From an uncultured Bacteroidales bacterium (GTDB lineage: Bacteria > Bacteroidota > Bacteroidia > Bacteroidales > Paludibacteraceae): a stretch of DNA of 64,000 nt. The translations under genes and the position numbers were made by a program. The notes under the pieces are model-generated. The model was not told the origin of the DNA. It saw nothing but the letters and a program-made list of their open reading frames with translations, and searched no databases. The stretch is from contig CAMNCW010000036.1 in the NCBI GenBank assembly GCA_946534715.1, forward strand, positions 19,820 to 83,819. The letters are read 5' to 3'. Below, in pieces: positions 1 through 64,000 of the stretch. Numbering within the stretch: the first letter of the stretch is position 1; each line of letters opens with the position of its first letter.

Positions 1-2
1 AT

Positions 3-1355
3 GCGGGAGCGATCATCTGTTTCTTGTTCATTTTAGGTCTGATGGTTGTTCCACAAAAAGAGCGCTGGTGGCTGTTGGCTGCGGCTGTGATAGGAATTGT
101 GTTGTCTTGGGGACGTAATTTCCCGGCTGTGAACAATTGGCTCTTTGATCATTTGCCGTTGTATAACAAGTTCCGTACACCGAGTATGTCGCTTGTGATG
201 ACGACTACGGCGATGGCTATGATGGCGATGTTGGCGCTTAAAGAAGTGTTGGAAAGGAATGTTACCTTGAAGCAAGTCAGCATAGCCGGAGGTGTTACAG
301 CCGGAGTATGTCTGCTGTTTGTTGTTTTCCCTGGTTTGGCAGGAAACTTTACAAGCTCGGTGGATGCACAGATGCCGGAATGGTTGACGAATGCTATTAT
401 TGCTGATCGTCAACACATGCTTACCGCGGACGCATGGCGTTCTATCTTCTTCATTCTGCTTGCTTGCGCAGGGATAGTTCTTTATCTGAAGATGGAAAAG
501 ATGAAGAGTCTGGTGCTTGTGGCTATTATGGGAGTGCTCATTTTGGGCGATTTGTGGGCTGTAGATAAACACTTCCTGAATGACAGCCATTTTGTACCGA
601 AAAAACAACAGTTGATCACCCCAACGGCGGCAGACAAACAGATCCTGGCAGATACAGACCCGGACTATCGTGTGCTGAACTTGGCATCGAATACGTTCAA
701 TGAGTCTCGTACCAGTTATTTCCATAAATCGGTCGGTGGATATAGCCCGGCAAAGTTGCGTAGATATCAAGATATTATCGACTATTATCTGTCGGGACGC
801 ATCAATATGAATGTGCTCAATATGCTTAATACGCGCTATGTGATCACACAGCAAGGGGTTCAACGTAATCCGGAAGCCTTTGGCAATGCGTGGTTTGTAA
901 AATCTGTTCAGTGGGTGAACACACCGAATGAAGAGATTGAAGCTATCGGCGATGCAGATTTGCAGGAGGTAGCGTTTATTGACACTTGTTGGCAGGGTAA
1001 AGTGCAAGGCGCATTAGCAATGACTCAGCCTGCGAAGATTGAACTGACAAGGTATGCTAACCCGGGTAATTTGTTCTATGAGAGCGAGAGTGCCGAGGAG
1101 GGTTTGGCGGTATTCTCGGAGGTTTATTATAAGACATGGAAAGCGTTTGTGGACGGCAAAGAAGTGCCTGTTTTACGCGCGAACTACATATTGCGCGCGT
1201 TAGAGGTGCCTGCCGGTAAACATACGATCGAGTTCCGATGCCAGGATGAGTTGTTAGTAAAAATGCAGATTGTTTCCTTGGTAGCATCCATTTTGGTGAT
1301 TTTAGTTATAGTCGGACTAGTTATTCTATCTATTATAAGAGCAAGGAAATGCTGA
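3..1355 (+). CDS. YfhO-family membrane protein, C-terminal part (5' end outside window)
   Basis: Frame stays open upstream to the window edge; multiple TM segments and a C-terminal periplasmic domain (FSEVYYKTWKAFVDGKEVPVLRANYILRALEVPAGKHTIEF) typical of YfhO-like proteins. Confidence 0.75.
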   Translation, partial: AGAIICFLFILGLMVVPQKERWWLLAAAVIGIVLSWGRNFPAVNNWLFDHLPLYNKFRTPSMSLVMTTTAMAMMAMLALKEVLERNVTLKQVSIAGGVTAGVCLLFVVFPGLAGNFTSSVDAQMPEWLTNAIIADRQHMLTADAWRSIFFILLACAGIVLYLKMEKMKSLVLVAIMGVLILGDLWAVDKHFLNDSHFVPKKQQLITPTAADKQILADTDPDYRVLNLASNTFNESRTSYFHKSVGGYSPAKLRRYQDIIDYYLSGRINMNVLNMLNTRYVITQQGVQRNPEAFGNAWFVKSVQWVNTPNEEIEAIGDADLQEVAFIDTCWQGKVQGALAMTQPAKIELTRYANPGNLFYESESAEEGLAVFSEVYYKTWKAFVDGKEVPVLRANYILRALEVPAGKHTIEFRCQDELLVKMQIVSLVASILVILVIVGLVILSIIRARKC

Positions 1356-2557
1356 AAGTTTTATTTGTAAATACGACAATTACTCATTATAACCACCCTT
1401 TGTTTAATAAGATAGGTGAGCGAGACATTGATCTTGTAATGCTTATTCCCCAGCATAATTCCCGTACCGTCGGAGCCGGTGTTAAGAGAAATGAGGACCA
1501 AAATCAGAAATATCTGGTTATTCTTACTCCGTGTGAAAAAGCATGGTATGGAAAGGACTATTTGCCGGATCTACTACGTACCCTTGAAGTAGAAAAACCG
1601 GATATATTGATAATAGGATGGCCCTATATGTTACAATTATTCTTTTATCCAAGAATACTCAAGTACCTAAAAAGCCATGCTATTAAGCTGATTTTGCATG
1701 AGATACCCTTTCAAGTGCCGCCTTTTGGTCAACTCGACTATTTCAAAAGTCATCCTGTGTATAATGAGTCTATGCAGTTAATGAGCAAAGGGTTGAAATT
1801 TTATGCAAATGCCTTATTATTGATGTGGATTCGTAAGTATCTATATGGTAAGGCAGATGCATCGTTAAACTACTGTTCTCGCGGATATGAGTTGTGGCCG
1901 AGTTACGGAGTACCGAAAGAGAAGATATTTGTGAGGTATAATTCCGGAGATACAGAGGCTTTCTTTGACAGGAAAGAGGGCGTGATGAAAGCTCCCGAAT
2001 TGTTACCGGCATGCTCGAAACGTATCTTACATATCGGGCGTTTGGTAGCGTGGAAACGGGTTGATTTGTTGATAAAGGCATACGAAAAAGTATATTCTCG
2101 TTTCCCGGATTCTGAATTGACAATCGTGGGCGATGGCCCTGAATTGGAAAATCTTAAGAAACAGGTGTCACTATCTTTTGCGAAAGATCACATTCGGTTT
2201 GTAGGAGGCGTATATGACCCATTTGAGTTAGGGCGTTATATGAAAGAATCGTCGGTGTATGTATTAGCAGGTATGGGAGGACTGTCGATAAATGATGCGA
2301 TGTGCTATGAAATGCCGGTGATATGTTCTGTATGTGACGGAACAGAGAAGGATCTGGTAGAAAATGGGAAAAACGGCTATTTCTTTAAAGAGGGTGATGC
2401 TGAGGATTTGACAGAAAAAATAGAAATTATCCTTACAGATGAGCACACACGGAAACAAATGGGCAAAGAATCATTACGGATAATAGAACAGAGAATTAAT
2501 ATCAATACAGTTGCAGATAATTACCTAAAGGTATTCCATGATGTGATGGATAAATGA
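1349..2557 (+). CDS. Glycosyltransferase family 4
   Basis: GT-B C-terminal motif (ILHIGRLVAWKRVDLLIKAYEKV...LTIVGDGPELENLKK); 7-bp overlap with upstream gene. Confidence 0.85.
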   Translation: MLKVLFVNTTITHYNHPLFNKIGERDIDLVMLIPQHNSRTVGAGVKRNEDQNQKYLVILTPCEKAWYGKDYLPDLLRTLEVEKPDILIIGWPYMLQLFFYPRILKYLKSHAIKLILHEIPFQVPPFGQLDYFKSHPVYNESMQLMSKGLKFYANALLLMWIRKYLYGKADASLNYCSRGYELWPSYGVPKEKIFVRYNSGDTEAFFDRKEGVMKAPELLPACSKRILHIGRLVAWKRVDLLIKAYEKVYSRFPDSELTIVGDGPELENLKKQVSLSFAKDHIRFVGGVYDPFELGRYMKESSVYVLAGMGGLSINDAMCYEMPVICSVCDGTEKDLVENGKNGYFFKEGDAEDLTEKIEIILTDEHTRKQMGKESLRIIEQRININTVADNYLKVFHDVMDK

Positions 2558-3717
2558 AAATAGTTCTTGTAAATACAAAGGCTCCCGGAGGTGCTTATGT
2601 GGCATGTCAGCGGCTGTGTGACGCTTTGAAGAAGCAGGGGATAGACGTGTCCTTTGTGGTTATCAAAGCTACCAAATGGAATTTTCTATGGGAACGTTTC
2701 TGTATTTGGGTTAATAATCGGTTTTCTCGCAAGAACCTTTTTGCTGTTTCTATCGCGAACACAGGAACGGATATTTCCCAACTGCCTGCTATTCAGCAAG
2801 CGGACATAATTCACTTGCATTGGATCAATCAAGGAGGCTTGTCGCTGCGTAACATAGAACAGTTGCAAGCCTTAGGAAAACCCATCGTTTGGACAATGCA
2901 TGATATGTGGCCTTTTACCGGCATTTGTCACCATGCACATAACTGTGAAAAGTATAAATCGCAATGTTCTGCTTGTCCTCAAATAGCCGGACGGCTTGCC
3001 TCGGAGGTCTTTAATAAGAAATTGAATCAGTGGAAAAATATTCATTTTGTGGGATGTAGTCAATGGATATCAAAGTTAGCAGAAAGCAGTCATTTGACTC
3101 AAAAAAGTAAAGTCAAATCTATCCCTAATCCAATAGATACCACCTGTTATCGCCCCATAGATAAACAAGATGCACGTAGAAAACTGGGGCTTGATGAAGA
3201 TAAAAAATACATTCTTTTCGGCGCAATGAATACAACCACGCCAATGAAGGGATTCAGTTATTTATGTGCGGCGGATAAACTGATACAAAAGGATGAAGTA
3301 CAGTATTTAGTATTTGGTAAGAATAGTGCAGATTTAGCGGCATTACTTACTCATCCAGTAATAAATATGGGGTACGTATCAAGTGATCAACGTAAAGCTT
3401 TGATATATAGTGCCGCAGATGTGTTTGTCACCCCGTCCTTAGCAGAAAATCTTCCTAATATGATTATGGAGGCAATGGCTTGTGGAACACCTTGTGTGGG
3501 TTTTCATATCGGTGGAATACCCGAGATGATCAATCATATGCAAAATGGCTATGTCGCAGAATATAAGAATGCAGCTGATTTTGCTAAAGGTATAGAGGAA
3601 GTGTTTAAGAATGATCTATTTCAGGAAAAAGCATTGGATAAAGTAATTAATCATTATTCCGAGTCTGTTATTGCTCAGCAATATATTCAGCTTTATCAAT
3701 CTTTGTTAGGCAAATGA
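2554..3717 (+). CDS. Glycosyltransferase family 4
   Basis: HLHWINQGGLS, WTMHDMWPFTGICHHAHNCEKY, PSLAENLPNMIMEAMACGTPCVGF; ATGA overlap with upstream gene. Confidence 0.88.
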   Translation: MKIVLVNTKAPGGAYVACQRLCDALKKQGIDVSFVVIKATKWNFLWERFCIWVNNRFSRKNLFAVSIANTGTDISQLPAIQQADIIHLHWINQGGLSLRNIEQLQALGKPIVWTMHDMWPFTGICHHAHNCEKYKSQCSACPQIAGRLASEVFNKKLNQWKNIHFVGCSQWISKLAESSHLTQKSKVKSIPNPIDTTCYRPIDKQDARRKLGLDEDKKYILFGAMNTTTPMKGFSYLCAADKLIQKDEVQYLVFGKNSADLAALLTHPVINMGYVSSDQRKALIYSAADVFVTPSLAENLPNMIMEAMACGTPCVGFHIGGIPEMINHMQNGYVAEYKNAADFAKGIEEVFKNDLFQEKALDKVINHYSESVIAQQYIQLYQSLLGK

Positions 3718-4448
3718 TTTCTATTATCACCATTACATATAACGCGGCTAAATGGCTTGAGCGGACGATGCGGAGTGTACTTGCGCAGAGTTGCAAGGAT
3801 TATGAGTATATCATCGTTGATGGCGGTTCGAAAGATGGCACTATCGATATAGTCAAGCGTTTAGAACCGCTGTTTGAGGGGCGATTGTCATGGAAGTCAG
3901 AGCCAGACAAAGGACTTTATGACGCGATGAATAAAGGTATTGCGCGTGCGAAAGGCGATTTCCTCTGGTTCGTCAATGCCGGCGATGAGATCTATGCGCC
4001 GGATACATTGGGGCATGTAGTAGCTGCGGCTATGGATGATACGGATATCGTTTATGGCAAGGCCTGTATCGTCAATGCGGAAGGCGTTAAGGTGAGCGAG
4101 CATCATAAGGTGACACCGCCGGACTTACAACGCAAGCATTTTTTGAACGGCTTGGTGGTAAGCCATCAGGCGATTTTGGTCCGCCGTTCTATTGCTGCGA
4201 ATTATGATACGCACTATCGCATTTGCGCAGACTATGATTGGTGTGTGCGTGCAGTAACGGCTTCGCGGAAGAATGTGTATCTGGATGAATATGTGTGCAA
4301 GTTCCTGACGGAAGGTGTGAGCGCAAAACAAAGAAAACGCGCCTGGAAGGAACGTTTTCATATCATGCGAGCACATTACGGTCTATTACAAACCCTCTGG
4401 GCGCATTTCCTTATCGCCCTCAAATACCCGTTCTCGATTAAATATTAG
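3714..4448 (+). CDS. Glycosyltransferase family 2 (GT-A)
   Basis: MISIITITYNAAKWLERTMRSVLAQ...YIIVDGGSKDGTIDIV; ATGA overlap. Confidence 0.9.
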   Translation: MISIITITYNAAKWLERTMRSVLAQSCKDYEYIIVDGGSKDGTIDIVKRLEPLFEGRLSWKSEPDKGLYDAMNKGIARAKGDFLWFVNAGDEIYAPDTLGHVVAAAMDDTDIVYGKACIVNAEGVKVSEHHKVTPPDLQRKHFLNGLVVSHQAILVRRSIAANYDTHYRICADYDWCVRAVTASRKNVYLDEYVCKFLTEGVSAKQRKRAWKERFHIMRAHYGLLQTLWAHFLIALKYPFSIKY

Positions 4449-4450
4449 TG

Positions 4451-6205
4451 TTATTGAATAGGAGGAATGAGTAATTGGAAACAATTGTCTTCCCACACAA
4501 CGGTATAATTGTTGTCTTGAACGAATCGGGATAGATATTCATTTTTCTCTTTGATAGAGGGATGCCAATCCCAACAATCCAAGATACTATTCCAATTCTT
4601 ATTTACGGATGTCCACTCCTCTCCATTGGATTTAGAAACTACAATAATAGGAAGTGGTTTCTCTTTTTGTGCATTATCGAAGGCAATTTGATATGTATTA
4701 AGATCCATAATGCCTATCCATGGTTGAGTTAAATAAGGCTTAGCCGTTGCTAAGTAATTGATGGCAGGTATAGAAGGATATGCAAGAAGATAAGTGTTAT
4801 TTGTTAAGTGAGGCTGCAAATGAACAAAAAGCGAATCTATTTGTGCGGCTTTTTCTCGCGTAGTATAAGTCGTTGGTATTATTGTTTGTGTTGGACGATA
4901 AGTTTTGAGCAAACGGCTTCCAGTGTCTCTACAAGCTCCCATATATGTAGCACTCAAAACAATAATAATGGTGTATATAAGAAAGACGGTACTATATTTC
5001 CTATATGAAGAAAAGTATTGCTTGTCAGAAATATTGGTGTCGTGCCCAAATATTACGCCAATAGAAAGCGGTAATGCTAGATACATGGCATTGCTACCAA
5101 CATTAAGGATACCACCATCACTGCCTAAGGGGAGTAGAATCATAATTAGCAAAGCCAATAATGAAAGATACGTTTTTTGCTCATTCTCGTAATAAGATAA
5201 AACGTTATATCCCAAGGCTAAAGTACAGAATGCAAATATAGAAATAGTGTTTTTCCATGGACCTCCGAATGTCCAAACAAAGAGGGAAACAAGTATTATT
5301 TGCAAGGTAATAGACAACCATTTAATAGTTTCCTGTTTGTGTAAATAAACACTTATAAGAGGAAAAGCTAAGAAAACTGCTGCATGTAAACTGATATCAC
5401 GTATCTGCAATAAGTACTTATTTAGCATGCCGGCTGAATTGTGCGTGGAATCGGATTGTGTAAGATAGGAAGTGGCAATATTGAGCATATCATAAAATGG
5501 CTCTTGATGATGGAGTAAATATATCAATCCGACATTTACGCATATTCCAATTATAACTCCTAATACTGCATATCCTAAAAAGGTAAAAGTTTGTTTAGCT
5601 GAGCGAGTGTATAAAAAGAAAGGAATTAATGCTGCAATCATTCCGCATAAACATACATTAGGCAAGCGGAAAAAGAAACTAATCCCGACTAAAATTCCAG
5701 CAATTAGCATCTTGTATGTTTTTCGTTGTATGCATGCTTGATATATCAATAGGGCAATAATCAATACCAACAAAGCAGAAGTGTAGTCATAATGTAGAAC
5801 ACGTATAAACCGCAAATTAACAATACAAATGCCTACCCCTAAAAATATATACCATCGATTAATGACGTCTTTTAATAATCCATATACTATATAGGCAATA
5901 GCGGTTAAACATAGTGCTGAGGCGATGCGGAAAGCAATGATGCCTAAAGAGGGTAGAAGCAGATGAAATAGCCCGCCAACGAGTAGGGTGTTGTAAATTG
6001 TAAATATCCCGCTGATGGTAGAGGCATCATTGTATATTTGCGAGAAGCCGGTACTAGCCCAACCTTCGTCTGTCATATCGAAACCTTGGAGCCCAATAAG
6101 AATACAATATAGCAATACAGAAAATACATATATTACTATAAATGTCCATTCGGGGAGGTTATTGAGTTTATTGTAGAGTTGCTTCATGATATCACTAATT
6201 TTCAT
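4451..6205 (-). CDS. Polytopic membrane protein, GT-C-like
   Basis: Many TM helices; early acidic motif (GFDMTDEGWASTGFSQIYN); overlaps the GtrA gene. Confidence 0.6.
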   Translation of the reverse strand: MKISDIMKQLYNKLNNLPEWTFIVIYVFSVLLYCILIGLQGFDMTDEGWASTGFSQIYNDASTISGIFTIYNTLLVGGLFHLLLPSLGIIAFRIASALCLTAIAYIVYGLLKDVINRWYIFLGVGICIVNLRFIRVLHYDYTSALLVLIIALLIYQACIQRKTYKMLIAGILVGISFFFRLPNVCLCGMIAALIPFFLYTRSAKQTFTFLGYAVLGVIIGICVNVGLIYLLHHQEPFYDMLNIATSYLTQSDSTHNSAGMLNKYLLQIRDISLHAAVFLAFPLISVYLHKQETIKWLSITLQIILVSLFVWTFGGPWKNTISIFAFCTLALGYNVLSYYENEQKTYLSLLALLIMILLPLGSDGGILNVGSNAMYLALPLSIGVIFGHDTNISDKQYFSSYRKYSTVFLIYTIIIVLSATYMGACRDTGSRLLKTYRPTQTIIPTTYTTREKAAQIDSLFVHLQPHLTNNTYLLAYPSIPAINYLATAKPYLTQPWIGIMDLNTYQIAFDNAQKEKPLPIIVVSKSNGEEWTSVNKNWNSILDCWDWHPSIKEKNEYLSRFVQDNNYTVVWEDNCFQLLIPPIQ

Positions 6206-6581
6206 TTCTTTGAAACCATATAGAACGAAACACGTATCGAACCATAATAAAATTAATTGGTACTGCTATACAATATACCGGTATCGGTGCAAGCGTTTCG
6301 GATAAACCGAGCCACAAGAACAAGTTGAGTAATACCATGTGTAGCACATAGTTGATGCCATGACTCACAGCAAATCCCACTCCTCGTTTAACAGAAGTCT
6401 CGCTCTTAAAAGTAAAATGTGCAGACATGTAGAAGTTGCAACACCATGCAATCACATAGCCTATGGTGTAAGCTATATTGACGTTCATTACGAGATTCAG
6501 TAGGTAATACAGCCCATAATGAATACCCGTAGATATAACGCCTACGATAACAAAGCGAATAAACTCCTTAAACTTATCCAT
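6195..6581 (-). CDS. GtrA family protein (putative polyprenyl-linked sugar flippase)
   Basis: FIRFVIVGVISTGIHYGLYYLLN, four-TM GtrA/DPMS topology. Confidence 0.88.
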   Translation of the reverse strand: MDKFKEFIRFVIVGVISTGIHYGLYYLLNLVMNVNIAYTIGYVIAWCCNFYMSAHFTFKSETSVKRGVGFAVSHGINYVLHMVLLNLFLWLGLSETLAPIPVYCIAVPINFIMVRYVFRSIWFQRNEN

Positions 6582-7530
6582 TTTGCTTAATTTGCATTAA
6601 CACCTTCGTCTGATTCAGAAACTCCTCTCGCCATTCATTGACATGCGTCTTGTAATTAGCCACAAAATACCGCATCTCTTCCTCGAAATGATTGCATGCC
6701 GGCATCGTTTGCTGCGTCGTTCCCTCTTGCGTCTCAATCGTCAACGTTGATTGAAAATCCGGTGGTAACGCATAGGCGCGTTCCAACGATAGCAGTCCCT
6801 TACTACCCCAGATCACCTGCTGACTCTTGTACTTATTATTAAATCCCGACACGAGATTTGCTACTCTTCCATTTCCGAAATCCAATAATATCGTAGCGTG
6901 CGTCTCTACCTCACGTCCATCCTCTTTACTCAAAACGGCATACACGTTCTCCGGTTCGCAACCGTAGAAATGTCGTGCAGAATGCACAAGGTACGCACAA
7001 GAGTCGAGAACACAACCTCCTCCTAGTGCTTTCTTATACCGGAAGTCCGTATCGGCTATCGGAGGAAAACCAAACCAACCCTGGAACAGTTGCGGTTCAC
7101 CTATTGCTCCATCGGCAATCAGTTGGTTCTTGATCTTATGCTGTGCATGGAACTGGTACATAAATCCCTCAAAGATAGGGATATTATATTCTTTACCTAA
7201 TTCCGCAATGCGTTCGGCATCTGCCATCGAACCGGCAAGCGGTTTCTCGCAGAGGATATTCTTCCGATACGGAGCCACTTGCTCCACTATCTGCACGTGG
7301 ATGGCATTAGGAGTGGAGATATACACGGACTCAAAATCATAGGTCTCCAACACATGATGCAGATCCGTCTCAAACGGCAAACCGAATCGTGTTTCGACTA
7401 TTTCCTGTTTCCGCTCATCTGTATCCACCACGCATACCACTTCCGTCGCACCGCTATTTATCAGTGCCGGTATACTACACCTCTGCGCAATATTCCCGCA
7501 TCCGATTACGATAAATTTCATCTTTTCCAT
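6574..7530 (-). CDS. Gfo/Idh/MocA family oxidoreductase (candidate NDP-hexose 3-ketoreductase)
   Basis: FIVIGCGNIAQRCSIPAL Rossmann motif; ISTPNAIHVQIVEQVAPYRKNILCEKPLAGSMADAERI. Confidence 0.88.
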   Translation of the reverse strand: MEKMKFIVIGCGNIAQRCSIPALINSGATEVVCVVDTDERKQEIVETRFGLPFETDLHHVLETYDFESVYISTPNAIHVQIVEQVAPYRKNILCEKPLAGSMADAERIAELGKEYNIPIFEGFMYQFHAQHKIKNQLIADGAIGEPQLFQGWFGFPPIADTDFRYKKALGGGCVLDSCAYLVHSARHFYGCEPENVYAVLSKEDGREVETHATILLDFGNGRVANLVSGFNNKYKSQQVIWGSKGLLSLERAYALPPDFQSTLTIETQEGTTQQTMPACNHFEEEMRYFVANYKTHVNEWREEFLNQTKVLMQIKQNG

Positions 7531-7531
7531 A

Positions 7532-8968
7532 TCATTGTAAACTAATAGCCGACAATAGACTGCGGGCTGCGATATTCAAATAATTATTATACGTCACGAA
7601 TGACAACATCTGGTTCAGTGTCATCCAGCAGTAGTTCTCATCGACTTCCAACGGAAACTCATCTCCCACTTCCACAATCATATTTAAATTCTGCTCCTTA
7701 TAGAATCGTCCTCCTTCCTCACTCTGATAGCAAGTATACCAAATCTTCTCTTTCGGAGCATTAAGTACCTCATCTATATAGGGAATGGTATATTCATTTT
7801 CTCCTTTACGATAGTTGCCGGTAAGGCACTGCACTGTGGGAGCCAACTCTACCACGTCAAAATTTCCTGCTTCCAGTTTGGCTTGTACAAGGAAATGATA
7901 GATGCCGTTTATCTTCTTTACGATAAATGCCATGATGCCTTCTTGTGCCGAACGCACCATAGGCTGACACCATGTATGCACTTCCCGATTTCCTATTTCG
8001 CACCGAACACCAATCACATCAAAGTACTTATTTTTCTCATGATGAATCGTATTTCCATCATAAATCCAGTTACGCGTTTGGGATAGTCCAATCGACTGCA
8101 CCTCCATCTCGTATTTGAACTTCAGCGCAGTAATCCAATGAATGATCGTCTCTAACTCGTGATAATGATTTTGCTCGCTTAATACCGAATAGATATAGGA
8201 ATTCTTATGTGTCAGATTCGCCTGAGGATTGAGCGCATTCAGCAAATGCAGCGTCTGCTCCGAATAACTGCCATAACGGATGCATGAGATAACGGTGCGC
8301 GTATCCATATTCACTACATTCGGATACCAAAGCAGTTCCTTTATCTGTTTCAAAGAAACCCACACAAAATTCGGCAACATCGGTACGTCCTCATGCTCAT
8401 CAACCTCTACAATAATATTACGATTGCGTTTATGCAAGAACCGTGCTCCTTGCTCTGATTGTAACTGATCAACTAATACCTGAACCGGTTTTTCCCCATT
8501 GAAGTACTCTAAATAATTAGGTCTCGTGCCTCCGTGCACGCGCGTGTAGTTACTGCGTGTAGCTTGCAGCGTCGGAGAAAGTTGTACTACATTCAGGTTT
8601 CCCGGTTCAATCTTCGCTTGTGCCAAGAAATGCAGCACGCCATTGAACTTCTTCGTGATAAATCCCAAAAATCCAATCTCCGGCTGATTGATAATAGGTT
8701 GATCCCACTCCGGAGTATTACGATAGTTGGTGTGTATGCGAATACCCTCAATCGAAAAGAATTTACCGGAGGCGTGGCATAGCATATCGTTTGCCATGTG
8801 CCACCCTTCCAAATCCTTCAACGGAATAGGTTGCACGTTATTCACAACCGTTTCGTTCTGCTCTTGCAACCAGTTCAGTACTTTTTCCGTACTGATAAAC
8901 CGTCCGTCACTCAAAGCGGATACCAGAAAATCCAATTGGATGTCTTCTATTTTTCGTTGATCTCTCAT
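7532..8968 (-). CDS. NDP-hexose 2,3-dehydratase family protein
   Basis: Internally duplicated ~230-aa domain with repeated motifs (IGFLGFITKKFNGVLHFLAQAKIEPGNLNVVQLSPTLQATRSNY / MAFIVKKINGIYHFLVQAKLEAGNFDVVELAPTVQCLTGNY). Confidence 0.85.
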   Translation of the reverse strand: MRDQRKIEDIQLDFLVSALSDGRFISTEKVLNWLQEQNETVVNNVQPIPLKDLEGWHMANDMLCHASGKFFSIEGIRIHTNYRNTPEWDQPIINQPEIGFLGFITKKFNGVLHFLAQAKIEPGNLNVVQLSPTLQATRSNYTRVHGGTRPNYLEYFNGEKPVQVLVDQLQSEQGARFLHKRNRNIIVEVDEHEDVPMLPNFVWVSLKQIKELLWYPNVVNMDTRTVISCIRYGSYSEQTLHLLNALNPQANLTHKNSYIYSVLSEQNHYHELETIIHWITALKFKYEMEVQSIGLSQTRNWIYDGNTIHHEKNKYFDVIGVRCEIGNREVHTWCQPMVRSAQEGIMAFIVKKINGIYHFLVQAKLEAGNFDVVELAPTVQCLTGNYRKGENEYTIPYIDEVLNAPKEKIWYTCYQSEEGGRFYKEQNLNMIVEVGDEFPLEVDENYCWMTLNQMLSFVTYNNYLNIAARSLLSAISLQ

Positions 8969-9828
8969 AGGTCTTTTACAAAATCTCTGAGTCGTTTGTA
9001 CTCTATCGGTTGGATAGCTGCCCGTATCTTCGTGTCATCAAAATACGTATCTCCACTCTCAATCAGCAGATCTTTCTCCGGCCAATCTACAGTCAATACC
9101 TGCACGCCATACTTATCAGATATAATCTGCGCAGCATCATGCAGGGACAAAGTCTCGCCTCCGATATTATATATCTGCTCCTTGTCTCGCTGATTAAATG
9201 CCGCATTCACAATCTGATAACATACATCTTCAATATGCGTAAAGGTGCGCTTTATCGTTCCTCCGCCATACAGCGATATGTTCTCTCCGGCTTTAGCTCT
9301 GCGAAGGAATGCTCCTACTGTACCAAACGAATAATCTCCCGACAACATATTTCCATACGGCACACAGATGCGACAGATCGTATAAGGTATTTCGTACCGA
9401 TTTGCATAGGCGTGCAGTAAGTGTTCGCAGGCTATCTTATTGGCTGCATAGATGGTCTTTGCGTCTTTCTCATCGTCCTCTTTCAGCGGTTTATCTACTC
9501 CCTTGTATACAAGTCTTGACGAAGGGAAGACAATATGTGGACGATACGGTGATTGACTAATCAAATCTAACAGATTCATCAACCCCACTTCATTCACCAT
9601 CGTGTATTGTTCATACTTTTCAAACGATGCATGTGTCCCTGTCAATCCTGCAAATACGAACAGGAAGTCCACGTCCAAGTCAATACTTTGCAAAGACTCT
9701 TTCTTCGTCAGATCTATCTGTTCTACATCGTAGCATGCCGGTTCGATATGATACACTGTTTGTATGTAATGCACCAAGTGCTTACCTATATAACCGTTAT
9801 TTCCTATGATTGCACAACGTTTACTCAT
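8965..9828 (-). CDS. NAD-dependent epimerase/dehydratase (SDR, candidate 4-ketoreductase)
   Basis: CAIIGNNGYIGKHLV NAD-binding motif, SSRLVYKG and YAANKIACEHLL; likely start at internal ATG 9828 (ORF opens at 9837). Confidence 0.85.
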   Translation of the reverse strand: MSKRCAIIGNNGYIGKHLVHYIQTVYHIEPACYDVEQIDLTKKESLQSIDLDVDFLFVFAGLTGTHASFEKYEQYTMVNEVGLMNLLDLISQSPYRPHIVFPSSRLVYKGVDKPLKEDDEKDAKTIYAANKIACEHLLHAYANRYEIPYTICRICVPYGNMLSGDYSFGTVGAFLRRAKAGENISLYGGGTIKRTFTHIEDVCYQIVNAAFNQRDKEQIYNIGGETLSLHDAAQIISDKYGVQVLTVDWPEKDLLIESGDTYFDDTKIRAAIQPIEYKRLRDFVKDL

Positions 9829-10771
9829 CTTTCTCAAAATTGATACGTTCGCTTACTATATATGACGGACGACCTTTCGATTGCTCGTAAATCTTTCCGA
9901 TATAGACACCAACCAATCCCATCAAAGCGATCTGCATACCAAACACAAACCAGATAGAAACGAACAGCGTCAACCATCCGTCTACCGTAATACCGGTACA
10001 TAGATAATGAATTGCCAATATCAAAGCAGCAAGTATTGACAAAGCAGAAATCCATACACCTACCTTCATCATCAGTCGCAAAGGTTTGTCTGAAAAAGCG
10101 ATAATTGTCTCTACTGCCAAATTGATACGCTTGCGCAAGGTGTATGACGATGACAATCCATCCGTACGTTCTGCATGCGGAATGGGTTCTACGTACTGAC
10201 GGAATCCTACCCACTTATTCATCAGCGGATAATATCTCCTGTAGTCTCCCATCGTTTTCATTGCATCCACTACTTTGTGGTTGTACAGAATGAAATTAGC
10301 TATCGACTCATCCATCTCAACTTCCGTTAGGTATTTCATCACTTTGTTGAAGGCATGCGACCCCAAACGTTTTATAGCCCCGTCCTGTCGCTGTTGACGA
10401 CTGGCCAATACGATGTCATAACCTTCTTGAGCCCGGTTGTACATTGTCTGAATGAAAGCCGGTGTGTCTTGCAAATCACAATCCAGGGTCACGATCCACT
10501 CCCCTTGAGCCGCATCCAATCCTGCATTCAGCGCATACTGCTGACCAAAATTCTTACTAAGGAACACGCCCTTTACATGCGCGTCTTTTGCACATATCTC
10601 GCGGATGATCTGCCTACTATTATCCGGTCCATGGTCCTCCACAAGAATGATCTCGTACTCCTTCGATATCGGTTCCACAGCTTCTTCAATCTGCTTCACT
10701 AACTCATGTAAGGTCTTCTCAGCTCTATATACCGGAGAGATGACAGATATATGTATGTTTTTTTTCATCAT
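9821..10771 (-). CDS. Glycosyltransferase family 2, GtrB/DPM1-like (polyprenyl-phosphate sugar synthase)
   Basis: ISVISPVYRAEKTLHELVKQIEEA...LDCDLQDTPAFI and two C-terminal TM helices. Confidence 0.87.
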   Translation of the reverse strand: MMKKNIHISVISPVYRAEKTLHELVKQIEEAVEPISKEYEIILVEDHGPDNSRQIIREICAKDAHVKGVFLSKNFGQQYALNAGLDAAQGEWIVTLDCDLQDTPAFIQTMYNRAQEGYDIVLASRQQRQDGAIKRLGSHAFNKVMKYLTEVEMDESIANFILYNHKVVDAMKTMGDYRRYYPLMNKWVGFRQYVEPIPHAERTDGLSSSYTLRKRINLAVETIIAFSDKPLRLMMKVGVWISALSILAALILAIHYLCTGITVDGWLTLFVSIWFVFGMQIALMGLVGVYIGKIYEQSKGRPSYIVSERINFEKDE

Positions 10772-11097
10772 TTAATCATTTTTCTTATTTCACATAACTC
10801 CTCTTTGACGCGGAGGAGGATCTCAAGGGCGGACTGTCGTTCGTCGGAGCGTCTGGTATTTGAGGCTAACTCTTTGCGAATGGCTTCTATGCGCGTGATC
10901 TTCAGTTCGTCGCGGATATATTTGATACGTTTGATAAGTTCGTGATTCTCAGGCGTATAATACCGGTTTCCATGGCCGTCCTTACGCGGCACAAGATCAT
11001 TGAACTGCTTCTCCCAATAACGCAGCGTGGTGGCAGGTACGCCTGTCATCTCCTCCGTCTCGCGTAGCGAGTAATATTGTTTCTCTATCTCTTTCAA
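10768..11097 (-). CDS. MerR family transcriptional regulator
   Basis: YYSLRETEEMTGVPATTLRYWEKQFNDLVPRKDGHGNRYYTPENHELI. Confidence 0.9.
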   Translation of the reverse strand: MKEIEKQYYSLRETEEMTGVPATTLRYWEKQFNDLVPRKDGHGNRYYTPENHELIKRIKYIRDELKITRIEAIRKELASNTRRSDERQSALEILLRVKEELCEIRKMIK

Positions 11098-11137
11098 GGG
11101 TCAGTTATTGGTGTTTCTCGGACCTGATGATTGTCTG

Positions 11138-12442
11138 TTATTTGCAGATTTTCAGCTTCTTACCATCGCGGATATTGTCGCTGGTCAATCCATTCCATTG
11201 TTTGAGTTGTTTGACGGTGCAATGGAATTTCTTAGCAATGCCGCCGAGTGTGTCGCCTTTTTTGATGGTATAATAGGTCACTCCGTTCACACGATACGCG
11301 CCGGTGATGGATGTCACCTTCGCCAAATCAATCTCCGCGCGACGGTTATTGATCAAACTATCTGCCTTGTATGCCAGAATGTTGTTTTCCTGCTCAATGA
11401 ACGCACCTACTTTCTCAGAGGGCAGGCAAAGCGCATATGGTGTTCCTCCGGGCAGAATATCCCGCGAATACTGCGGGTTCAGCCGACGCAGTTCATCCAT
11501 CGGAATATCCAGATTCTTGCTTACCTGTTGCAAGTGTAGCCGTTGGGTCGTTAAAATAGTGTCCGTCAACATGGTCTTCTCAATCGGCGCCTTGCAAATA
11601 CCGTGTTCTTCGCCATAGGTCATGGCGTAGTTGGCGGCAATGAAGATAGGCACGTAGTTGCGGGTCTCTTTTGGCAGATACGGATAGATAGACCAGAAAT
11701 CACGTTTTCCTCCTGCGCGGCGGATGGCTTTGTTGACGTTTCCGCTTCCGCAGTTATAGGCGGCGATGACCAGATTCCAATCGAAATAGATATTGTACAT
11801 GCTGGACAGGAAGCGGCAGGCAGCGTCGGTCGATTTGACAGGATCCATACGCTCGTCCACTAAGGAATTCACTTCCAAACCGAACAACTTACCCGTTCCC
11901 GGCATGAACTGCCAAAGTCCTGCAGCGCCCGCATGCGAACGCGCAATGGGGTTCAAAGCCGACTCGATGATAGGCAAGTATTTGAGTTCGTAGGGCAGGT
12001 TATATCGTCCCAAAGCCTCTTCAAATATCGGGAAATAATACTCGCTCATGCGCATCATGCGCGCCACTTGTTTGGGGCTGCGTTTGACATACCTTAATAT
12101 AAACGCGCGCACGCGTTCGTTGTACGGCAGTTCAATGACGCATGGCAATGCCTGCAAGCGCGCCTTATAAACCGAGTCGGGCAGACTCGCGGTGTCTAAT
12201 GAAGCTACGCAACCTGTGGTGTCGAGCCATTGGAGACTCCAATCCAGCGTCCGGTATTCGATGTCCGTCAGATCCTGCTCTTTCCACTGTGCGTAGTAGG
12301 GTAGAATAGGGATGACGGTGTCTTCGGCGATTTCAATGCTGTCTTGGATGACGAGACTGTCAATACCCAGACTGTCTGCCTCTTGCGCGCATACACATAC
12401 CGTGGCGCAGAGACCTAATAATATTCCAAAAATCTTTCTCAA
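11138..12442 (-). CDS. Lytic transglycosylase (MltD-like) with LysM
   Basis: LIIESALNPIARSHAGAAGLWQFMPGTGKLFGLEVNSLVDERMDP catalytic region; C-terminal LysM (YTIKKGDTLGGIAKKFHCTVKQLKQWN). Confidence 0.92.
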   Translation of the reverse strand: MRKIFGILLGLCATVCVCAQEADSLGIDSLVIQDSIEIAEDTVIPILPYYAQWKEQDLTDIEYRTLDWSLQWLDTTGCVASLDTASLPDSVYKARLQALPCVIELPYNERVRAFILRYVKRSPKQVARMMRMSEYYFPIFEEALGRYNLPYELKYLPIIESALNPIARSHAGAAGLWQFMPGTGKLFGLEVNSLVDERMDPVKSTDAACRFLSSMYNIYFDWNLVIAAYNCGSGNVNKAIRRAGGKRDFWSIYPYLPKETRNYVPIFIAANYAMTYGEEHGICKAPIEKTMLTDTILTTQRLHLQQVSKNLDIPMDELRRLNPQYSRDILPGGTPYALCLPSEKVGAFIEQENNILAYKADSLINNRRAEIDLAKVTSITGAYRVNGVTYYTIKKGDTLGGIAKKFHCTVKQLKQWNGLTSDNIRDGKKLKICK

Positions 12443-13083
12443 AACTGTATAGCTAATTTTAATTCAGCACTCTTTTGTTGCTGTAAATCATAATAAATCT
12501 GCGGTTCTATATTCAGCGTCAGGTCAGGTGAGATGTCATAGTCAAATAACTGCGCATCCACGTACGCATCTATCAGACTCAGCGCATACACAATGACGGT
12601 CGCTAAAATGGAATAGTCCCGGTATCGGCGATAGATGTTCTGTTGGTTTTTGAGGGTGTTCATCCATGTGCTCTCTCCGCCAACGCGGGCTAATGTGTAT
12701 CCGTCCGGCAGCACCGCGATATACGTCTTGTCGGCATCTTCCGTCACCGTTCCGGCTTGTACATCTTTGTATAAGTCCAGATAGGCGGTTTTGTAGCCAG
12801 AATAGCGGTTTTGCATCTGACTGATGGCATAGCCGCATCCCATGAAAGCGCCATAGACGATCGGCAGTTTCCAATAGGAGCGGTTGTAGATCTGTCCTGC
12901 TCCGGGGATGATCACACCGAGCCACACCGCTTTGCGGGCGTCTGGCAGTTTGGTCATGTCGATATAGTACTTATAATCCGCGTCGGAGGTGCTTGTTGTG
13001 TCCGGGGTGTAATAGACCTGTCCGCTCTGCGCAGATGCAGAACCGACCCAGAAAAGCAGTACTATAATCCACCATTTTCTCAA
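12439..13083 (-). CDS. DUF5683 domain-containing protein
   Basis: KAVWLGVIIPGAGQIYNRSYWKLPIVYGAFMGCGYAIS; conserved neighbour of ParB/MltD in Bacteroidota. Confidence 0.8.
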   Translation of the reverse strand: MRKWWIIVLLFWVGSASAQSGQVYYTPDTTSTSDADYKYYIDMTKLPDARKAVWLGVIIPGAGQIYNRSYWKLPIVYGAFMGCGYAISQMQNRYSGYKTAYLDLYKDVQAGTVTEDADKTYIAVLPDGYTLARVGGESTWMNTLKNQQNIYRRYRDYSILATVIVYALSLIDAYVDAQLFDYDISPDLTLNIEPQIYYDLQQQKSAELKLAIQF

Positions 13084-13913
13084 CCTAACTTGCTGATTAT
13101 CTGTTGTAATTCTTCTTCGTTGGCAAACGCGATCACCACTTTGCCTTCCTGTATCTTCACTTTCAGTCCGGTACGCTGGCTAAGCTCGTTTTGCAATGCC
13201 TCGTATGGGTTTTCGCCTTTGTTTTTGGACTTTTTGCTCTCCACCTCTTTCTCTTCCTGCGCCAGCGCCTCTACTTTGCGGACGGAAAGTCCCTCTTTCA
13301 GAATTCGCTGATAGAGTGCCAATTGCCGTTCCGCCGAAGGGGTCGCCAAAATAGCACGGGCATGACCCATATCAATCTTTTTCTCTTTGATACCTACCTG
13401 TATCTCTGCCGGCAGTTTGAGCAAACGCAGATAGTTGGCTACCGTTGCGCGTTTCTTGCCCACACGTTCCGACATACGCTCTTGCGTCAGGTTATAGTCG
13501 TCCATCAGTCGCTGATAAGCCAAGGCGATCTCGATAGCATCCAAGTCTTCACGCTGGATGTTCTCAATGAGGGCCCATTCCATCACCTGCTCGTCTTTGG
13601 CGGTGCGGATATATGCAGGGATGCGATCCAGACCGGCTATCTTGCTGGCTCTGAAACGACGTTCACCGGCGATGATCATATAGGTGCCGTCACTGTTGTC
13701 ACGCAGCGTGATAGGGGAGATCACACCATGTTCGCGGATCGAGTCTGCCAACTCCTGCAACGCCTCTTCGTCGAACGTACGACGCGGCTGATCCGGGTTC
13801 GCTACGATCTGATCCAAAGCAATCTCCGAAATCGAACTGCCGCCGTTGGTATCTACATGCGAGGTGTCGATCAAGGCATCCAACCCTCGTCCAAGTCCTG
13901 TCATCTTTTTCAT
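13080..13913 (-). CDS. parB: ParB/Spo0J chromosome-partitioning protein
   Basis: LGRGLDALID; ANPDQPRRTFDEEALQELADSIREHGVISPI; GERRFRASKIAG. Likely start ATG at 13913. Confidence 0.95.
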   Translation of the reverse strand: MKKMTGLGRGLDALIDTSHVDTNGGSSISEIALDQIVANPDQPRRTFDEEALQELADSIREHGVISPITLRDNSDGTYMIIAGERRFRASKIAGLDRIPAYIRTAKDEQVMEWALIENIQREDLDAIEIALAYQRLMDDYNLTQERMSERVGKKRATVANYLRLLKLPAEIQVGIKEKKIDMGHARAILATPSAERQLALYQRILKEGLSVRKVEALAQEEKEVESKKSKNKGENPYEALQNELSQRTGLKVKIQEGKVVIAFANEEELQQIISKLG

Positions 13914-13930
13914 AATTGTCAATTATCAAT

Positions 13931-14695
13931 TTATTTATTTCTCGCAATCAGTTCCTTCGCCAATGATTTGTAGTTCTTGGCACCCTTGGAAGAGGGGTCG
14001 TACTCGATCACGGACACGCCATGAGACGGAGCCTCGCTCAGACGCACGTTACGCGCAATCACCGTATTGAAGACCAGATCCCCGAAATGGCGTTTCACCT
14101 CTTCATAGACTTGGTTGCTGAGTCTCAGACGGTTGTCGAACATCGTCAGCAGGAAACCCTCAATCTTCAAATCGGGGTTCAGTTTGGATTTGATGATCTT
14201 GATCGTATTGAGCAATTTGGCAATGCCCTCCAACGCAAAGAACTCGCATTGCACCGGAATGATCACACTGTCGCTGGCGGTCAGGGCATTGACGGTGATC
14301 AGACCCAGAGACGGACTGCAGTCAATCAAGATATAGTCGTATTCGTCCTTCACCTGTGCTAAGATATTTTTGAGCAGCAACTCGCGGCGCTCTAAATTCA
14401 GCATCTCTATTTCCGCGCCAACCAGGTCAATATGGCTTGGTAGTACGTCTAAATTCTCCGTTTCGGTATGAATAATTGCTTTATGCGGGTCAATAGCATT
14501 GATGAGGCATTCGTAGATAGTGTTGTCCAACTCACGCAACTCTATTCCCAAACCCGACGAAGTGTTCGCCTGCGGGTCTGCGTCAATCAGTAACACATGT
14601 TTGCCTTCTTTGGCTAACGATGCGGCTAAGTTGATTGAGGTGGTCGTCTTGCCAACGCCTCCTTTTTGATTCGCTATGGAAATAACTTTACTCAT
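13931..14695 (-). CDS. parA: ParA/Soj ATPase
   Basis: ISIANQKGGVGKTTTSINLAASLA deviant Walker A. Confidence 0.96.
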   Translation of the reverse strand: MSKVISIANQKGGVGKTTTSINLAASLAKEGKHVLLIDADPQANTSSGLGIELRELDNTIYECLINAIDPHKAIIHTETENLDVLPSHIDLVGAEIEMLNLERRELLLKNILAQVKDEYDYILIDCSPSLGLITVNALTASDSVIIPVQCEFFALEGIAKLLNTIKIIKSKLNPDLKIEGFLLTMFDNRLRLSNQVYEEVKRHFGDLVFNTVIARNVRLSEAPSHGVSVIEYDPSSKGAKNYKSLAKELIARNK

Positions 14696-15684
14696 ATATG
14701 TTGTATTATTGTTTCTGCTTCTATTTCTTTGCAGGCAAAATTAGCGTACCTGCAATGATTTGTTCCGTGGCATGTGCAGGGTCTGCAACGCAAGTCGTGC
14801 CGCTGGATGATGTCATTCGGGTTCTGTTTCCATCCGCCGAAACCGATGATAGGGTGAGTTGCACACCAAACGCTGATGGCTCGCAGTCCCACTAAACTGG
14901 ATAAGTGCTGGTTTGCGCTGTCCATACAGATCATCACGTCCAAATCCCGCATCAGCTCCAGCTCCTCTTCTAATTTCAGTTTGCCGGCTACGCTCTCCGT
15001 TCTCGGAAAGACGCTGGCCCATTGGCGTAACATCTCGCACTCCACGGAGCCGGCTCCGAATAGAAAGACACGGGTATGCTTGTCCGCTGTGAGCATCGCG
15101 ATGATGTCTTTCGTCACGCGGTAAGGTAGCATGTTCGATTTCGATTTGGCGAACGGCGCCAAGCCGATCCATCGTCCCTCTTTCTCGCCGAACATAGTGC
15201 GTACGTGTTTGGCGGCTTTCTTGTTCACCGGCAACGCTGTGAACGATTCGTCGGTCTCTAACCCCGCGCGGCGGAACGCATCTTCGTAGCGCTCGAACTC
15301 AGTGGGCATTGAACGCCTCATACCGATACCGAAGAGGGTGATCAGATGTTTGCGAAAACGTCCGTAATGAACGCGTGTCACTTTTTTGCCGCTCAGCCAT
15401 AGTAAGGCATCCAATGCCCTCGTGCGGTTTATGTCTTGCAGGTCAATCACTGCATCCACTTCGCTGCGCAACTCTTTCCATAAATCCCAAACGCCGTTCC
15501 AATCCAGCCTATTGTCCACTTCGTGAAAACGCACATTGGGCATCGGGGCGAACATGGCGCTCAGCTCTTTTTTGGCGGCGATGACGAATTGATCATTCGG
15601 GTAGCGCTTGCTCAGTGATGCTACAACAGGAACCGTCATGGCTACATTTCCTAAAGTGGCAAAACGAATGATCAGATAAGTCAT
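14692..15684 (-). CDS. Glycosyltransferase family 9 (heptosyltransferase-like)
   Basis: YLIIRFATLGNVAMTVPVVASLSKRYP; ATGA overlap with parA. Confidence 0.87.
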   Translation of the reverse strand: MTYLIIRFATLGNVAMTVPVVASLSKRYPNDQFVIAAKKELSAMFAPMPNVRFHEVDNRLDWNGVWDLWKELRSEVDAVIDLQDINRTRALDALLWLSGKKVTRVHYGRFRKHLITLFGIGMRRSMPTEFERYEDAFRRAGLETDESFTALPVNKKAAKHVRTMFGEKEGRWIGLAPFAKSKSNMLPYRVTKDIIAMLTADKHTRVFLFGAGSVECEMLRQWASVFPRTESVAGKLKLEEELELMRDLDVMICMDSANQHLSSLVGLRAISVWCATHPIIGFGGWKQNPNDIIQRHDLRCRPCTCHGTNHCRYANFACKEIEAETIIQHI

Positions 15685-15716
15685 GGTGATTGGCGATTGG
15701 ACGATTTACAATTGGA
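15685..15716. repeat. Heptameric array, intergenic (GT9/DUF4861)
   Basis: tgattgg/cgattgg/acgattt/acaattg, 7-bp period. Confidence 0.65.
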
Positions 15717-16614
15717 TAGCATCAAACCAATCCTGGTCTGTGGCAAACTTTTGCTCCCCGTTGTTCCATTCGCTCCAGCATGCGCCGAAGAAATAGGTTA
15801 GGGTATCACCGATGTTGTATGGCCGCACGGCATACAGAATACCGTCTTGGATATTCGTGGAGGCGCCGTTCGGAATGACTACGGCGATGTAGTTCCTGCC
15901 TTGCGAGGTGGAGCCGTTATAGTCGTAGTTCATCTTGGCGGCGGTCTTGTCGCTCAGTGCATCTTCCGCGTAAGCGGCAATACCGCAGTGGTCGCAGGTA
16001 TAGACATTTTCCACGCTGTCATGGATGCAGATACCTCCGCCGAGCCACAGGGTACCTTCGTATGCGTATTCGCCGCTCAACACTACGTCCGCGCGGTTCA
16101 GCATCTTACCTGCTTCGGCGGTGATGGTGATGCTCTCTTGCAGTACATGACCGTTGATCTCAAAACTGTCATACTCTAATTTGAACACGATCTTCTCCGG
16201 TGTCTGCTCCAAGATTTGCCAGCGGTCATAAGCGCCGCCTACATAGATTTTGTCGGACGGATCGTCATCTATCATCGCCACTAATCCGCCGGCTCCGCAG
16301 GTGTGCCCCACTTTATAGCAATCCAACCCCTTGCCGTAATTGATGTGATAAGGCAGACCCAGCACATGTTCGCGGTAGTAGAAACTATCTACCACTAATT
16401 CCGGGCTTGCTTTGAGCCACAGATCCACACCGTTGCTGGGGTTTTCAGGACGAAGCGCAGGACCGTACATGCGGAATGCCGCATATTCGTTTTCCCACGC
16501 AAAGTCATCCTTTCGCTCCGGTACATAACGCCCGTACACTTTGGGCTGCACTGCCTCTTTGTGGCAGGCTGTCAGACAAAACAGCACTCCTATAAATAAT
16601 ACTATCCTGCGCAT
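15706..16614 (-). CDS. DUF4861 family lipoprotein
   Basis: Lipobox signal peptide MRRIVLFIGVLFCLTAC; VYGRYVPERKDDFAWENEYAAFRMYGPAL typical of DUF4861; start ATG at 16614. Confidence 0.8.
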   Translation of the reverse strand: MRRIVLFIGVLFCLTACHKEAVQPKVYGRYVPERKDDFAWENEYAAFRMYGPALRPENPSNGVDLWLKASPELVVDSFYYREHVLGLPYHINYGKGLDCYKVGHTCGAGGLVAMIDDDPSDKIYVGGAYDRWQILEQTPEKIVFKLEYDSFEINGHVLQESITITAEAGKMLNRADVVLSGEYAYEGTLWLGGGICIHDSVENVYTCDHCGIAAYAEDALSDKTAAKMNYDYNGSTSQGRNYIAVVIPNGASTNIQDGILYAVRPYNIGDTLTYFFGACWSEWNNGEQKFATDQDWFDAIQL

Positions 16615-16618
16615 ACCG

Positions 16619-16653
16619 TCAATTATCAATTATCAATTGTCAATTATCAATTA
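16619..16653. repeat. Heptameric CAATTRT array, intergenic (DUF4861/kduI)
   Basis: caattat/caattat/caattgt/caattat/caatta. Confidence 0.88.
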
Positions 16654-17493
16654 CTTCAAGTCCGTGATCTTGCTGAAATCTTGGTCTCCGTAATCAAGGT
16701 TTTCGCCGCCCATGCCCCATATAAAGGTGTAGTTGTGCGTAGCGGCGGCACTGTGGATCGACCATTCGGGACTCAGCACGGCTTGGTTGCCTTTCATCCA
16801 GATATGACGGGTCTCTTCTACCTCGCCCATGAAGTGGCAAACAGCCTGCTCTTCGGGTACTTCGAAATAGAAATACGCTTCCATACGGCGGCTGTGTACG
16901 TGAGCCGGCATGGTGTTCCATACGCTTCCGGTGTTCAGTTCCGTCATACCCATTTGCAGTTGGCAGGTCGGTAACACTTGGTTCACAAGCATCTTGTTGA
17001 TATCGCGTTCGTTGGACATCTCCAGACTGCCCATGTGAGCCACTACCGCATCGGCTTTCGTCACTTTCTTGTCCGGGTACGCGCAATGTGCGGTCGTGGA
17101 ATTGAAATAGAAGAGTGCAGGCTTGTCTGCATCCATACTCTCAAACTTCACCTCTCTGTCGCCGCGACCGAGGTAAAGCGCCTCTTTGTAATCCAACTCA
17201 TACACCTTGTCGCCGGCAATGACGCGACCTTTGCCGCCTACGTTGAAGATACCCATCTCACGGCGAGTCAGGAAAAATGGTGCCTTCAGCGGATCTATAG
17301 CCTCCAACAGCAATGTCTCGCCTACGGGCATGGCTCCGCCAACGATCATGCGGTCGTACATGGAATAAACCATGTTCACTTCGTTCTTTACAAACACGTT
17401 TTCAATCAGGAAATCCTTGCGGAGTCTTGTCGTGTCATAACTCTTCGCGTCAACAGGGTTGGACGCATACCGTACTTCATAATTTGTTTTCAT
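16651..17493 (-). CDS. kduI: 5-dehydro-4-deoxy-D-glucuronate isomerase
   Basis: KTNYEVRYASNPVDAKSYDTTRLRKDFLIENVF; NTMPAHVHSRRMEAYFYFEVPEEQAVCHFMGEVEETRHIWM. Confidence 0.95.
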   Translation of the reverse strand: MKTNYEVRYASNPVDAKSYDTTRLRKDFLIENVFVKNEVNMVYSMYDRMIVGGAMPVGETLLLEAIDPLKAPFFLTRREMGIFNVGGKGRVIAGDKVYELDYKEALYLGRGDREVKFESMDADKPALFYFNSTTAHCAYPDKKVTKADAVVAHMGSLEMSNERDINKMLVNQVLPTCQLQMGMTELNTGSVWNTMPAHVHSRRMEAYFYFEVPEEQAVCHFMGEVEETRHIWMKGNQAVLSPEWSIHSAAATHNYTFIWGMGGENLDYGDQDFSKITDLK

Positions 17494-17528
17494 ATATTTT
17501 TGCAATTATCTATTATCAAAAATTTGTG

Positions 17529-17560
17529 CAAAGGTACGAAAAAAAAATGACATATGCAAA
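17529..17560 (-). promoter_or_regulatory. Bacteroidota-type promoter upstream of kduI
   Basis: On the minus strand: TTTGCATATGTC...TACCTTTG, matching -33 TTTG / -7 TAnnTTTG. Confidence 0.7.
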
Positions 17561-17664
17561 TTTATTTTAAATTTGACATGTTAAACTGAAAATCAACAGA
17601 TATTTTTGTATGAATCTGTGAGGTGTGTGGAAGATGCCCCGGGCGAATGTGGCGCGGGCGCGAA

Positions 17665-18291
17665 TTATCGTATGGGAAGAAGCCATCCGAGATTGACGCT
17701 CAGGTCAAAGGGAGAGGCAAGGCTGTATTTGTCGATGAGCGTAGTGCCGTAAATGCCACCGAAGGAGTAGTTTGCACGGATCTCCAATTGGTATAAGCCG
17801 GCTTTCTTGGTCTGGATGTAAAATCCTGTTCCGCCGGCTAAACCCCAATCGAACCGGTGATCAACGGTCTTGGTCTCGTCCTTGACGCAATAACCGATTT
17901 GTGGCCCTAAGTTCAAGAACCATTTGCCGACCTCGCCACCGAAATTGAGGTGCATAAGGATCGGCAGTTCGATATAATGAAGGTTGTTATAAGTGTGTCC
18001 GGCGGTCTCGGTATAGGTAGCCCAGCCTCTGTGAAGGTAGTTCAGTTCCGTTTGGAAATGGCAGTATTTATGTCCGGCATAGCGGAAGACGAAACCTCCG
18101 TTTCCGCCTAACACAGCGGCATTGGTGATAGGCGTCATACCTTCCATAGATGGCCTGAAAAAGACCGTGGAAGCCGTTACGCCGCCATGGAAACCGACGT
18201 AGAACTCCGGTCTCTTCAACCGCGGTTGTGCGAACGCTGCCACACAGCATACCACCACGACCACACATCCTATGAATCGTTTAATTATCAA
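17665..18291 (-). CDS. Outer-membrane beta-barrel protein, PorT-like
   Basis: Signal peptide then FYVGFHGGVTASTVFFRPSMEG...; candidate TTG start lies in a heptamer repeat. Confidence 0.7.
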   Translation of the reverse strand: MIIKRFIGCVVVVVCCVAAFAQPRLKRPEFYVGFHGGVTASTVFFRPSMEGMTPITNAAVLGGNGGFVFRYAGHKYCHFQTELNYLHRGWATYTETAGHTYNNLHYIELPILMHLNFGGEVGKWFLNLGPQIGYCVKDETKTVDHRFDWGLAGGTGFYIQTKKAGLYQLEIRANYSFGGIYGTTLIDKYSLASPFDLSVNLGWLLPIR

Positions 18292-18301
18292 TTCTCAATT
18301 A
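18282..18301. repeat. Heptameric array at LysM-PBP stop / PorT-like start
   Basis: taattatcaattctcaatta. Confidence 0.75.
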
Positions 18302-19700
18302 CCCTCACTTCTTCGTTTTGCCATCCGCCTTCGCCTACTTGTGTCCAGCGGATAATAGACTGTAAACCTTGCGTTTCTTTTTCACCGTTGAGCCATCCGA
18401 TCATAGCGCGCATAAGGTCATAACCCAAAAGGTCAAAACGCGGTGCATCGGAAGTGTGATTGGTCAGATAATAGTGTTCCCAGAGGTTGTCATACTCTTC
18501 GTGGTCGGTCTCTTTGCGGAACACCGAGGTGTACACCTGCGGCAGGTCGAGGTTCTCCTTCTGCCATGCGTACTGGCTGACGAGGCGCACTTTGTAGCCT
18601 TTTTCCTGTAAGAGTGACAAATGGGGCAGGAGGATGCGCACATGTTGGAACTTGTCGGAATAGAGAATGAAGAGGTTCTCTTTGGCGCTATCCAAGGCAT
18701 ACTCGATGGAGTCGATCATCAGGTCATGAAGGGGAACGGACGTATATTGGATCTCGCTCCGTTGGAGACGTTTGCGCAGTGCGCGGACAGGCGCCGATAG
18801 TTCTGCATCGCGTACATCCACGGTGATGCAATGGGTCGCGCTGTCATGCGCTGCAATCCACGTAAAGAGACTGTCCGCCTCCTGTTCGTCCGTAGAGTTG
18901 AATTGCAGCACTTGCTTGCGGTTGGCCAGATCCATATCGTCGCTGAAGGGGAGCAAGAGGGGCACTTGATGGGTCTCGCACCATGCCGCCATACGCTCGA
19001 TCTGTATCGGATAAACCAAGCCCAAGATCCCTCGTACGCTGTCTAACTCGGTGCTGTCACAGAGGGCGTTGATGCGTCTCTCGCTCCGTTCGGTGTCATA
19101 GACGCGCAGACGATATAAAGTGCTGTCATTCTGCATCGTGCGCAAAGCCAACAAAGCGCCTTGATAGAACTCCATCATCCGCTCGGCGTTCGTGCTCTTT
19201 TTGGTCTGATGGCTCTCAAAGGGTAGCATAAGGGCTAATTCCACCACCTTGCGCTCAACCGGCTGTACTGAATCGGTCATTACCGAATCCGTCTGTAAGG
19301 TATCGACCGATAGAATCGTGTCCGGTTTGATGGGGTCTGTTTGGCCTTTCAAACTATCTACGATCATCTGTAAACTATCCACTTTTTGCTTCAACGGGTT
19401 CGCATGCACTTTTTCTATTTCTCGTCCTGTTGGCAGATACAGGGTCTCGCCGAAATGCAGACCTCGTTCGCGTAACTGCGGGTTCAGACGAACAATCTCC
19501 GCTTGCGGCACATTGAAATTGACACCGATGCGGTATAGACCGATGCTGCGTTCCACTTGATAGACATATACTTCCTCTCCGTTGATGGTGTCTAACGGAT
19601 AGTTCAGTAACTCTTGCGCCTGTGTCCAAGCGCAGAAAAAGATGCTCAGCAACAGGGCGGACAGTCGCAGCCCTTTCGACTCAAATCTCTCAACTTTCAT
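18288..19700 (-). CDS. LysM plus ABC-type periplasmic-binding-like protein
   Basis: LysM-like N-terminus (YQVERSIGLYRIGVNFNVPQAEIVRLNP), then Peripla_BP-like fold; likely ATG at 19700 (ATGA overlap with gldG). Confidence 0.75.
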   Translation of the reverse strand: MKVERFESKGLRLSALLLSIFFCAWTQAQELLNYPLDTINGEEVYVYQVERSIGLYRIGVNFNVPQAEIVRLNPQLRERGLHFGETLYLPTGREIEKVHANPLKQKVDSLQMIVDSLKGQTDPIKPDTILSVDTLQTDSVMTDSVQPVERKVVELALMLPFESHQTKKSTNAERMMEFYQGALLALRTMQNDSTLYRLRVYDTERSERRINALCDSTELDSVRGILGLVYPIQIERMAAWCETHQVPLLLPFSDDMDLANRKQVLQFNSTDEQEADSLFTWIAAHDSATHCITVDVRDAELSAPVRALRKRLQRSEIQYTSVPLHDLMIDSIEYALDSAKENLFILYSDKFQHVRILLPHLSLLQEKGYKVRLVSQYAWQKENLDLPQVYTSVFRKETDHEEYDNLWEHYYLTNHTSDAPRFDLLGYDLMRAMIGWLNGEKETQGLQSIIRWTQVGEGGWQNEEVRVIEN

Positions 19701-21355
19701 ATTTCTTTCCTCTCGTACCTGTGTTTTCTTATTCCCCAAACCAATCCGCCGATGAGTGCTAAAATGCCGATAGGCAGACTGATACTGAGTGTTTGTATTT
19801 GCGCGCGGTATTGATGCGCACGTTGGTCATTCAATAAGCGCAATGCGACGCTTTTCTCCCGTAGCCCGATGATGCCTTCGCTGTCCGTGAGCCAGAGAAT
19901 GGCATTGACCGCAAAATCGCGGTTGGAGAACTGCATTCCGCTGTAACGGTCATAACCCATGGGGAGCACTTGTCCTTTCTGGGTCTCGTTCAACAATATA
20001 CTGCCGCTACCGATCACCACTTGCCGGGTCTTGACGCCCGTTTTGCGGATTGGCTCGTCGGTCTCGATGCCTTTGGGCATCATACGGTGCGCATAAGCGC
20101 TGCTGAAAGCTCCTTCCAAAGAAACGGCTATCGGAACGTACTGATAGACGAATGTCTTGGCGTCGGGGTTCATGTCATCCAGGTTCACTTTGCCCGGTGT
20201 GGCGGTTACGCGGCTTGCAGTGCTGGTGGCTAAAAGCACACGTTTCTCAATTCCGTCTTCGCCGCCGACAGCATCAACGGGGCTGACAAAAGTACTCATC
20301 ACTTGCCCCATGTTTCGGGTGATAGGTGACCCTTGGCTGGTTAGCAGTAACGGAGCATAGGTCCACGGCATTGGCTGTAAGTTCGGCTGAGACGGATCGG
20401 AACTGACGTTCACCGGTATCGGCAGACATTGGATATCTTGCACCAGGGCGGGGTTGACCCGTACACCGTATCGGAAGAGCATATCCGACAGACCTAATTC
20501 CATGGCGATGATGGGGGTGAAACCTTCCTGTTGTAGCACTTGTTCGCTGAACTGAACACCGTTAACCGCCCATAGGACAGCGCCGCCGCGCATGATGTAT
20601 TGGTCTATCACAAAGCGCTCTGCATCGCTGAATGCCGTAACTGGATTGACGATGATTACCGCCTTGTACCCGTCTAAGATGTGCGCGTTCACATGCTCGT
20701 CCGTTATGCTTCCCCGGTCCACTTGGTAGTACTTGCTCAGCGCGCTCATCAGGTCATAGGTGTGTGCCTCATCCGGCTCTCCGTGACCTTCCAGAATCGC
20801 CACACGCGGGGTCTCTTTTTGTTGCAACAGATGCAACGCTTCCGCAAATGCGAACTCCAACTGCTCAATGCTGGCGTTGAGGTTCTCTTCGCCGCTCAGG
20901 CCGCGGGTGTTCTTGAGCAGACTCACCACAGCGCGTTTGCCTTTGTACTGCATCAACGCATAGGGATAGACGGTGGTCTGTGCGGTCTTGCCGTTCTGTT
21001 CTCGCTCATGGATGACGATGGGATTCAAACCTAATGAATCCGCAATCTCAATTGTGCATTGTGCATTGTGAATTGTGAATTGTGCATTGTGCATTGTGAA
21101 TTTCCCATACACGTTCATTTCGTCGATCGTCTCTTCCGTGGCTTTTTTGAGCCTTCGGAAACCCGAATTAAGGTCGCCGTCTAAGAGTAGCGTGATCTCG
21201 ATCGCCTCGTCGGTCTGGCGAAGCATGGCCTTGGTCGCTTCGCTCAGACTGTAGTGTTTGTCGTCCGTCATGTCCCAACGAACAGGCAATAAGTATGAGG
21301 CCGCGATCATCGCCGCCAACACACCAAGCACTATGATAAACCGCTCAATTCTCAA
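19697..21355 (-). CDS. gldG: GldG-like gliding motility ABC transporter auxiliary protein
   Basis: LLPVRWDMTDDKHYSLSEATKAMLRQTDEAIEITLLLDGDLNSGFRRL; C-terminal TM; ABC_transp_aux features. Confidence 0.85.
   Translation of the reverse strand: MRIERFIIVLGVLAAMIAASYLLPVRWDMTDDKHYSLSEATKAMLRQTDEAIEITLLLDGDLNSGFRRLKKATEETIDEMNVYGKFTMHNAQFTIHNAQCTIEIADSLGLNPIVIHEREQNGKTAQTTVYPYALMQYKGKRAVVSLLKNTRGLSGEENLNASIEQLEFAFAEALHLLQQKETPRVAILEGHGEPDEAHTYDLMSALSKYYQVDRGSITDEHVNAHILDGYKAVIIVNPVTAFSDAERFVIDQYIMRGGAVLWAVNGVQFSEQVLQQEGFTPIIAMELGLSDMLFRYGVRVNPALVQDIQCLPIPVNVSSDPSQPNLQPMPWTYAPLLLTSQGSPITRNMGQVMSTFVSPVDAVGGEDGIEKRVLLATSTASRVTATPGKVNLDDMNPDAKTFVYQYVPIAVSLEGAFSSAYAHRMMPKGIETDEPIRKTGVKTRQVVIGSGSILLNETQKGQVLPMGYDRYSGMQFSNRDFAVNAILWLTDSEGIIGLREKSVALRLLNDQRAHQYRAQIQTLSISLPIGILALIGGLVWGIRKHRYERKEI
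21048..21102. repeat. Heptameric array inside gldG
   Basis: 7-bp units tgcattg/tgaattg; encodes MHNAQFTIHNAQCTIEI. Confidence 0.92.
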
Positions 21356-21374
21356 TTCTCAATTCTCAATTATC
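21344..21374. repeat. Heptameric array at gldG start
   Basis: ctcaatt x4 then atcac. Confidence 0.9.
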
Positions 21375-23094
21375 ACTTCTTTATTTTCTCCCACATCTCC
21401 TGGTCGATCTCGACGGGGTATTTGGCGCGCAGGGCTTTGATCCACTCGGCCTCTAAGTAATCCTGGTAGTCGGTGGTCACTTTGCCTTTCTCGTCTGTCC
21501 AACTCTCCGGCGCTTTCAGCTTCTTGCCCATCATCTCCACTACCGGCATCTCTTCGGATGCGGCGGAAGGCACTTGGTCTAACTCCCAGAGACCGTGCTG
21601 TACTTTCACGTAAGTCACGGTATCTTGATTGATGCGGTGGTTGATATAACTCTTGATCGAATCCGGGTGAGCGCTCTTGATGATGGCTTTGGCGGCCTTG
21701 GCGCTGTTCTTGTCTTTGGCGTGGATAATATAGCCTTTCCAACGAGGTGCATCCCAGGTGTATTTCTTCTTGTTGGCTTTGAAGAACGCCTCCAAACCTG
21801 CGGTGTCTTTGGCGGCTTTGTCCCATACTTCGTTCAGCGAAACCTCAAAGAGCAGGATGCCGTCGTGGTATTCTTGTACCAGATGGCGCAGTTCGGTGTA
21901 TTTCTCCTCCAAGTGCTCGTCGGCGTAAGCGCGCACCTCTGCATCGCTCATGCTTGCCGGCAGATGGTACTCGGCGCGGGTCTTGCGGATGAAACTCTTG
22001 TCCGCCTCTTTCGCACGCTCGTCACGCATCACTTGACGCTTAATTTGAGTGTACATCGAGTCGAGCGGTTGAATACCGCGTTCACCCTCTTTGAGAATAA
22101 TATGCCAGCCGTATTGGGAACGTACCGGCGCACTGATCTCACCTTCTTTGAGCGCAAAAACAGCATCCTCAAACGGTTTCACCATCATGCCTTTGCCGAA
22201 CCAGCCTAACTCTCCTCCGCGTGCACTGCTACCACGGTCATCGGACTCGCGGGCGGCTACTTCGGCAAAGTTGTCCTTGGTCAAAGTGGCGGCAATCGAA
22301 TCAATCAGCGCTTTCTTTGCGCTCTCGGCGGCTGCATCGTCGCGAGGAACCATCTTCATGATGTGGCTCGCTTTCACCTCTATATGGTCGCGCTCCTCTT
22401 CTACAAGCACGAAGTGGAAACCGTACTGAGTGCGGAAAATCGGACTGTAAGCGCCTACAGGGGTGTTATAAACTGCCTCCTCCAACGGATAGACATAGCG
22501 GAACGGGGTGATCCAGCCTAACTCGCCGCCGGTCTCTTGTACGTTCGGGTCGGTGCTCACTTCGCGGGCTACCATCTCAAACGGGTCGGTCTTGTAGCGA
22601 ACGGCTTTCGAGCCTCTGGCTTTCACGGGTTTGCCCACGGTCACACGATGGTATGCGTCGGTGATCTTTGCCAATGCTTCTGCTTCGGTGGCGCTGTCGG
22701 AGTTCATCGGGCATTGAATCGCGATATGCGCTGCACGGCGGTCTTTCGACATGCGTTGCCAACTCATCCGGATCAGGCTGTCCAGCGCTGCCTCGTCTTG
22801 AAGGTACTTAGGCGTAGCTTGTGCGCGGTAGCCTTTCAGCTCTTTCTTGAAACTCTCGGTCGTGTCTATGCCTTGTGCTTCCGCTTCGGCTACTTTGAGC
22901 TTGAAATTGATGAACATGTCCAAGTACTCGTCCATGGTCTTGGGATCCACGGCGCCGGCTTGGTTATTCTTCTCATAGATGTACAAAAATTCTTCTGCGC
23001 TGATGCCTTTTCCATTGATGGTCATCAGCGGTTTTTCTGCCCATACGGCCATACTCATCGCCGCGATGGTTGCCAATAAAATGCTTTTTTTCAT
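21373..23094 (-). CDS. Peptidylprolyl isomerase, SurA/PpiC-type, two parvulin domains
   Basis: Two parvulin repeats (VKASHIMKMVP...GSSARGGELGWFGKGMMVKPFEDAVFALKEGEISAPVRSQYGWHIILKEGER). Confidence 0.9.
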   Translation of the reverse strand: MKKSILLATIAAMSMAVWAEKPLMTINGKGISAEEFLYIYEKNNQAGAVDPKTMDEYLDMFINFKLKVAEAEAQGIDTTESFKKELKGYRAQATPKYLQDEAALDSLIRMSWQRMSKDRRAAHIAIQCPMNSDSATEAEALAKITDAYHRVTVGKPVKARGSKAVRYKTDPFEMVAREVSTDPNVQETGGELGWITPFRYVYPLEEAVYNTPVGAYSPIFRTQYGFHFVLVEEERDHIEVKASHIMKMVPRDDAAAESAKKALIDSIAATLTKDNFAEVAARESDDRGSSARGGELGWFGKGMMVKPFEDAVFALKEGEISAPVRSQYGWHIILKEGERGIQPLDSMYTQIKRQVMRDERAKEADKSFIRKTRAEYHLPASMSDAEVRAYADEHLEEKYTELRHLVQEYHDGILLFEVSLNEVWDKAAKDTAGLEAFFKANKKKYTWDAPRWKGYIIHAKDKNSAKAAKAIIKSAHPDSIKSYINHRINQDTVTYVKVQHGLWELDQVPSAASEEMPVVEMMGKKLKAPESWTDEKGKVTTDYQDYLEAEWIKALRAKYPVEIDQEMWEKIKK

Positions 23095-23140
23095 TTCTGT
23101 TATGGTTAATTTATTTGATTCATCAAGTAATCGTTCGGGG

Positions 23141-24232
23141 TTATCCTTTCTCCCCCTTTGAGAGGGGGGCGGGGGGTATTACGTACTTCTTGTACGTCTT
23201 TTCAAACAACCCCACGGCTTGCGCCAAGCTTCCGAATAGTTCGCCTCCCGAGGCATTGGCGTGACCGCCGCCGTGAAAGACCTCGCTGGCCCATATGTTC
23301 ACCGGACGGTCGCCTTGCGAACGGAAGGAAATGCGGATGCGCGGTTTGGGGGTGCCGGGTTTGGGACGTTCCTCACGCATCATCACCGAGTAATAGATAT
23401 CCGCTATCTGCAACGGCATGTTCACGATGCCCTCGGTGTCGCCCACTTTGTAGTGGTATTGGTCCAACTCGTCAGCACTGAGGGTGATGAGCGCCAAGTG
23501 GTATTCGGGGTAGATACGCATCTTGCGGTATAACGCATAACCCGTCATTCGCAAACGGTCTGTCGAGTATTGGTTGAACACGGCGTTGTAGATCGCATCT
23601 TTCTGTACGCCCGCGCGTAGCAAAGAAGCGATGATGTCGTACAACTCTGCGTTCGTGGAGTTGTAACTGAAATTGCCGGTGTCGGTCATCAGACCCGTAT
23701 AAATACATGTCGCAATCTCGTAACTCAACGGATTCCTTTCTCCCTCCCTTGAGGGGAGGGCTGGGGTGGGGTTGACTCCTGCTATCAGCTTGTACACCAC
23801 TTCACATGCCGAACTGGCGGTGGGGTACGAGTGTACCTCCGTCCATATATCCAAACTGCATTGCGGATCCAACAGGTGGTGGTCAATCATCACTTTGGGG
23901 CAGGGGTTTGCTAACATCTTTTCGCCAACGGGACCGATGCGTTTGGGGTCGTTGAAATCCGTGCAGAGCAACAGATTCGCCCCTTCGATGAGTTTGTTGC
24001 AAACGGCGGTCTCTTTTTCATACACGCGTATTTGGTCTGCTCCGGGCATCCAGTTGTAGAACGCCGGAAAAGCATTCGGTACAATCACCGTGCATTGTGA
24101 ATTGTGCATTGTGCATTGTGAATTGCAATAGTGCCACAATGCCAATGCTGAACCCATCGCGTCACCGTCGGGCGCCATGTGCGTAAGTATTATAATATGT
24201 CCTGCTTTTGCTATTAATTCGTCCATAAGCAT
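23141..24232 (-). CDS. DHH/DHHA1 phosphoesterase (NrnA-like oligoribonuclease/pAp phosphatase)
   Basis: HIIILTHMAPDGDAMGSALAL, MIDHHL, FHGGGHANASGG; likely ATG at 24232 or 24226 just after the promoter. Confidence 0.9.
   Translation of the reverse strand: MLMDELIAKAGHIIILTHMAPDGDAMGSALALWHYCNSQCTMHNSQCTVIVPNAFPAFYNWMPGADQIRVYEKETAVCNKLIEGANLLLCTDFNDPKRIGPVGEKMLANPCPKVMIDHHLLDPQCSLDIWTEVHSYPTASSACEVVYKLIAGVNPTPALPSREGERNPLSYEIATCIYTGLMTDTGNFSYNSTNAELYDIIASLLRAGVQKDAIYNAVFNQYSTDRLRMTGYALYRKMRIYPEYHLALITLSADELDQYHYKVGDTEGIVNMPLQIADIYYSVMMREERPKPGTPKPRIRISFRSQGDRPVNIWASEVFHGGGHANASGGELFGSLAQAVGLFEKTYKKYVIPPAPLSKGEKG
23736..23772. repeat. GC-rich hairpin element inside nrnA-like gene
   Basis: ctttctccctcccttgaggggagggctggggtggggtt; encodes NPTPALPSREGER. 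Confidence 0.85.
24090..24128. repeat. Heptameric array inside nrnA-like gene
   Basis: gtgcattgtgaattgtgcattgtgcattgtgaattg; encodes NSQCTMHNSQCT. Confidence 0.92.
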
Positions 24233-24244
24233 AAAAAAATCGTG

Positions 24245-24292
24245 CAAAGTTACACTTTTTTTTGCATATATCAAAATTTTTCTGTAATTTTG
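24245..24292. promoter_or_regulatory. Divergent promoter region between nrnA-like (-) and trmH-like (+)
   Basis: Plus: TTTG (24261-24264) and TAATTTTG (24285-24292). Minus: TAACTTTG (complement of 24245-24252). Confidence 0.65.
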
Positions 24293-24312
24293 CAACGAAA
24301 AAATGAATATCT

Positions 24313-25167
24313 ATGGATAAAATCAGCAAATCGCAGGTTAAAATGGTGAGAAGTCTCCAGCAAAAAAAGTTCCGGGACGAACTTGGATTGTTTGTGGCTG
24401 AGGGGGAAAAATGCGTGTCGGAATTGTTAAAATCTTTCGACCCTGAACTCCTCATCGTCTCAACCGACAAATCTGAATTCTCTTCTCCCCCTTTGAGAGG
24501 GGGCGCGGGGGTGTCCTCAATTCTCTCCGCCTCTCCCACTGAGATTGAGCAGATGTCTTCGCTCCGTACGCCCCAAGGCGTCATCGGCGTTTTCCATAAA
24601 CGCCCCTCTCAATTATCAATTGTCAATTCTCAATTATTAATTGCCCTCGATGGCATTCAGGACCCCGGGAACCTGGGCACGATCATCCGTACTTGCGATT
24701 GGTTCGGTGTCCACGATATCGTTTGTTCCCTTGACACCGCAGATTGTTATAACCCAAAGGTGGTACAAGCCACGATGGGCGCGCTTTCGCGCGTACGCGT
24801 TCATTATGTTAATCTCCCCGCATGGCTTGAATCCCTCTCCCCCTCTGAGAGGGGGGCGGGGGGTGTCCCCAATATCTTCGGCACGCTCCTTGAGGGAAAA
24901 AACATGTACGATGTCTTGGCTGATCTCTCTTCCGCCTATTCCCTGTCGTCCCCCCTTGGGGGGACTGAGGGGGGCTTTTCTTCCATCATCGTCATGGGCA
25001 ACGAGGGAAATGGTATCTCTCCGGAGGTTCGCTCGCTGGTCACCCATCCTATCCGCATTCCCTCGTTCCCCGAGAATGCCGAGACTTCCGAAAGCCTCAA
25101 TGTCTCGATTGCTACTGCAATCGTCCTTGCCGAGTTCCGCAGAATTCTTAAAGAAAAATTCGCCTAA
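24313..25167 (+). CDS. TrmH/SpoU family RNA methyltransferase, carrying several repeat insertions
   Basis: ALDGIQDPGNLGTIIRTCDWFGV, IVMGNEGNGISPEV, IPSFPENAETSESLNVSIATAIVLAEFRR. Confidence 0.93.
   Translation: MDKISKSQVKMVRSLQQKKFRDELGLFVAEGEKCVSELLKSFDPELLIVSTDKSEFSSPPLRGGAGVSSILSASPTEIEQMSSLRTPQGVIGVFHKRPSQLSIVNSQLLIALDGIQDPGNLGTIIRTCDWFGVHDIVCSLDTADCYNPKVVQATMGALSRVRVHYVNLPAWLESLSPSERGAGGVPNIFGTLLEGKNMYDVLADLSSAYSLSSPLGGTEGGFSSIIVMGNEGNGISPEVRSLVTHPIRIPSFPENAETSESLNVSIATAIVLAEFRRILKEKFA
24481..24516. repeat. GC-rich hairpin element inside trmH-like gene (copy 1)
   Basis: tcttctccccctttgagagggggcgcgggggtgtcc. Confidence 0.9.
24608..24643. repeat. Heptameric array inside trmH-like gene
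   Basis: tcaattatcaattgtcaattctcaattattaatt; encodes SQLSIVNSQLLI. Confidence 0.92.
24832..24870. repeat. GC-rich hairpin element inside trmH-like gene (copy 2)
   Basis: ccctctccccctctgagaggggggcggggggtgtcccc. Confidence 0.92.
24949..24980. repeat. GC-rich hairpin element inside trmH-like gene (copy 3, divergent)
   Basis: tccccccttggggggactgaggggggctttt. Confidence 0.8.
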
Positions 25168-25224
25168 TTCGCCTAATTCGCCGTCCTATAATTCTTAATT
25201 CTTAATTTTTAATTTTTAATTTCC

Positions 25225-26742
25225 ATGAAAAAGTTCCTCCTCCTTTTACCCCTTGTATTAGTAGCTTGTACAGCGCGGCAACCGCAGTTCCGAATAGGCG
25301 TGAGCCAGTGTCTGGACGATGCGTGGCGCCAGAAGATGAACTATGAAATGGAGCGCGAACTGCTCCTGCATCCCGATATGCACCTCACCCATCGCATCGC
25401 CTATGGAAGCAACGAACTCCAATGTGCACAGATTGACAGTTTTATTCGCGAACGTGTCGATCTGCTCATCGTCAGTCCCAATGAGGCGGAGCAGGTCAAA
25501 CCCGCTGTCACGCGTGCTTTCCGGGCTGGTATTCCCGTGATCGTGGCGGATAGAAGGGTCACTGGCGATGAGTGGACCGCTTTCATCGGTGGAGACAACT
25601 ACAAAGTGGGACAACTCATGGCGAAGTGGGTGATCAAGAAATACCAAAACAAACATCACACTTCACACTTTACACCTCACACATCTTTTACCGTCCTCGA
25701 GGTCGCCGGACTCCCCGGTTCTACTCCTGCTACGCTGCGCCATAAAGGCTTAATGGAAGGTCTTGCTTCCCTCTCCCCCTCTGAGAGGGGGGTGGGGGGT
25801 GTCACGCTCCACTCTGTAATGGGATCTTGGTACAAAGAAGGGGCTTATCAGGTCGTAACGGATTACTTGACTTCGCATCCTCTGCCGGATGTCATCGTCG
25901 CGCACAATGACCTTATGGCGATCGGCGCCGCCGAAGCACTTGAAAATTGTCAATTATCAATTCTCAATGATCAATTGTCGATTCCCATCATGGGAGTGGA
26001 CGGTATCCGGCCGGGATTGCAAGCCATTACTGAAGGTAAGATTGAATGTACCGCCACATATTCCTCACGAGGGGACATGATTATTGATGCCGCCTCGCGG
26101 ATCTTGCATCATCAGCCTTTTGTGCGAGACACTGTCTTGGAAACCGTCATGCTCGATGTGGAAGCTGCTTACCCGATGCTCAAACAGGACGAAGCCATCG
26201 CACGCGATTTGGAAACATTGCATATCGTGCAGGTGCAAACGCAAACCCAATGGAAACAACTCCAAAACGGCCGCATCGTCCTGATCTCTTTTATCGCCGC
26301 TTTCTTCGTGCTCCTTATCGTCGTCCTGGCGTTCATCATCCGCACACAGTTTAAACTCCAAACCGAGATCAAGAGCGATATCCTTCCGCAACTGGAGGAG
26401 GTACAGGAAGCGATTCAGGTGAGCCGAAAGGATGAAGCCTTTGCGGAGCGAATGAAACAGATTGTGGAGGATCATCTCTCCGACCCGAATTTGAATGTGG
26501 AGTACCTGGGCACGATGCTGCAACTGAGCCGCACACAACTCTTCCGGCGTGTCAAATCCGTTACCGGCAAAGGACCGCTCGATTACATCCGCGAGCGCCG
26601 ACTCATCAAAGCCGACCAACTTCTGCATACCACCGACATGACCATTCAGCAGATTTCCCTTGAACTCTGTTTCTCCAATCCCGGTTACTTCACCAAATGT
26701 TACAAGGAGTATTTCGGTCATCTCCCCAGTGATCGTTCCTAA
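25225..26742 (+). CDS. Substrate-binding (Peripla_BP_4-like) - TM - AraC HTH regulator
   Basis: Lipoprotein-like N-terminus; VDLLIVSPNEAEQVKPAVTRAFRAGIPVIVADRRV; single TM (IVLISFIAAFFVLLIVVLAFII); AraC HTH (LNVEYLGTMLQLSRTQLFRRVKSVTGKGPLDYIRERRL...CFSNPGYFTKCYKEYFGHLPS). Confidence 0.9.
   Translation: MKKFLLLLPLVLVACTARQPQFRIGVSQCLDDAWRQKMNYEMERELLLHPDMHLTHRIAYGSNELQCAQIDSFIRERVDLLIVSPNEAEQVKPAVTRAFRAGIPVIVADRRVTGDEWTAFIGGDNYKVGQLMAKWVIKKYQNKHHTSHFTPHTSFTVLEVAGLPGSTPATLRHKGLMEGLASLSPSERGVGGVTLHSVMGSWYKEGAYQVVTDYLTSHPLPDVIVAHNDLMAIGAAEALENCQLSILNDQLSIPIMGVDGIRPGLQAITEGKIECTATYSSRGDMIIDAASRILHHQPFVRDTVLETVMLDVEAAYPMLKQDEAIARDLETLHIVQVQTQTQWKQLQNGRIVLISFIAAFFVLLIVVLAFIIRTQFKLQTEIKSDILPQLEEVQEAIQVSRKDEAFAERMKQIVEDHLSDPNLNVEYLGTMLQLSRTQLFRRVKSVTGKGPLDYIRERRLIKADQLLHTTDMTIQQISLELCFSNPGYFTKCYKEYFGHLPSDRS
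25654..25685. repeat. Heptameric array inside PBP-AraC gene
   Basis: acttcac/actttac/acctcac/acatc; encodes HHTSHFTPHTSFT. Confidence 0.75.
25769..25804. repeat. GC-rich hairpin element inside PBP-AraC gene
   Basis: ccctctccccctctgagaggggggtggggggtgtc, near-identical to the 24832 copy. Confidence 0.93.
25944..25985. repeat. Heptameric array inside PBP-AraC gene
   Basis: aattgtcaattatcaattctcaatgatcaattgtcgatt; encodes NCQLSILNDQLSI. Confidence 0.92.
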
Positions 26743-26808
26743 TCTCCCCATATCCCCGCACTTTACAACCCCATAACCCCCACTTGACAGCCCCACACCC
26801 GCACTTAG
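26743..26808. repeat. 11-bp-period (22-bp higher order) C-rich repeat array
   Basis: Units atctccccata/tccccgcactt/tacaaccccat/aacccccactt/gacagccccac/acccgcactta. Confidence 0.65.
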
Positions 26809-26810
26809 CA

Positions 26811-26843
26811 AACAAAAAAGCGCTTCATTTGCGCTTTTTTGTT
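26811..26843. terminator. Bidirectional intrinsic terminator
   Basis: AACAAAAAAGCGC-TTCATTT-GCGCTTTTTTGTT, perfect stem with A and T flanks. Confidence 0.88.
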
Positions 26844-26863
26844 GCTTTTAATCCGCTTGTAGT

Positions 26864-26930
26864 TACGATACATACACGATAGATATACGATAGATACACG
26901 ATAGATATACGTTAGATAAACGATACATTC
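26864..26930. repeat. 11-bp tandem repeat array, consensus ACGATAGATAY
   Basis: acgatacatac/acgatagatat/acgatagatac/acgatagatat/acgttagataa/acgatacattc. Confidence 0.85.
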
Positions 26931-26948
26931 AACGCCCCTCGTGCCCCC

Positions 26949-27051
26949 TCCACCTCCCTTTCTTCCCCCTTTAGGGGGATCGAGGGAGTCTTTCTAAGGG
27001 AATCGAGGGGGTCTTTCACTCTTCCCCCTCTAGGGGGATTGAGGGGGTCTT
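26949..27051. repeat. GC-rich hairpin repeat family, about three intergenic copies
   Basis: ttccccctttagggggatcgaggga.tctt / aagggaatcgagggggtctt / ttccccctctagggggattgagggggtctt. Confidence 0.8.
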
Positions 27052-27137
27052 ATTCTCTCCCATTCCCCCATTTTCGAAAGATTTCGGTACGTTTCGAAGC
27101 GCAAAATGAATAATTTTACGAAAAAATGCACAAAACA

Positions 27138-27169
27138 TTTGCATATTTCAAAAAAAAGTAGTAATTTTG
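27138..27169 (+). promoter_or_regulatory. Bacteroidota-type promoter upstream of MFS gene
   Basis: TTTGCATATTTC...TAATTTTG. Confidence 0.7.
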
Positions 27170-27247
27170 TGCTCGATTTTGTAAAAAACATGTATAAACA
27201 GAAAAATTTACAAATTAAAAATATCAAATTATAAATCATTTGATACC

Positions 27248-28612
27248 ATGCAGAAACGAAATTTATCCTTTGCACAGCTCTTCAATTTGAGCTTTGGATT
27301 CTTCGGAGTACAGATTGCTTACGCGCTTCAGAGCGCCAACATCTCCCGTATTTTTGCAACTTTAGGCGCTGACCCTCACACGCTCAGTTTCTTTTGGATT
27401 CTGCCGCCGTTGATGGGTATGATCGTTCAGCCGCTCGTGGGTAAGTACAGCGATAAGACATGGACTCGTCTCGGTCGCCGTAAACCGTATTTGTTGGTGG
27501 GCGCGCTCATTGCCGTTGCTGTGATGCTCCTCCTGCCGAACGCCGGTAACTTCACCTTCACACAATCGCTCTTCCTGGGCTTGAATGCCGCTATGTGGTT
27601 CGGGCTCTTCAGCCTTATGTTCTTGGATACCTCCATCAACATCGCTATGCAACCGTTTAAGATGATGGTCGGCGACATGGTGAACGAAGAGCAGAAAGGA
27701 ACGGCTTATGCTATCCAATCGGCGCTCTGTAACGCCGGTTCGTTAGTGGGGTATGTCTTCCCGATCTTCTTCACATGGATCGGTATCGCCAATACGGCTC
27801 CCGAGGGCGTCATACCTGACTCGGTCAAATGGTCCTTCTACGCGGGCGCGCTAATCCTTATTTTATGTTCGCTTTATACCTTTATAACCGTGAAGGAACT
27901 TAACCCGCAGGAGTACGCTGAGTTCCACGGTATCAAAGAACAATCTCAAACGACCTCAAACGATGTCAAACCGTCTCAAACAGAGGAGGAAGGTTTCGTA
28001 ACCTTACTCCGCAAAGCTCCGTCGGCTTTCTGGACAGTGGGTCTTGTGCAGTTCTTCTGCTGGGCGGCTTTCATGTACATGTGGACCTATTCGAACGGAG
28101 CTATCGCTTCCAACTGCTTCGGTTGGGATGGTGTGAATGCGGCGGATGGCGCATTCCAGCAAGCCGGTAACTGGGTGGGAGTAGTCTTCGCTATTCAGGC
28201 GGTCGGCTCTCTTCTCTGGGCGGCTTTCCTGCCGAAACTTGAGCACTGGACAGGCAACAAGGGGGCATATGCCATCTCCCTGCTGGTCGGCGCAGTTGGC
28301 TTTATATCAGTCTATTATGTTACGAACCAATACGTGCTCTTTTGCAGCTACGCCCTCATCGGCGCTGCTTGGGCGGCTATGCTCGCACTTCCGTTCACCA
28401 TCGTTACCAACGCTATCAAGGGCGGAAATATGGGCTACTACCTCGGTCTCTTCAACTGCACGATCTGCATCCCGCAAATTGTGGCAGCGCTCTGCGGTGG
28501 TCTCCTCCTTAAATATATATGCGCGCACGTACAAGCCGGTATGCTCGTCGTTGCCGGTGCACTACTCATACTGGGCGCCGCATCGGTATTCTTAATCAAA
28601 GAGAAAGAATAA
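27248..28612 (+). CDS. MFS transporter, SLC45-like (sugar)
   Basis: GVQIAYALQSANISRIFATLGADPHTLSFFWILPPLMGMIVQPLVGKYSDKTWTRLGRRKPYLLVGAL. Confidence 0.88.
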   Translation: MQKRNLSFAQLFNLSFGFFGVQIAYALQSANISRIFATLGADPHTLSFFWILPPLMGMIVQPLVGKYSDKTWTRLGRRKPYLLVGALIAVAVMLLLPNAGNFTFTQSLFLGLNAAMWFGLFSLMFLDTSINIAMQPFKMMVGDMVNEEQKGTAYAIQSALCNAGSLVGYVFPIFFTWIGIANTAPEGVIPDSVKWSFYAGALILILCSLYTFITVKELNPQEYAEFHGIKEQSQTTSNDVKPSQTEEEGFVTLLRKAPSAFWTVGLVQFFCWAAFMYMWTYSNGAIASNCFGWDGVNAADGAFQQAGNWVGVVFAIQAVGSLLWAAFLPKLEHWTGNKGAYAISLLVGAVGFISVYYVTNQYVLFCSYALIGAAWAAMLALPFTIVTNAIKGGNMGYYLGLFNCTICIPQIVAALCGGLLLKYICAHVQAGMLVVAGALLILGAASVFLIKEKE

Positions 28613-28702
28613 ACCATCATCCATATAGGGTCGATTCCAAAACAGCCATCGACCATATATGGGCGACATAAAAGATATAAACATTTAACATTTAATAACA
28701 TT

Positions 28703-29674
28703 ATGAAAAACAAATTACTTGTAAGTGCATGCGCAGTAGCGATGATGGCTTCCATGTTTACATCGTGTAAACAGAAGGTGGACTTTGATGCTATTGCGGA
28801 TGGTGTCTCTAAGGAGACATTGCAGGGCTATTTCTCCGGAGCTGAAGTATTTGGAGACGCTCTTGTGATGAACGTAGTGCAGTACAACTTTGCTGAGGAC
28901 GGTTCAGTTGAGCGTACAACGATGGAAATCGGTGACGGTGTGTACAAGGCTCCTGCTTCAAAAAAGTACTCGTCATGGAGTTTCGGTGACTATTTTGAGG
29001 GTAACAAAGGTCGTTATTTGACCTTGAATGCCGCTGATGGTACAGAGCCTCTCAAACTGAAGTTTTACTTTGGTGGTATTATGGAGGATGCACAGCCCGC
29101 TGCATTGGATAAGAATGACAAGATTGCGTCTATCTCTTCTACCAATACTGATGTGCTTGGTAAAAAATGGTATGGTAACGACACAACCTATTACAAGATT
29201 GATACTTTAGTCAATGTTCGTAGATTGGATACTATCTATACATATACCCCGAAGAAAGATCCTGAGACCGGAAAATATATGAAAGACTCAACAGGGCATA
29301 TTATTTATGAACAGACCATTAAGGAAATTAAGGAATCATTCATTCCCACCAAAATGAAATGGCCGATTGCTCCGAAGACAATCGATATCCGTTGTATTGA
29401 ACTCTATCGCGATTCAACGACGCTGGCTAATACCGGTAAATGGTATATGCTATCCAAAGCTTATGACATGAACGAGAAGCGTATAACAAAACTTACCAAA
29501 GATACTACGGCTTCCTATGACTTCCATTGGACATATTATACCTATTCCTCTACCTCTGCTTTCGTGATTGAAGCCGTGCAGGATAATGGTACAGTTGAAT
29601 TCTTTGAATGTGGATATGATTTCAAGTTGCCATCGGTTACTATTGACAAGCAAGTCTTGAAAGTTAAAGAGTAA
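28703..29674 (+). CDS. Hypothetical lipoprotein of the Sus-like locus
   Basis: Lipobox MKNKLLVSACAVAMMASMFTSCK; precedes susC. Confidence 0.7.
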   Translation: MKNKLLVSACAVAMMASMFTSCKQKVDFDAIADGVSKETLQGYFSGAEVFGDALVMNVVQYNFAEDGSVERTTMEIGDGVYKAPASKKYSSWSFGDYFEGNKGRYLTLNAADGTEPLKLKFYFGGIMEDAQPAALDKNDKIASISSTNTDVLGKKWYGNDTTYYKIDTLVNVRRLDTIYTYTPKKDPETGKYMKDSTGHIIYEQTIKEIKESFIPTKMKWPIAPKTIDIRCIELYRDSTTLANTGKWYMLSKAYDMNEKRITKLTKDTTASYDFHWTYYTYSSTSAFVIEAVQDNGTVEFFECGYDFKLPSVTIDKQVLKVKE

Positions 29675-29697
29675 TAACAGCATAAATACAAGTATAT

Positions 29698-32600
29698 ATG
29701 AAAAACATTAGTAAAAATGCAATGCGATATGTGCTGACAGTATGCGTGCTGTGTAGCGCAATGCTTGCTTTCGCGCAGACTACCGTTAACGGTACAGTTA
29801 TTGACGCTGCGAATGGCGAACCGATTATCGGTGCTTCCATTCTCGAAATGGGTACTACAAACGGTACTATCACCGACTGGGATGGTAATTTTACCCTCAC
29901 GGTGCAACCCGGTGCTAAACTCTCTATCTCCTATATGGGTTACAAAACCCAGGAGTTGGCAGCTGCCCCGAATATGTCCGTCAAACTCGGAGAAGACTCC
30001 GAACTCCTTGACGAAGTCGTTGTGGTTGGTTATGGTGTCGTTAAGAAAAACGATGCTACTGGTTCGGTAACGGCAATCAAACCCGATGAGATGAACAAAG
30101 CCCTTACCACTACCGCTACCGACATGTTGTCCGGTAAAGTAGCCGGTGTGGTTGTTACATCTGCTGGCGGTGCTCCGGGTAGCGGTGCTACTATCCGTAT
30201 CCGTGGTGGTTCGTCTCTTTCTGCTTCCAACGACCCGTTGATCGTCATTGATGGACTCGCTATGGATAATGATGGTATCCAAGGTGTGTCTAACCCCCTC
30301 TCTATGGTAAACCCTGCGGATATTGAGTCAATGACTGTCCTCAAGGATGCTTCTGCTACCGCTATCTACGGTTCGCGTGCTTCTAACGGTGTCATCATCA
30401 TTACTACCAAGAAAGGTAAAGCAGGCTCGAAACCGAAAATAAATTATGAAGGTAATGTCTCTGTTTCTACTTTGACTGACCGTATAGAAGTATTGAACGG
30501 CAATCAACTGCGCGCATATGCTAACTCGCTTGGTATGGACGCAACAGCAATGAATGTACTTGGCAATGAGAACACAGACTGGCAGGCTGCTATATACCGT
30601 CCGGCTGTTTCTACTGACCATAACCTCTCCCTCATGGGTGGTACAAAACATATGCCCTATCGAGCTTCTATTGGATATACGTTGGGAAATGGTATCGTTA
30701 AAACTAACCAAATGCAGCGTGTAACTGCCGCAGTTAACCTCTCTCCCTCATTTTTGGAAGACCACCTTAGTTTCAATTTGAATGCAAAAGGTATGTATAT
30801 CTACAACCGCTATGCGGATGGCGTACAGGGTGCTGCGTTGGATATGGATCCTACACAGCCGATTTATGATCCGAATAATATTGGATTTGGTGGCTATTAT
30901 CAACGTACAACTCAAGGCTCCTATAAAGACTCTGAGGCTGTAAACCCGGGTGATAAGTGGTACCTTACGAATAACTCACAATCTACTGCTAACCCGGTAG
31001 CTTCATTGATGCAGAAGGAAAATAAGGCTAATTCAGGCTCATTTGTTGGTAATCTGGATGGAACCTATAAAATTCATGGCTTTGAGGATTTGATTCTGCA
31101 TGCAAACTTTGGTGCGGATTATTCCTATGGCAAGCAAACTACCAATGAGTCGCCGGAGTCCTTTTTCTCACATTACTTTGGTAGTTATGGATGGTCCAAA
31201 CAGATGAAATATAACCTCCTTTTTAACTGCTACGCGCAATATTATAAGGATTTCAACGAAAAACACCATTTTGATGCAATGGTGGGTTATGAGTGGCAGC
31301 ACTTCTATCGCAAAGGTACTGCGGAATACTATGGACTCTATCCGCAGACAGCTACCGATCCTGCGCTCCGTGGTACGAAATATGAACATAAGACCACAGC
31401 CGTTAATGACTATGCTACGGAGAGTTATCTCGTTTCCTTCTTCGGTCGCGTGAATTATTCTGCATTGAACCGGTATATGATTACTGCAACACTCCGTGCG
31501 GATGGCTCTTCGCGTTTTGCTCCGGACAAACGTTGGGGTTATTTCCCATCAGCCGCTTTAGGATGGAAAATTAAAGAAGAAGCTTTCCTGCGTGACGTGA
31601 ACTGGCTCAATGACCTTAAACTCCGTCTCGGTTATGGTATCACTGGTCAGCAGAACTTAAACATGGGTGATTACCCATATATGCCGACATATGATATTTC
31701 CAAGCAATATGCGTATTCTACACTCGGTCAGCAGGCTACTACCGCAAATTTGACAGAGTTGCAAAATCTTGGATACAAAGAGGGAGTGGACTATGTCGTA
31801 TCTTCGGATAACTACATTTTCTATGTAACTAACCGTCCGAACGCATACAACCCCGACTTGACGTGGGAAAAAACAACCACTTATAACGCTGGTATTGATT
31901 TCGGTTTCCTAAATAACCGTATCAACGGATCTATTGATTATTACTATCGTAATACAACGGATCTTATCAACTATGTGGATATCCCTGCCGGTACGAACTT
32001 TAAGACTATGGTTACTCGTAATATCGGTTCGCTCCGTAACCAAGGTGTTGAGTTCGCACTTAATGGTGTGCTGGTAGATCGCAAGAATTTCAAGTGGGAT
32101 ATTTCTTACAACGTTACTTGGAATGACAACAAAATTACCAAACTTGTTGGAGGCGATGAAAAGGACTATTTTGTTGCAACCGGAGAGATCCGTAACGGAA
32201 AGCGTATCCAAGCACACAAAGTAGGTTATGCTGCTTCTTCATTCTATGTTTACAAGACGGTCAAGGATGAGACTACAGGTAAGCGCGTTATTGTGGATCT
32301 GAACGAGGATGGCAAGATTGATGAAAACGATAAGTATTTCTATCATAACCCTGCTGCTCCTGTAACAATGGGACTCTCGTCCAAATGGCAGTTCTATGGT
32401 TTTGATTTAGGTATTACATTCCGTGCTTCCATTGGAAACTACGTATATAATTCTGTTCTTTCCGGAAACTTGCAGAATATTGAGAAGGCACAAATCTATG
32501 ATAGCAAGGCTGGTGGATTCCACAACCTAATGCTGACAGCACTCCAAGCGCATTATGTGGACGGTGTGCATCGCTCGGATTATGTGAACCAGATAGACGA

Positions 32601-32823
32601 ACTCGACTATTTTGTTGAGAATGCTTCGTTCCTCCGTTGTGATAATATCACGCTTGGTTATTCTTTCGAGAAAGCGGTTAAGGGACGTGTTTACTGCACG
32701 GTCAGCAACCCCTTCGTACTCTCACGTTATAAAGGTCTTGACCCGGAGGTGTTTGGTGGTATAGATAATAATATCTATCCGCGTTCATTGTCTGTCAGCC
32801 TTGGAACAAGTTTAAATTTCTAA
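29698..32823 (+). CDS. SusC/RagA family TonB-linked outer membrane protein
   Basis: Carboxypeptidase-regulatory-like domain (VNGTVIDAANGEPIIGASI), plug (LDEVVVVGYG...IRIRGGSSLSASNDPLIVIDGL), ATAIYGSRASNGVIIITTKKG. Confidence 0.97.
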   Translation: MKNISKNAMRYVLTVCVLCSAMLAFAQTTVNGTVIDAANGEPIIGASILEMGTTNGTITDWDGNFTLTVQPGAKLSISYMGYKTQELAAAPNMSVKLGEDSELLDEVVVVGYGVVKKNDATGSVTAIKPDEMNKALTTTATDMLSGKVAGVVVTSAGGAPGSGATIRIRGGSSLSASNDPLIVIDGLAMDNDGIQGVSNPLSMVNPADIESMTVLKDASATAIYGSRASNGVIIITTKKGKAGSKPKINYEGNVSVSTLTDRIEVLNGNQLRAYANSLGMDATAMNVLGNENTDWQAAIYRPAVSTDHNLSLMGGTKHMPYRASIGYTLGNGIVKTNQMQRVTAAVNLSPSFLEDHLSFNLNAKGMYIYNRYADGVQGAALDMDPTQPIYDPNNIGFGGYYQRTTQGSYKDSEAVNPGDKWYLTNNSQSTANPVASLMQKENKANSGSFVGNLDGTYKIHGFEDLILHANFGADYSYGKQTTNESPESFFSHYFGSYGWSKQMKYNLLFNCYAQYYKDFNEKHHFDAMVGYEWQHFYRKGTAEYYGLYPQTATDPALRGTKYEHKTTAVNDYATESYLVSFFGRVNYSALNRYMITATLRADGSSRFAPDKRWGYFPSAALGWKIKEEAFLRDVNWLNDLKLRLGYGITGQQNLNMGDYPYMPTYDISKQYAYSTLGQQATTANLTELQNLGYKEGVDYVVSSDNYIFYVTNRPNAYNPDLTWEKTTTYNAGIDFGFLNNRINGSIDYYYRNTTDLINYVDIPAGTNFKTMVTRNIGSLRNQGVEFALNGVLVDRKNFKWDISYNVTWNDNKITKLVGGDEKDYFVATGEIRNGKRIQAHKVGYAASSFYVYKTVKDETTGKRVIVDLNEDGKIDENDKYFYHNPAAPVTMGLSSKWQFYGFDLGITFRASIGNYVYNSVLSGNLQNIEKAQIYDSKAGGFHNLMLTALQAHYVDGVHRSDYVNQIDELDYFVENASFLRCDNITLGYSFEKAVKGRVYCTVSNPFVLSRYKGLDPEVFGGIDNNIYPRSLSVSLGTSLNF

Positions 32824-32844
32824 CCTAAGGAAAAATCTATCATT

Positions 32845-34467
32845 ATGAAAAAGTTTAATATTCTTTTAGTTTCATTCTTGGCTGCTGTAGGATTTACTTC
32901 TTGTGTGCAAGACTTAAATACGCAGCCGATTGATCCGAACGTATTACAAACGTTTGACCAGGATCGTATCTATTATAAGATTTACGCCGGACTTGGAACT
33001 TCCGGTCAGGTTGGTCCTAATGGTAACTGTGATATCGTAGCAAACGATGAAGGTTATTCGGTGTTCTATCGTCTGATGTTCGTTCATAACGAATTCCCTA
33101 CTGATGAGGGGTGGTGGATTTGGAATGACGCTGGTGTTACTGACCTTAACGAAATGACATGGAATGCTACTAATGACTTTACTAAATTGTTGTACAACCG
33201 TTTGGAGTTTAACGTAACAACCTGTAACCATTTCTTGGATAATACGGAAGGAAAAACGGACGCTAAAACCGTCCGCCAACGCGCGGAAATCCGTTTCATG
33301 CGTGCGCTCAACTATTATTATCTGCTTGATTTCTTTGGTAACCCGCCTTTCACCATGACCGTTTCTTCTGCTAACCCGAAACAAATAGAGGGTGGACGTC
33401 CTGCACTCTATCGCTGGGTTGTTAACGAATTACTCGCGGCTGAAGATTATCTGGAGGAGAATACTGAAGTATATCGTGTGAACAAAAATGCGGCTCGTTT
33501 GCTTCTATCCCGTCTCTACCTCAATGCGGCAGTTTATAAAGGTTTGGATGTAAATAGTCCTGATCCGTTAGATTTGGATTCGGCGGCTTTGTATGCTAAG
33601 AAGGTGATGGATAACGGCAAATACAAACTGACCAATAATTATGCGGAGATGTTTATGGGCGATAATGACCATAACAATGGTGCATGTGAGGTAATTTTTG
33701 CAATTCCGCAAGACGGAGATTATATCCAGTCTTGGGGAGCTTCTTCCTGTCTCGTTTGCATGACTCGTGCACAAGGTATGATGCCTTGGGGATCGGATGA
33801 CAAGTGGGAGTGTTTCCGCTCATCGCCGGAATTGGTAAATGCATTTTGTAAGCCTGTTGGTAAGACACCGGGCACAATCAAAGCGGATGAGTTCCATATG
33901 CCGGCTGAACTGACAGATGACCGAGCTATCCTCTGCAATGAAGCAAAGGCGGTTTCTACCAGTCCGGATTCGGTCACATGGTCCGCTTCCAATGTCGGTG
34001 GTGCTGCATATGGTACGGGTAATTTTAACAAAGGTTGGGCTATGTGTAAATGGACAGGATGCTATTCTACAGGTGAACAACGTGGTAAACATAAAAACTT
34101 TGTAGATACTGATGTTCCTCTGCTGCGTGTAGCTGAAGCATATATGACATATGCCGAGGTACTTTATCGTCAGAATAAAAAAGATGAAGCGATGAATGTC
34201 ATTACTGACCTGCGCGCAACTCGCCATGCGGATCCGTTGTCTGGTACGCTTGATGACGAGGTGCTGCTTGATGAGTGGCTTCGTGAGTTCCACTGCGAGG
34301 GACGCCGTCGTATAGACCTTATTCGTTTTGGTCAGTTCTGCGGTCCTAACTCAACTAAAGAGTGGGAAGGACACAAAGCAGGCAAGGATGCCAAGTATAT
34401 TGTGTACCCAATCCCGAGTACGGATATTGTAGCAAACTCCAACTTGGTACAGAACCCGGGTTATTAA
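32845..34467 (+). CDS. SusD/RagB family nutrient-binding lipoprotein
   Basis: Lipobox GFTSC; RAEIRFMRALNYYYLLDFFGNPPF; EFHCEGRRRIDLIRFGQF. Confidence 0.96.
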   Translation: MKKFNILLVSFLAAVGFTSCVQDLNTQPIDPNVLQTFDQDRIYYKIYAGLGTSGQVGPNGNCDIVANDEGYSVFYRLMFVHNEFPTDEGWWIWNDAGVTDLNEMTWNATNDFTKLLYNRLEFNVTTCNHFLDNTEGKTDAKTVRQRAEIRFMRALNYYYLLDFFGNPPFTMTVSSANPKQIEGGRPALYRWVVNELLAAEDYLEENTEVYRVNKNAARLLLSRLYLNAAVYKGLDVNSPDPLDLDSAALYAKKVMDNGKYKLTNNYAEMFMGDNDHNNGACEVIFAIPQDGDYIQSWGASSCLVCMTRAQGMMPWGSDDKWECFRSSPELVNAFCKPVGKTPGTIKADEFHMPAELTDDRAILCNEAKAVSTSPDSVTWSASNVGGAAYGTGNFNKGWAMCKWTGCYSTGEQRGKHKNFVDTDVPLLRVAEAYMTYAEVLYRQNKKDEAMNVITDLRATRHADPLSGTLDDEVLLDEWLREFHCEGRRRIDLIRFGQFCGPNSTKEWEGHKAGKDAKYIVYPIPSTDIVANSNLVQNPGY

Positions 34468-34536
34468 TCGTAACATCAATTTTGATGCGAATATAAAAAA
34501 CTAATTAACATTATTAACAATTAAAATTTTTCTATT

Positions 34537-35883
34537 ATGAAGAAGTTTTATGCAATGATTACTGCTGCGCTTATTAGCGTAAGTATGTTTGCAGCAACCC
34601 CTACTGTCAATGATTTGACTAAGTATCAGAAAGCAGATCATTATGTAGCATGTTTCCAAGCTCCTGCCGATGCTCGTTGTAATGACATCGTATGGGTAGG
34701 TACCTACAATGAGTGGAATCTTCAAGATGAAGACATTCTTGTTTGTGAGAATCTTGCTGGTTTTGATGGTTGGTACGTTGTTGTAGTTCCGGTAGATGCT
34801 GAAGGTAAGAACGAAGGTAAGCCGGTAATCGTAAACGAGTGTGGAGAGCGTAACTGGGAGTATCAGTGCGGTACTGTAGTTGCTGTTGATTGTCCGGATG
34901 GACTTATTAATCCGAATGGAGCAGAATGTGACCTCAAAGGATGGCCAACTGACAAGCCGGCTATTGTTGATGTTCAAGCATGGAAGAATGGAAACAATCC
35001 TTGTACCAAGCAGTGTGCTGCTGTTAACATGACGTTCATTGTATATCCTCCTTTCTGTGAGGATAATCCTGAATTGGCTCCGACTATGAAAGGTTCTTGG
35101 AACTGGGATGCAGAGCCTGTCGTATTTGAATTTAAGGGTTCCTACTTTGAGGCTGTAGTAAAAGTTGATCCTTCTATCTTGAAATTCAAATTCAATAACG
35201 ATCCTGCTGGTTCGTGGGACAATCAGTTTGAATACTTTGTTCCCGAAGATACTGAAAATGATGTACCTGCTCACTGGGCACAATTCCACGACTTTGAGTT
35301 CTATAACACGGAGGATCCTCAGAATAATTTCTTTAAATATGAGAACAATACCTTAACATTTGATTTCTCGGATACAGAGAAGTTCCGTTATGCAACCTGT
35401 GGTCTTGATGAAACTGAGTACGATGTCACAATTAACCTCAAGACGACGGCTGATGCTCCTGCTGCTGGTATTGAAGTTGCTGGTAACTTTGCAAGCGAAG
35501 ACTGGAGCGTATTCGCAATGATGACTCCTTCCGAAGATGGTGTTTATAGTGCAACACTGAAAGCAAAGGCTGCTAACGTATTCAAATTCCGTGAGGCAGG
35601 TACTTGGGATAACGAAATCGTTTATGTAAATAAAGTTACCGATGAAGGTGGCGCTAAAGGACTTGACGATATCAAGTTTGGCGATAAATGGGATGAAAAC
35701 CATGTAATCAATCTTGATTTCAGTGATCCTACTATCTATGTATGGAAAGCAAATTGGGTTGCTCCGCAAGGCATCGAGAACGTTGTTCTGACCGAGAAGG
35801 CACAGAAAGTTGTTGTTGATGGTGTTCTCTACATCGTTCGTGACAACAAGATGTTCAACGTACAAGGTGGCCAAGTTCGTTAA
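34537..35883 (+). CDS. Secreted multi-domain beta-sandwich (SusE/F- or CBM-like) protein with T9SS-like C-terminal tail
   Basis: Signal peptide; repeated starch-binding-like motifs (GTYNEWNLQD, MKGSWNWDAEPVVF, VAGNFASEDWSVFAMMTPSEDGVY); tail GIENVVLTEKAQKVVVDGVLYIVRDNKMFNVQGGQVR. Confidence 0.7.
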   Translation: MKKFYAMITAALISVSMFAATPTVNDLTKYQKADHYVACFQAPADARCNDIVWVGTYNEWNLQDEDILVCENLAGFDGWYVVVVPVDAEGKNEGKPVIVNECGERNWEYQCGTVVAVDCPDGLINPNGAECDLKGWPTDKPAIVDVQAWKNGNNPCTKQCAAVNMTFIVYPPFCEDNPELAPTMKGSWNWDAEPVVFEFKGSYFEAVVKVDPSILKFKFNNDPAGSWDNQFEYFVPEDTENDVPAHWAQFHDFEFYNTEDPQNNFFKYENNTLTFDFSDTEKFRYATCGLDETEYDVTINLKTTADAPAAGIEVAGNFASEDWSVFAMMTPSEDGVYSATLKAKAANVFKFREAGTWDNEIVYVNKVTDEGGAKGLDDIKFGDKWDENHVINLDFSDPTIYVWKANWVAPQGIENVVLTEKAQKVVVDGVLYIVRDNKMFNVQGGQVR

Positions 35884-35937
35884 GCCGAATAATCCATCAT
35901 CCGATCAAGTTCGTTTATACGAACAAAGATCATTAAC

Positions 35938-35963
35938 AAAAGCGTCCTTCGGGGCGCTTTTTT
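35938..35963 (+). terminator. Intrinsic terminator after CBM-like gene
   Basis: AAAAGCGTCC-TTCG-GGGCGCTTTTTT. Confidence 0.85.
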
Positions 35964-36019
35964 CGTCCTCACTCTTGCATATTTCAGAAAAAAGTTGTTT
36001 ACGCACATTTTAGCGCCAC

Positions 36020-36188
36020 TTTCGCGGGTATTTCGCGGGTATTTCGCGGGTATTTCGCGCTGTGACTAAAACTGAATCTTAAAAATCGTATATTTTATCA
36101 CGGTATCTCGTCGGTGTCTCGTCGGTCTCTCATGATCTATCGTCCCGTATGTTTCCCGTAAGCGAGTCGTAAGAGGGTCGTGTCGGGC
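36020..36188. repeat. 11-bp-period repeat arrays (TTTCGCGGGTA block, then CGGTNNNTCGT block)
   Basis: Three and a half copies of tttcgcgggta from 36020; cggtatctcgt/cggtgtctcgt/cggtctctcat then decaying 11-mers from 36101. Confidence 0.75.
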
Positions 36189-36226
36189 TTATAATTGCCA
36201 CTATCTTCGTTAAAAGTGCAAAATTA

Positions 36227-36258
36227 TTTGCATATATCAATTATTTTTCGTAACTTTG
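36227..36258 (+). promoter_or_regulatory. Bacteroidota-type promoter upstream of glucosaminidase gene
   Basis: TTTGCATATATC...TAACTTTG. Confidence 0.72.
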
Positions 36259-36289
36259 CACCCAAATGCATAAATTGAAAAATACAACA

Positions 36290-37309
36290 ATGAAAAAACA
36301 ACTCCTTATCCTCTTGCTGGCTGTTTTTAGTGTGGCGGCGCAAGGACAACTGAAAAGCAAAAATTATTTGGCATATATTGACCGGTGGAAAGAGATTGCG
36401 GTATTTCAACAAATCGATTACGGCATTCCCGCTTCCATAACCATGGCACAAGCGCTCCTCGAATCCGCAGCAGGACAGAGTGAATTAGCGCTCAATGCCA
36501 ATAACCATTTCGGGATCAAGTGCAATAACGATTGGATGGGCGGCGTATATTATTATGACGATGATTCCAAAGGCGAGTGCTTCCGTCATTACAACGATGC
36601 GGCGGAAAGTTTCAAGGATCATTCGCTTTTCCTGCAACGGAGCCGATATGCCACCTGTTTTGAGATCGCGGTGGAGGACTATGAAGGCTGGGCACGCCGG
36701 CTCAAAGAGTGCGGCTATGCTACCGATCCGCTTTACGCAGAGAAATTGATCAAGATCATCGAGGACTACCGGCTCGATACACTCGTTAACGGTGCGCCTG
36801 TGGGCAAACCGGAGATCAAGACCGAGACGAATAAACCCCTCAAAGCCGCTATCGTGCATCGTGCAGAGCCGATCATGAAGGTCAATAACGATCCCGAGCC
36901 GGAGTACGTAAAACCGCTGACCGCTAAGGAGGAAAGAGAGCAATTCCTGCTTTCACACCCCAAGAAACGTGCGAACGGCGTGCCGTATATTGATGCCCGC
37001 GAGGGAGATACATATGCCAATATCGCTTTCCGTCTCAACATGCGCGAACGCGACCTGCGCGAATACAACGACGCTCTGGGACGTGACTTGGCGGAAGGAG
37101 ACCGCGTCTATATGGCATCGAAAAAGAACGTCGGCATCAATACGTACATCTGGACGTATCCGGGCTTGTCCTTCTGGAAACTGTGTCAGGAGGAAGGCGT
37201 ACACATGGAAGCCGTGCAGAAACTGAATAACATGGATCCCTCTATCCGCGTGTTCCGTACGCGGGAAAAACTATATCTGAAGAAAGTTAAAGACGATGGC
37301 AACCGCTAA
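36290..37309 (+). CDS. Glucosaminidase-domain protein with LysM-like domain
   Basis: IPASITMAQALLESAAGQSELALNANNHFGIKC; likely ATG at 36290 giving signal peptide MKKQLLILLLAVFSVAAQ. Confidence 0.9.
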   Translation: MKKQLLILLLAVFSVAAQGQLKSKNYLAYIDRWKEIAVFQQIDYGIPASITMAQALLESAAGQSELALNANNHFGIKCNNDWMGGVYYYDDDSKGECFRHYNDAAESFKDHSLFLQRSRYATCFEIAVEDYEGWARRLKECGYATDPLYAEKLIKIIEDYRLDTLVNGAPVGKPEIKTETNKPLKAAIVHRAEPIMKVNNDPEPEYVKPLTAKEEREQFLLSHPKKRANGVPYIDAREGDTYANIAFRLNMRERDLREYNDALGRDLAEGDRVYMASKKNVGINTYIWTYPGLSFWKLCQEEGVHMEAVQKLNNMDPSIRVFRTREKLYLKKVKDDGNR

Positions 37310-37589
37310 TTCTCTTTCGCTTACCGATGCTTTGGTCACCTATCTCCGCGAGAGCGGTTTGGAAAAGCCTGTATTGGAAGTGCAGGCAGAGGAAGTGTGG
37401 CCGAAAGTGATGGGTGAAATTGTCACCAAACTGACCCGTAGCGTCGAACTCAAAGACGGCGTGTTGTATGTCCGTGTCAGTTCCGCCGCGCTCAAAGCAC
37501 AACTCTTTGAGAACCGCTTCGAGTTGGTGGCAAGGATGAACGACGCCCTCGGCGCGAAAGCAATTAAAGATTGTAGAATTTTAGGCTGA
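37296..37589 (+). CDS. DUF721 domain-containing protein
   Basis: ALVTYLRESGLEKPVLEVQAEEVWPKVMGEIVTKLTRSVELKDGVLYVRVSSAALKAQL. Confidence 0.85.
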   Translation: MATANSLSLTDALVTYLRESGLEKPVLEVQAEEVWPKVMGEIVTKLTRSVELKDGVLYVRVSSAALKAQLFENRFELVARMNDALGAKAIKDCRILG

Positions 37590-37596
37590 TAGACAA

Positions 37597-39936
37597 TTGA
37601 CATTTTATCCTGAAAATATAGAACAGAAGATCGACTTCACGGTCATCCGTGAGGAGTTGCTGCGTCGTTGCGCCTCGCCTTTAGGACGCGAGTGCGTGGA
37701 GGCGATGCAGATGGAAACGGAGTACGAAACCGTGAGCCGCCTGTTGCAGACCACCGACCAGATGCGTCTGGCGCAAACGGATCCTATGCTCACGTTCCCC
37801 CGGGGCGAGATTCACGACCTGCGCGAATCCATCTCGCGTATCCGTATCGAGGGCTTGTTCTTGGACGAAGCGGAGTTGGACGCTTTGCGGAAGAGCCTCT
37901 CTTTCGCTGTGGAGTTAGAGACATTCTTTGGCTCTCTGGATGAGCATAAGTACCCCTTGTTGCGGGAAACAGGCAACTCCGGCAACTCAGGTGTGCTCGG
38001 ACGCATCGTCAAAGAGATAGACCGAATCTTGGACCGTTACGGCCGTTTGGCGGATCATGCTTCGCCGGAACTGGCGCATATACGTCGCGAATTAGTGAAT
38101 ACCCAAGGCTCTGTCGGACGCACCTTAGCCGCCCTGTTGCGGCAAGCGAAAGCCGATGGATTCGTCGATGCCGATGCGGCTCCCACTTTGCGCGAAGGAC
38201 GATTGGTCATACCTGTCTCACCCGGCTACAAACGCAAGATAGGCGGTATTGTGCATGACGAGTCCGCTACGGGAAAGACGGTCTATATAGAGCCGCAACA
38301 AGTGGTGGATGCCAATAACCGGATCCGTGAGTTGGAAGGAGCCGAACGCCGCGAGCGGGTACGTATATTGCAGGAGATCACGCAATCCCTGCGTCCGCAG
38401 GCAGAGGCGATCATGGCGTCGCAGAGCATGTTGGCGCAAGTGGATTTCCTGAGCGCAAAAGTCTCCCTGGCGCAAACGCTCAAAGCCATCCGGCCGGAGC
38501 TGATCAACGAACCGATGCTCGAATGGTCCGATGCCCGTCACCCGGTGCTCTGTCTCCATTATGAGCCGCAGGGCAAGAAAGTAGTGCCGCTCTCAATTCG
38601 TCTGCACGCTGACGAAAACCATGTGCTCGTCATCAGCGGTCCGAACGCCGGCGGTAAGTCCGTTTGCCTCAAGACCGTTGCCCTGTTGCAATACATGACC
38701 CAATGCGGTCTGCTTGTGCCCGTGTCGGAGCAGAGCAGGGCAGGGCTCTTCAACCGTATCATGATCGATATAGGCGATGAGCAGTCTATTCAGGACGAGT
38801 TGTCCACCTATTCATCCCACTTGCGCAACATGCGTGCCTTCCTGCGTTGGGCGGACGAGCGCACCTTGATCCTCATTGACGAGATGGGAACAGGAACCGA
38901 GCCCCTTATAGGCGGCGCGTTAGCCGAAGCGATATTGAGCCAACTGGTACAACACCGCGTATTCGGTGTCATTACTACCCACTATACGAACCTCAAACAC
39001 TTCGCCGAAGAGACCAAAGGGGTCGTGAACGGCGCGATGTTATACGACCGGGGAGCGATGAAACCGCTCTTCCAACTGTCTATCGGGCAAGCCGGCAGTT
39101 CATTCGCTATCGAGATCGCCCGTCAGACAGGACTGAGCGAAGAGATCATCCGTTACGCCACGGACTTGGTGGGTGAAGAGCACATCGACTATGACAAACA
39201 ACTGCAAGACATAGCCCGCGACAAGCGGTATTGGGAGAATAAGCGTCAGGCAATCCGCCAAAAGGAAAAGACCTTGGAAGAGCGCATCGCGCAATATGAG
39301 GAACAGATGAGCGGTATCAAAGCCAAGAAGAAAGAAGTCTTGGAAGAAGCGCGCCAACAGGCGGAAGAGCTTCTCCAACAGTCCAATGCAGCGATTGAAC
39401 GTACCATCCGCGAAATCAAAGAAGCCAAGGCGGACAAAGAGAAGACCAAGGCCGCTCGCCAGCGTGTGGAGAACATGAAGGAAAAGGTCAAGAACCAAGC
39501 GCCTAAAGCAAAAAACTCCAAAACAACTGCGAATAGCCGGCAGCCTGTTGCAATTCCCAAAGTGATGCGCGATTTCTCGGAGTTACGCAAGTTGAGCAAG
39601 ACCATGGCATCTACGCCGGAGACGAAGAGCAACACGTCCGTCCGCTCCACGGTGCGTCAACGGACACTCAGTTTTGAACGTACCTTGGACCTCCGCGGAA
39701 TGCGTATTGACGAGGCTACAGAGCGCCTGATCGCGTATATGGACGATGCACTGATGGTCGGAGCCGGCGAAGTGACGATCCTGCACGGCACAGGAACAGG
39801 CGCGCTCAAACAACTCACCCGAGATTACCTCAATGACCTCAACCGCCAACGCCGTAAACGCGGACAAATAGCCTTGGATTTCGGCGATGGAGATGTAAAC
39901 CACGGCGGAGCTGGACTAACCGTAGTGAAATTATAA
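37597..39936 (+). CDS. mutS2: Endonuclease MutS2 with Smr domain, TTG start
   Basis: ISGPNAGGKSVCLKTVALLQYM, DELSTYSSHLRNM, LIDEMGTGTEPLIGGALAEAIL; C-terminal Smr (LDLRGMRIDEATERL...ILHGTGTGALKQLTRDYL). Confidence 0.96.
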   Translation: MTFYPENIEQKIDFTVIREELLRRCASPLGRECVEAMQMETEYETVSRLLQTTDQMRLAQTDPMLTFPRGEIHDLRESISRIRIEGLFLDEAELDALRKSLSFAVELETFFGSLDEHKYPLLRETGNSGNSGVLGRIVKEIDRILDRYGRLADHASPELAHIRRELVNTQGSVGRTLAALLRQAKADGFVDADAAPTLREGRLVIPVSPGYKRKIGGIVHDESATGKTVYIEPQQVVDANNRIRELEGAERRERVRILQEITQSLRPQAEAIMASQSMLAQVDFLSAKVSLAQTLKAIRPELINEPMLEWSDARHPVLCLHYEPQGKKVVPLSIRLHADENHVLVISGPNAGGKSVCLKTVALLQYMTQCGLLVPVSEQSRAGLFNRIMIDIGDEQSIQDELSTYSSHLRNMRAFLRWADERTLILIDEMGTGTEPLIGGALAEAILSQLVQHRVFGVITTHYTNLKHFAEETKGVVNGAMLYDRGAMKPLFQLSIGQAGSSFAIEIARQTGLSEEIIRYATDLVGEEHIDYDKQLQDIARDKRYWENKRQAIRQKEKTLEERIAQYEEQMSGIKAKKKEVLEEARQQAEELLQQSNAAIERTIREIKEAKADKEKTKAARQRVENMKEKVKNQAPKAKNSKTTANSRQPVAIPKVMRDFSELRKLSKTMASTPETKSNTSVRSTVRQRTLSFERTLDLRGMRIDEATERLIAYMDDALMVGAGEVTILHGTGTGALKQLTRDYLNDLNRQRRKRGQIALDFGDGDVNHGGAGLTVVKL

Positions 39937-39959
39937 TGGATAATTGACAATTGATAATT

Positions 39960-40733
39960 ATGAAAAGAATTCTTTACTTAATGATGTGTGTGCTATGCGC
40001 TACCAGCGCGTTGGCAGTACGGCGACCGGGGTTTGGCGAACGGAACTACCAGCTCACCGCCATGGCGGAGTATAGTTTTAACACCACCTATCGCCACCAT
40101 GCCAATGTGGATGTACAGGCTCTCCTGCCTTTCAATCCTAATTTCGAGATGGAAGCGAAGATGCAGTTATCCACCGCGAATGTGCATTCCGGCAATGTGA
40201 TCATCCGCCCGAAGTTCGAACTGCCGGTTGGAGAGATGTTCTTGGAGACTGACATTTACTACCGCGCTATTTCCCGTAGCCGCATGAGCGACATCACCGC
40301 GGCATTGGGCATCGGTTACCGAATGGATTATGTCTCTGCTACATTTGGTGTTTTTGCGCGCGTATTGAGCGATTGGGACCGTTCGTGGTATTCGAATGAG
40401 TCATACGTGGTGGAGCCTTTCAACCTCCTTTACCGCGTGGAAGCATTCGTCCGTCCGCAGGATAACCCCTGGAACGTATCGTTCATGATCAGCAATATAG
40501 ATGACTATCAGATGGAGCGAATGTATCAGCCTCTCTTCCACGTGGGCGGCTATTACGATTTTGACGAGCAGTGGAGACTTAATTTCGGCGTACAATGCAA
40601 ACCCACCGGCATGTTCCACCTCGATGCTACCTTCTATGGCATGACCCTGCGCGCAGGATTTACTTATCGCTTCCATCAGAAAGAAGAGAAAAACAACTCG
40701 AATACGGACACTCAAATACCGGCAGAACTATGA
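39960..40733 (+). CDS. Hypothetical exported protein, probable outer-membrane barrel
   Basis: Signal peptide MKRILYLMMCVLCATSALA; amphipathic beta-strand pattern; ATG at 39960. Confidence 0.65.
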   Translation: MKRILYLMMCVLCATSALAVRRPGFGERNYQLTAMAEYSFNTTYRHHANVDVQALLPFNPNFEMEAKMQLSTANVHSGNVIIRPKFELPVGEMFLETDIYYRAISRSRMSDITAALGIGYRMDYVSATFGVFARVLSDWDRSWYSNESYVVEPFNLLYRVEAFVRPQDNPWNVSFMISNIDDYQMERMYQPLFHVGGYYDFDEQWRLNFGVQCKPTGMFHLDATFYGMTLRAGFTYRFHQKEEKNNSNTDTQIPAEL

Positions 40734-41611
40734 AAAAATTGACTTATATCCTTCCTTTCCTCCTGCTACTCACGGCTTGTAGCAAAGATTCTACCCTCGA
40801 CTTCGCGGGTATGTTCTCCTCGAACGGTCCGTCCGTCAAAACGCGGTTTGAACAGTCCATGACCTTTAACCGGAACAAAGGACCGCTCCATATGAATATG
40901 GGTTCGGACAACTATACCGTCTATGTCTGCACAGACAGTCATATCACGCGTAAGACGCATAAGAATCTCGATTACTTCATCGCACAATACCAAGCCGCTC
41001 CTTCGCCTAAGTTCGCGATCCATTTAGGCGACTTGATAGATGCACAACTGAATATTCCCTGCGCGGACAGTATCATCCATTTCCCCGGTCAGACCATCAA
41101 AGACACCGTCTTTATGACCACCGGAAACCATGATATTTACTTCAAACAATGGGATATATTCAGGGATTACTTCAAGACCTCTGTCTATTGGTTCGATACC
41201 TATAACGGCGCGAAGAAATTGGATCTGTTTATCTGCCTCGACACGGCGGAAGGTACTTTGGGCGAAGACCAGCTTCGCTGGCTCAAAGAGTTGCTCTCCG
41301 TCAAATCAAAAGAGGGATACCGCCGTATTATCGTTTATACCCACACGCATTTCTGGAAGCTGGACGGCTCGCAGGGACATACTTCCAATTTCGCCATGGA
41401 GGAGACGTACGAGTTAGCCGCGATATTGTCGCAGTATAACGTCAATTATGTATGGTCGGGACACCAGCATGCACGTCAGTCCGTGCTCTTCAAAGGCGTT
41501 AATTTCCTGGTGTTGGACGCTACCAAGGACAGCGAGAAGGGACAATCGTACATGACAGTAGATATGGGCGAAAATGCCATCTACCATTATTACGACTATC
41601 CTAAGTGGTAA
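40730..41611 (+). CDS. Metallophosphoesterase lipoprotein
   Basis: Lipobox LLLLTACSK; HLGDLIDAQ, TTGNHDIYF, VYTHTHFWKLD, VWSGHQHARQS. ATG at 40730 (ATGA overlap); the longer ORF start is not supported. Confidence 0.88.
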   Translation: MKKLTYILPFLLLLTACSKDSTLDFAGMFSSNGPSVKTRFEQSMTFNRNKGPLHMNMGSDNYTVYVCTDSHITRKTHKNLDYFIAQYQAAPSPKFAIHLGDLIDAQLNIPCADSIIHFPGQTIKDTVFMTTGNHDIYFKQWDIFRDYFKTSVYWFDTYNGAKKLDLFICLDTAEGTLGEDQLRWLKELLSVKSKEGYRRIIVYTHTHFWKLDGSQGHTSNFAMEETYELAAILSQYNVNYVWSGHQHARQSVLFKGVNFLVLDATKDSEKGQSYMTVDMGENAIYHYYDYPKW

Positions 41612-41620
41612 ACAGTCCGT

Positions 41621-43336
41621 TTACTTGCAACCCTTGAAGGCATTCTTGCCGATTTGTACTGCGGGCGCCAGAACAGGCGTCCGTAAGTATTTACATTCCA
41701 TGAATGCTTCAACACCGATCGTTTGCAGCGAGTCGTTCCATTGCACCTCGCGCAAACTGCGACAACCGAAGAAGGCGCCGTCCTCTATCTCTTTGAGACG
41801 GGTGTTGAGGATCACTTTCTGAAGATTGATACATTGGGAGAAAGCACCCTTTTGCAACACTTTGAGGGACTCCGGGAGTTTTATCTCCTCTAACATCTTA
41901 CACTCCATAAATGCGCTTTCTTCAATCATATGTATATGATCCACCAGCGCGATCCCGCGTAGTTGCATGCAGTTGTAGAACGCACGTTTGCCGATCCGGA
42001 AGGTGGATTTGGGAATATTGATTTCTTCGAGCGCTACACATCCGTCAAAAGCCCCGTCTCCGATGGCATACAATCCGTCCGGAAGAACGATTTTATAAAG
42101 CCGTGTGCATCCCTGGAATGCCTCTTTGGGGAGCTGGTTCACGTTTTCCGGTATCACTATCTTATGTAAGGTGGCGCATCCGGCAAATACTTGTTCGCCC
42201 AGAAAATCGAGCGTCTTAGGCAGTTCGACCGCCTCCAGATGGGAACAACCGGCAAAAACACCTGCATCTATCCGTCGGAGGTGCGCAGGAAGAGCGATAT
42301 TCTTGATCCCGCGGCACATGAAGAAAGTAGCGCGTTCGAGCACTTCAATCTGATCGCTCAACACTTGTTCTTTGAGATTGATGCAACCGTAGAAAGCACC
42401 GGCTCCAAGACGCTCCAAGGTATTGGGCAGTAGAGCATTCTTCAAGAGCGGACAATCATAGAACGCATAGTTGCCCACTTCGCGAACGGTGGAGGGGATG
42501 GTCACATCCGTCAAACTCTCACATCCGAAGAACGCCGCTGTGGGAATAGCGGTGATGCTTTCGGGGATCTCGACCGTTTTGAGTTTCTTTTGATTGCTAA
42601 AAGCGCGCTCGGCTATCAGACGGATAGGATTTTTGCTCTTGAAGATATATTTCTCCGGCAGATCCGCATTCGTCGCTACCAGACAATCGTCGATGATGAG
42701 TGCTCCTTTTTTCCATTTGTTCTCGGTTAGGTAGATGCCCGAATGGGTGAACGCATCCTCTCCGATCGAAGTGACACTACTCGGAATAACTACCTTCAGG
42801 AGGTTCTTACAGTTATAGAACGTCTCATGGTCGATACGCGAGATGCAAGACGGCAGTTCGATCCGTTCAATCGTTTTGTTCCCGGCAAAAGCACCTGCGG
42901 CAATGAGCCGGGTTCCTTCCGGCACTACAAAACGCGGTTTGATATTCTTGTCCGTCGCAATGAGAATACTGTCTATCCACAGGCATCCTTCCGTCCAGTT
43001 CTCTTTGTTTGACATGATACCTGTTCCCTCGAACGCCGACCGATAGACACGTTGCAGTGTGCGCGGTAAAACGACAGCCGTCAGGTTTTTGCAACCCTTG
43101 AACGCCTTGTCGCTGATAGAGGTAACGGTATAGGTATTTTGCCCCACAACAATCTGCTCGGGAATAAAGAGTTCGCCGGACGCTTTGGGGTTCAGTGCTA
43201 CTTCTGCGGTGAGATGATTGATATCGATGGTATAATACACATCCTGATATTGTGCATCTTCTGCGTTAGCGGTGAATACGGCGGCCAGTAACATCAAAAT
43301 ACAGGTCGCCTGCTTGAATAAAGAGTTTGCCTTCAT
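41621..43336 (-). CDS. BspA-like leucine-rich repeat (LRR_5) exported protein
   Basis: Repeats such as VEIPESITAIPTAAFFGCESLTDVTIPSTVREVGNYAFYDC; signal peptide MKANSLFKQATCILMLLAAVFTANA from ATG 43336. Confidence 0.92.
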   Translation of the reverse strand: MKANSLFKQATCILMLLAAVFTANAEDAQYQDVYYTIDINHLTAEVALNPKASGELFIPEQIVVGQNTYTVTSISDKAFKGCKNLTAVVLPRTLQRVYRSAFEGTGIMSNKENWTEGCLWIDSILIATDKNIKPRFVVPEGTRLIAAGAFAGNKTIERIELPSCISRIDHETFYNCKNLLKVVIPSSVTSIGEDAFTHSGIYLTENKWKKGALIIDDCLVATNADLPEKYIFKSKNPIRLIAERAFSNQKKLKTVEIPESITAIPTAAFFGCESLTDVTIPSTVREVGNYAFYDCPLLKNALLPNTLERLGAGAFYGCINLKEQVLSDQIEVLERATFFMCRGIKNIALPAHLRRIDAGVFAGCSHLEAVELPKTLDFLGEQVFAGCATLHKIVIPENVNQLPKEAFQGCTRLYKIVLPDGLYAIGDGAFDGCVALEEINIPKSTFRIGKRAFYNCMQLRGIALVDHIHMIEESAFMECKMLEEIKLPESLKVLQKGAFSQCINLQKVILNTRLKEIEDGAFFGCRSLREVQWNDSLQTIGVEAFMECKYLRTPVLAPAVQIGKNAFKGCK

Positions 43337-45401
43337 ATATAAATTTACGATTTGACGATTGACGATTGATAGTTTCATCCATTCCCTGCGGATGGTTATT
43401 GACGATACCTGAAAGTAAGCAGATAGCATTCTCTATCAGCCGTTTGCCGTCGGTGGTGAGATAGGCGGTCGAATACTCGCTCACGCCGATCATGTACATC
43501 GCTTGGGGTAGAGTAGTGCCGTTACAGTCGGTTCCTTGCGGCAGATATACGATGGAACTATAGTCCGCTTGAGATACAGGTGAAGCCAAGAGATCAAAGC
43601 CTTCGGTATTCGTCCATGTGGAGATAGCCGTAACGGCCTTGGTGTTGCATTGTGCGAAGAGTTGTACCGTCCCCTCAGTGATAGTTACGCCTTTGAAAAG
43701 CGGATGAAGAGGATCCGTTACCGAGACAGAGAGATCCTCTGTGTTGACGGCATTTCCCCAATTCCAAACGGTATTCTTGAGCAAGAACGGTTTGAGAAGT
43801 ACCATCGGTTTGTCATAGCCTTTGAGTGCCGCAAAACCCGTAGCACCGCTATTCGGTTTGGGCCCCAGGACAATCACATCGTACGTACTATAATCCACTT
43901 CCGGGTCGGTCGCGTCCGCTTCAACTACCCATAAACTGTCATTCGCACGCAGGTATTTGAGCAGCGCTTTGTCTTCGCTTGCTCCCGGCAAGGTTACAAA
44001 AGCAACCGCCTTTGTACCTTTCGGCTGAACAGACGGAACGGTGTCGCCTCCTGCCGGCTCCGGGTCATGGCGTTCGCCCGGAGACTCATAGCAACCTAAA
44101 TCCGGTGCTAAACCGTTATACCCCAAGTTGACATCTATTCCGGCATCAATAAGACGAGAGGTAGAGGCAAGCCGGAGGTATGTGCTTTCTGCGATGGAAT
44201 GATCCGCTGCGCGAGGCGCCAAAACAAAGGTGGTGTCCAACGACTGAAAATCCGCCGCCGAACAACTGAACCCGTTATTCCAGGTGTTATATTCATTTGC
44301 GGCCACGTTTTGGGACTTGGGCTGATCTGCGGCTCTTCCGGACAGACTGATGTTATTCCGCATGTAGTTCGTGCCGTAAGCGGTCGTAAAACCGAAGTTC
44401 ACTCCGTTGTCATACCCGGTATTATTATAGACCCACATCGTGCCGCCGTTATTGTTCTGGTCAAAACCGCGGGCGTTATTAGCCACCGCGAGACAGTGGT
44501 GGATCAGAATCTTATGGTCGGTATAACCGCCGCCCATCTTAAAGCCGTTTCCGTTGCCCTGACACGGGTATTTCTCCAAGGTGATGGTGATTGTGTTACC
44601 AAATCGGTCCGTCATTTGTGTACCCACTTTGGAATCGAACCAAGCTTTGTCCGTCTGGTAGCGAGGGTGATTTTTCATGTTATAATAGGCAGGTCCGTTC
44701 TGATAGCAAACCGACTGCTCGATAATAGTCTGCGAGGTGCTTATACGCTGGAAGAAATCCCATCCGTCATCCGAGTTGTTCCATGCGCGGCAACCGATAT
44801 AGTGGTTTCCTGCGCCGCTGAACTGCTTGTCTGCAAAACCATCCGCGTTGCCACCGAAATTGGCTACTCCGCCTGTTCCTGTGGTCTTATAATCAAAGTT
44901 ATCATGACTGTCGCAATTCAAAATAGTGTTGTTGCCGCCTTTCTTCATCTGGCAACCGGTATCGGCGGAGCCGTAGATGTCCAAGTTCTCAAACAGACAA
45001 TACGAACCCTCGCAATAGAGGTTGTTTTTGCCGGAATAGGCAATAGACAGGTCTTTGATATGCAGATAAAGCGAGTTCTCGTGAACCGTAATTCCACGAG
45101 TGCCGTAAGCCACTTGGTGAAAATCCAGCACTGCCTTCTCTCCCGAATAGCCGGAGATGACGATATATTTGGATTTCGAGCCCTGTTTGTTTATGGAGAA
45201 TTTATCGGCGAACTCGTACGTTCCGCCGAGCAGGTAAAGCGTATCTCCGCCGTTTTTGAGTTTCGACACGCCTTGTGTAAACGTGCAAGGTGTAATATAA
45301 GACAACCCGTCTCCGCTGCCTTTCGGCGATGCGTAATAAGTTGTAGCGAATGTACAAATGGACCATGTACAAAGTACCAGAGAGAGAAGGTGTTTTTTCA
45401 T
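43266..45401 (-). CDS. PL9-like right-handed beta-helix protein with a C-terminal ThuA-like region and T9SS-like tail
   Basis: Signal peptide; GGVANFGGNADGFADKQFSGAGNHYIGCRAWNNSDDGWDFFQ; tail RKFIYEGKLFIQAGDLYFDVTGRRIHR. Confidence 0.8.
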   Translation of the reverse strand: MKKHLLSLVLCTWSICTFATTYYASPKGSGDGLSYITPCTFTQGVSKLKNGGDTLYLLGGTYEFADKFSINKQGSKSKYIVISGYSGEKAVLDFHQVAYGTRGITVHENSLYLHIKDLSIAYSGKNNLYCEGSYCLFENLDIYGSADTGCQMKKGGNNTILNCDSHDNFDYKTTGTGGVANFGGNADGFADKQFSGAGNHYIGCRAWNNSDDGWDFFQRISTSQTIIEQSVCYQNGPAYYNMKNHPRYQTDKAWFDSKVGTQMTDRFGNTITITLEKYPCQGNGNGFKMGGGYTDHKILIHHCLAVANNARGFDQNNNGGTMWVYNNTGYDNGVNFGFTTAYGTNYMRNNISLSGRAADQPKSQNVAANEYNTWNNGFSCSAADFQSLDTTFVLAPRAADHSIAESTYLRLASTSRLIDAGIDVNLGYNGLAPDLGCYESPGERHDPEPAGGDTVPSVQPKGTKAVAFVTLPGASEDKALLKYLRANDSLWVVEADATDPEVDYSTYDVIVLGPKPNSGATGFAALKGYDKPMVLLKPFLLKNTVWNWGNAVNTEDLSVSVTDPLHPLFKGVTITEGTVQLFAQCNTKAVTAISTWTNTEGFDLLASPVSQADYSSIVYLPQGTDCNGTTLPQAMYMIGVSEYSTAYLTTDGKRLIENAICLLSGIVNNHPQGMDETINRQSSNRKFIYEGKLFIQAGDLYFDVTGRRIHR

Positions 45402-46507
45402 AAGTTATCTATTAATTCTGTTATAGATTGCTGTTGAAGGTACTTCTTCCGAAGTTCGATGTCGTCCTCTGTAAATGGCTTTTGTGCATATAGATTGCAA
45501 AGGGCGATTATTTCATCCGCTTTAGTTCCCACAAGGCAGAGTAATTCATATTCTGTACCTTCTATCATAGGCGGGTTGACGATAACATGGCGTCCGTTAT
45601 AAAGGACGTTGAGCAGTTTGAGTTTGATACCTGTAGCCTGAAAAGTGACGAGGAGATGTATCTGTGCTTCGCGTATGAGGGTGTCTAATTCTTCAGTGGT
45701 CGGGCTGGGTATGAGCTGTACGTTAGTTGCATTTTTGGCTGCGTTTGTCAGTTCGCGCGAGGGAGAGTTGCCGGCAATAATAACAGGCAGACATGTAGCG
45801 GGCGCTATCTCACGGATGATATAAATTGCGGCTTTCTCATTCTCCTCAACGGCGAGATTTCCGTGGTACAGGATGTATTGCTTCCCTATTCCTGTTGCGG
45901 AACGGAGTTCTGTGTTTCCGTGAAAACAGGCTACATACCGAGTCCGTACTTTTGGGTATGCTTTTTGGAAATACGCTTCGTCTTGATGTGCTAAAGCCCA
46001 TATTTCCGTTGCTTGATTCAAACAACGCTCGAAGCGTTTAAGCCGGATAGATTCGATAAAATAAAATAGTTTCTTCCATAGATTTGTTGAGGCATGGCCT
46101 AAGGCACGATAGTAGTCGTGCTCGACATTGCACTCGCGGAAATATTTCTTACGGGACTTTAGTGCAGGATGATTCATGAGCGCACAACTAACCAAGCCTT
46201 CGAACAAGATGGGGTAGTTATCTGCCAGGAGTCGCGGCAGTAATTGCTGATGAGTCCGGCTGGCAACCGTATAAGGAGTGATTGAACAATGCGGGAGCAG
46301 CCCTTTTTTACGGGGGTAATAATATACTTTCTCGCAGAGATTTTCCAATTCCTGCGAACGATGCTCTTCTCCCTTATAGAAGCAATGAAGCGTAATGTGT
46401 ACTCCTTCTTTTGCCAGAGTTTGAATACGGTAGAATACATCTATTGCTCCTCCATATGATGGAGGATATGGGTTATCGAAACAGATGATATGTAAGTGTT
46501 TGCTCAT
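45398..46507 (-). CDS. Glycosyltransferase, GT-B-like
   Basis: HIICFDNPYPPSYGGAIDVFYRIQTLAKEGVHITLHCFYKG; YILYHGNLAVEENEKAAIYII. Confidence 0.8.
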   Translation of the reverse strand: MSKHLHIICFDNPYPPSYGGAIDVFYRIQTLAKEGVHITLHCFYKGEEHRSQELENLCEKVYYYPRKKGLLPHCSITPYTVASRTHQQLLPRLLADNYPILFEGLVSCALMNHPALKSRKKYFRECNVEHDYYRALGHASTNLWKKLFYFIESIRLKRFERCLNQATEIWALAHQDEAYFQKAYPKVRTRYVACFHGNTELRSATGIGKQYILYHGNLAVEENEKAAIYIIREIAPATCLPVIIAGNSPSRELTNAAKNATNVQLIPSPTTEELDTLIREAQIHLLVTFQATGIKLKLLNVLYNGRHVIVNPPMIEGTEYELLCLVGTKADEIIALCNLYAQKPFTEDDIELRKKYLQQQSITELIDNL

Positions 46508-47697
46508 ATGATTTCGTTTAAAAGCAGTTGTTCAAACTGCTGTGCCTGGTATTGGCGCGTGAAAAGGCGTTTCTTGTCTTGGTTAACAGCTTGCCGCGTG
46601 AAACCCTTGGTCTTCCATTCGTCGTATTTCTCTAAAATGAAATCCGCTACTTCTTGTGCGTTCGTTCCTGCCAAACCGGCGTTGGTCTCTTTGATCACTT
46701 GCGCCAGGCACTCCTCATCGCTCCGCACGCACAAAACCGGTTTCTCCACACCGAGCGCCTCAAAGAACTTCGTCGTCATGATACCATGTGCGCCGCTAAT
46801 ACTTGCGCGGTTGGTCAGCACTAACAATATAGAGCCGGAATGCAACAGAGCCGGTACTTCTGTGGGGGGCACGTAGTTATGGTATTCCATGTAGTGCGAA
46901 ACATGGTATTGTTGTGCCAGAAGTTGAATCTGTTTCTGTCCGGCATCATTGGTGTACCATTTCACTTTCAAAGGTAGATCCAATGTCTGCAACGCCTCCA
47001 TCAAAATGGTCGGATCCTGCATCCTTTGCTCGTACAAGCGTCCGACGTACGAGATTGTAAACGTATCTGAAGGCAGATCTTGCGGGAAGAATACGTTCTC
47101 GTCAAAACCATTGTAGATCAGGCGCGTGTTCGCATTGTATTTCTTCAGAAACTCTTCATGCCACGGCGATACGCATGTCAGCGTTTGCGCTTTGCGGATG
47201 ATGCTATTCCGGCGGGCGATATTCACATTCCGATACCAGTTTCTGAACGGTCTTACCCACCATTGCCGGTGACTTTGGTATTGTGCGCCGGGTACTTGTT
47301 CGTCTATGTCCCGCAAGTCCACATGGAGCGGTATATGTCGCTCTCGGGCTATGTCCAACGCCGCCCGCAGCGGAAACGTGGAAAAGGTGCAACAGAAAAC
47401 GAGGTCATATTGTTTTCCCTGTATAGCCTTTCGGACTTGGCGTGAGAAAGAGCGGTTTCTCCAGTCCGTGAGCAAACTCCAGATACTCTTAGCAATCCAC
47501 TCCCACTGGGATTTTGTTCGATAGATCTTGATCTCGTGAATAGGATATGCGTGCTCGAAAGTCAGTTCTTCCCCGTGCTCCGTATAGACATCTATATTCC
47601 ATCCGATGGATGCCAGATGGTCGCATAAACAACGAATCCGGGGTGTATATGCCGGCGGAGTGAACGGATCGCACAATATGAGCACGTTGGGCGTCAT
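46504..47697 (-). CDS. Glycosyltransferase family 4
   Basis: FTPPAYTPRIRCLCDHLASIGWNIDVYTEHGEE; ISYVGRLYEQRMQDPTILMEAL. Confidence 0.85.
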   Translation of the reverse strand: MTPNVLILCDPFTPPAYTPRIRCLCDHLASIGWNIDVYTEHGEELTFEHAYPIHEIKIYRTKSQWEWIAKSIWSLLTDWRNRSFSRQVRKAIQGKQYDLVFCCTFSTFPLRAALDIARERHIPLHVDLRDIDEQVPGAQYQSHRQWWVRPFRNWYRNVNIARRNSIIRKAQTLTCVSPWHEEFLKKYNANTRLIYNGFDENVFFPQDLPSDTFTISYVGRLYEQRMQDPTILMEALQTLDLPLKVKWYTNDAGQKQIQLLAQQYHVSHYMEYHNYVPPTEVPALLHSGSILLVLTNRASISGAHGIMTTKFFEALGVEKPVLCVRSDEECLAQVIKETNAGLAGTNAQEVADFILEKYDEWKTKGFTRQAVNQDKKRLFTRQYQAQQFEQLLLNEII

Positions 47698-48839
47698 CGC
47701 AAGATATTGAGGATATTTGTGTAAATCGTTTTATGCCACGAGTTATTGGTGGGGTTGGAGTTGTGCCAAAGGAGACACAGGTCGCCGCGGTGCATTTTCA
47801 CTTTGTCGATGATGCGCTCGCAGAGGAAATAGGCTTCGTCCTCAGTCAAATTCATGTAATTGTCATTGCTCAGGGTACAATCCATGATATTCAGGGGATG
47901 CAACGTGAGCGGCGTGAGAGTCATCGTTTGGGGATTGATCCATCGCACGGCACGCGTGGTCTGTAAACGGAAACCCGCCTGATCGGCAAAACCCATGGTG
48001 AAATCATCGGTGTAGCCTGCATCAGCAAGACGTTGCATCTGGTCAATGTCGCATCGCAGGTAGTGCGCGCGGTACATGCGGCTGTATTTGATCTTAGGCA
48101 GATAGCCGTAGTAACTGCCATGAATAGCCATAAACGCATTGCTGTTCCGCAGCAGTTTCTTGAGTTGTTTCCAGTCCCTGCCGCGCAGACAGTACTGCGG
48201 ATAATCATAGCCGAAACCGCGGGTGTGCTTCACAAAATAGATCACTTCTGCGCCGGGCACGCGTCCGTCCTGCGCTATGAGCCAGGGGAACGTATAAACC
48301 GGATCGTTGTGGATGTTCTTGAGTGACTGCCACACTTGCTCTTTCTCGCCGCGCAACAATCCGCCTATTAATCCGCGCAGATGGCGGTATTGCGAGATGG
48401 AATCAATATCGTGGGTGAGGTAAATATGTCCGAAACCGTTCTCCGGCATCGCCACATTGAGCAGTTTGAGCAACAGACGCGCATGTTCGTCCAAAGACGG
48501 AATTTGCAAGCGGTTGTTCTGGCCTAAAATGGAGTATTTGGCGGCAAAACGTCCGTGCTCATCCCGCTGCGGATTGATGAGTTCTTCCGCGCGCGATATA
48601 TAGAAGAAGGTGTTATACACGATGTCCGTGCGGATGATAGCTTTGTCCTTTGCCGGTTGCTCGACCACCACACGACCCGTCTCCGGCAGGATAATATCCT
48701 TGTCCAAATGACCGTTGGGCACAATGATCACGTCGTGCGTTTCCAAGGCTTTCTCGTCCGCCGTGTAAGCTACCCGCGCTGCGGCTTCTTCATCGCCGTA
48801 ACACAGCCATGTGATGATGTAATTAACAATCTCGTTCAT
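47694..48839 (-). CDS. Polysaccharide deacetylase-like (DUF7033-type) protein of a glycan cluster
   Basis: IYLTHDIDSISQYRHLRGLIGGLLRGEKEQVWQSL; DLCLLWHNSNPTNNSWHKTIYTNIL. Confidence 0.65.
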   Translation of the reverse strand: MNEIVNYIITWLCYGDEEAAARVAYTADEKALETHDVIIVPNGHLDKDIILPETGRVVVEQPAKDKAIIRTDIVYNTFFYISRAEELINPQRDEHGRFAAKYSILGQNNRLQIPSLDEHARLLLKLLNVAMPENGFGHIYLTHDIDSISQYRHLRGLIGGLLRGEKEQVWQSLKNIHNDPVYTFPWLIAQDGRVPGAEVIYFVKHTRGFGYDYPQYCLRGRDWKQLKKLLRNSNAFMAIHGSYYGYLPKIKYSRMYRAHYLRCDIDQMQRLADAGYTDDFTMGFADQAGFRLQTTRAVRWINPQTMTLTPLTLHPLNIMDCTLSNDNYMNLTEDEAYFLCERIIDKVKMHRGDLCLLWHNSNPTNNSWHKTIYTNILNILR

Positions 48840-48871
48840 ATTTGCGCATTTTCACATTTTCACAGATTCAC

Positions 48872-50698
48872 TCATTCACTCAGTATTTCCCATTCGTACA
48901 TCTTCTGCTCTATCTGGTGTTTGATGGATTCGTATTTCTGGAAGTTTTCCTGTGTCTGATTTTCGGGCAGGGAAAGGATTTGCTCCATTTCAGCCTGCTT
49001 CTCTTCGAGTGCTGCGATGGCGTTTTCCACCTCGGCAATCTGTTTCTCTTTTTTGCGTTTCTCCGCTGCTGCGGCTTTTTGCGCCGCGTAGTCCAACTTT
49101 GCCGTAGTAGGCTCAACGTTGGCGTTGACGGTCGGTATGCCGTCGGTAGGTCGTCGGTATGTCGTTGGGTTCATCTGTGTGTTGGAACGTTCGAGTTCGT
49201 GCAGGGAGTCGATTCGTTTGGCGCGGAGGAAATCGTATATGCCACCGAGGTGCTCTTTCACTCTTCCGCCGCCGAATTCATACACTTTGGAGACAAGTCC
49301 GTTGAGGAAATCGCGGTCGTGTGAGACGCAGATGAGCGTGCCGTCAAAGTCCTGCAGTGCGGCTTTGAGCACATCTTTGGATTGCATGTCCAGGTGGTTT
49401 GTCGGCTCATCGAGGATGAGGAGATTGCAAGGCTCGAGGAGTAATCGGATCATCGCCAAACGGCTTCTCTCACCTCCGGAGAGCACTTTGACTTTCTTTT
49501 CGGATGCTTCTCCGCCGAACATGAATGCGCCGAGGATGTCGCGTATCTTGGTTCGTATATCGCCAACTGCCACGTAATCAATGGTCTCGAAAACGGTTTT
49601 GTTCTCGTCCAAGAGTGCAGCTTGGTTTTGTGCGAAATAGCCGATCTTGACGTTATGACCTATTTTGAGCGTGCCTAAATAGTCCAACTGGCCCATGATA
49701 CATTTGACGAGCGTAGTTTTTCCTTCGCCGTTTTTGCCCACAAAGGCTACTTTTTCTCCCCGTCGGATGGTGAATGTGACGTCATGGAAGACGTTGTGTT
49801 CGCCGAAATCTTTGCGCAGATCCTCAATGATTATCGGGAAATCGCCGCTTCTGGGAGCCGGCGGGAAACGCAAGTTCAGGCGGCTGGTATCCTCTAAATC
49901 GACTTCCAAACGCTCTAATTTCTCCAGCTGTTTGATGCGGCTTTGTACTTGTACCGCCTTGGTTGCTTTGTATCGGAAGCGTTCAATGAAATCTTCCGTT
50001 TCGGCGATCATCTTTTGCTGGTTTTGGTATGCGCGTACTTGTTGGTCATGGCGCTCCTTACGCAGGGCGACAAACTGCGAATAGGGTACATTATAGTCGT
50101 ATATGCGCCCGAGCGTGATTTCTATAGTCCGGTTGCATACATTGTCAATGAATGCGCGGTCGTGGCTGACCATCAGCACGGCACTCTGTCCGGCTTTGAG
50201 GAAATCTTCGAGCCACTGAATCGACTCGATGTCCAAGTGGTTTGTGGGCTCGTCCAAGAGTAATACGTCCGGGTGTTGAAGGAGAATTTTCGCCAACTCG
50301 ATACGCATTCTCCAACCGCCGGAGAACTCCGAACATGGCCTTTCAAAATCTTTGCGTTCAAAGCCCAAACCGATGATGGTTCGGTCCATTTCGGCGATGA
50401 AACGAGCCTGTTCGCTTTCCTCGGAACCGTTAAAAGCAGTCATTACCTCTTCGCGCAAGGTCTTGCCGTCATGGTGAAGCATGACCTGCGGCAGATAACC
50501 GATGGTGATGTCTGCCTCGCGGCTGATGGTACCGCCTGTGGGCTGATACTCGCCGGCGATGATGCGCAGCAAAGTGGTTTTTCCCGCGCCGTTCTTGCCC
50601 ACTAACGCAATGCGCTCCTTTCGGTTGATAAGGAACGAAATGTCGTCCAGCACAGGCCGTGACGCAAACTCCATGCTCAAATGACTGACAGTGATCAT
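48872..50698 (-). CDS. ABC-F family ATP-binding protein
   Basis: Two ABC cassettes (GKNGAGKTTLLRIIAGEY, SGGWRMRIELAKILLQHPDVLLLDEPTNHLD; GKNGEGKTTLVKCIMGQ, LSGGERSRLAMIRLLLEPCNLLILDEPTNHLD). Confidence 0.95.
   Translation of the reverse strand: MITVSHLSMEFASRPVLDDISFLINRKERIALVGKNGAGKTTLLRIIAGEYQPTGGTISREADITIGYLPQVMLHHDGKTLREEVMTAFNGSEESEQARFIAEMDRTIIGLGFERKDFERPCSEFSGGWRMRIELAKILLQHPDVLLLDEPTNHLDIESIQWLEDFLKAGQSAVLMVSHDRAFIDNVCNRTIEITLGRIYDYNVPYSQFVALRKERHDQQVRAYQNQQKMIAETEDFIERFRYKATKAVQVQSRIKQLEKLERLEVDLEDTSRLNLRFPPAPRSGDFPIIIEDLRKDFGEHNVFHDVTFTIRRGEKVAFVGKNGEGKTTLVKCIMGQLDYLGTLKIGHNVKIGYFAQNQAALLDENKTVFETIDYVAVGDIRTKIRDILGAFMFGGEASEKKVKVLSGGERSRLAMIRLLLEPCNLLILDEPTNHLDMQSKDVLKAALQDFDGTLICVSHDRDFLNGLVSKVYEFGGGRVKEHLGGIYDFLRAKRIDSLHELERSNTQMNPTTYRRPTDGIPTVNANVEPTTAKLDYAAQKAAAAEKRKKEKQIAEVENAIAALEEKQAEMEQILSLPENQTQENFQKYESIKHQIEQKMYEWEILSE
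49129..49172. repeat. 11-bp array inside ABC-F gene
   Basis: cggtcggtatg/ccgtcggtagg/tcgtcggtatg/tcgttgggttc. Confidence 0.8.
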
Positions 50699-51780
50699 TG
50701 GTTATTTGCTTTTTTTTCGATTTGTTTGTTTATCACGCGCCAAAGAACCATGGTCAGCGCCGTAGCAAATGTAAAATCGGAAATGAGTAATACCCAGAAA
50801 TTCCAGTTTCTGCCGATGATCGCCCACGCGATAAAAAGGAGGCTGACGGTAAGCAGCACGCAGGTTGTCTGTACGTGGTTCAAGCCCGTACGGAGAAGCA
50901 GGTGGTGGATGTGGTTCTTGTCCGGCTGGAACGGAGAACGGTGTTGTTTGATACGCGTCAGACTGACGCGGATGGTGTCAAAAATAGGAACTGTCAACAC
51001 GCAGATAGCTACTGCCGGAGCTGCGTTCATCTGCAACCATTCCGGCACCTCGTGGTATGCGTTTATTTCGCAGAATTGGAAAACAAACGCTGTGATCAGA
51101 TAGCCCAAGAGCAGACTTCCCGAGTCACCCATGAAGATCTTTTCCCGATGTCCGAAGACGTTGTAAATGAAGAATACCGCCAATGCTCCGATCATGCAGA
51201 TGCCCAGAACAGACCATGCATTCTCTCCCGCCAAACCAAAATAGATGGCGAAGAAAAGGCAGTACAGGATACCCAAACCGCTGGCTAATCCGTCCACGCC
51301 GTCGATCAGGTTAATGGCGTTGATGATGGCGATCAGGATGAACATAGAGAGTAAATAGCTGGGGATGATACCTATTTCGGTGATCCCGAAAATACCGTGC
51401 AGATGGGTGATCCGCAGGTCCGCAAATCCCACCAACGCAATGCCGGCAAAGGTCTCGCCGAGCAGTTTGGCGGTCGGGGTCAATACCAACACATCGTCAA
51501 TGAAACCCACTGCCATAATCGCAAAAAGCCCGATGAGGAAGAACTGACTCTGGTTCAGCTGGTCGTATTCGAAAAGGAGATACGTGAGCATGAAGCTGAA
51601 GCATATATTCAGTCCGCCGATGTTGGGTACATAGCCGGTGTGGCTGGTTCGTTTGTTAGGACGAACGACAAACCCTTTTGCCTTTGCAATCCGTACGATA
51701 AACGGCATTCCGATCAGCCCCAGCAGGAAACTGATAAAACCGATCAGGTAACTATGTGCTAAAAAGAAATCTTGAATCAT
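50695..51780 (-). CDS. MraY/WecA-like glycosyl-1-phosphate transferase
   Basis: FIDDVLVLTPTAKLLGE, AINLIDGVDGLASGLGI, FMGDSGSLLLGYLI, DKNHIHHLLLRTGLNHVQT. Confidence 0.92.
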   Translation of the reverse strand: MIQDFFLAHSYLIGFISFLLGLIGMPFIVRIAKAKGFVVRPNKRTSHTGYVPNIGGLNICFSFMLTYLLFEYDQLNQSQFFLIGLFAIMAVGFIDDVLVLTPTAKLLGETFAGIALVGFADLRITHLHGIFGITEIGIIPSYLLSMFILIAIINAINLIDGVDGLASGLGILYCLFFAIYFGLAGENAWSVLGICMIGALAVFFIYNVFGHREKIFMGDSGSLLLGYLITAFVFQFCEINAYHEVPEWLQMNAAPAVAICVLTVPIFDTIRVSLTRIKQHRSPFQPDKNHIHHLLLRTGLNHVQTTCVLLTVSLLFIAWAIIGRNWNFWVLLISDFTFATALTMVLWRVINKQIEKKANNQ

Positions 51781-53750
51781 TGTGCATCTAACTGTTCGTA
51801 AATAGAGTTGTTGCTGATGAACTCCGGCACGATCTGTTTCATCAGTTTCACGGTGGTGAACGACTTACTGCGTGTGGTAGTGGTTATCGTCGTTGCGGTG
51901 GTGATCAACTCGTCAATATCTTTGCTTACCTCGTCAAAATCGAACTCACGCACACGCGCCACCATGATTTTCTCGTTGGTAGTCGGCAGTGTGGTCTCTT
52001 TCTGGTTCAGCAACTCTTCGTAGAGTTTTTCTCCCGGACGAAGCCCCGTGAACTCGATCTGTATATCTTTCTCCGGCGTGTAACCTGCCAAACGGATCAT
52101 GTTACGCGCTAAATCCAAGATTTTCACCGGTTTGCCCATATCGAAGACGAAAATCTCTCCGCCGTTGCCTAAGGTACTGGCTTCCATGACGAGGCAGCAA
52201 GCCTCGGGAATAGTCATGAAATAGCGGATGATGTTGGGGTGCGTGACGGTGACCGGTCCGCCGGCGGCGATCTGTTTGCGGAAGTACGGAATGACAGATC
52301 CGTTGCTTCCTAACACGTTGCCGAAACGGGTGGTGATGAATTTTGTGCAGTTCTCGTTCTCCGCGTGCAGTTTCTTGAAGAGCGACTGCACGTAGATCTC
52401 CGCGATACGCTTGCTGGCGCCCATGATATTGGTGGGGTTGACCGCCTTGTCGGTGGAGATCATCACAAACCGCTGAACGCCGTATTTGACAGCCATGTCC
52501 GCCATGTTCTTCGTTCCTAAAACGTTAGCTTGAACAGCCTCGTTCGGGAAATCTTCCATCAACGGCACATGTTTGTAAGCCGCTGCGTGATAGACTACAT
52601 CCGGTCGCATTTCGCTGAAGATCTGCTCCACGCGGACACGGTTTCGCACATCGCCGATAACCGGAATGAAACGTTTGTCCGGGAACGCATTTTGCAACTC
52701 TAATGTCAAATCATGCAGCGGTGATTCCGCCATCTCAAACAGAATAGTGACCTGCGGGTCGTATTTCTGCACTTGGCGCACTAACTCGCTACCGATACTG
52801 CCTGCCGCTCCGCTGACCAACACCACTTTACCGCTGATGATCTGACGCACATTGTCGGTATCGACATTGATCTGCGGACGCTCCAGGAGGTCCTCTATCT
52901 TGATCGAGTCAATGCGCCCGATGCGCTCTGCGTCTATCTGATCCACATTGTCGAATTGGGTGAAATAGGGTGTTGTCAGAATGTGTATGTTATGGTCAAT
53001 GAATACTTGCAGATCCTTGGACGGATTGATATGCTTCATCTTCAGCGGCGAAACGATCACATGTTTGATGCGACGCGTATCCATCCAGTGGAACAACTTT
53101 TCGTCCAGTTTGCGTACGCGCAGGCCTGCCAGATCATAGCCGGAGCGCTCGTCCTCGTCGCTGATAAATCCCACCGGACGATAAGGCGCATTCTCCGACG
53201 AACGAAGCATTTTGGCAATCGCCACACCGGCGGACTGCGTGCCGTAAATCATCACCCGCGGGCTGCCCGAACTGCGTTGAACAACCTCGTATATTGTCTT
53301 CACACCCACACGCAGGACGAACAGAAGCACGAACGATACCGGCATATAGAACAGCACAACGGTGTTCAATACCGGGTGATAACCTGCCGTATAGTCCATC
53401 GTCAAGTTGATCAACAACAACACAATGCCCGCACTGAGTGTGGACAGCAGGATCTTGATCATGTCTATGAACGTGGAGTAACGCAGGATACCCGAATAGG
53501 TGTGAAACGCCCAGAATGAGAGCACCTGAACGCCCATTACGATGCAGTATTGCAGACCTATATTGGTGGACTGTTCGGCTAAACGTACGTAGTTAAAAAA
53601 GCCGCTTCCTACCCATACACTCAGCCAATAAGCTATGCTGCAAAGGGTTAAATCCAGTAGCAGCACACCCCAGCGAGGCAGGTAACTCATCTGCGGGAGA
53701 TGAGAAAAGATGTCGGAGCGACGAAGCTCATTTAGATTGTTTTTTTTCAT
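51777..53750 (-). CDS. CapD/WbpM-like polysaccharide biosynthesis nucleoside-diphosphate sugar 4,6-dehydratase
   Basis: Four TM N-terminus, VLVSGAAGSIGSELVRQVQKY, TDKAVNPTNIMGASKRIAEIYVQ. Confidence 0.93.
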   Translation of the reverse strand: MKKNNLNELRRSDIFSHLPQMSYLPRWGVLLLDLTLCSIAYWLSVWVGSGFFNYVRLAEQSTNIGLQYCIVMGVQVLSFWAFHTYSGILRYSTFIDMIKILLSTLSAGIVLLLINLTMDYTAGYHPVLNTVVLFYMPVSFVLLFVLRVGVKTIYEVVQRSSGSPRVMIYGTQSAGVAIAKMLRSSENAPYRPVGFISDEDERSGYDLAGLRVRKLDEKLFHWMDTRRIKHVIVSPLKMKHINPSKDLQVFIDHNIHILTTPYFTQFDNVDQIDAERIGRIDSIKIEDLLERPQINVDTDNVRQIISGKVVLVSGAAGSIGSELVRQVQKYDPQVTILFEMAESPLHDLTLELQNAFPDKRFIPVIGDVRNRVRVEQIFSEMRPDVVYHAAAYKHVPLMEDFPNEAVQANVLGTKNMADMAVKYGVQRFVMISTDKAVNPTNIMGASKRIAEIYVQSLFKKLHAENENCTKFITTRFGNVLGSNGSVIPYFRKQIAAGGPVTVTHPNIIRYFMTIPEACCLVMEASTLGNGGEIFVFDMGKPVKILDLARNMIRLAGYTPEKDIQIEFTGLRPGEKLYEELLNQKETTLPTTNEKIMVARVREFDFDEVSKDIDELITTATTITTTTRSKSFTTVKLMKQIVPEFISNNSIYEQLDAQ

Positions 53751-56481
53751 AATTGGTATTAATTATTTTAGCAAGGTATTTGCCTGTAAAACTTTGTTCA
53801 CATTGTGCTATTTCTTCCGGAGTACCGGTACAAACGATGTTTCCGCCTTCTTTGCCTCCTTCCGGTCCCAAGTCGATCACATGGTCCGCGGCGAGGATGA
53901 CAGCGGGGTTATGCTCGATGATTATGACGGTGTGACCTTTGCTCACCAACCGGTTCAAGGCTTGGAGCAGCACTTCAATATCGCGGTGGTGCAGACCTGT
54001 GGTCGGTTCGTCGAACACAAAAATAGTCGGTTGGCTGTCCTCTTGCGCCAAGAACGAGGCTAACTTGACGCGTTGGCTCTCACCGCCGGAGAGAGTACTG
54101 CTGCTCTGACCTAACTGCACATAGCCGATTCCCACGTCCTGCAAAGGCTTGAGCCTGCGCACGATCTTGGCGCAGTCAGGGTCTTCGCTGAAGAACTCCA
54201 CCGCCTGATTAACCGTCATGCAAAGGATGTCGTAAATGTTCTTGCCGCGGTAGTGAACGTCTAAGATGTCCTGTTTGAAACGTTTGCCGTGGCATTGTTC
54301 ACATTCCAACACCAAGTCCGCCATGAACTGCATCTCAATTGTGATCGTTCCTTCGCCTTGACAGGTCTCGCATCGGCCGCCGGGGGTATTGAAACTGAAA
54401 TGCGCCGGCGTCAGCCCCAACTGCTTGGAGAGCGCCTGTTCGGAGAACAGACGGCGGATCTCGTCATACGCTTTGAGGTACGTCACCGGGTTACTGCGGG
54501 TGGAACGGCTCAGCGGGTTTTGGTCCACAAACTCAATGTCTTTCATCAAGTGCAAACTGCCCTTTAGATGCCCGAAATCGCCCGTGTGCTCGGCATAAGC
54601 GCCGCCGTAATGTTTCTTGAGGGCAGGGTAGAGCACCTTGCTCACCAGACTTGATTTGCCGCTTCCGCTTACGCCGGTTACTACCGTCATGACGTGCAGC
54701 GGAAAACGGACCGTCAGGTTCTTGAGGTTGTTCTCGCACGCGCCTTCGATCTCAATATAGTTGTTCCAATGCCGCCTTTGCTCAGGGATTTGGAACGTGA
54801 ACAACTCCGGTCTGGGCTTGCCCTCATACACCACTTCGCCGCCGTGTCTGCCGGCGTTGGGACCGATCTCGATGATATGATCCGCCGCGGCTATGATGTC
54901 TTCGTCGTGCTCCACTACGACGATCGTGTTGCCCAGATCGCGTAACTCTTTGAGCACGCGGATCAGGCGTTCCGTGTCGCGCGGGTGAAGACCGATGGAC
55001 GGCTCGTCCAGCACGTACAGCGAACCCACCAAGCTGCTTCCTAACGATTTAGCCAGATTGATACGCTGGCTCTCACCGCCGGAAAGAGTGTTGCTCTGAC
55101 GGTTCAGAGTCAGATAACTCAGCCCCACATCGTGCATGAACTGTAACCGGCTCTTGATCTCCACTAACAGCATCTCTGCCGTTTGTTGCTCAATGGGGCG
55201 CAGTTCGATATGCTCGAACCATTCCTGCAACTCGGAGATCGGCATGGAGCATAACTCCTGTATGCTCTTTCCGTTCACCAGCACATAACCGGCTTCCGGC
55301 CGTAGATGCAAACCGTGACAGACAGGACAAGTCGTCCTGCCTTTGAAGCGGGCTAACATCACTTTGTATTGGATCCGGTTGTATTGCTGGCTCTCCAGTT
55401 CATGGAAGAACTTGTTCAGCCCCCGGAAGTATTGGTTGCCTGTCCAGATCAGATGCTTCTGCTCCGGGCTGAGGGCGTAGAACGGCGTATGAATCGGGAA
55501 ATCAAACTCTGAGGCATGATACACCAATTCATTGTTCCATTCCTGCATTTTCTCGCTTTGCCAGCAGGCAATCGCGCCTTCGTAGATCGACTTGGACTTA
55601 TCGGGAACGACCAAATCCTCATCAATGCCCATCACAATACCCACACCCTTGCATTCCGGGCAAGCACCGATCGGGTTATTGAAATCGAACAGGTGTTCGC
55701 TGGGCTCCATGAAGTGGATACCATCCGCCTCAAAGCGCTCGGAGAACACTTTTTCTTTCTTATCGACCCATATCCGGCATTCGCCTTGTCCCTCAAAGAA
55801 CGCCGTTTGTACGCTGTCCGCAAAACGGTTGCTGGTCGCCGGCTCTTTATCGACCACAATGCGGTCCACCAGCAGGTATGCCTCTTTGCCGGCTATCTTC
55901 TCATACGTGTTCTCGTCCAGACGGATTGTGTCGCCTTCCGCCATCATACGGCTGAAACCCTGGCTCTGCCACAAAGCCAACTGCTCTTGCAGACTGCGGC
56001 CTTCCGGCAGGATGATCGGACTCAGCAGATACAGCCTTGTACCCTTCGGCTGCTCTTCCATGTACCGCACTACGTCGCGGATCGTGTTCTTCTTCACTTC
56101 CTCTCCGCTCACGGGCGAGTACGTGTGCCCTACGCGCGCGTACAATAATTTGAGATAGTCGTAAATCTCCGTCACTGTGCCAACGGTAGAACGGGGATTA
56201 CGGCTTGTCACTTTCTGTTGGATAGCGATGGCAGGAGGAATACCCTCTATCTTTTCGACATCGGGTTTCTGCATCCTGCCCATGAACTGCCGGGCATAAG
56301 CGCTCAGGCTTTCGACGTATCGTCGCTGCCCTTCCGCATACAGCGTGTCGAACGCCAGCGAACTCTTGCCGCTACCGCTCACACCTGTTATCACCACCAA
56401 TTTGTTGCGCGGTATATCTACCGACACATGTTTCAAATTGTGCGTTTCCGCCCCTTCAATATGAATATATTCCTCACTCAA
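53728..56481 (-). CDS. uvrA: Excinuclease ABC subunit A
   Basis: VVITGVSGSGKSSLAFDTLYAEGQRRYVESLSAYARQFMGRMQKPDVE; LSGGESQRINLAKSLGSSLVGSLYVLDEPSIGLHPRDTERL. Confidence 0.97.
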   Translation of the reverse strand: MSEEYIHIEGAETHNLKHVSVDIPRNKLVVITGVSGSGKSSLAFDTLYAEGQRRYVESLSAYARQFMGRMQKPDVEKIEGIPPAIAIQQKVTSRNPRSTVGTVTEIYDYLKLLYARVGHTYSPVSGEEVKKNTIRDVVRYMEEQPKGTRLYLLSPIILPEGRSLQEQLALWQSQGFSRMMAEGDTIRLDENTYEKIAGKEAYLLVDRIVVDKEPATSNRFADSVQTAFFEGQGECRIWVDKKEKVFSERFEADGIHFMEPSEHLFDFNNPIGACPECKGVGIVMGIDEDLVVPDKSKSIYEGAIACWQSEKMQEWNNELVYHASEFDFPIHTPFYALSPEQKHLIWTGNQYFRGLNKFFHELESQQYNRIQYKVMLARFKGRTTCPVCHGLHLRPEAGYVLVNGKSIQELCSMPISELQEWFEHIELRPIEQQTAEMLLVEIKSRLQFMHDVGLSYLTLNRQSNTLSGGESQRINLAKSLGSSLVGSLYVLDEPSIGLHPRDTERLIRVLKELRDLGNTIVVVEHDEDIIAAADHIIEIGPNAGRHGGEVVYEGKPRPELFTFQIPEQRRHWNNYIEIEGACENNLKNLTVRFPLHVMTVVTGVSGSGKSSLVSKVLYPALKKHYGGAYAEHTGDFGHLKGSLHLMKDIEFVDQNPLSRSTRSNPVTYLKAYDEIRRLFSEQALSKQLGLTPAHFSFNTPGGRCETCQGEGTITIEMQFMADLVLECEQCHGKRFKQDILDVHYRGKNIYDILCMTVNQAVEFFSEDPDCAKIVRRLKPLQDVGIGYVQLGQSSSTLSGGESQRVKLASFLAQEDSQPTIFVFDEPTTGLHHRDIEVLLQALNRLVSKGHTVIIIEHNPAVILAADHVIDLGPEGGKEGGNIVCTGTPEEIAQCEQSFTGKYLAKIINTNYEKKQSK

Positions 56482-56560
56482 TGATCATTTGTGCCTTGTG
56501 CATTGTGAAAATTTGGCTTGCCAAATAATCGTGCCCTTCAGGGCTAAGAATTGTGCCTTG

Positions 56561-57679
56561 TCACTTCGTAGCGTTGTAAGCTCTCTCCTTCAACTCCAAG
56601 AACCGTGCGCTGGTTGTGTCCATCATCGCCGGACTAAGCTTCGGTACACGGATCGGAGTGCCGACTGCAATCTTACTTGGGTTGTTCAGTTTATCTTTGT
56701 TTGCTTCGTACAAATAAGGCCAGTAAGCCTTATCGCCGTAGTATTTCTTGGATATCCATGCCAAGCGGCTACCCGGTGTTAACTCTTCCGTCAGCAGCAA
56801 CTCGTCGTATGTCCACTCTTCTTCCGGGACCACCTCCTCTATAACGATTTCCGGCGCGATACTCTCTTCCTCTGCGGCAACAACCTGTTCCGTTTGCGGC
56901 TTGTCTTTAGCAAACTCCTCTAACCATTGGCTGAATCGGTTGCGAAGGAAGAAATAACCGATTAACAACAACAGCAACAGAATGACCACACAGATCAGCG
57001 TGTCACGCAGGAAATGGTATTTCTTTTTCGGTTTCTCAGGTGTTTTGGGCGCTTTGGGAGCTTCCGGCTCAACAACCACCTCTGCCGGTTTCTCTGCAAC
57101 CACTTCCGCCGGTTTCTCTTCCACTACCTCTGCCGGTTTCTCCTCCACTACCTCTGCCGGTTTCTCAACAATCACCGGCTCTTCTTTCATTACCGGTTTC
57201 TCATGCTTCGTTGCGTTTCCCTTTTTCATATCGGTATCGTTTGTTTCGGTTTTTCCCTCTTTCTCTTTATTGGGGGTCTGACCCAATTCGCCTAATATAT
57301 CTACGATTTCTATGGCTTGTGCGCCTAATTTCTTGAGCGGGTCAATCTCTTTTGCCTCTTCCTCCTGCGCATAACTGTCTGCTCCCGGACGTCCTTCCAC
57401 CAACTCTTTCACACCTGCCTCCGGTGTAAAGTTCACTTTCGTGTAACCATCGATCGTGATCTCCGCTCCGGTCGTTACGTCCACGCTCTTACGGGCTGCC
57501 ACGGATTGTAACTTAAATGTTCCCAAACCGTTCACTTTCACCTGTTTGTCCTGTTTCAAGGCTTCGAGTAACTGCGTAGTAAAAGCATTCAGAAAGCTGT
57601 TTGCTTCCTTCTCGCTGATATCGGCACGTGTCATTAACGCGCGGCGTAATTCTGTCCAACTAAGTTTATTGTCAGCCAT
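56561..57679 (-). CDS. HU/IHF-like domain - Pro/Glu linker - TM helix - LysM fusion
   Basis: N-terminal HU-like domain (TELRRALMTRADISEKEANSFLNAFTTQLLEALKQDKQVKVNGLGTFKLQSVAARK), repeats EKPAEVVE, KKKYHFLRDTLICVVILLLLLLIGYFF TM, LysM-like C-terminus (LTPGSRLAWISKKYYGDKAYWPYLYEANKDKLNNPSKIAVGTPIRVP). Confidence 0.88.
   Translation of the reverse strand: MADNKLSWTELRRALMTRADISEKEANSFLNAFTTQLLEALKQDKQVKVNGLGTFKLQSVAARKSVDVTTGAEITIDGYTKVNFTPEAGVKELVEGRPGADSYAQEEEAKEIDPLKKLGAQAIEIVDILGELGQTPNKEKEGKTETNDTDMKKGNATKHEKPVMKEEPVIVEKPAEVVEEKPAEVVEEKPAEVVAEKPAEVVVEPEAPKAPKTPEKPKKKYHFLRDTLICVVILLLLLLIGYFFLRNRFSQWLEEFAKDKPQTEQVVAAEEESIAPEIVIEEVVPEEEWTYDELLLTEELTPGSRLAWISKKYYGDKAYWPYLYEANKDKLNNPSKIAVGTPIRVPKLSPAMMDTTSARFLELKERAYNATK
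57075..57176. repeat. 24-bp tandem repeat in the HU-TM-LysM linker
   Basis: Repeated gccggtttctc.nc.ac.ac.tct; encodes four to five EKPAEVV(E/A/V) units. Confidence 0.92.
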
Positions 57680-57682
57680 ATA

Positions 57683-57961
57683 TTAGAGCTTTTTAAATTC
57701 ATCTTTGATGGTACTCGCAGGCCGGAATACCACTTGGTTTTTACTGGGGATAACGTTTCTCTCTCCGGTTCTCGGATGAACGATCACGCGGGCATTGCGC
57801 TCTTTGATTTCCAACGAGCCCAAACCCTGTAACTGAACCGCCTTACCCGACATCAGACTCTCGCGGATAATAGCGTTTGTTGTACTGAGTAAGTTTTCCG
57901 TATCTTTCTTACTCATGCCCGCCTCGGAGGCGATCATCCCTATTAATTCTTTTGTTAGCAT
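57683..57961 (-). CDS. HU family DNA-binding protein
   Basis: MLTKELIGMIASEAGMSKKDTENLLSTTNAIIRESLMSGKAVQLQGLGSLEIKERNARVIVHPRTGE; start 57961. Confidence 0.92.
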   Translation of the reverse strand: MLTKELIGMIASEAGMSKKDTENLLSTTNAIIRESLMSGKAVQLQGLGSLEIKERNARVIVHPRTGERNVIPSKNQVVFRPASTIKDEFKKL

Positions 57962-59346
57962 ATTAATTGTGAATTGTGCATTGTGCATTGTGCATTGTCA
58001 ATTATTTCTCCGTACAGGTCAAACTCCTCAGCCTTGGTGATCTTCACATCTACAAACTCTCCAATGTGCATTGTGAATTGTGCATTGTGCATTGGTATCA
58101 GCACTTCGCAATCCACTTCCGGGCTGTCGTATTGTGTCCTGCCGATAAAGTATTCACCTTCCTCGCGGTCGATGATCACGCGTTGTGTCGTTCCCACTTT
58201 CTCCGCCATCAGTTCGCCGCTTATCTGCTGCTGGATAGCCATCAGCTCTTGCACGCGCGCGTCCTTAATATCTTGCGGTATATCGTCTTTGTAGTGCTTG
58301 TTGGCGTACGTGCCCTCTTCGTCCGAGTAGGCAAAACAGCCCATTCGGTCAAAACGCATTTCTTGCACCCATTGTTTCAGTTCCTCAAAATCTTCTTCCG
58401 TCTCTCCGGGGTGTCCCACCAACAGGGTCGTCCGGATGCAAATGCCCGGCACTTGTTCGCGTATTTTCCGTATCAACGCGTCCTGTTCCGCGCGGGTGAT
58501 ATGCCGTCTCATCAGTCCCAACATATGGTCCGTACAATGTTGCAAAGCGATGTCCAAGTATTTGCACACGTTCGCGTGTCTTGCCATCACTTCCAACAAC
58601 TCCTCGGGGAAATCAGTCGGGTAAGCGTAATGTAACCGGATCCATTCCACACCCTCTATCTGTGCCATTTGGTCTATCAGTTCCGGCAACAGGTGCCGTT
58701 TTTCGAGATCTAACCCGTAACTGCTCAGATCCTGTGCGATGACATTGATCTCCTTCACGCCCTGACTCACCAGCCATCTCACTTCGTCCAATATCTCCTC
58801 CATCGGTCGGCTGGTATGTCTGCCTGTGATCAGCGGTATGGCGCAATACGAACACATCCGGTTGCATCCCTCGCTGATCTTCAGATAAGCATAGTGTCTC
58901 GGTGTCGTCAATTTCCGCTCATACGAAGCACATCCTTCCGCGGGCTTCGTCAATTTTGCCGGATAGCATCCGGCCTCAGTCCCCTCTCCTTGGGAGAGGG
59001 TTAGGGTGAGGTTTTCAAAATCGAATTTTCCAAAATATTCATCCACTTCCGGCAGTTCTTCCTCCAGTTCCGCGCGATACCGTTCGCTCAGGCAGCCCAT
59101 GACGATCAGTTTCCGCAGTTTGCCTTTTTTCTTCCGTTCCGCCATTTGGAGGATCATGTTGATACTCTCCTCCTTGGCGTCGCCGATGAATCCGCACGTG
59201 TTGATCACGCACACTTCGCCTTTGGGCTCTTCGGGGTCATGCACACATCGCCAGCCTGCCGCCTCCAACTGCCGCATCACGCGCTCTGCATCCACTAAGT
59301 TCTTCGAGCACCCTAACGTTATAAAATCTACTACGCCTTTCTGCAT
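57955..59346 (-). CDS. rimO: Ribosomal protein S12 methylthiotransferase RimO, with repeat insertions
   Basis: FITLGCSKNLVDAERVMRQL, INTCGFIGDAKEESIN, YAYLKISEGCNRMCSYCAIPLITGRHTSRPMEEI. Confidence 0.96.
   Translation of the reverse strand: MQKGVVDFITLGCSKNLVDAERVMRQLEAAGWRCVHDPEEPKGEVCVINTCGFIGDAKEESINMILQMAERKKKGKLRKLIVMGCLSERYRAELEEELPEVDEYFGKFDFENLTLTLSQGEGTEAGCYPAKLTKPAEGCASYERKLTTPRHYAYLKISEGCNRMCSYCAIPLITGRHTSRPMEEILDEVRWLVSQGVKEINVIAQDLSSYGLDLEKRHLLPELIDQMAQIEGVEWIRLHYAYPTDFPEELLEVMARHANVCKYLDIALQHCTDHMLGLMRRHITRAEQDALIRKIREQVPGICIRTTLLVGHPGETEEDFEELKQWVQEMRFDRMGCFAYSDEEGTYANKHYKDDIPQDIKDARVQELMAIQQQISGELMAEKVGTTQRVIIDREEGEYFIGRTQYDSPEVDCEVLIPMHNAQFTMHIGEFVDVKITKAEEFDLYGEIIDNAQCTMHNSQLIC
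57964..58094. repeat. Two heptameric arrays at the 3' end of rimO
   Basis: attgtgaattgtgcattgtgcattgtgcattgtcaatt (57964-58003) and caatgtgcattgtgaattgtgcattgtgcattgg (58061-58094). Confidence 0.92.
58981..59013. repeat. GC-rich hairpin element inside rimO
   Basis: cccctctccttgggagagggttagggtgaggtt; encodes NLTLTLSQGEG. Confidence 0.88.
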
Positions 59347-59350
59347 ACTT

Positions 59351-59391
59351 CTTCTCCCTCCCCTGATGGGAGGGTCGGGGAGGGGTTCTTT
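59351..59391. repeat. GC-rich hairpin element between recQ and rimO
   Basis: cttctccctcccctgatgggagggtcggggaggggttcttt. Confidence 0.85.
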
Positions 59392-61600
59392 AATTTCCCA
59401 AGTCGCAATGGAACTTCAGCCGCACGAGCCGCACATGCATCTCGTCGTAGTAGTCTTCGCCTAATTCCTCCATCGCCTTTTGGATATTATCATCGTCGGC
59501 GTTCTTGAAATAATTGTATATGTCGGCTTCCTCGTCCGGATCTACCACTTCTTTGATGAAATAATTGATGTTGATCTTCGTTCCGCTGAACACAATCGCC
59601 TCCAATTCGTCCATCATCTCTTCCATGGACATACCGTTGCTCTCTGCCAAGTCGTCGAGGTCCACACGCCGGTCGATCGCCTGAATGATCTGTTTCTTGC
59701 GGGTGCTCTTCTTGGCTACCGTACGGATACGCATATCGTCCGGGCGGATGATCTCGTTTTCGTCCACGTATTCCTTGATCACGCGCAGGAACTCGTCGCC
59801 GTAACGTTTCGCCTTAGCCACACCCACACCCGGAATGAGCAGCAACTCATCCATCGTGATAGGATAGGTGGTAGCCATCGCTTCCAGACTCGGGTCCTGG
59901 AAAATAACGAACGGCGGCACTTCGCTCTTCTTTGCTACCTTGCGGCGTATATCTTTCAAGATCGAGAACAGCACTTCGTCCGCGGCAGCACAGGTAGCTC
60001 CTGCGCCGTCCATCAGATCCTCATCCTCGTCATGTACCTCTATCGGCACTTCGAATTTACCCGGCTTGCGGATGAATTTCGTACCTTCCTTGGTCAACTT
60101 CAAATCGCCGTATGAATCGACATCCTTTGTGATCATGCCGACCAGCAATGCTTGCCTCAAAATGGCATGCAGCGTGCTCTCCTCCTCGTCACTCGCAGCG
60201 CCGAAGTTCTCCAATTCGTCGTGGTGATAACTCATCACTTCCGCGGTCTGGTTGCCGTGCAGAATATCTACAATATGCTCCGCTTTGTGCTTCTCGTTCA
60301 CTTGCTGGATGGTCTCCAATGCCAACTGCAGCAACTCGCTCGCATCTACTTTCTTGTACGTCTTGCGGCAGTTGTCGCAGTTACCGCATTTCTCCTCGTT
60401 GTATTCCTCGCCGAAGTAGTGCAGCAGCAGTTTCCGCCGGCAGATTGTACTCTCCGCATAGCTCTGCGTCTCAAACAGCAACTGGTTGCCGATGCCGATC
60501 TCTTTCGGCGTCTTGTCTTTCTGGAAACGGCGCAAACGCTCGATGTCGTCCGGGCTGTAGAAACAGAGGCAGTAACCCTCGCCGCCGTCACGGCCTGCGC
60601 GACCTGTCTCCTGATAATAGCCCTCCAGACTCTTCGGAATGTCGTAATGTACCACAAACCGCACATCCGGCTTGTCGATACCCATACCGAAAGCGATGGT
60701 GGCTACAATCACCTGGCATTCTTCCATCAGGAACGCATCCTGGTTTGCGCTTCGCGTTGCTGCATCCATGCCGGCGTGATAGGCTCTCGCACTAATACCG
60801 TTCACTTGCAGCACTTGTGCCAAGTCTTCCACTTCCTTGCGCGCGAGACAATATACTATACCGCTTTTTCCTTCCATCCCGCGGATGAAACGGACTAAGT
60901 CTTTATCTACGTCAGCCGTCTTTGGGCGTACTTCGTAATACAGGTTCGGGCGGTTGAAACTGCTCTTGAACACCGTTGCGTCCGGCATCCCTAAGTTCTT
61001 CTGAATGTCCTTCTGCACTTTCGGCGTAGCCGTAGCCGTCAACGCGATGATCGGCGCTTTGCCGATACGTTGTACCATACTGCGGATCTGGCTGTACTCC
61101 GGACGGAAATCGTGACCCCATTCCGAGATACAATGTGCCTCATCTACGGCGTAGAAACTGATCTTCACGCCTTGCAGGAAGTCCACGTTCTCTGCTTTCT
61201 GCAAACTCTCGGGTGCCAAATACAGCAACTTCGTCTTGCCGGATAATACATCCTCTTTGACCGCTGCTATCTCCGGCCTGCTCAAACTCGAGTTGATGAA
61301 ATGTGCCACGCCTTCTACCTCCGAGTAGTTGCGCATGGCATCCACTTGGTTTTTCATCAATGCGATCAGAGGCGAGATAACAATCGCCATACCGTCCATA
61401 ATCAGCGACGGTAACTGGAAACAAAGACTCTTACCGCCGCCGGTTGGCATCAGTACGAATGTGTCTTTTCCTTCCATTACGTTTCTGATAATGGCTTCTT
61501 GGTTGCCTTTGAACGTATTAAATCCGAAATACGTTTGCAGCGCCCCAACTAATTCCTCATGTGTTATATCCATAATTTTTTCGTATATTCCTTTTGTCAT
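59390..61600 (-). CDS. recQ: RecQ family ATP-dependent DNA helicase
   Basis: LMPTGGGKSLCFQLPSLI, DEAHCISEWGHDFRPEY, VRFVVHYDIPKSLEGYYQETGRAGRDG, HRDC. Likely ATG at 61600 (or 61573), not 61819. Confidence 0.95.
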   Translation of the reverse strand: MTKGIYEKIMDITHEELVGALQTYFGFNTFKGNQEAIIRNVMEGKDTFVLMPTGGGKSLCFQLPSLIMDGMAIVISPLIALMKNQVDAMRNYSEVEGVAHFINSSLSRPEIAAVKEDVLSGKTKLLYLAPESLQKAENVDFLQGVKISFYAVDEAHCISEWGHDFRPEYSQIRSMVQRIGKAPIIALTATATPKVQKDIQKNLGMPDATVFKSSFNRPNLYYEVRPKTADVDKDLVRFIRGMEGKSGIVYCLARKEVEDLAQVLQVNGISARAYHAGMDAATRSANQDAFLMEECQVIVATIAFGMGIDKPDVRFVVHYDIPKSLEGYYQETGRAGRDGGEGYCLCFYSPDDIERLRRFQKDKTPKEIGIGNQLLFETQSYAESTICRRKLLLHYFGEEYNEEKCGNCDNCRKTYKKVDASELLQLALETIQQVNEKHKAEHIVDILHGNQTAEVMSYHHDELENFGAASDEEESTLHAILRQALLVGMITKDVDSYGDLKLTKEGTKFIRKPGKFEVPIEVHDEDEDLMDGAGATCAAADEVLFSILKDIRRKVAKKSEVPPFVIFQDPSLEAMATTYPITMDELLLIPGVGVAKAKRYGDEFLRVIKEYVDENEIIRPDDMRIRTVAKKSTRKKQIIQAIDRRVDLDDLAESNGMSMEEMMDELEAIVFSGTKININYFIKEVVDPDEEADIYNYFKNADDDNIQKAMEELGEDYYDEMHVRLVRLKFHCDLGN

Positions 61601-61703
61601 CTTCTCTTCCCCCTTTAGGGCGGGTGAAGGGCTTTGCCCGATCGAGCGTCCAAAGGACGGTCGTAGAACAAAGTGAGGGGGTCTTTCCCTTTTCCTCAAT
61701 TTG

Positions 61704-61807
61704 GCTGCAAAGATACAACAAATTTTGCACATATGCAAGCGTTCGGGCATTTTTTTTGAAAAAAAAAGCGATTTATCGCGATTATTAGTATGTCGAACGG
61801 TTATTGG
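61704..61807. repeat. ~100-bp direct repeat, copy A (second copy at 63897-64000)
   Basis: gctgcaaagatacaacaaattttgcacatatgcaagcgttcgggcattttttt(t)gaaaaaaaa(a)gcgatttatcgcg(a)attattag shared, then partial similarity. Confidence 0.92.
61708..61738 (-). promoter_or_regulatory. Bacteroidota-type promoter of recQ, inside a direct repeat
   Basis: Minus strand: TTGCATATGTGCAAAATTTGTTGTATCTTTGCA. Confidence 0.7.
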
Positions 61808-61890
61808 GAGCTTGCTCACAGATAATTGTCCGGCATACTAATAAGCAGGGACGTTTGTCCCTTTTTTCAAAAAAAAATGCCCGCCCTTGC
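61735..61890. repeat. Long imperfect inverted repeat (~65-bp arms, ~25-bp loop)
   Basis: Reverse complement of 61824-61890 (gcaagggcgggcatttttttttgaaaaaa...ttattagtatgccggac) matches 61735-61799 (gcaagcgttcgggcattttttttgaaaaaa...ttattagtatgtcgaac). Confidence 0.8.
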
Positions 61891-62140
61891 TTATGTTCAG
61901 CAAAATGCGAAAGTATTTTCGGAGGATTCCTTGTTTGCTTTGCAAATAAGGGCGTGCCGAAGTACTACAAATTTTGCATATATGCCCGCCCTTGCTTATG
62001 TCCGGCAAAATGCGAAAGTATTTTCGGCGGGTGGAGAAGCCAATTGACTTTTGGCTTCGAAAAGGGAAGGCTGTCGGGGAGACAAAGCTGACCGAGAATT
62101 GCGGGAGGGCCGAAGTACTACAAATTTCCCATATACGCAA
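61877..62140. repeat. Internal duplications downstream of the palindrome
   Basis: atgcccgcccttgcttatgt(t/c)c(a/g)gcaaaatgcgaaagtattttcgg at 61877 and 61982; gccgaagtactacaaattt near 61956 and 62109. Confidence 0.85.
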
Positions 62141-62226
62141 TTATTTTTTTCTTTTCGTTCACAAAGGAAACAAAGGACACAAATTATTTCTTTAAGTCAA
62201 AAATTACCAAAAATGTTCTTTCATTT

Positions 62227-63228
62227 TCACTCCCGAAACCGTTCCTCCAATTCCTTCATTCTTGCTATTAATTGCTCAAAGGGCAACTTCTCCCCGTAGA
62301 TCATAGTTCCGCTCATCCGCTGATAATCTTCTTTCCATTCACGCATCCAGCGTTCCGGCGGCGTAAGGCACAACTCCGCGCGCATATGTTCATTATAATC
62401 TACTCCCGCCATCGCGGTAAAAGCCATCCGATGCTGACGAATATGCTCCCATAATGCATCATCCTTCACCGCCGCTATTGCAAACGGCTTATCCATCATT
62501 CGCTCTATGTCATACAAGTGCCGGCTCCTGCGGTTGGCCGACAATGACTCGCGCTCAATAGAGAACAACTCATGCAGCAGAAATACCTTCTCCAAGAATG
62601 TCTTTTGCGGAGCAGCTACGCTAATCGCTACATTCTTATAATCCTCTACCGGCAACACTTCCGATACCATACTGCGGCATATAATCTCCTCCGTCGGCTC
62701 TATCAACGAACGAGCACCCACTTCCAATTTCACTACTGGCTGCACGTACGATATGGAACTTTCTTCGTATAAACTGCGGTAATACAGACTGATCACGCGC
62801 GGTTCGGGATATGTACCGTCACCCTCGCCATCCGGCTGTACTTCCAACCGGCACTCACCCGATAAACCTGCATCGTCCAACGCCTGCTGCAACCACCCGG
62901 CTAACTCTTGAGCTACAAACAACGACGAATGCTTGCGCAAACTCTTGATCTGCTTCTTCGTCGGCAAATCCGTCAGTCCGAAATAAGCAGGATTGATAGC
63001 CAAGTCAATATCCTCCGAAAAACGCTCTATTAGGTTCCATCCCTTGCTCAAACTCGTTCCTCCCTTGAATACCAACTGATCCGCAATCTCCAGATCAAAC
63101 ACGATGTTCAATATTTGGCTCACCCACCAATCTTTCTCTATAATCGGCTCGGGCAATCCCTTTTTCTGAGCGGTCAGCAAAAAGGCCTGACGACGCTGCT
63201 CGTCTGTGTATTTCAAAAATGCAACCAT
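62227..63228 (-). CDS. AbiEii-family nucleotidyltransferase toxin (type IV TA)
   Basis: IIEKDWWVSQILNIVFDLEIADQLVFKGGTSLSKGWNLIERFSEDIDLAI. Confidence 0.93.
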   Translation of the reverse strand: MVAFLKYTDEQRRQAFLLTAQKKGLPEPIIEKDWWVSQILNIVFDLEIADQLVFKGGTSLSKGWNLIERFSEDIDLAINPAYFGLTDLPTKKQIKSLRKHSSLFVAQELAGWLQQALDDAGLSGECRLEVQPDGEGDGTYPEPRVISLYYRSLYEESSISYVQPVVKLEVGARSLIEPTEEIICRSMVSEVLPVEDYKNVAISVAAPQKTFLEKVFLLHELFSIERESLSANRRSRHLYDIERMMDKPFAIAAVKDDALWEHIRQHRMAFTAMAGVDYNEHMRAELCLTPPERWMREWKEDYQRMSGTMIYGEKLPFEQLIARMKELEERFRE

Positions 63229-63231
63229 AAT

Positions 63232-63843
63232 TTAGCTATTATCTATCGCCTCCATCGCGATTGTTTGTACCCAATCCGGCATCAGTGCCAAATCGTGCTG
63301 AATGCTATGTCTGTCCTCTTTCTGCAATAGGGCTAATACATGCGCCTTCTGCTCCTCTGTCAGATGCTCCCTTCCAATCTCCTTCAGCGCAAAGGTTACC
63401 AGCATCGCAGTCCTGTTCTGAAAGGCAATATTCCGCAAAGCAGTATGCACAAACTGCATCGTATGACCATCTGCCAACTCAATACTCCTTGTCCGACCGC
63501 TCGTCAGATATACAAACCGCATTGGTAACTGCTCCGATAGTCCTAACCGGTTCAACGCATGAACACCCGTCGGAACGATCTTAGCCCGCTCTTTCTTTGC
63601 TATCGCATTGGCTATATCGTCATACGATGGTGGCAAATAACCCGTGCCCCAAACCTTGTCTTTCTTCGGATAGCAATATATCCCGCGAGAAACCCGAACC
63701 ACGTGACCTTGTTTCTCTAATTGTTCTAATGCTTTTTGCACCCTTTTGGGATTCGAATAGTGCGCATAATCGTCCTTTGTGAACACCACACCCCTGCCGC
63801 GTTTTTTCAAACTCGTTAATATATCATTATCAACACTTTCCAT
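63232..63843 (-). CDS. AbiEi-like antitoxin (DUF6088-type)
   Basis: RGRGVVFTKDDYAHYSNPKRVQKALEQLEKQGHVVRVSRGIYCYPKKDKVWG; immediately upstream of abiEii; likely ATG at 63843. Confidence 0.88.
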   Translation of the reverse strand: MESVDNDILTSLKKRGRGVVFTKDDYAHYSNPKRVQKALEQLEKQGHVVRVSRGIYCYPKKDKVWGTGYLPPSYDDIANAIAKKERAKIVPTGVHALNRLGLSEQLPMRFVYLTSGRTRSIELADGHTMQFVHTALRNIAFQNRTAMLVTFALKEIGREHLTEEQKAHVLALLQKEDRHSIQHDLALMPDWVQTIAMEAIDNS

Positions 63844-63896
63844 ACTATTTTTCTCCTGAATTTTTTCGCTAATTTGTATATATATTTGCGAAAATC

Positions 63897-64000
63897 GCTG
63901 CAAAGATACAACAAATTTTGCACATATGCAAGCGTTCGGGCATTTTTTTGAAAAAAAAGCGATTTATCGCGAATTATTAGGATATAGGACGGCTGTCGGG
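63897..64000. repeat. ~100-bp direct repeat, copy B (runs to window edge)
   Basis: Near-identical to 61704-61807. Confidence 0.92.
63901..63931 (-). promoter_or_regulatory. Bacteroidota-type promoter of abiEi, inside direct repeat copy B
   Basis: Same TTGCATATGTG...TATCTTTGCA sequence as the recQ promoter. Confidence 0.72.

Follow-up and report, generated by a model that had tools for sequence, protein, structure and literature searches.

It is not yet settled how bacteria hold and move their nucleoid with respect to the cell envelope, and the Bacteroidota have received little study in this regard. In this study, we examined a 64,000-nucleotide stretch of DNA from an uncultured Bacteroidales bacterium (the window), which encodes a protein combining an HU domain, a transmembrane (TM) helix and a LysM-type domain, raising the question of whether such a protein physically links DNA to the cell wall. 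Our analyses point, with rather less than even confidence, to an asymmetric HU heterodimer, with one half soluble and one bitopic, that would link the chromosome to peptidoglycan in gut Bacteroidales, in parallel to a separate HU-SPOR design. A conserved two-gene unit possibly joining DNA to the wall in such abundant gut bacteria makes the question a testable one.

A sequence-only reading of the window had described the protein as an HU/IHF-like domain, a repetitive EKPAEVVE linker, a KKK-preceded TM helix and a periplasmic-type LysM domain, and all of these parts were recovered (Table 1). Structure prediction, a check which that reading had proposed, gave an HU fold, a long TM helix and a LysM-type fold (AF2), with pLDDT values of ~90–97 for the HU and LysM domains, lower values for the helix at residues 114–131 and low values, indicative of disorder, for the linker. 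Residues 9–94 matched Pfam Bac_DNA_binding (PF00216) with E=1.2e-16 (61.1 bits, cut-off 22.4), and the predicted HU domain (pLDDT ~90) was matched by Foldseek to HU and IHF structures; the score of the protein against HU-HIG (PF18291) was 22.7 bits, short of the cut-off of 26.2. In the helix following the HU domain, P114, L118, Q121, A122, E124 and I125 are invariant among 45 sequences. The EKPAEVVE linker is encoded by a 24-bp tandem repeat of 3.9 copies (57073-57166) that is specific to the window protein, its relatives having other Pro/Glu-rich linkers. The TM core is a single hydrophobic helix with a mean hydropathy of 3.05, within an AF2 helix that spans residues 223–258.

Table 1. Positions of the fusion protein, its parts and the neighbouring genes in the window.
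Feature	Coordinates	Strand	Basis or remarks
Membrane HU-TM-LysM protein	56561..57679	(-)	372 aa, ATG start
Cytoplasmic HU domain, residues 1-97	57389..57679	(-)	Pfam PF00216 and AF2/Foldseek HU-IHF fold
HU beta-arm, residues 58-80, family motif R-K-S-V-N/D-V-x-T-G	57440..57508	(-)	Val for canonical wedge Pro
Conserved helix after HU, residues 114-131, PLxKLGxQAxEIxDILxxL	57287..57340	(-)	Alignment and AF2
Variable Pro/Glu/Lys cytoplasmic linker with EKPAEVVE repeats	57014..57280	(-)	Tandem repeat; low pLDDT
TM helix core, residues 227-245, KKK before it	56945..57001	(-)	Hydropathy and AF2
Acidic periplasmic linker, residues 246-292 (predicted)	56804..56944	(-)	Linker length in 111 relatives
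LysM-type domain, residues 293-354	56618..56803	(-)	NCBIfam, AF2, Foldseek
Dedicated partner HU	57683..57988 (longest ORF), likely start ATG 57961	(-)	PF00216 E=9.6e-23
rimO, conserved upstream neighbour	57955..59346	(-)	UPF0004, Radical_SAM, TRAM_2

The topology of the protein was predicted from 111 distinct relatives. In the 16 residues flanking the TM helix, the mean number of Lys and Arg residues was 4.35 on the N-terminal side versus 2.05 on the C-terminal side, with the N-terminal side the richer in 96 relatives, the two sides equal in 10 and the N-terminal side the poorer in five, and none of the 111 had a signal-like, strongly hydrophobic stretch in its first 40 residues. On the basis of this charge bias and the absence of a signal peptide, the protein is predicted to be a bitopic inner-membrane protein with its HU domain in the cytoplasm and its LysM domain in the periplasm, the same orientation that the sequence-only reading had drawn from positive-inside charge. 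The periplasmic linker has at least 43 residues in all of these relatives, a length which, if extended, could span to the peptidoglycan.

The identity of the LysM domain required closer consideration, as the Pfam LysM model (PF01476) had no match in the window protein and matched one of 18 relatives (E=0.0028). Despite this, a LysM-type fold is indicated by an NCBIfam LysM/Kbp model (E=3.7e-7, under that model's cut-off), by a predicted beta-alpha-alpha-beta fold at residues 294–346 (pLDDT ~95) and by a Foldseek superposition on Kbp of 1.2 A rmsd over 55 columns with 33% identity. Kbp/YgaU-type LysM proteins have this fold in common with the window LysM, whereas Kbp is a cytoplasmic protein that also carries a BON domain and the window LysM is predicted to be periplasmic on a TM stalk. 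That the nearest solved domain is from the potassium-binding Kbp and that the Pfam model matches so few relatives are both compatible with the domain binding an ion or another envelope protein and not peptidoglycan. We consider this improbable given the predicted periplasmic side of the domain and the setting of the closest other LysM in the same genome, which belongs to a protein bearing a signal peptide, a barrel-like region and, as judged by eye, an OmpA-like region, and so supports a wall context for LysM domains of the type found in the window protein.

The order of parts, HU, TM and LysM, is kept in all 111 distinct relatives, and the fusion or its HU-HU form was found in 19 of 119 Bacteroidales genomes, from 17 of the 108 families sampled. 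There were no fusion-type matches outside the Bacteroidales in a class-wide sample of 148. A search with the window protein in its own GTDB family matched 117 of 120 genomes, a count which includes stand-alone HUs and is therefore an upper bound for the fusion. Judged by these searches, HU-TM-LysM is a family conserved in the Bacteroidales, as the sequence-only reading had suspected, and restricted to them within the orders sampled, and the fusion is carried by many gut and rumen members. The nearest public relative (95% identical) is from an uncultured Bacteroidales MAG, and dN/dS in comparison to it is about 0.04 for HU and 0.03 for LysM (locus L053). An annotation or assembly artefact is ruled out by the 111 distinct relatives and these low dN/dS values. 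The sole apparent split of the fusion (L175, genome G050), with its HU and TM-LysM halves in two ORFs, has a run of N near the break and is probably an assembly gap. No description of an HU-LysM family was found in our search of open papers.

Both the stand-alone HU gene and rimO, which had been recorded beside the fusion, were confirmed by their ORFs and Pfam matches. The HU gene, however, is more than the mere neighbour it had been taken for. It lies 3 bp upstream of the window fusion gene, and a stand-alone HU was found directly upstream of 109 of the 111 distinct fusions at distances of -17 to +30 bp. The partner of L040 fell outside the original locus, with the wider locus L178 containing it; the L178 pair is at a different site, beside a trmD-like gene, and L130 is a relative with no partner HU. 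As a control, 28 rimO loci were retrieved from genomes picked as fusion-free, one of which (G145) turned out to encode an HU-HU-TM-LysM protein missed by the HU model. No HU was detected near rimO in the other 27, several of which are short, using HU models built from known partners, and in four of the 27 the rimO ORF itself was unrecognised by the script; the absence of HU at rimO where there is no fusion is thus good, not complete, evidence. Single chains of HU-HU-TM-LysM were identified in three families (L176 in f53, L177 in f79 and L207 in f27), each flanked by rimO on one side and a moxR-like gene on the other. A tree built from 60 HU domains, drawn from few columns and with many of its forks left open, grouped the membrane HUs together (SH-aLRT 95) and likewise the partners (SH-aLRT 87), with HU1 of L143 placed among the partners and its HU2 among the membrane HUs. 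The neighbouring HU is thus a dedicated partner with a clade of its own, and is probably half of a DNA-binding unit. Taken together, the adjacency, the control loci, the HU-HU fusions and the tree speak strongly for the two HU domains functioning as one unit, which would most simply be a heterodimer.

A heptamer-type repeat, AATTCACAATGCACAATG, was also observed in the window, with 15 matches versus 0.01 expected and clusters at 21050-21102, 24086-24124, 57972-58003 and 58062-58093. Two of the clusters are at the end of rimO, where they contribute residues such as MHNAQFTMH to its frame. A longer form of the repeat has 14 copies in the window genome and was found in none of 20 relatives.

Whether such a unit would grip DNA depends on its arms and charge. 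The window HU is like the HU/IHF nucleoid proteins in its fold, arm and dimer-type domain, and the window pair differs from them in having one HU that is tied to the membrane and coupled to a dedicated stand-alone HU. Arm residues R63, S65, V66, T70 and G71 are invariant or nearly so in sets of 18 (A1) and 45 (A3) sequences. The membrane HU arm, R-K-S-V-N-V-x-T-G, has Val at the position of the canonical intercalating Pro in the window protein and most relatives, and L039 has the canonical GRNPRTG. The main HU of the window genome is likewise without the arm-tip Pro, and we therefore rejected Pro loss as proof against DNA binding. The sequence-only reading had held that an HU-like domain without DNA-binding arms would speak against a tether; the window protein has its arm, whereas the membrane arm is lost in four lineages (L038, L178, L143 HU2 and L037 HU2) and shortened in a fifth (L207 HU2). 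These five lineages indicate that the family can dispense with DNA clamping by the arm of the membrane HU. In all five, the partner or first HU keeps its arm, and the mean net charge of the partner HU is +5.7 versus +1.8 for the membrane HU. With arm loss on the membrane side only and the higher charge of the partner, a large share of any DNA binding probably falls to the partner.

The same arm losses and weak basic charge of the membrane HU, together with the conserved non-HU helix at residues 114–131 as a possible docking site, could indicate instead that the two HUs serve for protein-protein dimerisation and not for DNA binding, in a complex that acts as an envelope scaffold and brings a further cytoplasmic protein to a site anchored on peptidoglycan. 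In eukaryotes, the HU domains of CCDC81 have probably moved away from DNA binding. We regard this rival, the foremost of those considered, as unlikely, since membrane HUs that have the arm show almost no variation in it and the partner arm is kept in every arm-loss lineage. A one-piece sensor, in which the LysM would read the state of peptidoglycan and the HU pair would change transcription or supercoiling locally, in DNA close to the membrane, could be built from the same parts (HU, TM and LysM), and membrane-anchored DNA-binding regulators exist. However, HU has little sequence specificity, and long, variable linkers fit a tether better than signal transfer, making the sensor very improbable.

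Set beside the computed domains, likely topology, conservation, gene pairing and HU-HU fusions, the tether mechanism that we infer is as follows. The membrane HU and the small partner HU would form a heterodimer at the inner face of the membrane, in which the partner, more basic and with an intact arm, would account for a large part of the hold on DNA, and the membrane HU would complete the dimer fold and provide the anchor. The long linker, the TM helix and the acidic periplasmic linker would let the LysM domain hold peptidoglycan. The complex would then pin chromosomal DNA to the envelope loosely and without sequence specificity, and this pinning may aid nucleoid positioning or segregation. 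We judge the chances of an HU heterodimer tether from nucleoid to peptidoglycan across the membrane to be evenly balanced. Counted against it are the weakly basic membrane HU, the Val in place of Pro, the arm losses, the Pfam LysM miss, the partnerless L130 and the cytoplasmic location of Kbp, the source of the closest solved LysM.

A DNA-to-wall plan of this kind is not wholly new, as the HU-HU-TM-SPOR proteins have the same plan and a predicted partition role. Burroughs and colleagues reportedly predicted, in Cell Cycle in 2017, a chromosome-partition role for the bacterial CCDC81-type HU. The HU-CCDC81_bac/SPOR proteins (PF18174, PF18175 and SPOR) resemble the window protein in joining, within a single chain, cytoplasmic HU, usually a TM segment, and a peptidoglycan-type domain on the periplasmic side, but have two degenerate HUs per chain and SPOR in place of LysM, and a kdsB-like neighbour in some loci, unlike the window fusion. 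Matches to CCDC81_bac_1, a marker of the HU-HU-TM-SPOR design whose full architecture was checked in a few genomes, with TM predicted in several cases, were found in 106 of 119 genomes of the order and 88 of 120 of the family. The window protein scored 26.8 bits against the bac_2 model (cut-off 35) and had no match to bac_1 or SPOR. In profile comparisons, the membrane HU was closer to ordinary HU than to the CCDC81 domains, and its derivation from CCDC81 is thus unsupported. For the same reason, one plan seems to have been invented separately in the HU-LysM and HU-SPOR designs. The SPOR type was absent from 11 of 13 sampled genomes of the window's genus, and all three genomes of the family in which no HU-LysM match was found carry the SPOR-type marker. 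Replacement of the SPOR design by the LysM design is suggestive only, as at the level of the order SPOR absence is about as common with the fusion as without it.

Elsewhere in the window, the tandem ORFs at 62227-63228 and 63232-63903 appear by eye to encode an AbiEii-like nucleotidyltransferase and an AbiEi-like regulator, and are a possible candidate for an abortive-infection or toxin-antitoxin pair.
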